From Bifidobacteriaceae bacterium (GTDB taxonomy: Bacteria; Actinomycetota; Actinomycetes; Actinomycetales; WQXJ01), in contig JAISSX010000078.1 of the NCBI GenBank assembly GCA_031272885.1, forward strand, positions 1-36,284: a DNA stretch of 36,284 nt. The letters are read 5' to 3'. Positions 1 through 36,284 of the stretch are shown in pieces. The notes below the pieces were generated by a model. The model had not been told where the DNA came from and ran no database searches. It was given only the letters and a program-made list of their open reading frames with translations. Position numbers and translations under genes: made by a program. How positions within the stretch are numbered: position 1 is the first letter of the stretch; each line of letters opens with the position of its first letter.

Positions 1-1103
1 TCGCCGACCTGGCGGAACGGACCGATCCCGGCCGGCCCCTGGTGCAGTTCCACTGGGGCGGTGGCACGCCAACCTATTTCACGCCGGATGAACTGGCCGA
101 TCTTTTCACTTTTGCCAGCGAGCGTTTTACGTTTGCCCCTGACGCGGAAATCGGCGTGGAAATAGACCCGCGTGTGACGTCTTTGGAACACCTGCGCACA
201 CTGCGCCAGTTGGGTTTCAACCGCCTGTCGCTGGGCATTCAGGATTTCGACCCCGCAGTGCAGCGGGCGGTGGCCCGGCTTCAGCCATACGAACTGGTCC
301 GCGACCATTTCCAGGCCTGCCGCGACCTGGGCTTTGATTCGGTCAATGCCGACCTGATCTACGGCCTGCCGCGCCAAACCCCGGCCAGTTTTTCCAAAAC
401 TATTGACCAATTGGTCGAGCTGGCACCGGACCGCATTGCCATGTTCAGCTACGGCCACGTGCCTTGGGTGATGAAACACCAGCGAGTGCTGGAGGGCCAG
501 ATTCCGTTGGGCCACGATAAGTTTCAGCTTTTCCGGATTGGTCTGCAGCGTCTTTGTGCGGCCGGGCTGGTTTACGTTGGTATGGACCACTTCGCGGTGC
601 CCGATGACGAGTTGTGCCGCGCGCAACGGGACGGCACCCTGCACCGCAACTTTCAGGGCTATACCACCAAGGCCGGCGCGGACGTATTGGCCGCCGGGGT
701 GACGAGCATCAGCGGTTTGAACCGGGCCTTCATCCAGCACCACCGCGGCCTGGCCGAATACCGGCGGGCGATCACGGCGGGGGAGCGGCCCGTGCTGCGC
801 GGTCTGTTCTTGACCGATGACGACCTGGTGCGGCGGGACGTCATCTCGGACCTGATGTGCTTCGGCCGAGTCGACTTCGCCTGGTTGGGGGCGCGCCACG
901 GCATCGACTTTGGCGAGTACTTCGCCGCCGAGTTGGCGGCGCTGCGGGAACTGGACGCCGAAGGCTTATCAGTCACGACCGATGACGCCGTCCAGGCCAC
1001 GCCCTTGGGCCAGATCTTTATCCGCCTGCTGGCGATGGTGTTTGACGCCTACCTGCCCGCTCCCGGCGCCGGGGATGCCCCCCGCTACTCCCAAACCGTC
1101 TAA
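1..1103 (+). CDS. hemN: Oxygen-independent coproporphyrinogen III oxidase HemN (5' truncated)
   Basis: The gene enters from the left edge; the reading frame is open from base 3 and leaves 366 residues. HemN is a cytoplasmic radical-SAM enzyme that decarboxylates coproporphyrinogen III to protoporphyrinogen IX without oxygen, in heme synthesis. The visible part begins just before HWGGGTPTYF and continues with EIDPR, GFNRLSLGIQDF, DLIYGLPRQTP, GMDHFAVPDDEL and HRNFQGYTTK. These match classical E. coli-type HemN closely, more than the shorter HemW-type proteins. The C-terminus (FDAYL...RYSQTV) also corresponds to the HemN end. The CxxxCxxC cluster-binding motif should lie upstream, outside the window. 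The GTG at 42 is an internal valine, not a start. High confidence in family. Confidence 0.93.
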   Translation, partial: ADLAERTDPGRPLVQFHWGGGTPTYFTPDELADLFTFASERFTFAPDAEIGVEIDPRVTSLEHLRTLRQLGFNRLSLGIQDFDPAVQRAVARLQPYELVRDHFQACRDLGFDSVNADLIYGLPRQTPASFSKTIDQLVELAPDRIAMFSYGHVPWVMKHQRVLEGQIPLGHDKFQLFRIGLQRLCAAGLVYVGMDHFAVPDDELCRAQRDGTLHRNFQGYTTKAGADVLAAGVTSISGLNRAFIQHHRGLAEYRRAITAGERPVLRGLFLTDDDLVRRDVISDLMCFGRVDFAWLGARHGIDFGEYFAAELAALRELDAEGLSVTTDDAVQATPLGQIFIRLLAMVFDAYLPAPGAGDAPRYSQTV

Positions 1104-1171
1104 GAACGCTGCTGGGGTTGACCCCGGCTGGCCGTAGATCCGGGGAGGGGCAGGCGTGGGAGAATCGCGGC

Positions 1172-1906
1172 ATGGCAGGCATACCCCCGGAAGCGCAGGC
1201 CCGCGCCATCGTCCCTGGTTCGCCCGGTGCCCTCCAGCGGGCCCAGCAGCAAGACCGGGTGGTGCTGTGTGAGAAGGACTACGGCATGCGGTCCGGCAGC
1301 GGCAGGGTGCTGGGCCTGGTGTTCGTGGCCATCGGGCTGGTGCTGCTTGGGCTGGGTGGGGCCGCCGTGGCTGGCTGGTTCACCCCGGCCAGCGACAATC
1401 CGGTGATCCGGTATGTCGCCATCGGTCTTGGCCTGCTGGTAGTTGGCATTGGCGTGGCCGCATTTAAGGGGAGCGGGCAGTCGAAGGACGCCTACCTGGA
1501 GATCGGCCCGGACGGCATCGTGATCCACCGCGGCACCACGGCGCGGTTGGCCTGGCCGGAAATCCAGGAGGTCGGTCTCAGCCTGGTCTACCGGCGGGAG
1601 GTGGCCGAACCTGAACAGTTGCTGCTGCCCAAGGAGTTGACCACCAAGGTGAGCAGTTACCTGCGGCTCGCCCCTGTGGTGCCCGGCTTTGCTGGGCGCA
1701 CCGACTTGGCTCCCTTGCGGCCCGCCAAGGCCCCGGGGGTCGATGCCGAGCCGCCGCCCTTCACACACCGGTTCCTGTTGCATGGGTTCCCTTGGGGGCC
1801 GAAACGGCATGCCCCGGTGATCGATCTGCTTGACGCGGCCTTGCGCCGGTTTGCCGGTCCGCGCTACACCGGCGTGCAGTGGCGCCGCTCCGGCGTCACC
1901 AGCTGA
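1172..1906 (+). CDS. Hypothetical membrane protein with two TM helices and a PH-like region
   Basis: 244 residues from ATG 1172, which has a GGGAG ribosome site 9 bases upstream; an in-frame GTG/ATG extension further upstream lacks one. Two hydrophobic helices sit at about residues 45-70 (VLGLVFVAIGLVLLGLGGAA) and 78-98. They are followed by a soluble tail with YLEIGPDGIVIHRGTTARLAWPEIQEV. That pattern, a beta-rich segment with a tryptophan-containing strand after two TM helices, resembles bacterial PH-like membrane proteins, but I do not recognise a specific family. The cytoplasmic tail ends in a basic patch. The gene follows hemN by 68 bases on the same strand and could be cotranscribed. 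Function unknown. Confidence 0.7.
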   Translation: MAGIPPEAQARAIVPGSPGALQRAQQQDRVVLCEKDYGMRSGSGRVLGLVFVAIGLVLLGLGGAAVAGWFTPASDNPVIRYVAIGLGLLVVGIGVAAFKGSGQSKDAYLEIGPDGIVIHRGTTARLAWPEIQEVGLSLVYRREVAEPEQLLLPKELTTKVSSYLRLAPVVPGFAGRTDLAPLRPAKAPGVDAEPPPFTHRFLLHGFPWGPKRHAPVIDLLDAALRRFAGPRYTGVQWRRSGVTS

Positions 1907-1925
1907 CTGTTCATCCCGTTCGAGG

Positions 1926-1946
1926 ATCCCGGGTCAAGCCCGGGAT
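1926..1946. repeat. Dispersed palindromic repeat, copy 1 (ATCCCGGG hairpin)
   Basis: Arms ATCCCGGG and CCCGGGAT surround a TCAAG loop, followed by GAC. The same sequence occurs at 20737-20757, and its reverse complement at 35723-35742. It lies between the convergent ends of the hypothetical membrane gene and the isomerase gene, so it may form a bidirectional transcript-end hairpin. There is no T-tract. Confidence 0.8.
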
Positions 1947-1989
1947 GACCTTAATTGGCGACCGGGATGACTCAGGGGTGGCCGGGATG

Positions 1990-3228
1990 TCAGTCGCGGT
2001 AGGCCCGGCGGCCGAAGCCCTGGGGCTGGATGTCCAGGCGGGGGAGGGCCACATGCTGCAGTTCGTACATGCTGGCCGCGGCGGCATCGATGGCGCGCAC
2101 AAAGCTGAGCGAGCCGGCCAAGACCGGCCGCAGTGCTACCGGGTCCTGGAGGCGGGCCGGCGGGAACTCGTGCTCCACGATCAGCGGCAGCTTGGCCGGG
2201 TCCACGTCCAGGCACTCGCGCAACGCCAACTGGTGGTCAAGCCAGTCGACCGTGCGGTTCTGCAGGTAGGCCAGGGGATCATGGCGGGCCGTGCCGGGTA
2301 GTTCGTGTTGGGCGATGGCGGTTTGCTTCTTCCAGGCGTTGCTCCAGGCGGTGGGATCGGCCGTGACCTGGCCGTCCACCCAGTCGCCCCGCAGCAGGGT
2401 CTGGCCGCCATAGCCCCAGGCCGCCACGCCGTGGGCATCGATCACCTGGCCCTTGACGTGCAGGCCACCAATCAGGAACGGGTAGCCCTGGTCCTTCAGG
2501 TACTGGAAGACCGAGCGGGTGTCCTGGCCCATCAAGATGGCGTGGGACGGGTCGTAGTGGATGCGGAATTGATCGCCCACGCCGTGGCGTTCGGCGATCC
2601 GGTGGAGGGCAATCCAGATGGCCGGCGTGTAGGCCAGGTTGTTGTGCCAGTTGTCGCCGGTGGTCCAGCCCGGCATGGGGCACTGCTCAACCCGGTAGAC
2701 CAGGTCGCGGGCCTTGGCTTCCTTCAGCAGCGGGATGAACGAGGTCTCGAACTCGATCAGGTTCTGGTCCATCGACTTCGACTGGTCCCGGCCAACGAAC
2801 CCGGCCACGGCGGTGACGCCGAGGGCCGCCGCCGCGTCCATGGCCCTGACCATGAAGCTGTGCTTCTTGGCCCGCACGGTTGGATCGGCGGCCAGCATGT
2901 CGTCGAAATAGCCGATGTCGGCAATCGCCACGCCGGTGGTGGCGACGGCGGCCAGGACCCGCTCAGCCCGCTTGGCGTTGAACGGCCGGCGCAGATCGAG
3001 CGTATTGGCCACCGGATCCAGCATGGCCTCGGGCGGAATGTCCGCCAGCGACGGGTGCAGTGCGGCCGATAGTTCGATGCAGTCGGCACCGAGCGTGGCG
3101 GCGTAGGCCAGCCATTGCTCGATCGCCAGATCAGGGTCCGGGTCGCGCTGCTCGCGCGGCGTCAGTTCCTGGATGGCTGCGGTCAAGATGCCAACGGGCA
3201 TCAGCTTGGGGTTAGAGGCCTCGGTCAA
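1990..3228 (-). CDS. TIM-barrel sugar isomerase/epimerase-like protein of the rhamnose locus
   Basis: 412 residues. I chose the TTG at 3228 because it overlaps the lacI stop as TTGA and has AAGGGA just upstream; an ATG at 3201 is the alternative. The protein has the AP-endonuclease-2/xylose isomerase-like barrel pattern: [13 protein letters not shown] near the N-terminus, a metal-ligand-like glutamate in [24 protein letters not shown], and [11 protein letters not shown]. These would bind a divalent metal for aldose-ketose isomerisation or epimerisation of a sugar or sugar acid. It is cotranscribed and probably translationally coupled with the regulator, and divergent from the rhamnose genes. 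That suggests a carbohydrate role in or near rhamnose use. The substrate cannot be read from sequence; rhaI is present separately, so it is not the main rhamnose isomerase. Confidence 0.85.
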
Positions 3229-4289
3229 GGTTGTTCCCTTCGGTCTGGGCGCCGGCTGGTCGAGGAACTGCCGCGCCGCCCAGCCGGGATGAGGCCGGCG
3301 GTGGATTCGCGGATGACCAGCTCTGGCAGAAACTGGACGTGCTCCACCGGTTGGGCGCCGGCCGCCAAGAGTAGGCCGGCGGCCCGCTGGCCCATGGCCC
3401 GGGCCGGCTGGCGGATGGTGGTCAGCGGCACGGCCAGCCCGGCGGCGATGGCCAGGTCGTCGTAGCCCACCATTGCGCAGCGGCCCTGGCCCAGCAGGCC
3501 GGCGCGGCGCAGGGCCTGCTGCGCGCCGGCCGCCACCAGGTCGTTGACGCAGAACAGCGCCTGCGGCGGGCGGCCGTTTGCCGCCAGCCAGGCTTCGATG
3601 GCCGTGTCGCCACCGGTGGCGTCCATGGTGTCGACCCGCACCTCGGTCAGCTTGGCTGTGCCCGATGCCGCCACCGCCCTTTGTGCGCCCGTCCACCTGT
3701 CGGCACACTGGCGGATCGAGTGGGGTCCGTTGAGCATCACCATTTCCGAGTGCCCCAGCGACAGGAGATGCTGGGCTGCCAGTTCGCCGCCCGCCTGGTT
3801 GTCCACTGCCACGGAGCTGAGCCCCGGCAGGGGAGAGGGGTAATCGGCCAGCACCACGGGGGTGCCCCTCTGGCTCATCGCCTCCATGGGTGCCAGGTCG
3901 CCATCGACGGCCGCCACTACCACGCCGGCCAGGCGCTGCGACTCGAAAGCTTCCAGGGCCCGCGCCTGGCGGTCGGTTTGACCCTGGGAACTGGCCATCA
4001 TGAGCGTGCCGCCCACCTGGTCGAGGCCGTCTTCGACGCCCCGGGCCAGGTCGGCGTAGAACGGGTTGGCCAGGTCCAGGACGATCAGCCCGACCGCTCG
4101 GGTGACGCCCGCCCGCAACTGCCGGGCGGGACCGTGGGGGACAAAGCCCAACTCGGCGATGGCGGCCTCGACCTTGGCGCGGGTCTCGGCGCGGACGCGC
4201 GCCGGGCGGTTCAGCACATTGGAGGCAGTACCCAGCGAAACGCCCGCGGCGCGCGCCACGTCCGCGATGGACACCCGGCGCTCTGCCAT
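3225..4289 (-). CDS. LacI-family transcriptional regulator of the rhamnose locus
   Basis: 354 residues from ATG 4289, preceded by a GGAAGG-type ribosome site; an in-frame ATG 75 bases upstream would add a non-conserved tail. Residues about 6-25 ([20 protein letters not shown]) form the LacI helix-turn-helix, followed by the LNRPARV hinge segment. Then comes a periplasmic-binding-protein-like sensor: [46 protein letters not shown] and [22 protein letters not shown]. The C-terminal [12 protein letters not shown] is typical. It sits divergent to the rhamnose transporter gene, and TTGAAACG palindromes lie in the shared promoter region. I infer that it represses both directions until a rhamnose-pathway sugar binds. 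The effector is not known. Confidence 0.92.
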
Positions 4290-4337
4290 CTTGCCTGCCT
4301 TCCGCCGGCGCCGTGCCGGCGTGTCCGATCCTATCGG

Positions 4338-4351
4338 TTGAAACGATTGTA
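4338..4351 (-). promoter_or_regulatory. Probable lacI promoter -10 within an imperfect LacI operator
   Basis: TTGAAACGATTGTA shares the left half of the perfect operator at 4428. Read on the minus strand, its right half is TACAAT, a good -10 box 57 bases before the lacI ATG at 4289. No clear -35 is visible. Overlap of half-site and -10 suggests autorepression. Confidence 0.55.
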
Positions 4352-4383
4352 CCAGCGGGATCAAGTTTCCTCCGGTTTGGGAC

Positions 4384-4441
4384 TTGCGAAACCCTTGGGA
4401 CGTGCGCTACAGTCACTCATAGCTTGATTGAAACGTTTCAA
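4384..4441 (+). promoter_or_regulatory. Promoter and LacI operator for the rhamnose transport/catabolism operon
   Basis: TTGCGA (4384-4389) and TACAGT (4408-4413) are separated by 18 bases, a plausible sigma-70-type promoter. The perfect 14-bp palindrome TTGAAACGTTTCAA (4428-4441) lies just downstream of the expected start site, a classic repressor position, and 46 bases before the transporter ATG. CG-centred palindromes of this type are usual LacI-family sites. Confidence 0.75.
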
Positions 4442-4487
4442 AGTTGAACCGCATCACTCATACTTGAACCGAGCGAGGAGGCTCGAA

Positions 4488-5948
4488 ATGGCAGCCCCAA
4501 CTGAAACCACCAAGCGCAAGCTCTCCGGCTACAAGGCGACCATCGCCGTGGCCATGTCCAATTACATTGAGGCCGGCTCCATCATCGCCCTGGCCACGTC
4601 CCTGTCCATGTGGCAGGAGTACTTTGGCCTGTCGGACACCCTGGTGGGCTTGGCCGCCGCCATCTCGGCCAACGCCTTTGGGGCCGCCATCGGCGCCATG
4701 ATCGGCGGACCGCTGGGGGACAAGTACGGCCGCAAGTTCATCTACACCTACGACCTGATCCTGTACATGATCGGCACCCTCTTGGTGGTGTTCGCGGTGG
4801 CCCCCGCCATGTTCTTCACCGGCGTGGTGCTGACCGGCATCGCCGTGGGCGCCGGCGTCCCGGTGGCCTGGACCTACATCGCCGAAGAGGCCCCCACCGA
4901 AGGCCGCGCCCGGCACGTTGGCACCGCCCAACTGGCCTGGTCCCTGGGGCCGCTGTTCGGCTTCCTGCTGGCCACGGCACTGGTGCCGCTGGAACTGCTT
5001 GGGTCGCGCATCATCTTTGCCCACCTGTTCGTGATCGCGTTCATCACCTGGTGGGTCCGCCGTGGCCTGTCCGAATCGGACGTGTGGAAGGAATCCAACG
5101 CCAAACAGGTGGCGGCCGGGCAGAACAAGCGCGGCTTCAAGGAACTGATCTCGCTCAAGCAGAACGTCAAGAGCCTGGTCTTCCTGTTCCTGGTCTACGG
5201 CCTGTGGAACCTGTGGGCCAGCCAGGCCGGCATCTTCATGCCGCGCATCTACGAGTCTGCCGGGGTCGAATCCGCCACCCAGCAGAACCTGCTGCAGGTG
5301 CTGGTGTGGGGCCTGACCGTGCTGGTTACCTTCTTCGGTTTCATGCGCTACGGCGACCGAGTGTCGCGGCGCCTGCTCTACGGCATCGGTGCCGGCCTGG
5401 CCGTCGCCGCCTGCCTGGTGCTGGCCTTCGCGCCACCCACGCTGCCGGTGCTGATCGGCTTTGCCATCATTTGGGGTGTGGCCGCCGGCCTCGGCGCCCA
5501 GGCGTTCTACGCCCTGTGGACCGCCGAACTGTTCGCCACCTGCTACCGCGCCTCGGCCCAGGGCGTACTGTTCTTCGCCGTCCGCATCGCCTGCGGCGCC
5601 ATCTCCTACCTGATGCCCACTTTGCTGGCCAACCGCGGCGTCTCCTTCGTCGGCTCGCTGATGACCGGCTTCCTGCTGGTGGGCTTGGTGGTGGGCGTCA
5701 TCGGCGCTCCCAAGACCCAGGGCAAATCACTCAAGGAGATTGAAGCGGAACGCTACGGCGGTGACCCGCTGGACGCCATCGGGCACGGTGCGGCGCTGCC
5801 CGCCCCCGAAGCCGCACTCACCAGCGTCCTCGCGGCGGCCGGGCAGCCGGACCAGGGCATGCGGGTTCTAGAACCGATCTTCCACCTCGAAACCCAACTA
5901 CCGGCGGGCCGCGCAGAGGCGGCCGCCGCACCGAACACCACAGCCTAA
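4488..5948 (+). CDS. MFS transporter, probable L-rhamnose permease
   Basis: 486 residues from ATG 4488, with GAGGAGG 6-13 bases upstream; the open frame extends upstream across the operator but has no ribosome site there. About 12 hydrophobic helices are visible in two groups of six. The first intracellular loop carries the MFS motif A (GGPLGDKYGRKF), and PVAWTYIAEEAPTEGRAR follows TM4-5, as in the sugar porter and metabolite:H+ symporter subfamilies. A charged central loop (KESNAKQVAAGQNKRGFKEL) separates the halves, and the tail from about residue 425 is cytoplasmic and Ala/Pro rich. It is the first gene of the rhaI-rhaB-rhaD operon, directly behind the LacI operator, so rhamnose or a rhamnose-containing sugar is the likely substrate. 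Substrate is inferred from context only. Confidence 0.88.
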   Translation: MAAPTETTKRKLSGYKATIAVAMSNYIEAGSIIALATSLSMWQEYFGLSDTLVGLAAAISANAFGAAIGAMIGGPLGDKYGRKFIYTYDLILYMIGTLLVVFAVAPAMFFTGVVLTGIAVGAGVPVAWTYIAEEAPTEGRARHVGTAQLAWSLGPLFGFLLATALVPLELLGSRIIFAHLFVIAFITWWVRRGLSESDVWKESNAKQVAAGQNKRGFKELISLKQNVKSLVFLFLVYGLWNLWASQAGIFMPRIYESAGVESATQQNLLQVLVWGLTVLVTFFGFMRYGDRVSRRLLYGIGAGLAVAACLVLAFAPPTLPVLIGFAIIWGVAAGLGAQAFYALWTAELFATCYRASAQGVLFFAVRIACGAISYLMPTLLANRGVSFVGSLMTGFLLVGLVVGVIGAPKTQGKSLKEIEAERYGGDPLDAIGHGAALPAPEAALTSVLAAAGQPDQGMRVLEPIFHLETQLPAGRAEAAAAPNTTA

Positions 5949-5959
5949 GGAGAACCAAC

Positions 5960-7135
5960 ATGACTATCAACCAGAACACCGATCAGGTCTTGGCCGCGCT
6001 GGCCAAGCAGACCGTCGAACTGCCTAGCTGGGCCTTCGGCAACTCGGGTACGCGGTTCAAGGTGTTCGGCACGCCAGGCACGCCGCGCGACCCGTTCGAG
6101 AAGCTGTCCGATGCCGCCCAAGTGCACCGCTACACCGGCATCACGCCGCGTGTCTCCCTGCACATCCCGTGGGACCTGGTGGATGACTTCACCGAACTGG
6201 CTGCCCGCGCCGCCCGCGAGGGTGTCACCATCTCCGTCATCAACTCCAACCTGTTCCAGGACGATGACTATAAGTTCGGCTCGCTGACCCACGCCGATCC
6301 GGCTGTCCGGGCCAAGGCCGTGGCCCACCACGTGGCTTGCCTGGAGGTGATGCGGGCGGTCGGTTCCAAGGAACTGAAGATATGGCTGCCGGACGGCACC
6401 AACTACCCGGGGCAGGACTCGCTGCGCGCCCGCCAGGACCGCCTGGCGGAATCGCTTGCCCAGATCTACACCGCCACGCGCGGTGACGAGACCATCCTGC
6501 TGGAATACAAGTTCTTCGAGCCGGCCTTCTATCACACCGACGTGCCGGATTGGGGCACGTCGCTGCTGCACTGCCTGGCGCTGGGGCCGCGGGCCAAGGT
6601 CTGTCTGGACACCGGCCACCACGCCCCGGGTACCAACATCGAGTTCATCGTGATGCAGTTGCTGCGCCAGGGCCGCCTGGGCGCCTTCGACTTCAACTCC
6701 CGCTTCTACGCCGATGACGACCTGATGGTGGGTGCAGCCGATCCCTTCCAGTTGTTCCGCATCATGTTCGAAATCGTCTCCCAAGGCGCCCTCGATCCGT
6801 CCAGCGGGGTCAACTTCATGCTGGACCAGTGCCACAACATCGAGCCCAAGATCCAAGGCCAGATCCGTTCCGTCATGAACATCCAAGAAGCCACGGCCCG
6901 GGCCCTGCTGGTGGACCTGGCGGCGCTGGGGGAGGCGCAGCGGGAAGGGGACGTCCTGACCGCCAACGGCCTGCTGATGGAGGCCTACTCAACCGACGTG
7001 CGCCCGCTGCTGGCCGGGCTGCGCGAATCCATGGGCCTGGCGCCGGATCCGTTGGCGGCCTTCAAGGCCTCCGGCTACGAGGCCCGGGTTGCGGCCACGC
7101 GCGTGGGCGGCATCCAGGCCGGCTGGGGGGCCTGA
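5960..7135 (+). CDS. rhaI: L-rhamnose isomerase (RhaI type)
   Basis: 391 residues; the AAGGAG ribosome site overlaps the transporter stop region and ATG 5960 follows. It converts L-rhamnose to L-rhamnulose in the cytoplasm with divalent metals. The TIM-barrel metal-site segments are visible: E182 in LLEYKFFEP, D217 and H220/H221 in CLDTGHHAPG, the D252-D254 run after FNSRFYAD, and D289 in MLDQCHN. These features and the length fit the Pseudomonas/actinobacterial RhaI branch rather than the E. coli RhaA branch. It is followed by rhaB after four bases and rhaD further on, which completes the classical pathway. High confidence. Confidence 0.94.
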   Translation: MTINQNTDQVLAALAKQTVELPSWAFGNSGTRFKVFGTPGTPRDPFEKLSDAAQVHRYTGITPRVSLHIPWDLVDDFTELAARAAREGVTISVINSNLFQDDDYKFGSLTHADPAVRAKAVAHHVACLEVMRAVGSKELKIWLPDGTNYPGQDSLRARQDRLAESLAQIYTATRGDETILLEYKFFEPAFYHTDVPDWGTSLLHCLALGPRAKVCLDTGHHAPGTNIEFIVMQLLRQGRLGAFDFNSRFYADDDLMVGAADPFQLFRIMFEIVSQGALDPSSGVNFMLDQCHNIEPKIQGQIRSVMNIQEATARALLVDLAALGEAQREGDVLTANGLLMEAYSTDVRPLLAGLRESMGLAPDPLAAFKASGYEARVAATRVGGIQAGWGA

Positions 7136-7139
7136 AGCC

Positions 7140-8579
7140 ATGACTGCGCCTTCGGGGCCGCTGCGGGTGGCGGCCATCGACCTGGGGGCCTCCTCCGGCC
7201 GGGTCATGGTGGCTCGCCTGGCGGATGGTGCGGTTCGCTTGGAAGAGGTGCACCGCTTCGCCAACGGTCCGCATGAACAAGGCGACTACCTGGTGTGGGA
7301 CGTGGAGGGGCTGTTCGAGCAGGTTGTGGCCGGCTTGCGTCTGGCCGGGCCGGTGGCGTCGATCGGCATCGACTCGTGGGGGGTCGATTACGGCCTGCTC
7401 GATGCCGCCGGCGGCCTGCTTGGCCCGATGGTGGCCTACCGCGACGGGCGCACCGAGCGGTCCGTGCCGGCGGTGCTGGAAGGGCTTGGAGCGGGGGAGT
7501 TGTACGGCGTTACCGGCATCCAGCACCAGCCGTTCAACACCATCTTCCAGTTGAAGGCTGAGGCCATGGGCCTGGCACCCGGCGGCGCTCGGCTGCCCCA
7601 GGCGGCCCGGGCGCTGCTGCTGCCTGACCTGTTGGCCTACTGGCTGACCGGGCAGCAGGTGACTGAAACAACCAACGCCTCCACCACGGCGCTGCTGGAC
7701 GCCCGTACGGGCACCTGGTCCGCCTCGGCCCTGGCGGCCGCCGGGGTGGAGCGCGACCTGTTCGCCCCGCTGGTGAAGCCGGGACACGTCATCGGGCACC
7801 TGTTGCCGCAGATGGCAGAGGCGACCGGCCTGCCGGAAGCCACTCCCGTGGTGGCCGTAGGCAGCCACGACACCGCCAGCGCCGTGGCCGCGGTGCCCAG
7901 CCTGGGCGGTGGCGGGGTCTACGTGTCCTGTGGCACCTGGTCGCTGGCCGGTGTCGAACTGGCCGCGCCGGTGCTGACCGAGGCGGCCCGTGCGGCCAAC
8001 TTCACCAACGAACGCGGCGTGGGTGGCACCATCCGCTTCCTGCGCAACGTCATGGGGCTGTGGCTGTTGAGCGAGTCCCAGCGCCAGTGGCGTGAGGAGG
8101 GCCGTGACGTGGCTCTTGGTCCGCTGCTGGCGGCCGCCGCGGCCGAGCCCGCCGGCCTGGCCCTGGTGGATGCCGACGCCGCCGAGTTCCTGGCGCCCGG
8201 CAACATGCCCGCCCGCCTGGCCGCCGCCGTGGCTCGGGCCGGGGGACGGGCGCCGCAGACGCCGGCCCAGGTGGCCCGGCTGGTGATCGATTCGCTGGCG
8301 GCCTCGTACGCCAAGGCGGCGGCCGATGCCGAACGCCTGACCGGCCGGCCCCAGCCCGCCCTACACCTGGTGGGCGGTGGCTCTCAAGGCGAACTGCTGT
8401 GCCAGGCGACGGCCGACGCCGCTGGGCGGCCGGTGTTGGCCGGGCCGGCCGAGGCCTCAGCCCTGGGGAATGCCCTGGTACAGGCCCAGACATTGGGCGC
8501 CGTCGGCCCTGGGCTGGATGAGCTGCGCGCCGTAGTCGCGGCCTCGTTCCCCGTCAAGACCTACCTACCGAACTGCTGA
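7140..8579 (+). CDS. rhaB: Rhamnulokinase
   Basis: 479 residues, FGGY carbohydrate kinase family. It phosphorylates L-rhamnulose at O1 using ATP. ATG 7140 is four bases after the rhaI stop. The N-terminal actin-like fold has AAIDLGASSGRVMVARL (phosphate 1), IGIDSWGVDYGLLD and YRDGRTE. The central part has GSHDTASAVAAVP and YVSCGTWSLAGVEL. The C-terminal part has LRNVMGLWLLSESQRQW and the adenosine motif HLVGGGSQGELLCQATAD followed by PVLAGPAEASALGN. The aspartate of GSHDTASA corresponds to the family's catalytic base. GSHDTASA and CGTWSL are characteristic of rhamnulokinases among FGGY enzymes, and the gene order supports this. High confidence. Confidence 0.95.
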   Translation: MTAPSGPLRVAAIDLGASSGRVMVARLADGAVRLEEVHRFANGPHEQGDYLVWDVEGLFEQVVAGLRLAGPVASIGIDSWGVDYGLLDAAGGLLGPMVAYRDGRTERSVPAVLEGLGAGELYGVTGIQHQPFNTIFQLKAEAMGLAPGGARLPQAARALLLPDLLAYWLTGQQVTETTNASTTALLDARTGTWSASALAAAGVERDLFAPLVKPGHVIGHLLPQMAEATGLPEATPVVAVGSHDTASAVAAVPSLGGGGVYVSCGTWSLAGVELAAPVLTEAARAANFTNERGVGGTIRFLRNVMGLWLLSESQRQWREEGRDVALGPLLAAAAAEPAGLALVDADAAEFLAPGNMPARLAAAVARAGGRAPQTPAQVARLVIDSLAASYAKAAADAERLTGRPQPALHLVGGGSQGELLCQATADAAGRPVLAGPAEASALGNALVQAQTLGAVGPGLDELRAVVAASFPVKTYLPNC

Positions 8580-8593
8580 AAGAAGGGCATGAA

Positions 8594-9409
8594 ATGACCA
8601 CTCCAACGCTTACCGAATGCCTGACCCAGATGGGCGCCGCCGGCCGGCGGCTCGATGCGATCCACGCCTGTGAAGCCGGTGCCGGGAACATCTCCGTGGC
8701 CCTGCGCACGCCGCCGGACCTGGCGCAGACCTTCCCCCTATCGGAGCCCTACACCCTGCCCGCGCCCGCCCAGGCGCTGATCGGCTGGACGGTGCTAGTG
8801 ACCGGCTCCGGCTGCCGGCTGCGCGATGTGGCCGCGGCACCCACCGCCAACGTGGCGGCCGTGGAGATCGGCCCAGACGGGCTGACCGGCACACTGCACT
8901 ACGCGGCGGCCCGCGCCTACAGGACACCCACCAGCGAATTCAACTCGCACCTGGCTGTACACGCGGACCAGGTGGCTTCTGGGGGTGCGCCCCACGGGTA
9001 CCACACCGTCATCCACGCCCAGCCGCCCTACCTGGTGCTGCTGACACACGGGCCGGCGGCCAACTCCCGTGAGTTTTCGCGCGAACTGCTGCGCTGGGAG
9101 CCCGAGACGGTGGTGCAACTGCCCGAAGGTGTCAAGGTACTGGAGTTCATGGTGCCCGGTTCGGCCCGGCTGCAGGAGGCGTCGGTGGCCGGCCTGCGAA
9201 CACATCGGATTGTGCTGTGGTCGAAGCACGGCCTGATGGTGCGGTCCGCTGACGGCCCGCTGAAGGCCGTTGACCTGATCGAATACGCCGAGACGGGTGC
9301 CATGTACGCCCACCTGAACCAGGCCACGGGCCAGCCCAAACAGGGCCTGACCGATGAGGAACTGGCCCAGGTGATCGCCGCCTTCAACGTCCAGACCGAC
9401 CTGTTCTAG
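8594..9409 (+). CDS. rhaD: Rhamnulose-1-phosphate aldolase
   Basis: 271 residues, close to the 274 of E. coli RhaD; ATG 8594 follows AGAAGGG. This class II aldolase splits rhamnulose-1-phosphate into DHAP and L-lactaldehyde with a zinc ion. GAGNIS (31-33 region), LVTGSG, the catalytic-type glutamate E115 in PTSEF, H141 in VIHAQP, and H212 in WSKHGLM are visible. The second of the three usual zinc histidines (E. coli H143, in an HxH motif) is glutamine here: H141-A-Q143. Whether this is a lineage variant or alters metal binding is open. It is the last gene of the rhamnose operon. No lactaldehyde-processing gene follows. Confidence 0.92.
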   Translation: MTTPTLTECLTQMGAAGRRLDAIHACEAGAGNISVALRTPPDLAQTFPLSEPYTLPAPAQALIGWTVLVTGSGCRLRDVAAAPTANVAAVEIGPDGLTGTLHYAAARAYRTPTSEFNSHLAVHADQVASGGAPHGYHTVIHAQPPYLVLLTHGPAANSREFSRELLRWEPETVVQLPEGVKVLEFMVPGSARLQEASVAGLRTHRIVLWSKHGLMVRSADGPLKAVDLIEYAETGAMYAHLNQATGQPKQGLTDEELAQVIAAFNVQTDLF

Positions 9410-9429
9410 CCCACCGTACTGGGCCAACG

Positions 9430-9692
9430 CTAGAGCAGGTTGGCCAAGCGGTCAGTGGCGGCTTGTTGGCTCAGGCCGCCGAAGCCTTCGTCGCCAGCCT
9501 GAACTGATAGGCGGAAGATGGCTGGGCCAGCGAACTCCTTGAGCGGCCGTTGGCCGAACTAACTGGGGACGATCGAAACATCGGTGCCCTGGCCCGGGTC
9601 TACCACGGCTTGCCGCTGGTGTAGCCAGCGGGGTCGCAGGGCACGGTCCCCCCATTCCTCGTGAGGAGGGGCCCGAGCAATGGCCCTGGATG
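9430..9692 (-). pseudogene. Possible degraded 3' end of an unidentified gene
   Basis: On the minus strand, a frame with strongly GC-biased third positions reads HEEWGDRALRPRWLHQRQ, then AVVDPGQGTDVSIVPS, an in-frame TAG (9559-9561), then FGQRPLKEFAGPAIFRLS and VQAGDEGFGGLSQQAA, ending ANLL-TAG at 9430. The composition on both sides of the internal stop looks protein-like, so this may be the remnant of a gene whose start is lost. I do not recognise the family. It could also be chance in GC-rich DNA; the same stretch folds well as RNA. Confidence 0.3.
9584..9686 (+). other. Structured intergenic segment upstream of the PLP enzyme
   Basis: The 351 bases between rhaD and the PLP gene hold nested complementary segments. 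GTGCCCTG (9584) pairs with CAGGGCAC (9637), enclosing CCGCTGG/CCAGCGG (9613/9625). Next come CCTC/GAGG inside CCCC/GGGG (9650-9671) and GGGCC/GGCCC (9669/9682), which would compete for the same G-run. This could be an mRNA leader with alternative folds; I recognise no known riboswitch class. It overlaps the possible gene remnant on the other strand, so the pairing may be incidental. Confidence 0.3.
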
Positions 9693-9760
9693 TGGTGGCT
9701 GTCTTTACAAACCTGGCCCAACACGGCCCCAACCACCAGCCGTGTGCCACGATGGCGGCC

Positions 9761-10945
9761 ATGACCACGCATGACCTACCCGCCTCGGCCCGCTTCGCCA
9801 CCCTGGCAGTCCACGCCGGCAACGCTACCGACGCCGAGACCGGTGCCATCCGCCGGCCCATCACCATGGCCAACAGCTACGCCCTGCCCTACGATCCCAC
9901 CGAGATGGGCTGGTCCAGCGCCGATGGCAACCTCTATACCCGCAACGGCGGCGCCAACCAGCACTACCTGGAGGCCAAGCTGGCGGCGCTGCACGGCGGC
10001 GAGGGCGCAGTCGTTCTCGCTTCCGGCGTCGCCGCCCTGTCCGCCACCTTCTTCTCACTGCTCCGGGCCGGCGACCACGTGGTCTTCTCCAACGTCACCT
10101 ACATCGCCGCCTACCGCCTGCTGAATGAACTGTTCAACGGCAAGTTCGGTGTCGAGACCACCATCGTGGACGCGACCGACCCGGCAGCGGTGGCGGAAGC
10201 CATCCGGCCCAACACCAAACTGGTGCACATCGAAACGCCGGGCAACCCCACGGTCTCGGTCAACGACATCGCCGCCATCGCGGCCTTGGCCCACCAGGCG
10301 GGCGCCCTGCTGGTGGTGGACAACACGTTCGCTTCGCCCTACAACCAGCGGCCCCTGGAGCTTGGTGCCGACCTGGTGATCGAATCGCTGACCAAGTACA
10401 TCAATGGCCACGGCGATTCTCTGGGCGGCGGCATCGTGGGCCGCCAAGACCTGCTGGCGCCCATCCGCGCCCAAGGCCAGGTCAACCTGGGCGGCTCGAT
10501 CAGCCCGTTCGCGGCCTGGCTGATCATGCGCGGCTCGGTCACGCTGCCGCTGCGGATGCGCCAACACAACGAATCCGGCCTGGCCGTGGCCGGGTACCTT
10601 GAGGGCCTGGACCGGGTTCGCTTTGTCACCTACCCCGGCCTGCCGTCGCATCCCCAGCACGATGTCGCGGCCCGCCAGATGTCGCCCGGTTACGGCGGCA
10701 TGATTGCCTTCGGCCTGGACGGCGACAAGGACGTGCACAACCGCTTTGTGTCGAATTTGCGGGTTATCACCTCGGCCGTGTCGTTGGGTCACGACGAGTC
10801 GCTGATCGTCTTCCTTGGGCCCGATGACGAGCGGCAGCACCTCTACCCGGCGGCCTACCACCAGGGCTTCTTCCGCTTCTCGGTGGGCCTGGAAGACACC
10901 GCCGATCTGATCGAGGATATTGACCAGGCGCTGGCCCGGCTCTGA
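9761..10945 (+). CDS. PLP-dependent Cys/Met-metabolism enzyme (cystathionine gamma-lyase / methionine gamma-lyase family)
   Basis: 394 residues from ATG 9761; ATG 9752 (adding MAA) is an equal alternative, and neither has a clear ribosome site. Fold-type I PLP enzyme of the trans-sulfuration family, cytoplasmic. Visible are PITMANSYALP, the cofactor-phosphate segment YTRNGGANQ (Y59, R61), ASGVAALSATFFSLLRAGDHVV, D187 in VVDNTFASPY, and the Schiff-base lysine K212 in ESLTKYINGHGDSLGG. The last residues (FFRFSVGLEDTADLIEDID) are typical. In place of the usual SR-x-x-NPT motif there is RNGGANQ, and the loop after SNVTY lacks the cysteine of methionine gamma-lyases. The exact reaction (gamma-lyase, gamma-synthase or sulfhydrylase) is therefore uncertain. 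It stands alone and ends 12 bases from the convergent transporter operon. Confidence 0.88.
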   Translation: MTTHDLPASARFATLAVHAGNATDAETGAIRRPITMANSYALPYDPTEMGWSSADGNLYTRNGGANQHYLEAKLAALHGGEGAVVLASGVAALSATFFSLLRAGDHVVFSNVTYIAAYRLLNELFNGKFGVETTIVDATDPAAVAEAIRPNTKLVHIETPGNPTVSVNDIAAIAALAHQAGALLVVDNTFASPYNQRPLELGADLVIESLTKYINGHGDSLGGGIVGRQDLLAPIRAQGQVNLGGSISPFAAWLIMRGSVTLPLRMRQHNESGLAVAGYLEGLDRVRFVTYPGLPSHPQHDVAARQMSPGYGGMIAFGLDGDKDVHNRFVSNLRVITSAVSLGHDESLIVFLGPDDERQHLYPAAYHQGFFRFSVGLEDTADLIEDIDQALARL

Positions 10946-10957
10946 CCGGCCAGACCG

Positions 10958-11962
10958 TTACGAGAACGTGATCCTGGGATCCGCCACGGACTGCAGCACG
11001 TCCACTACGGCGTTGGACACCACGTAGATGGTGCTCAGCACAAACACCCCGCCGGCCACGGCCGGGAAATCGGCCTTCAGCAGCGAGTTGAACATGTACA
11101 GCCCCAGGCCCGGCCAGGTGAAGACCCGTTCTACCACCACCACGCCGGCAAACATCACGCCCAGGTAGAGCCCGGCCATGGCCAACGGCGCCGGCAGGGA
11201 GTTCCGCACCACGTGGCGGCGCAAGGTCTGCCCCTCGGTCAGGCCCTTGACGCGGGCGGTCTTGATGAACTCGGCCTCTAGGGTGGTCTCCAGCGAGGAG
11301 CGGAAGACGCGGCCGATCGCCAGGGCCGGCCCTACCGCCAAGGCCAGGGCGGGCAGCGCCAGGTGGTGCAGGGCGTCACCCAGGAGATCCAGCCGGCCGG
11401 CCAGCAGGGCGTCGATCGTCATGAAACCGGTGGGCCCGGATAGGTCGGCCTCTCGGCCGATCCGCCCCGACCCAGGGAACCAACCGAGCCGCGAATAAAA
11501 CACGATGATGCCCACAATGCCCAGCAGGAAACTGGGCGCCGCGGCCAGCAGGAACATAACCCCCCGGCCCAGGGCCGCGCCCGGCCAGCGCAGCACCGAG
11601 GAGGCCGCGAACGCCGCCGCCAGCAACAAGGCCAGCAGGTAGGCGAACAGCACTAGTTCGGCCGAAGCCGGGAAAAACTGGGCAATGTCTTGCGACACCG
11701 GATGCCGCGTGCGGAGCGACCAGCCCAGGTCACCGGTAACCAGCCCACCCAGGTAGGAGAAGTACCGCGTCAGGACCGGATCATCCAGGCCCAGCCGGGC
11801 CCGTTCGGCCGCGATCGCCTCGGGCGAGGCGTTGGCGCCAATGGTGGCTGCCACCGGGTCGAAATCGGCGATTTCTTGGAGGAAAAACAACAGAATGGTC
11901 AAGGCCAGCAGCACGGCCAGCAGGGCCGCCAACCGGAAGGCGAGACGCCGCACCCACATCAT
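10958..11962 (-). CDS. Peptide-type ABC transporter permease (DppB-like)
   Basis: 334 residues; start ATG 11962, two bases after the stop of the upstream permease gene, with a second ATG immediately following. Inner-membrane component of a dipeptide/oligopeptide/nickel-type importer. It starts with a TM helix (LAALLAVLLALTILLFFL), has a large extracytoplasmic loop (residues about 35-95), and then five more helices. The cytoplasmic EAA loop that contacts the ATPase is ETTLEAEFIKTARVKGLTE, followed by RRHVVRNSLPAPL, the DppB pattern. The C-terminus VLQSVADPRITFS is also typical of DppB. It is the last gene of the operon SBP-ATPase-DppC-DppB. Confidence 0.9.
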   Translation of the reverse strand: MMWVRRLAFRLAALLAVLLALTILLFFLQEIADFDPVAATIGANASPEAIAAERARLGLDDPVLTRYFSYLGGLVTGDLGWSLRTRHPVSQDIAQFFPASAELVLFAYLLALLLAAAFAASSVLRWPGAALGRGVMFLLAAAPSFLLGIVGIIVFYSRLGWFPGSGRIGREADLSGPTGFMTIDALLAGRLDLLGDALHHLALPALALAVGPALAIGRVFRSSLETTLEAEFIKTARVKGLTEGQTLRRHVVRNSLPAPLAMAGLYLGVMFAGVVVVERVFTWPGLGLYMFNSLLKADFPAVAGGVFVLSTIYVVSNAVVDVLQSVADPRITFS

Positions 11963-11964
11963 GG

Positions 11965-12825
11965 CTATCGCCTCCCCGCTAGTAGCCGCCGTACGGCATC
12001 GCCGGTCAGGTTGGCCACCAGGGTCAGCGCCATCACGGCCAGGCCCGGCATGACCGGGATCCACCAGGCGGTGGACAGTTGGTCCAGCGTGTTGGCTGAA
12101 TCGGCCCCGAGTTCGGGGAACGGCACCTTTTGGCCCAGGCCCATGAAGGACAGGGCGGCCAGCGTCAAGACCGTGGCGCCCACGTCCAGGGAAGCGGTGA
12201 TGGTAGCGGTGGGCACCATGCCGGGCAGGATGTGGAACACCATGATGCGCGGCCACGATGCCCCGGCCTGCCGGGCCGCTTCCACGTGGGGCCGGCTGGC
12301 GATGGCGCGCACCTCGCTGCGGATGATGCGGGCGTAGTACGGCCACCACACCACCAGGATGGCGATCATGGTGTTCTTGATGCCGTGGCCCAGGGCCATC
12401 GCCACCGCCATGGCCACCAGCAGGGTGGGCAGGGATTGGAAGACCTCGGTGAAGCGCATCAGGATTTTGTCGGTCCAGCCGCCCACCGTGCCGGCGATGA
12501 CGCCCACCACCGTGCCGATCAGCAGCGAGATGGCGACGATGGCGAGGGCCACCAGCCAGGAGGTCTGCAGGCCGATGGTGATGCGGGACAGCAGGTCACG
12601 GCCAATGTGGTCGGTGCCCAGCAGGTGTTCCGGGCTGCCGACGGGGAGGCGTGGGGCACCGGTCGGCTGAATCGGGTCATATGGGGCCAACTGTTTGGCC
12701 AGCGCCGCCACCAGCGTGATCAGCCCGAACAGGCCGATGCAAAGCCAGTTGGCGGCGGTTGGACCGGCCAGGCGGACTTGGGTCAAACCCCAGCGCGGCT
12801 TGGGGGTCGTCACGTCGATGGTCAC
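11965..12825 (-). CDS. Peptide-type ABC transporter permease (DppC-like)
   Basis: 286 residues from GTG 12825, which overlaps the ATPase stop as GTGA with an AGGGGG ribosome site upstream; longer upstream frames lie inside the ATPase gene. A first TM helix (ANWLCIGLFGLITLVAALA) is followed by APYDPIQPTGAPRLPVGSPEHLLGTDHIGRDLLSRI, the hallmark DppC segment. After it come further TM helices and the EAA loop VEAARQAGASWPRIMVFHILPG. The C-terminal LSFMGLGQ...PELGADSAN and W-W-I-P-V-x-PG are also standard. Partner of the downstream DppB-like permease. Substrate not determinable. Confidence 0.91.
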   Translation of the reverse strand: MTIDVTTPKPRWGLTQVRLAGPTAANWLCIGLFGLITLVAALAKQLAPYDPIQPTGAPRLPVGSPEHLLGTDHIGRDLLSRITIGLQTSWLVALAIVAISLLIGTVVGVIAGTVGGWTDKILMRFTEVFQSLPTLLVAMAVAMALGHGIKNTMIAILVVWWPYYARIIRSEVRAIASRPHVEAARQAGASWPRIMVFHILPGMVPTATITASLDVGATVLTLAALSFMGLGQKVPFPELGADSANTLDQLSTAWWIPVMPGLAVMALTLVANLTGDAVRRLLAGRR

Positions 12826-14753
12826 GGTGTCACCCCCTGCGCGGCGGCGGCCAAGCCGGCCACAGCCGGCCCGGCCACGACGGGGCAGGCCACCAAGTGG
12901 TCTGGGCCCATACCGGTCAACTCGAATGCCCCAGTTGGGTCGGCGCACTCGGGCCGGGCCAACGGGCAGCGCGGATGGTAGGCGCAGCCCGGTGGGGGAG
13001 CCAGCGGGCTGGCCGATTCGCCCTGGGCCTCAGGAAATGGCACCTTGGCGCCTGGGATGGCGGCCACTAGGGCCTGGGTGTAGGGGTGGGCGGGGGCGGC
13101 GATGACCTGTTCGGCCGGGCCGGTCTCGACCAACCGCCCCAGGTACATCACCGCAATCCGGTCCGCGATGAAGCGCGCCACCGCTAGGTCGTGGGTCACG
13201 AACAAGGTGGTGGTGCCCAGGTCTCGCCGCAGTTCCCGCAGCAGATTCAGCACTTGGGCGGCCAGCGACACGTCCAAGGCCGAGGTCGGCTCGTCGCACA
13301 GCAGGACCTTGGGTGGCACGATGGTGGCCCGGGCCAGCGCCACCCGCTGGCGCTGGCCGCCGGACATTTCGGACGGCACCACACCCAGAATCTCGGCGGG
13401 CAGGTCCACCCGGGCCAGGGCTTCGTCGATCAGGCGGCCGGCCTCGGCCCCGCGCACGCGGTGCCCGTGCAGGCGTTCGCGCAACAGCGCCCCGGCCGTC
13501 AGCCACGGGGTGAGCGACGCCCCAGCGTCCTGGAACACCATCTGGATGTCCTGGCGCGGCGGCGCCTCCAGCGTGCCGGTGTAGCCGGTCTCCAACCCGG
13601 CCACGCAGCGCAGCAGGGTGGACTTGCCCGAACCGGACTCGCCCACAATGGCCAGCGCCTCGCCATCGGCCACCGTCAGGTCGACCCCGCGCAGGGCGTG
13701 CAGCTTGGCCTTGTGGCCCTGGTCGGAGACGGTGAAGGTGCAGCGAAGGTCGCGCAGGGTCACCTGGGGCGCGGGGGCGCCATCGGCCACTTGACGTGCA
13801 GGCACCGCTGCCGCCGATGGCGTTCCGGCTCCCGCTGCCGTCCCTTCCGCCTGCGGTGGTGGTTCCGGTACGGTGCCGTCTGCCTCAAGGGTCTCCACCC
13901 GCAGGGGCTTGGTCTTGTCCACCGTCAGGGTGAGCCGCGAGGCCAGCAGCGACTTGGTGTAGGCGTGCGTGGGGGCTTCGAGCACTTGGGCGGCCGGGCC
14001 GGTCTCCACGATCGAACCCCGGTAGATGACGGCGATCCGGTCTGCCACCTGCGCCGCTACCCCAAGGTCATGGGTGATCAGCATGATGGAGCAGCCGATG
14101 GTTTCACGCAGTTCGGCCAGGGTGGCCAGCACCTGGGCCTGGACCGTGGTATCGAGGGCGGTGGTCGGTTCGTCCGCCACCACCAGTTGGGGATTGTCGG
14201 CGATGGCGGTGGCGACCATGACGCGCTGGCGCAGGCCACCGGAGAGCTGGTGCGGGAAGGAGCGCAGGCGTTGGCTGGGCTGGGGGATCGAAACCTTGCT
14301 CATCAACTGGATGGCGATTTCGGCCTGCCGGGTCCAGGCGGCTTCGGTGATCTGCCGGCCCACCCGCATGGTGGGGTTGAGGGACGTCATCGGGTCTTGG
14401 AAGACGGCTCCCAGGGCGGTGCGGCGGACCCGGCGCATTTCGGCCTGGGTAGCCGTCACCATGTCAACCCCGGCCACCACGGCGCTGCCCCCCAGTTGGG
14501 GGCGGGCCGAGGTCGGCAGCAGCCCCAGCATGGTCAAGGCCAGCACCGACTTGCCGGAGCCGGACCGGCCCACCACGCCCAGGATCTCGCCTTGGGGGAT
14601 TTCCAGGTCGACGCCGTTCAGCACCTGGCTGCGCACCCGCCGGCGTTCCAGGCTGAGGGTCAGGCCGGCGATGGCGGCCACCGCCGCAGGGCCGTCAGCG
14701 GTCACGCTGGCCGAGTCTGCGGCGGCCTCTTGGCCGGCCTGGTGCTGATTCAC
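12822..14753 (-). CDS. Fused double ATP-binding protein of a peptide-type ABC importer (DppD-DppF fusion)
   Basis: 643 residues with two complete nucleotide-binding domains; start GTG 14753. NBD1: Walker A GRSGSGKS (62-69), Q-loop FQDP, signature LSGGLRQR (170-177), Walker B LVVADEP, H-loop THD. A linker of about 60 residues rich in Ala/Pro/Glu follows (290-330). NBD2: Walker A GESGSGKS (371-378), MSGGQRQR (463-470), VLLCDEP, THD. The end carries the oligopeptide-type C-terminal motif CAYHPRCPLARPECAD. DppD and DppF are separate in many bacteria, and fused forms are known in actinobacteria. Overlap with the downstream permease indicates translational coupling. A hairpin lies upstream, between it and the lipoprotein gene. 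Confidence 0.93.
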   Translation of the reverse strand: MNQHQAGQEAAADSASVTADGPAAVAAIAGLTLSLERRRVRSQVLNGVDLEIPQGEILGVVGRSGSGKSVLALTMLGLLPTSARPQLGGSAVVAGVDMVTATQAEMRRVRRTALGAVFQDPMTSLNPTMRVGRQITEAAWTRQAEIAIQLMSKVSIPQPSQRLRSFPHQLSGGLRQRVMVATAIADNPQLVVADEPTTALDTTVQAQVLATLAELRETIGCSIMLITHDLGVAAQVADRIAVIYRGSIVETGPAAQVLEAPTHAYTKSLLASRLTLTVDKTKPLRVETLEADGTVPEPPPQAEGTAAGAGTPSAAAVPARQVADGAPAPQVTLRDLRCTFTVSDQGHKAKLHALRGVDLTVADGEALAIVGESGSGKSTLLRCVAGLETGYTGTLEAPPRQDIQMVFQDAGASLTPWLTAGALLRERLHGHRVRGAEAGRLIDEALARVDLPAEILGVVPSEMSGGQRQRVALARATIVPPKVLLCDEPTSALDVSLAAQVLNLLRELRRDLGTTTLFVTHDLAVARFIADRIAVMYLGRLVETGPAEQVIAAPAHPYTQALVAAIPGAKVPFPEAQGESASPLAPPPGCAYHPRCPLARPECADPTGAFELTGMGPDHLVACPVVAGPAVAGLAAAAQGVTP

Positions 14754-14782
14754 TGTGGGGTCCTAGTCGGTTGAACAAGAAA

Positions 14783-14830
14783 GCCGTGGCCCGCGCCAGG
14801 ATGGGTGTTGGGGCGGGCGCGGGCCACGGC
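14783..14830 (-). terminator. Intra-operon hairpin with T-rich 3' flank after the binding-protein gene
   Basis: GCCGTGGCCCGCGCC (14783-14797) and its exact complement (14816-14830) form a 15-bp stem with an 18-base loop. Reading leftward, the stem is followed by TTTCTTGTTCAA, a rho-independent-terminator layout. It lies 14 bases after the lipoprotein stop and 29 bases before the ATPase start. I infer attenuation or 3' stabilisation, giving more binding protein than transporter. Confidence 0.7.
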
Positions 14831-14843
14831 GGCTATCGGTTGT

Positions 14844-16547
14844 TTATTGCCTGGTCAAATCATAGATGGCCAGAGTGTATGGTGCGGCAATGGTGTGGGC
14901 AGCCTCGACGTTGCCCAACCACGGCTGGGCGGCCACGAAGTCGCTGCCGTAGTCCCACGTCGGGTTGCACATGACTTCCCATTGGGCGTCGGCCGCCGCC
15001 AGGTAGTAGCTGTTGTCGCCGGTTTCGAGCGCCTTGTCCAGGTTCTCTTCGGCTTCCGGCGAGAAGCAGCCCACATAGTTGAGGCCGCCGCTTTCCTTCC
15101 AGAAGACCGAGCCGTACAGGTAGCCGTTGTTCGAATCCGGCCACGTGTTGGACTGGATGAACAGGTCCGGCGCGTTGGCGTGGTCTTCGAACCAGGAACC
15201 GTAGATCTCGGATTCGGACCGGGCGGTGGCGGTGGCGTTGAGGCCCAGGCCCTGCAGTTTGGCGGCCACGATTTCGGCGATGGTCTTGTCATCCATCGAC
15301 ATCTCGTAGTAGCCCATCTCGACCTCGGTGCCTTCCGGCAGGGTGGCCACATAGTCGATGAACGGCTGCTCGTCGTAGACAATGTCGATCGAGTCGCCCG
15401 GCACCGCGCCCCGCGAGTAGCGGCCGGTGGCCAGGGTGCCCTTGTATGGGATGACCTGTTCCACCATCTCCTCCCAGTTGATGTACTGGTAGAACGCCTG
15501 GCGAGCCTCGGCCGTGGCGAAGAAGTCGTGGTTGGGGTTCATGTAGACGATGCCCATCTGGAAGGTGGGCAGCGAGTAGGCGCTGATGGTGTAGGAGTCG
15601 ATGTACTTGCCCTGGGAGGCGGATGCCACCGAGCCGATGATCAGGTCTTCATCGCCGGCTTCCAGCGCCAGTTCATAGGCGGAAGCGTCTTGGTAGACCG
15701 TGATTTCGACCGTCTTGAACACCGGGTCCTTGCCACCCCAGTAGTTGGGGTTGTAGGTCAGGGTGTAGCTGGTGTCCGTCACCATGCTGGTCAACTGGTA
15801 GGGGCCGGTGCCGAAGGAAGCCTCAGCCACCACGGCCTGGCCAAGGTCATCGGGATTGTCGGTGACCAGGGCGGGGTTGGTGATCTTGAGGCCGTAGGGC
15901 GAGGCCAGGTAGTCCAGGTAGGCCGAGTTGGGGGCGTTCAGGGTGATCGTGATGTGCTGGTCATCGGGCGTGTCGATCTGCTTGATGTCGCCCGCCAGCC
16001 AGGACAGGCCGGATTCGATGTCGATGCGCCGCTCGATCGAAGACTTGACCACGGCCGAGGTCACCGGTGTGCCGTCCGCGAACTGGACGCCATCGCGCAG
16101 CGTGAACTCATACACCGTGTTGTCCGTGACCGTCCAATCGGTGGCCAGCGAGGCCACGATGGGCGGATTGTCGTGGTTGCCCTGTTCGTACTTAACCAGG
16201 CCCTCGTAGGCGTTGAGCGTGATCATCAGGCCGTTGGCGCCGTAGAAGCGGTCAGGGTCCGGCACGGACGGGGCCGACAGGAAGCCGATGTGCAGCACGT
16301 CGGAGCCGGCCGTCGCGGCGCCTTCGTCGCCGGTGGAACCGGTGTCTGTGTCCTCGGTGGCCGTGTCGGTGGCTTGGGTGGCGCCGTCGTCAACGGCTTG
16401 GGTGGTCTCGGCGCCGGTGGCTTCACTGGTCTTGTCATCGCTGGCCTTGTCGCTGGAGCAGGCCGCGGTCAGGGCCAAGGCGGCCACCGTGGCCAGGGCC
16501 AGGGCGACACGGCCACCACGGCGCGTCTGGGGAACTGATTGGGACAT
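14844..16547 (-). CDS. Lipoprotein substrate-binding protein of a peptide-type ABC importer (SBP family 5)
   Basis: 567 residues; ATG 16547 follows AGGAGAG. The signal sequence ends in the lipobox LTAAC, with C30 as the lipidated cysteine, so the protein sits on the outer face of the membrane. Residues 31-80 are a Thr/Asp/Ala-rich spacer. The family-5 fold follows: LNAYEGLVKYEQGN, IVASLATDWTV, YEFTLRDGVQFADGTPVTS, a GTGPYQLTS segment and NPNYWGG. It captures a peptide or related solute and delivers it to the downstream permeases. It is the first gene of the leftward operon, divergent from the M24 peptidase gene across 265 bases in which I see no convincing promoter boxes. Peptides are likely but not proven as substrate. 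Confidence 0.92.
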   Translation of the reverse strand: MSQSVPQTRRGGRVALALATVAALALTAACSSDKASDDKTSEATGAETTQAVDDGATQATDTATEDTDTGSTGDEGAATAGSDVLHIGFLSAPSVPDPDRFYGANGLMITLNAYEGLVKYEQGNHDNPPIVASLATDWTVTDNTVYEFTLRDGVQFADGTPVTSAVVKSSIERRIDIESGLSWLAGDIKQIDTPDDQHITITLNAPNSAYLDYLASPYGLKITNPALVTDNPDDLGQAVVAEASFGTGPYQLTSMVTDTSYTLTYNPNYWGGKDPVFKTVEITVYQDASAYELALEAGDEDLIIGSVASASQGKYIDSYTISAYSLPTFQMGIVYMNPNHDFFATAEARQAFYQYINWEEMVEQVIPYKGTLATGRYSRGAVPGDSIDIVYDEQPFIDYVATLPEGTEVEMGYYEMSMDDKTIAEIVAAKLQGLGLNATATARSESEIYGSWFEDHANAPDLFIQSNTWPDSNNGYLYGSVFWKESGGLNYVGCFSPEAEENLDKALETGDNSYYLAAADAQWEVMCNPTWDYGSDFVAAQPWLGNVEAAHTIAAPYTLAIYDLTRQ

Positions 16548-16812
16548 AGGTTTTCTCTCCTGCTGGGCGAAATGGATGGGCAGTGATTTCAGAGGTTGTA
16601 ATGGACTGCCGAACCTGGCTGTTCCGATGGCAGTTTAGCGGATGCGAAGTGCCTGCTCACACACCTAGAAGAATGGACGGAGTGGATGATCTGGCGAACC
16701 GGAGCATACACGACGGACATTTTCCCGGTTGGTGAAATCCACCTGCCACCAGGGCCCCCTATTCTTAACCACAATCGACAATTCCAGGCATCCAGCCCGC
16801 AGGAGGCAACCC

Positions 16813-18009
16813 ATGGCGATCGACCCGGCCTACCGACTGAGGTGGGCGGACTTCCCGGCCGCGGAGCATCAGGCCAGGGTGGCCAAGGCCCAGCGCCTGA
16901 TGGCTGACCAGGGTCTTGACCTGATGGTCTTGCTGCAGAAGGAGAACGTCGAGTACTTCAGCGGTTTCCTGACCAACCACTGGGACTCGAAGGCCTTCCC
17001 CACCGCCGCCGTGGTGCTGCCGGCCGCCGGCGAACCGATCCTGGTGCTGCCCGGTTTCCTGGCAGGCACCGCCTTCGCCACCTCCTACTTCGACCAACTG
17101 CGCACCTTCGACGAGCCCCACGCCAAGCCGCGCGAGTTCGCCGATGTCCTGATTTCCACGGTCCGCGAACTGGGCGGCGCCAAGCCCAGGATCGGCTGGG
17201 AGCGTGGCGACTCCTTGGCCCCGCGCTGGAACTACGACGACTGGCTGGCCATCATGCCCACCCTGGTGGGGGAGGCCGAGATCCTCTCCGCCGCGGCCGT
17301 CATCTGGGGCTGCCGCGCCATCAAGACGCCGCTCGAACTGGACCGCCTGACCTGGTTGACCGAGCTGACCGACCAGGCCCTCCTCGAGACCTTCGCGGAC
17401 ATTGCCCCCGGCGTGACGGAGTTCGAGGTCGGCACCCGGATTGCCCAGCGGATGATGGACCGCGGCGCCGAGGGCACCCAGTTCCGCAACATCCGGGCCG
17501 GCCATGACCGCTACCACTGCTCGGACTCCAACCCCACCCAGCGCCCCCTGGCTAAGGGCGACATGTTGGTGATCGACGTGGGCGCCCAATTCAACGGTTA
17601 CTGCACCGACGTGGCCTACACCGTTCTGCTGGGGGAGCCGACGGCGCGGCATCGGGAAGTCTGGGAGGTCACCGCGCGGGCGCAGGATGCCGCGGTGGCG
17701 TTGTGCCGGCCGGGGGTGCCGGCCACCGAGCCGTTCCGGGCTGCCGTCAAGGTGATCGAAGAATCCGGCCTGCCCACCTTGGACATGATCGGCCACTCGA
17801 TTGGCCTCGATCCCCACGAGCCGCCCATCCTGGATGCCTACAACACCGCGCCGCTGCAGGCCGGCATGTTCCTGTCGGTAGAGCCGTGGCTGTATGACCC
17901 CACCGGCTTGGGCATCTTCGCGCTGGAGGAGCACATCTTCGTGTCCGATGACGGGCCGGTCACCGTGTCCCGCGTGCCCCGGGATGAACTGCGTTGGGTG
18001 CCGGCGTGA
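16813..18009 (+). CDS. M24-family metallopeptidase (Xaa-Pro dipeptidase/aminopeptidase-like)
   Basis: 398 residues from ATG 16813, with GGAGG 6-10 bases upstream. The N-terminal creatinase-like domain (residues 1-165; NVEYFSGF) precedes a pita-bread catalytic domain. All five dimetal ligands of the family are visible: D255 in VIDVGAQFNG, D266 in CTDVAYT, H328 in GHSIGLDPHEPP, E357 in SVEPWLY and E372 in ALEEHIFV. It should cleave Xaa-Pro bonds or a related substrate in the cytoplasm. Being divergent from a peptide importer, it may process imported peptides (inference). Its stop overlaps the next gene start as GTGA. Confidence 0.91.
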   Translation: MAIDPAYRLRWADFPAAEHQARVAKAQRLMADQGLDLMVLLQKENVEYFSGFLTNHWDSKAFPTAAVVLPAAGEPILVLPGFLAGTAFATSYFDQLRTFDEPHAKPREFADVLISTVRELGGAKPRIGWERGDSLAPRWNYDDWLAIMPTLVGEAEILSAAAVIWGCRAIKTPLELDRLTWLTELTDQALLETFADIAPGVTEFEVGTRIAQRMMDRGAEGTQFRNIRAGHDRYHCSDSNPTQRPLAKGDMLVIDVGAQFNGYCTDVAYTVLLGEPTARHREVWEVTARAQDAAVALCRPGVPATEPFRAAVKVIEESGLPTLDMIGHSIGLDPHEPPILDAYNTAPLQAGMFLSVEPWLYDPTGLGIFALEEHIFVSDDGPVTVSRVPRDELRWVPA

Positions 18010-18971
18010 CGGCGCAGCTACCGCTCAAGAGCCTGCAACTGGACAACCACATCCCGGCCGGCCAGGCCCTGGCGGCGGCCCAGGCGGCCGAGGCGGCCGG
18101 CATCACCCGGGTGTGGCTGACCGAAGACCTGTTCCACCGTGGCGCCCTGCCCCTGGCCGGTGCCATCCTGGCCTCCACCACCACGCTGCAGGTGGGCGTG
18201 GGGGTGGTGGCGGCCCAACTGCGCCACCCGGCGGCCCTGGCCATGGACGTGCGCAGCCTGCTTGACTTGGGGCCCGGGCGGTTCACGCTTGGCCTGGGTG
18301 CCGGCGTGGCGGAGCGCGCCCGTCACCTGATGCAGCCGGCCAGCCCGCCATTGCGCCTGGTGCGCGAGGCCATCGAACAGGTGCGCACCCTGTTGGCCGG
18401 TGGCACCTTGGAACAAGGTGGCCTGCTGCATTCGGCCGAGCGGCTGGCCTTGAGCGGCCAGCCGCCGGCCGGGGGGCCGTGCCCGTTGTACGCGGCCGCC
18501 ATCGGGCCCCAGGCTTTGGCCCAAGCCGGCCGGTTGGCGGACGGCGTGGTGCTGACCGCGATGTGCGCCGTGGAGCATGTGCGCCACGCGGCCGGCCTGG
18601 TACAGGCGGCCGCGGCCGCGGCCGGGCGGCCGCCCATTCCGGTGGTGGCCTACGTGCCGGTCCTGATGCTGGATGACGCTGCGGCGGCCAAGGCCGCCAT
18701 GCGCCGGGTGCTGGCCGGTTATGTGGCGGACTGGGCCGGGCTGGCCTTCTTGTCCCGGTTGTTCACCGAATGGAGCCCGTTGACCCCCGAGTCAATGGAC
18801 GCCATCGGGCAGGCGCTGCGGGCGGGCGACGAAGCCACGCTGGCGGAACTGCTGCCGGACGAAGTCCTTGACGCCTACACCATTGCCGGTGACCTGCCCG
18901 AATGCCGCCGCCTAGCCGCCCGCCTGGCCGCCGCCGGTGCCACCGAACTGGCCCTCTCCCACGAAGCCTGA
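18006..18971 (+). CDS. LLM-class flavin/F420-dependent oxidoreductase
   Basis: 321 residues from GTG 18006, overlapping the M24 stop (GTGA). Luciferase-like TIM barrel: EAAGITRVWLTEDLFHRGALPLAGAILASTTTLQVGVGV near the N-terminus, RHPAALAMDVRSLLDLGPGRFTLGLGAG, and a C-terminal AGDLPECRRLAARLAAAGATELAL. The order resembles the methylene-tetrahydromethanopterin-reductase-like members that use F420 or FMN. npdG lies about 5 kb downstream, so F420 is probably present in this organism. Substrate unknown. Tight coupling to the peptidase suggests a shared pathway, perhaps on a peptide-derived or proline-containing compound (speculative). Confidence 0.85.
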   Translation: MTAQLPLKSLQLDNHIPAGQALAAAQAAEAAGITRVWLTEDLFHRGALPLAGAILASTTTLQVGVGVVAAQLRHPAALAMDVRSLLDLGPGRFTLGLGAGVAERARHLMQPASPPLRLVREAIEQVRTLLAGGTLEQGGLLHSAERLALSGQPPAGGPCPLYAAAIGPQALAQAGRLADGVVLTAMCAVEHVRHAAGLVQAAAAAAGRPPIPVVAYVPVLMLDDAAAAKAAMRRVLAGYVADWAGLAFLSRLFTEWSPLTPESMDAIGQALRAGDEATLAELLPDEVLDAYTIAGDLPECRRLAARLAAAGATELALSHEA

Positions 18972-19360
18972 CCCCCGGCCCCTCGCGAAAGGTCAAATTC
19001 TGTCGGCCCGGGCTGTTGTCATGTCTCGCTGGTTCGTTGGCGGTTGCGGATGGCCTGGTGTGCGATGCCGTCCGGCCCTAGTTTGGACTGGGCCGGGTTA
19101 CCACCCTGCGGGGGCCGCCTTTGCGGCCCTCGATGACCACCTTCGTCACTGGACCGGCCCCTGCAGAACTCAAGCCGTCGCCCTGGTCATCAGCAGCTTC
19201 ACCAGTCAAACCCTTGCCCTGCACCAACACTCCAACCGCTGGTGTCAGCGCCGGTCGAAAACGCAGCCACCACGGCCAGCGCTTTGTCACCCCTGCCTCT
19301 GCGTCACCCCGGCCGCCCCTCTAACGTCAGTCCGGCCATCTAACATCCGTCCGGCCCTTT

Positions 19361-19440
19361 GTGTCATGCCGGGCGCCGAAGTGTCATCCCGGGCGCCGGA
19401 GTGTCATCCCGGGCATCCTTCTGTGTCATCTCGGCCGAAG
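19361..19440 (+). repeat. Approximately 20-bp degenerate tandem repeat
   Basis: GTGTCATSCCGGGCGCCGRA-like units begin at 19361, 19381, 19401 and (degenerate) 19423. Immediately upstream, TAACRTCMGTCCGGCC occurs at 19322 and 19341, a 19-bp step. The core TCATCCCGGGC overlaps the dispersed ATCCCGGG hairpin family. Confidence 0.75.
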
Positions 19441-19460
19441 AGCCGAGATCTCCACCTCCA

Positions 19461-19584
19461 TCGAGTCCGCTTGATTCGGCGTTTCGACCCATCGAGTCCG
19501 CCTGATCTGGTGTCCTGGTTGATCGAGTCCGCCAGATCCGGCGTGGTTCCGCGTCGAGTCCGCTCTTTCCGGTGTCACCCGATC
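19461..19584 (+). repeat. 31-bp tandem array, four forward units
   Basis: The identical 10-mer TCGAGTCCGC starts at 19461, 19492, 19523 and 19554, exactly 31 bp apart. Each is followed by a semi-conserved part close to YNGATYYGGYGT and then a variable end. The units are too degenerate, and their conserved part too short, for a CRISPR. Confidence 0.88.
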
Positions 19585-19625
19585 CGGCCTCAACCCTGTG
19601 ACCTGGTCTTTCGCTGTCTTGGCCG

Positions 19626-19718
19626 GGCCGGTAAACACCGGATTTGATGGACTCGGCGTCACACCCCACCGAAACGAGCGGACTCGATGACCCGAAACAC
19701 CGGAATCGGCGGATTCGA
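19626..19718 (-). repeat. 31-bp tandem array, three inverted units
   Basis: On the minus strand the unit starts lie at 19718 (TCGAATCCGC), 19687 (TCGAGTCCGC) and 19656 (CCGAGTCCAT), again exactly 31 bp apart. Each is followed by the same GATTCCGGTGT-like segment as the forward units. The two arrays face each other across about 40 bases of unrelated sequence. Confidence 0.85.
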
Positions 19719-19996
19719 TGCGTCCCCAGCCGTGCTGCGTCGAACCTGACGTGCCCTAGAGGGACGAGGCGATCGCCCATTTGGTACAGGCCGGGTGCAA
19801 CTGTGGCGTTGTCGGAGTCTTTGCCCTGAACGGGCTGTTGACGTTTTTGCAGGTCACAGGCCCGCGCGCGATGGCGCCCGGTTCCGTGCCAGTGCAGAAT
19901 TGCTTGGATTTACGGTGGCCAGTAAATCCGTGCAGTTTCGACAGCGTGGCAGGTGGTTGGGGGTGGCGCCTGGGGCGGTGTCGTTGGCCCGGCTCC

Positions 19997-20315
19997 GGCT
20001 AACCCACGCGTGTCGACGCGGACCGCAAAGCGGTCAGCGGAGACACGCCCAGCCAGCATGGTGCCTCTTGGTGTCCGGAGCCCCGCTCCGGACACCAAGC
20101 CGGGCCAACACCGCCCGGCGGCCATATCGTTCAAAGGTCGCCTCGGGGATTTGGCTGGCTGGCTTGACGCACCCCAGGTGAGTGATCTTCTTTGAGTGGC
20201 CGCCGGTGGTGTTTGCCCGGCTCGAGGTCCGGGAACAAGTCCCGGACCCCGAAAGGCACCATGCTTGCTGGGCGCGTCTCCTCCGCTGCGCTGCGTCGAC
20301 ACGCGTGGGTGAGCC
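19997..20315. repeat. Large imperfect inverted repeat with internal hairpins
   Basis: The left arm (about 19997-20123) and right arm (about 20195-20315) are inverted copies sharing ACCCACGCGTGTCGACGC, GCCCAGC-AGCATGGTGCCT and a CACC-GGCGGCCA segment. Inside each arm, at the matching place, sits a different self-complementary sequence. The left arm has a 14-bp stem (20067-20080 with 20086-20099). The right arm has GGTCCGGGA/TCCCGGACC (20226-20248). The left arm also has GACCGC-AAA-GCGGTC (20021-20035). Conserved structure with changed sequence suggests an RNA or structured-DNA element present twice. Confidence 0.75.
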
Positions 20316-20406
20316 TGGCCTGTGCATCAAGCACCACCCCTGGCGCCACCTCACCAACCACAACACCACCAACAACCACAACGACCCGAGCCACAATAGA
20401 AACCCT

Positions 20407-20510
20407 CCGGACAACCCGGGGCGATTCAACGCCAGGGACCGCCGCTAAATCAAGTTCCGCAAGCGAATAGCCGGACAACCCGGGGCGATTCAACGCCAGG
20501 GACCGCCGCT
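20407..20510 (+). repeat. Two perfect 40-bp direct repeats
   Basis: Positions 20407-20446 and 20471-20510 are identical over 40 bp (starting CCGGACAACCCGGGGCGATT), separated by 24 bp. From memory, the complement (AATCGCCCCGGGTTGTCCGG) looks like the terminal region of some actinobacterial insertion elements; this was not checked. No transposase gene is present here. Confidence 0.85.
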
Positions 20511-20534
20511 GTGTCCTATGGCGTCTGCCTCGGC

Positions 20535-20719
20535 CATGCGGAGAGAGTTCCGGTAGTCGCGAGCCCGCTGAGGGCCGATCCGGAGAGAGTTGCGGTAGTT
20601 CTGGACGTCGCTTGAGCGATCCGGAGAGAGTTGCGGTAGTTCTGGAGCCAGAAACCTGCAAGAAGTCTCTCCGGACCGTTGAAACGGACCGGAAAACTAC
20701 CGAAAGTCTCTCCGCATCG
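20535..20719. repeat. 41-42-bp array: three forward and two inverted units
   Basis: The core CGGAGAGAGTTSCGGTAGT occurs at 20539, 20581 and 20622 (steps of 42 and 41 bp). Inverted cores AGTCTCTCCG end at 20673 and 20714 (41 bp apart), the latter preceded by ACTACCGAA. The layout repeats that of the 31-bp array: forward copies, then inverted copies. A further inverted copy (ACTACCCCGGAAGTCTCTCC) is at 36160-36185. Confidence 0.85.
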
Positions 20720-20736
20720 AAGTTGGGGTGGGGCAG

Positions 20737-20757
20737 ATCCCGGGTCAAGCCCGGGAT
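20737..20757. repeat. Dispersed palindromic repeat, copy 2 (ATCCCGGG hairpin)
   Basis: Identical to the copy at 1926-1946, including the TCAAG loop and the following GAC. It lies directly after the inverted 41-bp units. Confidence 0.8.
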
Positions 20758-20805
20758 GACAAGAACGTAATTGACCTTTCGCGCCGTAAATGTGACCTCT
20801 CGCGT

Positions 20806-20860
20806 GGGGGGCGTGGGGCCGGGGAAGGGGGGCGCGGGGCCGGGGAAGGGGGCGAGGGGG
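20806..20860 (+). repeat. G-run tract with G-quadruplex potential
   Basis: Eight runs of at least four Gs lie in 55 bases (20806, 20815, 20821, 20827, 20836, 20842, 20848, 20856), with 2-4-base gaps. GGGGCCGGGGAAGGGG is duplicated at a 21-bp step. It begins five bases beyond the kinase stop codon. The G-rich strand is the template for leftward kinase transcription, so a folded structure could pause polymerase at the gene end. Confidence 0.75.
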
Positions 20861-20865
20861 CGCGG

Positions 20866-23202
20866 CTAGAGGGGTTCGGGGAAGATGAGGTATTCGTGCA
20901 GCACCTCGAGCGTCTGCACGTCGACCCGCCATTCGCGCTGCGGGTGGGCGTGGTTGCCCTTCACCAGGTAGACGTAAAGCGACGAATCGCGCCCATCCAC
21001 CAGGCCGTCCCCGGATTCGGCTGGGATGCCGGCCTCAATGTCCGCCACGCTGGGTAGGGAGGTCAGCGCGGGCAAAGTGGTGGACATGTCGTAGTACCAC
21101 AGGTAGTGGCACTCGTTTGAGACGGCGTCGCACACGTCCAGCGCCCAGTAGACCGCCACATCCCGGTCCAGGTCGCCCGGCGCATCCAGCACCAGTTGGC
21201 CGCCGTCGTTGACCGGCCGCAGGTCGGCCAGGTTCAGGCTGAAGTCGGTGCAGGCCGTGAACCAGCCCCACATCGGGCGGCCGGCAATGTCCAGCAGATC
21301 GGCGATGATCCGGTTGGCGGCATCGAACGTCTTGATCTCGAAGCAGGTGGGCTCGGTGTAGCTGAGCGGCACCGCCGGGTAGAAGGCGTTCTGTTTGTCC
21401 AGGAAGGACACGTTGTCGTAGTCCGCCCAGGCGGTGATGGCCGTGCCGTCATCCGCCACCTGCCGGGCCTCGATCCGATAGACGGATGGTCCGGTCCACC
21501 AGAAGGCGAACAGGGCCCCATCGCAGTGGCCGTCCGCACACTCGTAGCGGACCTCGAAACCCTGGGGCAGGGAGTCGGTGTAGGGTCCCCGGTCCGCCAG
21601 CGGGTCAACCGTGGGGCTGGGGCTTGGGCTTGGGCTGGGACTGGCCGATGGCGTCGGTTCGGCCGTAGCGGTTTCGCTGGCGGTGTCCGATGGCGTCGGT
21701 TCGGTAGCGGCGTCGGCGCCGCCTTGGCTGTCGGTCGCCAGGTCCTCAAGGGCCTGGCTGACCTGGTCGTCGATGTCAGCCTGGTCGGTTTGGCCGGCGG
21801 TAGCCTGGCCCGGCCCCGGGGCACCGAGGGTCTTGTAGAGCGTGACCGCGGCGGTGACCAGGCCAATCAGTACTGTCACCACGGTGGCGATCTTGACCAC
21901 GCGGCCGTGGCCCGATTCCTTGGGCGGTGGCGTGGCGGCCGGGGCGTAGGCCTGGTAGGCCTGCGGCGGGTAGGCCACCGGTGGGGCTTGATAGCCGGGG
22001 GGTGGTGGGGTCGGGGCCTGGTACCCGCCGGCCGCCTTGTAACCGGCGGCGGGGGAGTAGCCCGGCGCGGGCGCCTGCCCCGGTGCAGGCGTGGCTTGGG
22101 GCGCCAGCGGCGAAGCAGCCGCTGCCGGGGGCACCGCACCAGCCGCACCAGCCGCTCCGGCAGCCCCAGCCGCCCCGGCAGCCGGGACGCCCCAACCCTC
22201 GGCCGGCCGGATGCGGGTCAGCCCGCCGTCATCGGCCGCTTCCCTGGCCCCGGCCTTGGCGCCGTCCGGCCGGGTGGTGTCACCCTCACCCGGCGAGATC
22301 ACCATGTGGGTGGGCGTGTAACCCAACTCGGCCTGTAGGCGCCGCAAGGCGTTGCCGAAGCCGGCGGCGCTGGGGAACCTGGCCGCGGGATCCTTGGCCA
22401 TGGCTACCGCCAGAACCTGGTACACGGCATCGGGCAGGGCCACGCCGTGAGGGGAAACCAGCGGGGGCAACGGCTGGTCCAGGGCTCGGCGCGCCAAGGA
22501 GGTGGCGTCGTTTGGGCCTCCCGCCAGGGCGAATGGCGCGTGGCCGGTCAGCAGCGTGTAGATGGTGGCGCCCAGCGAATAGACGTCGCTTTGGGGTGTG
22601 GCAGCGGCGGGGGAGCGGAGTAGTTCGGGCGGGGCGTACGCCATCGACAAGCCGAGGGCGGCCGCCACGCCGGAGGGCGTGGCGTGGACCGCGATGCCGA
22701 AGTCGCTCAGGGCGTAGGCGCCGTACTGGGTGGTCAGGATGTTGGCCGGCTTGATGTCGCAGTGCAGCACGCCCATGCGGTGGGCGGTCTCCACCGCGCC
22801 GGCAATCTGGACGCCGATGGCGAGCACCTGCGGTAACGCGTTGGGCTGGTCGGCCAGCCCGGACTTGGCCAGCGACGGGCCGGGGCAATACTCCATCACC
22901 AGGTAGGGCCGGCCGTCCCCGGTCACCCCGGTGGTGTGGATGGTGACGATATTGGGGTGGGCGGACAGTTCCGCCATGGCGTTGGCCTCGCCCTCCCAGC
23001 GTTCGGCCGTGTCCGGGCCCAGCACCTCCGGCAGCAGCACCTTGACCGCCACTTTCCGGCGTGGCACCTCTTGCTGGTACAGGAAAACCTCGGCAAAGCC
23101 GCCGGTGCCCAGCAGGCGCAGGGGCCTGAAGCCGGCGATGAACGGCGGCAAAGGCTCTGGCGGCGAGGGCTCTGAAGGGCCCGGGACCGGGGGCGTTGTC
23201 AT
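20866..23202 (-). CDS. Transmembrane Ser/Thr protein kinase with a novel-looking extracellular domain
   Basis: 778 residues from ATG 23202; the frame extends upstream into the neighbouring isomerase gene and is not used there. The kinase domain covers about residues 23-292: glycine loop LGTGGFAEVF, K54 in VAVKV, E72, catalytic loop LHCDIKPANIL (H147-C148-D149), DFG at 167-169, APPE at 190-193, and SDVYSLGATIYTLLTG. The usual HRD arginine is cysteine, so activation-loop control may differ. A long Ala/Gly/Pro/Tyr-rich linker (residues 340-425) leads to a TM helix at about 436-456. Outside, a Thr/Ser/Pro stalk (490-535) precedes a 230-residue domain with six cysteines (YEC, GHC, PTC, TAC, DVC, NEC). 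I do not recognise this domain; PASTA repeats are absent. The start is 10 bases after the isomerase stop, so the two are likely cotranscribed. Confidence 0.9.
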   Translation of the reverse strand: MTTPPVPGPSEPSPPEPLPPFIAGFRPLRLLGTGGFAEVFLYQQEVPRRKVAVKVLLPEVLGPDTAERWEGEANAMAELSAHPNIVTIHTTGVTGDGRPYLVMEYCPGPSLAKSGLADQPNALPQVLAIGVQIAGAVETAHRMGVLHCDIKPANILTTQYGAYALSDFGIAVHATPSGVAAALGLSMAYAPPELLRSPAAATPQSDVYSLGATIYTLLTGHAPFALAGGPNDATSLARRALDQPLPPLVSPHGVALPDAVYQVLAVAMAKDPAARFPSAAGFGNALRRLQAELGYTPTHMVISPGEGDTTRPDGAKAGAREAADDGGLTRIRPAEGWGVPAAGAAGAAGAAGAAGAVPPAAAASPLAPQATPAPGQAPAPGYSPAAGYKAAGGYQAPTPPPPGYQAPPVAYPPQAYQAYAPAATPPPKESGHGRVVKIATVVTVLIGLVTAAVTLYKTLGAPGPGQATAGQTDQADIDDQVSQALEDLATDSQGGADAATEPTPSDTASETATAEPTPSASPSPSPSPSPTVDPLADRGPYTDSLPQGFEVRYECADGHCDGALFAFWWTGPSVYRIEARQVADDGTAITAWADYDNVSFLDKQNAFYPAVPLSYTEPTCFEIKTFDAANRIIADLLDIAGRPMWGWFTACTDFSLNLADLRPVNDGGQLVLDAPGDLDRDVAVYWALDVCDAVSNECHYLWYYDMSTTLPALTSLPSVADIEAGIPAESGDGLVDGRDSSLYVYLVKGNHAHPQREWRVDVQTLEVLHEYLIFPEPL

Positions 23203-23212
23203 GGCAAAGAGG

Positions 23213-24043
23213 TTAGCGGGCCAACATGTGGGAGCGCACGATGGCGGCCGCCGCGGCATAGTCTTCCGCGGTCTCCAGGTGCTCCAACATGCCCGGCATG
23301 TCCGGGTCAAGGCGCTCGATGGCGCCAATCAGGGCGGCGTAGTCGACCTCACCCAGGCCGATGCGCACCTCGTCGAACCGGACCGAATACGGCTCCGGGT
23401 TGAGCCGGAGGTCCTTCAGGTGGCAGGTGATGATCCGGTCGCCCAACAGGTCGAAGGTGTGCTCAATCCACTGGGTGATGCCGTAGTAGCGCCGCGGGCT
23501 GTTGATCGAATTGCACAGGTCCATGTGTGCCGCCACCTGCGGCCGGTCCACCGCCGCCAAGAAGCGCAGGTACTCCTCGGGTCCGTCCAGGAAGTAATAC
23601 GGCATCATCTCAAGCGACAGGGTGGTGTTGGCCGGCTGGACGGTGTCCACCAGGTGTTGGGTCAGGGCCACGGCCTCGTCGAAGAAGGCTTGGCTGTAGC
23701 CGGCGGCATCGGGGCCGTACCAGTTGTCGTGGCCCTTGGTGCCCAGCACGTTGACGCAGGTGCGGGCGCCCATCAGGTCCGCCAGCCGCAGGCGGTCGGT
23801 CATGAGCCCGATGGCGGCCTGCCGGGTGGCTGGGTCGTTGCTCAGCGGGTTGCACCAGGCGCCCACTTCGGCCAGCACGATGTCGCGGGCGGCCAGTTCA
23901 CGCGCCACGGCCTGGGCTTGGGCCGGGTCCTCCAGGGTGACCCAGTCAGGGGCGTAGGCCGCCCGGTAGCCCAGGGCCACGTGGGCCTCGGCGTAGGCCA
24001 CCGGATCGTGGCCTTGATACAGGACGGGTCCGCCAAGCCGCAT
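23213..24043 (-). CDS. Sugar phosphate isomerase/epimerase-like TIM-barrel protein
   Basis: 276 residues; ATG 24043 follows AAGGAACTCCTC. Xylose-isomerase-like barrel: GYRAAYAPDWVTLED, VLAEVGAWCNPLSND, a metal-ligand-type glutamate in LSLEMMPYYFLDGPEEYLRFL, DLCNSINSPRRYYG, H in ITCHLKDLRL, and GLGEVDYAALIGAIERLDPDMPGMLEHLE. Members bind a divalent metal and isomerise or epimerise sugars, sugar acids or inositol derivatives. The specific substrate is not visible. It differs clearly from the barrel protein at 1990-3228. The downstream kinase gene starts 10 bases after its stop. Confidence 0.86.
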   Translation of the reverse strand: MRLGGPVLYQGHDPVAYAEAHVALGYRAAYAPDWVTLEDPAQAQAVARELAARDIVLAEVGAWCNPLSNDPATRQAAIGLMTDRLRLADLMGARTCVNVLGTKGHDNWYGPDAAGYSQAFFDEAVALTQHLVDTVQPANTTLSLEMMPYYFLDGPEEYLRFLAAVDRPQVAAHMDLCNSINSPRRYYGITQWIEHTFDLLGDRIITCHLKDLRLNPEPYSVRFDEVRIGLGEVDYAALIGAIERLDPDMPGMLEHLETAEDYAAAAAIVRSHMLAR

Positions 24044-24124
24044 GAGGAGTTCCTTCTTCCTTTAACAAGTGCTTCGTCTGAGCCACCACGCCGGGTCCAT
24101 TCTGCTCCCATCCGCGGTACCTTG

Positions 24125-24157
24125 GGTCCGGCCGGGCGGGTGGCGCCCGGCCGGACC
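24125..24157. promoter_or_regulatory. Very stable hairpin upstream of npdG
   Basis: GGTCCGGCCGGGCG (24125-24138) and its exact complement (24144-24157) form a 14-bp, almost all G-C stem with a five-base loop, 26 bases before the npdG start. A TACCTT box at 24117-24122 could be a -10, which would put the hairpin at the mRNA 5' end. It lies between divergent genes, so it is not an ordinary terminator. Confidence 0.6.
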
Positions 24158-24183
24158 GGCGGGACCGGAAAGGCGGCGGGCGG

Positions 24184-24840
24184 ATGCAGATTGCGATCAT
24201 CGGCGGCACGGGAGATATGGGCTTCGGTTTGGGCTTGCGCCTGGCCGTGGCCGGGCACACCATCCGAATTGGGTCGCGCCAGGCGGCCAAGGCCGAAGAG
24301 GCGGCGGCCCGGGCGCTGGCCCTGACCGGGCTGGCCGCGGGCGCCATCGGCGGCTTTGACAACCAGACCGCGGTGAGCGGGGCCGACCTGGCCGTGGTGT
24401 CGGTGCCGGGCGCCGCCCACCGGGCCACCGTGGAGGGGCTGCGGGACCAACTGGCCGGCCGGCCGGTACTGGATGTGACCGTGCCGCTGGCCTTCAAGCC
24501 GCTGCGTTACGAACCGCCTGCGGCCGGTTCCAACGCCCAAGAGACGGCCGAGGTGCTGGGCGATGGCGCCCGCGTGGCCGCCGCCTTCCACACCGTGGCG
24601 GCCGGCCTGCTGGCGGACCTGGCCACGCCGCTGGATGTAGAAACCCTGGTGGCGGGCAACGATGCGGAGCTGAAGGCGGACGTCATCGGGCTGGCGGAGC
24701 TGATCGGCATCAAGGCTTTCGACGCCGGCGCGCTGCACATGGCCGCCATCGCCGAAAGCCTGACCCCGCTGCTGATCGGGCTGAACCGGCGCTACGGCTC
24801 CACGCACATCGGCCTGCGCTTGGTGGGCGTGCCGGAGTAG
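24184..24840 (+). CDS. npdG: Coenzyme F420:NADP+ oxidoreductase (NADPH-dependent F420 reductase)
   Basis: 218 residues, the family's normal length; ATG 24184. It transfers hydride between NADPH and coenzyme F420 in the cytoplasm. The N-terminal Rossmann motif is IIGGTGDMGFGLGLRLAVAGH followed by the NADP-phosphate-binding-type IGSRQAAKA. Also visible are AVVSVPGAAHRATVEGL, VLDVTVPLAFKPLRY, AAFHTVAAGLLADL and the C-terminal HIGLRLVGVPE, all in the usual order for Fno/NpdG. It implies F420 biosynthesis elsewhere in the genome and fits with the LLM-type oxidoreductase at 18006. It stands alone, divergent from the isomerase gene. Confidence 0.9.
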   Translation: MQIAIIGGTGDMGFGLGLRLAVAGHTIRIGSRQAAKAEEAAARALALTGLAAGAIGGFDNQTAVSGADLAVVSVPGAAHRATVEGLRDQLAGRPVLDVTVPLAFKPLRYEPPAAGSNAQETAEVLGDGARVAAAFHTVAAGLLADLATPLDVETLVAGNDAELKADVIGLAELIGIKAFDAGALHMAAIAESLTPLLIGLNRRYGSTHIGLRLVGVPE

Positions 24841-24916
24841 GACTCGGACGGCCTGCGCGGCCACCCGGCGCCCGGTAGGCTTGGGGTACCACTTTGCGAC
24901 TAGCAGGAGACACACC

Positions 24917-26209
24917 ATGGGACTGATTCGCGCTATCACCGGGGCCATCGGCGGCACGTTGGGTGACCAGTGGCTGGACGCCATCGGCATGCCAGAGGAT
25001 ATGGTCAAACAAGACACCCTGCTGGTGCGTGGTGTGCCCCTTCGGGATGACCCGCGCAGCCAGAACAAGAAGGGCACCGAGGACATCATCTCGAACGGCT
25101 CGCGCATCGTGGTGCCCACCGCCACCTGCATGTTGCTGGTCGATGGCGGCCGGGTGGTCGACTTCACCACCGAGCCGGGCTACTACACGGTCGATGATTC
25201 AGCCCAGCCGTCGATCTTCGTGGGCCAATGGGGCGATTCGCTGCGTCAAACCTGGGAGCGTTTCAAGTTTGCCGGCACCACGCCGCAGCAACAGCGGGCC
25301 CTGTTCATCCCGCAGCGCGAAATCCGCGATATCAAGTTCGGCACCAAGCAGCCCATCCAGTACTTCGACACCTTCTACAACGCCGAACTGTTCCTGCGCA
25401 CCTTCGGTTCATTTACCATCGTCATCTCCAACCCGCTGCTGTTCTTCGGCAACGTCTACAACAAGGTGGACACGCGGGTGAACTTCTCGGACATCCAAGA
25501 CCAGTTCGTGACCGAGTTCATGGGCAAGCTGACCACCGCCATTGCGCAGCTCAGCGCCCAGGGCGTGCGCATCTCCCAGGTGCAGGCCTACCAGGACCAA
25601 CTGTCGATGGCCATGAAGCAACTGCTCGATGCCGACTGGTTGCAGATCCGCGGCATCGAGATCCTTGAGGTTGGGGTTGAGTCGGTCAGCTACACCGACG
25701 AATCGCGCGAACTGATCAACCTGCGCAACAAGGGCGCCATGCTGTCCGATCCTTCGATCCAGCAGGGCTTCGTGGCCGGCACGGTGGCCGAGGCCCTGGA
25801 GGCGGCCGGTTCCAACCCCTCGGGTGGCGCCGCTTCGATGATGGGCATCGGCTTCGCCGGTGGCGCGGTCGGTTCGATGTTCGGCCAGCCGCTGGTGCCG
25901 GTGGCCGGGCAGCCCGGGGCTCCGGCCGCCGGGCAGCCGCCGTTGGCTCCGCCCCCCGGCACGCCGTTGGTGCCGGTGGCCCCGGCCGCCCCCGCGGCCG
26001 CGGCTGCGGCGGGTGCTGCGGCGGCCGCTGCTCCCGCGGCCGCTGCTCCGGCCGCTCCCCAGGCAGCCCCGCCGGCCCCGCCGGCGGCTGCGGCTCCCGC
26101 TGATCCGGCCGCAGCCGCGGCCGAGGGCCCCAAGTTCTGCCCCAACTGCGGCCAGCCCACCAACGGCGCCCGCTTCTGCGCCAACTGCGGCTACCAACTG
26201 CGCCCCTGA
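24917..26209 (+). CDS. SPFH-domain protein with C-terminal zinc ribbon
   Basis: 430 residues from ATG 24917, with AGGAG at 24904-24908. Residues about 25-260 read as a virion-core/YdjI-like SPFH (band-7) domain: DTLLVRGVPLRDDPRSQNKKG, GSRIVVPTATCMLLVDGGRV, a PGYYTVDDSAQPSIFVGQWG segment, EIRDIKFGTKQPIQYFDTFY, and QLLDADWLQIRGIEILEVGVESV. A small Gly/Met patch follows, then about 90 residues of Ala/Pro-rich linker. The end carries a treble-clef-like zinc ribbon with CPNCG and CANCG pairs. There is no TM helix. It is the first of three tandem same-strand genes, 18 bases before the next, which also has zinc ribbons. SPFH proteins scaffold membrane complexes; the specific role here is unknown. 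Confidence 0.88.
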   Translation: MGLIRAITGAIGGTLGDQWLDAIGMPEDMVKQDTLLVRGVPLRDDPRSQNKKGTEDIISNGSRIVVPTATCMLLVDGGRVVDFTTEPGYYTVDDSAQPSIFVGQWGDSLRQTWERFKFAGTTPQQQRALFIPQREIRDIKFGTKQPIQYFDTFYNAELFLRTFGSFTIVISNPLLFFGNVYNKVDTRVNFSDIQDQFVTEFMGKLTTAIAQLSAQGVRISQVQAYQDQLSMAMKQLLDADWLQIRGIEILEVGVESVSYTDESRELINLRNKGAMLSDPSIQQGFVAGTVAEALEAAGSNPSGGAASMMGIGFAGGAVGSMFGQPLVPVAGQPGAPAAGQPPLAPPPGTPLVPVAPAAPAAAAAAGAAAAAAPAAAAPAAPQAAPPAPPAAAAPADPAAAAAEGPKFCPNCGQPTNGARFCANCGYQLRP

Positions 26210-26227
26210 CCGGGGGTAGGCGCCGAA

Positions 26228-27955
26228 GTGTCGCAAACCACCGATTCCAAGTGCCCCAACTGCGGCAATGTGCTGGTGTGGGACCCGGCCCTGGGCCGGC
26301 TACGCTGCATCGGCTGCGGTTCGCTGTTCGACGTTCCGCCGCCGCCGGAGCCGGAACCGGCCCCGGAGCCTGAACCTGAACCTGAAGCTGAGGTAGAGGC
26401 AGAACCGAGCACAAAGCCCACCGCCGGGCACCGCATGAGTGTGGCCACGTTCACGCGCATGGCGTTGGACCGAGTCGAGGAAGTCTCCGGCCAAGAGGCC
26501 GGCTCACGTGCCACCAATGCGGTGTTCCAGGGCTATACGGCCGCCATCATGGCGGCGATCACCACCGGCGATGCAGCCGCGGCCGGGGCATCCGAGGCCT
26601 ATCAGAAGAAGCTGATGGAGGTGGTGCAAGCGGCCGGCCCAGGGTCGCTGGAAGGCAGGACCACTTCGGACGCCGATGCCGTCATTCTGCTCGCCTTGGC
26701 GGACAAGGCCCTGGACACGACCGCCCGGGTGGCCCACCCGCAAGCGATCCAGGCGGCCGTGGTGGCGCTGCAGCAGCACCTCGATGCCGTCAAGGCCCAA
26801 ATGGCCGCCCATGCCCCAACGGCGGCGCCCGAGCCGGGTGGGCCGGCCGCGCCATCGCCCACCGCCGGTTACAGCGCCGCCCGTAAGGTGTTCGAACGCC
26901 AAATCGAGGCGATGCAAGAGATCGCCAACACCCGGGCGGCCAACGGCTGGGCGCCAATTTCCGACGCGGACGAGCTGGCCTCCCTCCAGGCTTCGGCCCA
27001 GGCGGCGGCCGAAGCGGCGGCGCAGGCAGCCCAGCCCGAGCCGGTCAGCGAAGCCAACGCGGCGGCAGCCGCCAACGCCAGCGGCCTGGACGCCGTCGAA
27101 TGCACCTCTTGCGGCGCCCAGATCCTGGTCAGCGGCGGCACCTTGGCCTCCACGATCTGCATGTACTGCCACAGCCCCGTGGTATTGAAGGGCCAGTTGG
27201 CGGCGGCCTTGGCGCCCGATGCCGTGGTGCCGTTCGCCATCAACGCGGAAAAGGCGCGGGACCTGTTCCACGCCTGGATCTCGCGGAAGCGCTACCTCAA
27301 GACCGGCTTCTATTCGCGGGCCCGGATCGACAAGCTGGACGGCGTCTACTTCCCGTACTTCGCGGTGGACGCGGACATGCAGTGTGTGGCGGGCGGCATC
27401 GGCCACTGGACCACCGGCACCGGCAAGGACCGCCAAGACCACTACCAGGAGTTTGGCCGCAGCGGGCGCATTGTGGTGGTTGACCTGCCGCAAGAAGCCC
27501 TGCGGGCTAACCGGGCCAACAAGATGATCAACCGGCTGTTGCCGTGGGACCTGAGCCAAGAACAGCCGTTTCAGCCGCAGTACCTGGCCGGTTTCCAAAC
27601 CGAGCGGCGTGACCTGGACTTCCAGGACGTGGCGCCCGAGGTGGCGGCCCACCTTGACCTGGCGGCCAAACGGCTGATCGCCAACGACGTGTTCGCCGAC
27701 GTCCGTCAGTACGAGGACCTGAGCGTCTACGGTTCCACCACCATAACCGAATGGAAGCACCGCTACACGCTGCTGCCGGCCTGGGTGCTGTTCTACACCG
27801 CCCCGGGTGGTGAGATGTACTACTTCGGCGTCAACGGCCAAACCGGCGAGACGGCCGGCCGCCTGCCCGTCAACACGCGCAAGCTGGCCCTGCACGCCAC
27901 CCTCATGTCCATCGCGGGCGCTTTCGTGTCCATACTCGGATTCATCTTCCTGTGA
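26228..27955 (+). CDS. Zinc-ribbon membrane protein (TFIIB-type zinc ribbon-containing), partner of the SPFH protein
   Basis: 575 residues from GTG 26228, 18 bases after the SPFH stop. Zinc ribbon 1 uses C9/C12 and C27/C30 (KCPNCGNVLVW...CIGCGSLFD). An acidic Pro/Glu stretch follows (37-60), then an Ala-rich helical region (70-290). Zinc ribbon 2 uses C292/C295 and C311/C314. The conserved-looking core VVPFAINAEKARDLFHAWISRK...FYSRARIDKLDGVYFPYFAVDAD and a long soluble domain follow. A single C-terminal TM helix (MSIAGAFVSILGFIFL) ends the protein, so most of it would face the cytoplasm as a tail-anchored protein. Similar proteins are sometimes mislabelled as helicases; no helicase motif is present. 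Its stop overlaps a GTG of the next frame, indicating an operon. Confidence 0.85.
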   Translation: MSQTTDSKCPNCGNVLVWDPALGRLRCIGCGSLFDVPPPPEPEPAPEPEPEPEAEVEAEPSTKPTAGHRMSVATFTRMALDRVEEVSGQEAGSRATNAVFQGYTAAIMAAITTGDAAAAGASEAYQKKLMEVVQAAGPGSLEGRTTSDADAVILLALADKALDTTARVAHPQAIQAAVVALQQHLDAVKAQMAAHAPTAAPEPGGPAAPSPTAGYSAARKVFERQIEAMQEIANTRAANGWAPISDADELASLQASAQAAAEAAAQAAQPEPVSEANAAAAANASGLDAVECTSCGAQILVSGGTLASTICMYCHSPVVLKGQLAAALAPDAVVPFAINAEKARDLFHAWISRKRYLKTGFYSRARIDKLDGVYFPYFAVDADMQCVAGGIGHWTTGTGKDRQDHYQEFGRSGRIVVVDLPQEALRANRANKMINRLLPWDLSQEQPFQPQYLAGFQTERRDLDFQDVAPEVAAHLDLAAKRLIANDVFADVRQYEDLSVYGSTTITEWKHRYTLLPAWVLFYTAPGGEMYYFGVNGQTGETAGRLPVNTRKLALHATLMSIAGAFVSILGFIFL

Positions 27956-27966
27956 GGCGGCCACCG

Positions 27967-28407
27967 ATGAAACTGATCTTGAAGCGACTGTTGGCCCTGG
28001 TGGGCGCCATCGGCGGCGGGCTGCTGCTGACCCTGGTGCTGGCGGCGGCGCCGGCCCAGGCCGCCAGTTGGGACGATGACGACTACAGTTCTAGTTCCGG
28101 TTCTCGGGACATCGGCATGTACCTGGGGATGATCGGTGTGGCCGGCATCGCCTCTGGGCCGATCTTCTACGCCACGGTGACGAAGCGCTACTCGCTGACG
28201 GACGATGACGACCCAAAGGACCAGGCCATCCGCTCCAAGGTGAGCCTGCAGCGGTCCAGCAAGCTGGGCCGGCCAAACTCCGACACCCTGGTTGTGACCT
28301 ACCGCAAGCGGAAGGGCCAGGCCGTCCTGGTGGCGACCAAGCGCGGCGGCTCCGGCAGGCCCCAATCGACGGGTTTTGCCGCCATTGGGGATCTGTTTAA
28401 GGACTAG
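27967..28407 (+). CDS. Small membrane/exported protein of the SPFH cassette
   Basis: 146 residues from ATG 27967, with GAGG nine bases upstream; a GTG at 27952 overlapping the previous stop is the alternative start. A signal-peptide-like helix (residues 5-32, ending APAQAAS) is followed by an acidic/serine patch (WDDDDYSSSSGS), a second hydrophobic helix (about 48-68, GMYLGMIGVAGIASGPIFYA), and a basic C-terminal tail (KRKGQAVLVATKRGGS). No family recognised. Position and spacing make it the third member of the SPFH / zinc-ribbon operon. Likely membrane-embedded with a basic cytoplasmic tail. Confidence 0.75.
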   Translation: MKLILKRLLALVGAIGGGLLLTLVLAAAPAQAASWDDDDYSSSSGSRDIGMYLGMIGVAGIASGPIFYATVTKRYSLTDDDDPKDQAIRSKVSLQRSSKLGRPNSDTLVVTYRKRKGQAVLVATKRGGSGRPQSTGFAAIGDLFKD

Positions 28408-28461
28408 CTGCCCGATGACGCCCGGTCGGGTTGGCAAGGTCGTTGCCCCGCCTCCTGGCCG

Positions 28462-28481
28462 GCAAACGCTTTGGCGTTTGC
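28462..28481 (+). terminator. Possible hairpin terminator after the SPFH cassette
   Basis: GCAAACGC, a TTTG loop, and GCGTTTGC form a perfect 8-bp stem 55 bases after the small membrane protein gene. No T-tract follows, so termination would be inefficient or rho-dependent. Confidence 0.45.
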
Positions 28482-28602
28482 TCGACCAGAGCCACCGACG
28501 CCAACCCCGCAACGGCCTGGCCAACCCGGCCGACGCCCAGGAACCCTGAACTTTGCGTATCCTAGAAGTAGCTTTGACTCGATTTTGACAAAGGAGCCGC
28601 TA

Positions 28603-30114
28603 GTGTCACGCATCGAAAGCCAGCTATTCCGGCAGAAAGTCACCACCGCCGAGGCGGCGGCCGAGTTCATCCGGCCCGGCACCAACGTGGGCTTCAGCGG
28701 CTTCACCGGCTCCGGCTACCCGAAGGCCGTGCCCGTGGCGCTGGCCGAGCGGATCAAGGCCGCCCACGCCGCCGGCGAGGCGTTCCAGATCGGCGTCTTC
28801 ACCGGCGCCTCGACAGCGCCGGAATTGGACGGGGCGCTGGCGGAGGCCGGCGGCATCTCTCTGCGCGCGCCCTACCAGTCCGACCCTGCCCTGCGGGCCC
28901 GCATCAACGCCGGTGAGACCGACTACGTGGACCAGCACCTGTCGCATTCGGGGCCGGTAGTGGCCTCGGGCGTGTTCGGACCGCTGGACACGGCCGTCAT
29001 CGAGGTCAGTTCGATCAACTCGGACGGGCAATTGGTGCCCTCGAGTTCGGTGGGCAACAACGTGCGCTGGATCGAGTCTGCCCGGCAGATCATCCTGGAG
29101 GTCAACCACTGGCAATCGGCCGATCTGGAGGGCATGCACGACATCAAGGACCTGCCGGCGCTGCCGCCGCACCGCCGGCCCATCCTGATCACCCACCCGG
29201 CGGACCGGATCGGCTTCACCACCATGCGGATCAACCCCGAGAAGGTGGTGGCGGTGGTGGAAACCGAGGCGCCCGACCGCAACACGCCGTTCAAGCCGCT
29301 CGATGACGAGTCGCGCCAAATTGCCGGCCACCTGCTTGAGTTCCTGGCCCATGAGGTCAAGCTGGGCCGCATCCCCAAGTCCCTGCTGCCGCTGCAGTCC
29401 GGTGTGGGCAACATCGCCAACGCCGTGCTGGCCGGGCTGCTGGAAGGGCCATTTGAGCACCTGACCTCCTTCACCGAGGTGATCCAGGACGGCATGGTCG
29501 ACCTGTTGGATTCCGGCAAGATGACCGTGGCCAGCGCCACGGCTTTTTCACTCAGCCCGGCCTATGCCGAAAAGCTGAACGCGGACGCCCGGCGCTACCG
29601 CGAGCTGATTGTGCTGCGGCCGCAAGACGTCTCCAACCACCCCGAAGTGATCCGGCGCCTGGGCGTCATCGCCTGCAACGGCCTGATCGAGGCGGACATC
29701 TACGGCAACGTCAACTCGACCCACATCATGGGCACCCGGATGCAGAACGGCCTGGGCGGTTCGGGCGACTTCACGCGCAACGCCTTCATCAGTTGCTTTG
29801 TCACGCCGTCGCTGGCCAAGGGCGGCGCCATCAGCTCGATTGTGCCGATGGTGTCCCACGTGGACCACAACGAACATGACGTGCAGGTCATCATCACGGA
29901 GCAGGGCCTGGCGGACCTGCGCGGCCTGGCGCCGCGCAAGCGGGCCCAGTTGATCATCGACCACTGCTGCCATCCGACGTTCCGGCCCTTGTTGCAGGAG
30001 TACTTCGACCGGGCGGTGGCCACCTCGAAGTCGCAGCACACGCCGGTTGACCTGGCGACGGCACTGGCGTGGCATGTGCGCTTCAACGAGACGGGCTCTA
30101 TGCTGCCTCAGTGA
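28603..30114 (+). CDS. Acetyl-CoA hydrolase / succinate-type CoA transferase
   Basis: 503 residues from GTG 28603, with AAGGAG 7-12 bases upstream; the longer upstream frame is Pro/Arg-rich and non-conserved. Class I CoA transferase, Cat1/AarC-like. FIRPGTNVGFSGFTGSGYPK lies at the N-terminus and LLPLQSGVGNIANAVLAGL at about 261-279. The glutamate of SFTEVIQDGMVDLLDSGKM (E292) aligns with the catalytic Glu of AarC, which forms a glutamyl-CoA intermediate. Also visible are NVNSTHIMGTRMQNGLGGSGDFTRNA, ITEQGLADLRGLAPRKRA and HPTFRPLLQEY. Likely reactions are succinyl-CoA:acetate or propionyl-CoA:succinate CoA transfer. In a propionate-forming actinobacterium it would close the methylmalonyl-CoA cycle (inference). 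It overlaps the next gene. Confidence 0.9.
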   Translation: MSRIESQLFRQKVTTAEAAAEFIRPGTNVGFSGFTGSGYPKAVPVALAERIKAAHAAGEAFQIGVFTGASTAPELDGALAEAGGISLRAPYQSDPALRARINAGETDYVDQHLSHSGPVVASGVFGPLDTAVIEVSSINSDGQLVPSSSVGNNVRWIESARQIILEVNHWQSADLEGMHDIKDLPALPPHRRPILITHPADRIGFTTMRINPEKVVAVVETEAPDRNTPFKPLDDESRQIAGHLLEFLAHEVKLGRIPKSLLPLQSGVGNIANAVLAGLLEGPFEHLTSFTEVIQDGMVDLLDSGKMTVASATAFSLSPAYAEKLNADARRYRELIVLRPQDVSNHPEVIRRLGVIACNGLIEADIYGNVNSTHIMGTRMQNGLGGSGDFTRNAFISCFVTPSLAKGGAISSIVPMVSHVDHNEHDVQVIITEQGLADLRGLAPRKRAQLIIDHCCHPTFRPLLQEYFDRAVATSKSQHTPVDLATALAWHVRFNETGSMLPQ

Positions 30115-31709
30115 TCACCGCCACCGGCATCGAACTGCGCGCCGGGGCAGAGCTATTGCTGCAGGGCGCCAGCTTCCGGGTGGCGAAGGGTGACCGGATC
30201 GGCCTGGTAGGCCGCAACGGGGCCGGAAAGACCACCCTGATGCGCTGTTTGGCGGGCGAAGGGCAGCCGGCGGGGGGCGCCATCGGGCGCAGCGGGTCGG
30301 TGGGGTACCTGCCGCAAGACCCGCGCACGGGTGACCTGGACGTGCTGGTGACGGACCGGATCTTGGGGGCGCGCGGGCTGGACAAGATCATCCGGCGGAT
30401 GGAGCAGGCGCAGGCGGACATGAACTCGGCCGACGCGGACGTGATGGTGCGCGGCATCGAGCAGTTTGCCCGCTGGGAGGAACGCTTCGAGGCGGCCGGC
30501 GGCTACCAGGCTAAGGCGGAGGCGGCACGCATTGCCGCCAACCTGGGATTGGAGACGCGGGTGATGGACCAGCCGCTGGGCACGTTGTCCGGCGGGCAGC
30601 GCCGGCGCGTGGAACTGGCCCGCATCCTGTTTCAGGGGGCCGCCACGCTGCTGTTGGATGAGCCGACCAACCACCTGGACCAGGATTCGGTGGTGTGGCT
30701 GCGGGACTTCCTGAAGAACTACGGCGGCGGCTTCATGGTCATCTCGCACGATGCCGCCCTGTTGGGTGACACGGTCAACAAGGTTTACCACCTGGATGCC
30801 ACCCGGCAGCACCTGGACCAGTACAACCTGGGTTGGGCCGCCTACCTGCTGCAACGCGAGGTCGATGAGCGGCGGCGCAAGCGCGAGCGGGCCAATGCCG
30901 AGAAGAAGGCGGCGGCGCTGTTGGCGCAGGCCGACAAGATGCGGGCCAAGGCGACCAAGGCGGTGGCGGCGCAGAACATGGCCAAGCGGGCCGAACGGCT
31001 GCTGGAGGGCTCCACGCCGGAGTCGAAGAAGGAGAAGGTGGCGGCGCTGCGCTTCCCGGACCCGGCGCCATCGGGCAAGACGCCCCTGACGGCGACGGGC
31101 CTATCCAAGTCCTACGGCTCGCTGGAGGTGTTCACCGACGTCGACCTGGCGATCGACCGCGGGTCGAAGGTGGTGGTGCTGGGGCTGAACGGCGCCGGTA
31201 AGACCACGCTGCTGCGGCTGTTGGCCGGGTTGGAAGAGCCGGACACCGGCCAGGTGCAGGCCGGCCACGGGCTGAAACTGGGCTACTACGCCCAGGAGCA
31301 CGAGACGTTGGACGTGGCTCGGACAGTGCTGGAGAACATGCAGTCCGCCGCGCCGGATATGGACCCAACCGAGGTGCGCAAGATCCTGGGCTCGTTCCTG
31401 TTCACGGGGGACGAGGTGCTGAAACCGGCCGGGGTACTGTCCGGCGGCGAGAAGACGCGGCTGGCGCTGGCCATGCTGGTGGTCAGCTCGGCCAATGTGC
31501 TGCTGCTGGATGAGCCGACCAACAACCTGGACCCGGCCTCGCGCCTGGAAATCCTGGGGGCGCTGGCCAAGTTCCGCGGCGCCGTGGTGCTGGTGACGCA
31601 CGACGCCGGGGCGGTGCGGGCGCTAGGGCCGCAGCGGGTGCTGCTGCTGCCGGACGGCGACGAAGACCTGTGGTCGGACGACTACGAAGAACTAATCGAA
31701 CTGGCCTAA
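30111..31709 (+). CDS. ABC-F family ATPase (translation-associated)
   Basis: 532 residues from GTG 30111, overlapping the CoA transferase stop as GTGA. Two ABC domains and no membrane segments: NBD1 Walker A GRNGAGKTT, signature LSGGQRRR, Walker B LLLDEPTNHLD; NBD2 GLNGAGKTT, LSGGEKTR and LLLDEPTNNLD. Between them lies a basic helical P-site-tRNA-interaction linker (REVDERRRKRERANAEKKAAALLAQADKM and following). ABC-F proteins bind the ribosomal E site and relieve stalled or antibiotic-bound ribosomes. The domain layout matches the widespread actinobacterial housekeeping-type ABC-F; resistance activity cannot be inferred. The coupling to a metabolic enzyme is unusual. Confidence 0.92.
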   Translation: MITATGIELRAGAELLLQGASFRVAKGDRIGLVGRNGAGKTTLMRCLAGEGQPAGGAIGRSGSVGYLPQDPRTGDLDVLVTDRILGARGLDKIIRRMEQAQADMNSADADVMVRGIEQFARWEERFEAAGGYQAKAEAARIAANLGLETRVMDQPLGTLSGGQRRRVELARILFQGAATLLLDEPTNHLDQDSVVWLRDFLKNYGGGFMVISHDAALLGDTVNKVYHLDATRQHLDQYNLGWAAYLLQREVDERRRKRERANAEKKAAALLAQADKMRAKATKAVAAQNMAKRAERLLEGSTPESKKEKVAALRFPDPAPSGKTPLTATGLSKSYGSLEVFTDVDLAIDRGSKVVVLGLNGAGKTTLLRLLAGLEEPDTGQVQAGHGLKLGYYAQEHETLDVARTVLENMQSAAPDMDPTEVRKILGSFLFTGDEVLKPAGVLSGGEKTRLALAMLVVSSANVLLLDEPTNNLDPASRLEILGALAKFRGAVVLVTHDAGAVRALGPQRVLLLPDGDEDLWSDDYEELIELA

Positions 31710-31778
31710 GGGCTCTTGGCCATGCACAGAGGCGGGGAGTTCTACCCACAAGTTGGGCAGCCATGCGCGAAAGACCCG

Positions 31779-31806
31779 TTGCGCGGCGCCAGGCCGGGGG
31801 TACAGT
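31779..31806 (+). promoter_or_regulatory. Probable promoter of the surface Ig-like protein gene
   Basis: TTGCGC (31779-31784) and TACAGT (31801-31806) are 16 bases apart, 62 bases before the start codon. The same TACAGT -10 with a TTGCGN -35 occurs at the rhamnose operon promoter. Confidence 0.5.
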
Positions 31807-31868
31807 GGCCGAAGGGCCTGCGTCAACTTGACTAGGCCCTGCCTTCACCCCCGAAGGAGAGTCTTCCA

Positions 31869-33470
31869 TTGTCCCGTCGAAACGGTGCGTTTGTCCTGGC
31901 CGGAGCCTTGGCGCTGGCTACCGCTGTACTTCTTCCCACTGCCGCCCAGGCTTATGATGACGTGTCGAGCCAAGGCACGCTGACCGGCCCCACGGCCCTG
32001 GTCGCTACGCCCACGGCGAACTGGCCGCGGCCCCACACCGCCCTGCACGTGCAGGTCAACCTGGCTACCGGGCAGATCCAGATCGTGCCGGGCGCAGTCA
32101 AGCTGATCACCGTGCCCAAGGTGGCTGGTGACGGCCTGGGCACCTTGTCGCTGACGGTGGACGCCGGCAGCGCCGTGACCGACCGCAGTGGCGGCGTGCC
32201 CGTCACCGTCACCTTGACGCAGCAAGACCTGGAGGCCTTGGCGGACGGCTTGCCGATGGCCGGTTCGGTCACCTCGGGGCCGAACACCGGGGCGGTGTTC
32301 GATGGCGTGTTGGCGGCCTCGCCCACCGTCACCAGTGCGCCCGACCCGGCCGTCACCACCGACGCCGGCACGGCGCTGTCAGGTGCCTGGACCGGCCTGG
32401 CCGGCACCGCCACGGCGCTGGGCGCGCAGAGCCTGGGCCAGGCGGTCGAGGACACCTTCACCACGCTGGCCGGGTCCGGTACAGCGCTGGCCGTGCCCTA
32501 CGCCTATTCGTTCTCGTATAGCTACGGCACCTCTTTCCATTCGGACACTGCGGTCACCATCACCCCGGCTCAGATCGCGGCCGATGCTGGCCTCAACCCC
32601 GCCACCTTGACGGGTGCCATCGACCAGGCCAAGGCGAAGGACGCCATCGCCGGCCTGCTGGCCAGCCCCACGCCGGAAACCACGCTTGCCACCTGGGCTG
32701 ACACCTACTGGCCGTCGCTGAAGGCCAACCTGATCACAGCCTTGACCGTGCCCTACACGGCCAGTAACGGTGACGCCGGTGACTTAGTGCCAGACGGGAC
32801 AGCGTTGTCACAGCGCATCGGGCTGTTGTTGAAGGACAAACTGGCCGCCGCCTGGGGCGACCTGGTGACCGACAATCTGGGTGGCACGTTGGCCGGCTCG
32901 CTGCAGTTGCAGGGCGGCACGCTGACACACCTGGTGCCGCTGGATGCGACCGAGGTTGACCTGGATGATTCCTACTGGAACAACCTGAAGGACCACGCCT
33001 TTGTGTTGGGGGTTGGGCACGATTACCAGATTCCGCTGCCCACCGCCAAGCGCAACCCCGCCACCCCGATCTACCGCTTCCAGTCCGATGACCCGGCTAT
33101 CGCCTCGGTGGACGGCAACGGCCTGATCCACGGCTACGGGGTGGGTACCACGCGGGTGGTGGTGGAGGTGACCTACAACTGTGTGGTGGACGGCTCGTTC
33201 GAAGTCACGCGTGAGGTGGTTTACACCGTCACGGTGACCGAGGACCTGGGCGTGTTCAGTTCGCAGAGCGCCTCGCAGAAAGCCTCGCTGCCGCCGCAGG
33301 TGTTGCGGCCGTCGGGTGAGGTGGATGCGCCGAGCGCTTCGGCCTCGGCCGGGGCGTTGTTGGAGGTGACGGGTCCAGTCCGGAGCGGGCTCCTGGGCGC
33401 CCTGGCCGCGGCCATGGTGGTGAGCGGCGCCTTGCTGCGGCGCACCGCGACCCGGCGGGCCGAACTGTAA
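31869..33470 (+). CDS. Secreted, membrane-anchored surface protein with a BIG2-like domain
   Basis: 533 residues; start TTG 31869, preceded by GAAGGAGAG. A Sec signal peptide covers residues 1-28 (basic SRRN, hydrophobic ALALATAVLLP, cleavage near AQA-YD). The mature part is Thr/Ala/Asp rich. IYRFQSDDPAIASVDGNGLIHGYGVGTTRVVVEVTY (about 395-430) has the BIG2/Ig-like pattern. The C-terminus has a hydrophobic helix (LLGALAAAMVVSGALLRR) and the basic tail RRTATRRAEL but no LPxTG motif. It is therefore probably held by a TM anchor rather than sortase. Repeated Gly/Ser/Tyr (PYAYSFSYSYGTSF) lies near residue 215. Function unknown; adhesion or envelope structure is possible. Confidence 0.82.
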   Translation: MSRRNGAFVLAGALALATAVLLPTAAQAYDDVSSQGTLTGPTALVATPTANWPRPHTALHVQVNLATGQIQIVPGAVKLITVPKVAGDGLGTLSLTVDAGSAVTDRSGGVPVTVTLTQQDLEALADGLPMAGSVTSGPNTGAVFDGVLAASPTVTSAPDPAVTTDAGTALSGAWTGLAGTATALGAQSLGQAVEDTFTTLAGSGTALAVPYAYSFSYSYGTSFHSDTAVTITPAQIAADAGLNPATLTGAIDQAKAKDAIAGLLASPTPETTLATWADTYWPSLKANLITALTVPYTASNGDAGDLVPDGTALSQRIGLLLKDKLAAAWGDLVTDNLGGTLAGSLQLQGGTLTHLVPLDATEVDLDDSYWNNLKDHAFVLGVGHDYQIPLPTAKRNPATPIYRFQSDDPAIASVDGNGLIHGYGVGTTRVVVEVTYNCVVDGSFEVTREVVYTVTVTEDLGVFSSQSASQKASLPPQVLRPSGEVDAPSASASAGALLEVTGPVRSGLLGALAAAMVVSGALLRRTATRRAEL

Positions 33471-33493
33471 GTCCGCAGAGGTTTGTAGGGTTT

Positions 33494-33560
33494 CGCCAAG
33501 CCGGGTGGGCGTTCTTGGGCGTGCGCCCGGGATGGCGGCGCTACGGCTTGGCGATAGTCT
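33494..33560 (+). promoter_or_regulatory. fabG promoter region with a 10-bp inverted repeat; probable leaderless start
   Basis: CGCCAAGCCG (33494-33503) and its exact complement CGGCTTGGCG (33544-33553) lie 50 bp apart start to start. The right arm directly precedes a -10-like TAGTCT (33555-33560). Transcription would begin at or very near the fabG GTG (33567), so the mRNA is likely leaderless; no ribosome site is seen. The paired arms could be a repressor site that loops DNA. Confidence 0.5.
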
Positions 33561-33566
33561 CCAAGG

Positions 33567-34301
33567 GTGCCTGCTGCGCCTGACCTTCAGCCGCCCCCCC
33601 AACCGCGCCACGTCATCGTGACGGGGGCGTCACGCGGCATCGGGCACGCTATCGCCGCTGCCTTCCTGGCGGCGGGCGACAACGTCACCACGATCGACCG
33701 GCAGGGCAGCGGCAACGGCGCGTTGGCCCTGGTGGGGGACGTGACGGACACCGCCTCCATCAACGCCGCCTTCGACCAGGCGGAGGCCGCCTTCGGGCCG
33801 GTCCAGGTGTTGGTGGCCAACGCCGGGGCCACCCGTGATGGCCTGGCCATGCGGATGAGCGACGAGGACTTCGCCGCCGTCATCGACACCAACCTGGCCG
33901 GTGCCTTCCGCTGCGCCCGCCGCGCGGTGGGGTCGATGGTGCGGGCCAGGCGGGGCGCCATCGTGCTGATCGGTTCGGTGGTGGGCCTGGGTGGCGGGGC
34001 CGGGCAGGCCAACTACGCTGCCTCGAAGGCCGGCCTGGTGGGCCTGGCGCGGGCGTTGACCCGCGAGGTGGGCGGGCGCGGCATCACAGTGAACGTGATC
34101 GCGCCCGGCTTCATCGAGACGGACATGACAGCCGGCCTGGGGGAGAAACGGCGTTCGGAAGTGTTGGCCGCCGTCCCCGCGGGGCGCCTGGGGTTGCCCG
34201 ATGACGTGGCGGCGGCGGCGGTGTTTCTGGCCTCTCCGGGGGCTGCTTATGTAAGTGGGGCGGTGCTGCCGGTGGACGGCGGCTTGGGCATGGGGCACTG
34301 A
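33567..34301 (+). CDS. fabG: 3-oxoacyl-ACP reductase FabG (MabA-like SDR)
   Basis: 244 residues from GTG 33567. Short-chain dehydrogenase of fatty-acid elongation; it reduces beta-ketoacyl-ACP with NADPH. Visible are the cofactor loop TGASRGIG (19-26), NAGATRDG (86-92), the FabG-type MRMSDEDF, catalytic S137, Y150 and K154 in IGSVVG/ANYAASK, PGFIETDMT, and the C-terminal YVSGAVLPVDGGLGMGH. The proline-rich first 13 residues are an extension also common in actinobacterial MabA proteins. fabI follows after 27 bases, the same order as mycobacterial mabA-inhA. High confidence. Confidence 0.93.
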   Translation: MPAAPDLQPPPQPRHVIVTGASRGIGHAIAAAFLAAGDNVTTIDRQGSGNGALALVGDVTDTASINAAFDQAEAAFGPVQVLVANAGATRDGLAMRMSDEDFAAVIDTNLAGAFRCARRAVGSMVRARRGAIVLIGSVVGLGGGAGQANYAASKAGLVGLARALTREVGGRGITVNVIAPGFIETDMTAGLGEKRRSEVLAAVPAGRLGLPDDVAAAAVFLASPGAAYVSGAVLPVDGGLGMGH

Positions 34302-34328
34302 CGGACGGTTCGGGAAGGACGTGGGGGA

Positions 34329-35096
34329 ATGAGCCTGCTGGAGGGCAAGACACTGCTGGTCACCGGCGTATTGACGGACAAGTCGATCGCCTTCCACGTG
34401 GCGCGCCTGGCGCAAGAGGAGGGCGCGCAGGTGATCCTGACCGCCTTCGGCAAGGGCGCCCGGTTGACGGCGGCCACGGCCAGGCGGTTGCCGCAGCCGG
34501 TACTCGGCATCGAGCAACTGGACGTGACGGACGCGGGCGACCTGGAGACGTTGGCGGAGCGGCTGGGTGCCTACACGGAAGGGCTGGACGGTGTGGTCCA
34601 TTCGATCGGGTTTGCCTCCGGGCGGATCATGGGCGGGCGTTTCCTGGAAGGACAGTGGGAAGACGTGGCGGTGTCGTTGCGGACCTCGGCGTATTCGCTG
34701 CAGGCGCTGGCGGTTGCGGTGTCCGGGCTGCTGCGGCCGGGTGCCGGGATTGTGGGCCTGACGTTTGATGGACGTTTCGCCTGGCCGGTCTACGACTGGA
34801 TGGGCGTGTCCAAGGCGGCCTTCGAGGCTGTGGCGCGCTACCTGGCGCGAGACCTTGGGCCGCGCGGCGTGCGCGTCAACCTGGTGGCGGCCGGGCCCAT
34901 CAAGACCACGGCCGCTCAAGCCATTCCCGGGTTCGAGGCCATGGAAGGGTCCTGGGCCGAGCGGGCGCCGCTGGGCTGGGATTCTGGCGATCCGGAGCCG
35001 GCAGCCCGGGCGGTGGTGGCGCTCGCGTCCGGTTGGTTCCCGGCCACCACCGGTGAGATTGTGCACGTCGACGGCGGCGTCCACGCCATCGGCTAG
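34329..35096 (+). CDS. fabI: Enoyl-ACP reductase FabI/InhA-like
   Basis: 255 residues from ATG 34329, preceded by GGGGGA and GGAAGGA. Last reductive step of fatty-acid elongation, NADH-dependent. It reads like mycobacterial InhA throughout: LLEGKTLLVTGVLTDKSIAFHVARLAQEEGAQVILT, HSIGFASG (S92, at the InhA S94 position), VGLTFDGRFAWPVYDWMGVSKAAFE with catalytic-type Y155 and K162, NLVAAGPIKTTAA, and a C-terminal GEIVHVDGGVHAIG. Partner of the upstream fabG. The long InhA substrate-binding loop is similar in length here, but whether very long chains (mycolate-type) are made cannot be told. Confidence 0.94.
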   Translation: MSLLEGKTLLVTGVLTDKSIAFHVARLAQEEGAQVILTAFGKGARLTAATARRLPQPVLGIEQLDVTDAGDLETLAERLGAYTEGLDGVVHSIGFASGRIMGGRFLEGQWEDVAVSLRTSAYSLQALAVAVSGLLRPGAGIVGLTFDGRFAWPVYDWMGVSKAAFEAVARYLARDLGPRGVRVNLVAAGPIKTTAAQAIPGFEAMEGSWAERAPLGWDSGDPEPAARAVVALASGWFPATTGEIVHVDGGVHAIG

Positions 35097-35134
35097 CCGG
35101 TTGGGCGCCGGCTGGGATAGGGGGAGGGGCAACG

Positions 35135-35140
35135 TAGACT
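35135..35140 (+). promoter_or_regulatory. Probable -10 box of the sixA-like gene; leaderless transcript
   Basis: TAGACT ends seven bases before the GTG start at 35148. No ribosome site is present, so the transcript probably starts at the GTG. The arrangement mirrors that of fabG. No clear -35 is seen. Confidence 0.45.
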
Positions 35141-35147
35141 TGACGGC

Positions 35148-35666
35148 GTGGATGACCTGCGGTTACTGGTGATATTGCGGCATGCCAAGGCCGAGGTAGG
35201 CGACGGCGGCTCCGACCGGGACAGGGCGCTGTCCTACCGGGGCCTGCGGCAGGCGGCGGCGGTGGGACAAGAGTTCAAGCAGGCCGGCTATGTGCCCGAT
35301 GCCGCGCTCGTTTCCTCCGCCAAGAGGACCCGCGAGACCTTCGAGACCGTGGCGGCCAACGCCGACTGGTCGCTGGCGCCTACGGTGTCGGGGGACTTGT
35401 ACTTGGCCTATGTGCCCGAGACCTTGGAATTGATCCAGCAGACGCCCGATGCCGTCCGGTCCCTGTTGGTGGTGGGACATGAGCCGACCATGAGCGCGCT
35501 GGGTTACAAGTTAGCTTGTCCGGGTTCGGCGCCGAACGCGGTGATCGCGGTGCGACACGGGCTGGGCACGGCCGGCCGGGCGGTGGTGCAGGTGACAGGA
35601 TCGTGGCGCGACCTGGGCAAGCGCGGGCACAGCCTGCTGACCGGTGTAGTGGGGTGCGCGGTCTAG
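35148..35666 (+). CDS. sixA: SixA-type phosphohistidine phosphatase (histidine phosphatase superfamily)
   Basis: 172 residues from GTG 35148. Small phosphoglycerate-mutase-fold phosphatase. The RHG-type motif is LVILRHAKAEVGDGGSDRDRALSYRGLRQAAAVG, with R11 and the phosphorylated H12. VSSAKRTRETFETV and LLVVGHEPTMSALG carry the remaining phosphate-pocket Arg and His. RHAKAE with SDRDRxLxxRG is the SixA signature. It would dephosphorylate a phosphohistidine protein or a small phosphate ester. It follows fabI by 51 bases but appears to have its own promoter. Confidence 0.88.
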   Translation: MDDLRLLVILRHAKAEVGDGGSDRDRALSYRGLRQAAAVGQEFKQAGYVPDAALVSSAKRTRETFETVAANADWSLAPTVSGDLYLAYVPETLELIQQTPDAVRSLLVVGHEPTMSALGYKLACPGSAPNAVIAVRHGLGTAGRAVVQVTGSWRDLGKRGHSLLTGVVGCAV

Positions 35667-35723
35667 GTGCCGTAGTCGGTGCCGCAACTTGGAACTTTGG
35701 CATGCTTCAGCCACGATGCGTCA

Positions 35724-35742
35724 CCCGGGCTTGACCCGGGAT
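35724..35742 (-). repeat. Dispersed palindromic repeat, copy 3 (inverted ATCCCGGG hairpin)
   Basis: CCCGGGCTTGACCCGGGAT is the reverse complement of the copies at 1926 and 20737; the outermost pair on one side is changed (ACCCGGG). It lies 57 bases after the sixA-like gene. Confidence 0.78.
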
Positions 35743-35821
35743 CTTCGCTGGTCAGCGGCCCCGGCCCGATGGCGTCCGGTCCCGTTTGGGCGCGCCGGGT
35801 TGTCGCCGCGGACCGAGTCGC

Positions 35822-35969
35822 TGTCGTGCAGGTCACCGTTGTGACCTTCGCGCACTTTTTGGGCGCTAGGCCGGGCTCCGAACCGTGTCAGCTCGTGTCG
35901 TGCAGGCCGCCGTTGCGACCTTCGCACACTTTTTGGTCACTGGACCGGGCCCCGAACAGTGCCAGCCTG
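35822..35969 (+). repeat. 74-bp imperfect tandem duplication
   Basis: Units start at 35822 and 35896 with TGTCGTGCAGG, and share CCGTTG-GACCTTCGC-CACTTTTTGG and a CCGGGC-CCGAAC segment. They differ by scattered substitutions and keep the same length, so the duplication is not recent. Confidence 0.82.
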
Positions 35970-36076
35970 TGTCTTGCCGACTGGCACGGAGAACGTCTAA
36001 GCACCTGACCTGCACAAACACTCAAGCCGATGCTCCGTCGCCAGTCCAGTGATCGACCTGAACTGCGTCGCCGTGT

Positions 36077-36185
36077 CCAAAAAGTGCGCGAAGCTCGCAC
36101 CCGGTACCGGCCTGGCCCCGATCCGGCCCACAAATGCGTCCAATTGGGACAAATGGCCCACTACCCCGGAAGTCTCTCCGGATCG
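36077..36185 (-). repeat. Inverted partial copy of the 74-bp unit and one copy of the 41-bp family
   Basis: CCAAAAAGTGCGCGAAG (36077-36093) is the inverse of CTTCGCGCACTTTTTGG in the 74-bp units, and could pair with 35847-35861 or its repeat. Further right, ACTACCCCGGAAGTCTCTCC (36160 onward) belongs to the 41-bp family of the other island, here as a single inverted copy. Confidence 0.7.
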
Positions 36186-36284
36186 CCGGAGCGGACGCTG
36201 CCGGACAGGGGAGAGATCACGGATCAAGACGGGATACAGACAGGCGAGCCGGGTGACCATAAGGAAGCCCGGGTTCACCACAAC

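Follow-up and report, generated by a model that had tools for sequence, protein, structure and literature searches.

The three adjacent genes A, B and C probably encode a membrane module of the YdjI-YdjG-YdjH type, in a form that is unlinked from PspA and in which YdjH is cut to a membrane anchor and tail. By analogy with Bacillus subtilis, we infer that this cassette is most likely a membrane-anchored SPFH assembly of the envelope-stress and membrane-fluidity class. The trio itself is already known as a kind, and what we describe is a variant of it, with a TPM-less YdjH in a PspA-lacking genome; in the part of the literature covered by our search, which was not exhaustive, we found no description of either trait for this module.

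Locus and known systems

The cassette lies in a window of 36,284 nucleotides (the whole stretch of DNA analysed) from a Bifidobacteriaceae bacterium. Its genes are open reading frames on the same strand, separated by 18 bp (A-B) and 11 bp (B-C; Table 1), in keeping with a sequence-only reading of the locus that had pointed to three tightly spaced genes. A promoter and terminator scan of the cassette gave no convincing same-strand site. The neighbours encode an NpdG-type F420 reductase (5') and a succinate CoA transferase (3'), and both fall outside the conserved block. Elsewhere in the window are a Ser/Thr kinase near the cassette (20866-23328, minus strand), which has a membrane segment, a region rich in Pro and Ala and an outer C-terminal part, and whose top PADLOC matches are generic kinase models; a 533-residue protein with a signal-peptide-like start (31869-33470) that matched neither Pfam nor NCBIfam at the thresholds applied; and genes for rhamnose utilisation (4428-9409: MFS transporter, L-rhamnose isomerase, rhamnulokinase and rhamnulose-phosphate aldolase).

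Table 1 Features of the cassette in the window.
Feature	Position	Strand	Length	Description
Gene A	24917..26209	+	430 aa	SPFH (Band_7_1), YdjI/YdjL type; long Ala/Pro linker; C-terminal four-Cys zinc ribbon
Gene B	26228..27955	+	575 aa	YdjG type; two zinc ribbons; C-terminal membrane anchor
Insert in B	26345..27080	+		Low-complexity and helical, between the two zinc ribbons
Gene C	27967..28407 (ATG start)	+	146 aa	YdjH slot, without TPM domain

The sequence-only reading had assigned the trio no established function, a statement that does not hold for trios of this kind: the pspA-ydjGHI operon has been characterised, and publications describe how pspA is coupled with band-7 plus ribbon, double-ribbon and TPM proteins (PMC11237479; PMC9239133). 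In B. subtilis, deletion of ydjG or ydjH is reported to abolish the membrane foci of YdjI and PspA, two-hybrid data indicate that YdjH binds YdjI and PspA and that YdjG binds YdjH, and membrane fluidity is lower when YdjI is lost (PMC8581546). Two further proposals of that reading, a membrane-tethered complex around the SPFH protein and a possible role in membrane stress, fit this published work on YdjGHI (PMC8581546).

The SPFH and YdjG-type proteins

Protein A carries a Band_7_1/SPFH domain (PF13421, E 2.7e-14, above the curated cut-off) and a Zn_ribbon_3 match (E 2.2e-6), the latter corresponding to a C-terminal ribbon with CxxC motifs at residues 408 and 421. The SPFH protein with a terminal zinc ribbon and long Ala/Pro linker that had been read from the sequence was thus borne out, the linker spanning 102 residues, 77% of which are Ala, Pro or Gly. 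A hydrophobicity scan found no transmembrane segment in A (none over 1.6). The combination of a Band_7_1 domain, no membrane segment of its own and a C-terminal zinc ribbon is that of YdjI/YdjL-type proteins and is shared with the SPFH protein of the B. subtilis pspA-ydjGHI system. The flotillins FloA and FloT likewise have an SPFH domain and form membrane-associated assemblies, but they possess their own membrane anchor, which A lacks.

Among named records, those nearest to A come from MAGs that carry the label Bifidobacteriaceae (72-77% SPFH identity) and whose isolate names suggest that the samples were of termite-gut origin. Outside its own family, A is closest to SPFH proteins of Bacillota, spirochaetes and Actinomyces (46-55% identity), and it is only ~30% identical to those of other families in its own order. 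Its SPFH domain has no sequence relative in the PDB. The window's genome (G000) also encodes two further Band_7 proteins elsewhere (C27:785-1294 and C35:2564-3112).

Protein B has the features that define YdjG, also in B. subtilis: two zinc ribbons (residues 9-30, with CxxC pairs at 9/27, and residues 292-314, with pairs at 292/311), a conserved cytoplasmic domain and a C-terminal membrane segment. The last is its single hydrophobic segment (residues 552-575), so B looks tail-anchored; the sequence-only reading had likewise described a tail-anchored protein with two zinc ribbons. Across a 25-sequence alignment, B aligned with YdjG proteins over its full length except for the insert, and its eight ribbon cysteines, an NG..G motif and several prolines were invariant. 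The insert (residues ~40-285, more than 200 residues) consists of a Glu/Pro-rich stretch followed by predicted helices of low to middling confidence; it is absent from B. subtilis YdjG and restricted to the window's genus, occurring in the alignment only in the window and L031. When full-length B was used as the query for a fold search, this helical insert dominated the outcome, and the search was set aside. The beta-rich, cytoplasmic domain between ribbon 2 and the anchor was modelled with a mean pLDDT of 85.5; Foldseek gave no match for this domain at E 0.001, and the best VIA score was Z 4.3. Its resemblance to YpmB was weak (Z 4.0) and merely consistent with the published YpeB relation.

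Zinc ribbons of B's kind are common modules that often bind proteins. The C-terminal module of the SPFH partner varies among zinc ribbon, SHOCT and GYF_2 while the YdjG partner stays constant (for example, L056:5134-6471 and L061:4716-5861), and these tail swaps point to protein contacts. Both observations speak against the ribbons of B binding DNA or RNA in a module that is mainly regulatory, a reading we consider improbable, even though the ribbons have a TFIIB-type likeness and a DNA/RNA-binding regulatory role has been proposed for those of YdjG (PMC9239133).

A probable YdjH without its outside domain

Protein C has a signal-peptide-like hydrophobic segment at residues 3-33, a second segment at about residues 49-67, and a tail of 76 residues with 16 Lys/Arg and 8 Asp/Glu, agreeing with the small exported or membrane protein with a basic tail suggested from sequence. 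It has no Pfam match, hence lacks the recognisable TPM domain of YdjH, and PF04536 (TPM) found no match anywhere in the genome. Profile comparison nonetheless places in C the membrane segment and cytoplasmic tail that follow TPM in YdjH. When the C family and YdjH were both trimmed to these parts, hhalign aligned them in order over 53 columns (P 1.3e-5, probability 80%), and the score was reached by none of 300 tail-column shuffles and none of 300 segment-wise shuffles. An initial hhalign comparison of full-length C with full-length YdjH was weak (P 0.027), and the trimmed comparison was used instead. The link of C to YdjH is a remote one, the window's C sits in the more diverged branch of its family, and the starts of some third-gene open reading frames are uncertain.

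The YdjH-tail profile was also compared with 7169 open reading frames, and C proteins made up 9 of the top 15 matches lacking TPM. In sister genomes (L039 and L040), a TPM-bearing YdjH stands in C's place with a tail that reads like both C and YdjH, and the L039 protein matches the C profile at E 0.0012. The tail profile match, the shuffles, the shared slot and these TPM-bearing proteins together support C as a YdjH without its outside domain. That C is instead an unrelated small membrane protein occupying the third place appears unlikely: its lack of a Pfam match and a direct YdjH link made by profile comparison at 80% probability are compatible with this explanation, but the shuffle controls, the reciprocity of the weak HMM matches, the same place and order, and the TPM-bearing intermediate in sister genomes all count against it. 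Two independent TPM losses are not claimed: the best tree requires two changes, but a topology with all TPM-less modules in a single clade is also compatible with the data (p-AU 0.206).

At three loci (L033:6343-7809, L037:6934-8355 and L038:2473-3786), a single fused protein combines B and C, and no SPFH gene was found beside it. These fusions suggest that B and C touch, and thereby offer indirect support for interaction among the components.

Conservation of gene order

Contiguous A-B-C genes were found at 18 further loci in six families (f1, f9, f10, f12, f14 and f45), and B-C pairs reaching a contig end at three more. With the 18 loci spread over six families and set in different flanks, the linkage is not due to chance; a lack of co-occurrence in other genomes, which the sequence-only reading had named as its refutation, is thus not what we find. 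The same reading's second suggestion, phage defence, found no support. We regard a phage-defence cassette as highly improbable: it draws on that suggestion and the name 'phage shock' only, A, B and C had no PADLOC match at E 0.1 in a search for defence functions confined to this window, and the module is conserved in varied genomic contexts.

Beyond these relatives, SPFH, YdjG and TPM-bearing YdjH genes lie side by side in named Bacillota, spirochaetes, Actinomyces and Mobiluncus, and an Enterococcus plasmid carries the same trio annotated as SPFH, hypothetical and TPM. Among the 80 loci found by a genome scan, the TPM protein (YdjH) formed a further cluster in 58, mostly directly after YdjG. 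The published order pspA-ydjG-ydjH-ydjI was recovered in nine Bacilli loci, and the order SPFH-YdjG-YdjH with no adjacent pspA in Clostridia, lactic acid bacteria, spirochaetes and the window's relatives. Together with one additional row, the YdjG proteins of the nine pspA loci make up a separate clade with full support, and B falls outside it, among TPM-linked YdjG proteins. Separate YdjG-TPM pairs lacking SPFH (L041-L047) occur in a sister genus within the same family, and some genomes hold several module types.

The window thus shares with B. subtilis pspA-ydjGHI the joint occurrence of SPFH, YdjG and YdjH-slot proteins, but differs in having no pspA in the operon or detected in the genome, and in having the SPFH gene first, not last. 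It also resembles the SPFH-YdjG-YdjH(TPM) cassettes found in Clostridia, Lactococcus, Enterococcus, Actinomyces and Treponema, which mostly share its order, have no adjacent pspA, encode SPFH proteins 46-55% identical to A and contribute many B proteins to the window's tree branch. In those cassettes the product of the third gene has a complete TPM domain and is rich in Ser and Gly at its end, whereas C has neither.

Distribution of PspA

No PF04012 (PspA) match was found in the window's genome, and none of 17 sampled genomes of its family reached the curated cut-off for PF04012 (G011 had one sub-threshold match). Since no PspA was found in the genome or the family, the module cannot work here by recruiting PspA as it does in Bacillus. 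We claim that PspA is not needed by the module in this setting; mutual exclusion of the two is not part of that claim. Among the window's relatives, PspA occurred in 3 of 36 B-positive versus 60 of 83 B-negative genomes, and it was present in 6 of the 50 named genomes with the SPFH proteins most similar to A. A strict exclusion between module and PspA was rejected as a rule: strong among the relatives, it disappeared in a class-wide sample (35/41 B-positive versus 270/354 B-negative genomes, Fisher p 0.24) and is lineage-bound.

These counts also bear on whether the cassette is an ordinary PspA-dependent system whose pspA is missing from the draft or too diverged to detect. The genome is a draft in 81 contigs and 95% complete, from which a single gene could be absent, and the class-wide co-occurrence of PspA with B homologues is what such a system would predict. 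We nevertheless judge this explanation very unlikely, given that none of the 17 family genomes reached the cut-off, that the same search recovered PspA in most B-negative relatives and that PspA is scarce in the named genomes whose SPFH proteins are closest to A.

Proposed mechanism and implications

Homology to B. subtilis YdjI, YdjG and YdjH suggests that A acts as the scaffold and B and C as its membrane receptors. As is typical of the SPFH family, A, which has no membrane segment, may form cytoplasmic oligomers. B would be held by its C-terminal helix, its ribbons and beta domain lying on the cytoplasmic side. C would span the membrane with its basic tail inside; by the B. subtilis deletions, both B and C would recruit A. 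The tail of C, whose homology to YdjH is supported, is the retained part and so probably the docking part, and loss of TPM would take away the extracytoplasmic module. Judging from the effect of YdjI on fluidity, the assembly may organise or fluidise the membrane during envelope stress without PspA. The absent parts would then be a remodelling effector (PspA) and an outside module (TPM), leaving a core that may organise the membrane alone.

More tentatively, and with considerable doubt, the TPM-less YdjGHI module might replace PspA as envelope-stress machinery in the window's family and several sister families, as a minimal two-anchor SPFH scaffold with no ESCRT-III-type protein.

Current understanding of the YdjI complex in B. 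subtilis comes by way of PspA, and a widespread form lacking PspA makes the role of the core SPFH-YdjG-YdjH proteins testable alone. The form that has shed TPM would further allow the anchor part of YdjH to be told apart from the sensor part, and genes that at present carry only a hypothetical annotation gain likely functional names from the homologies.
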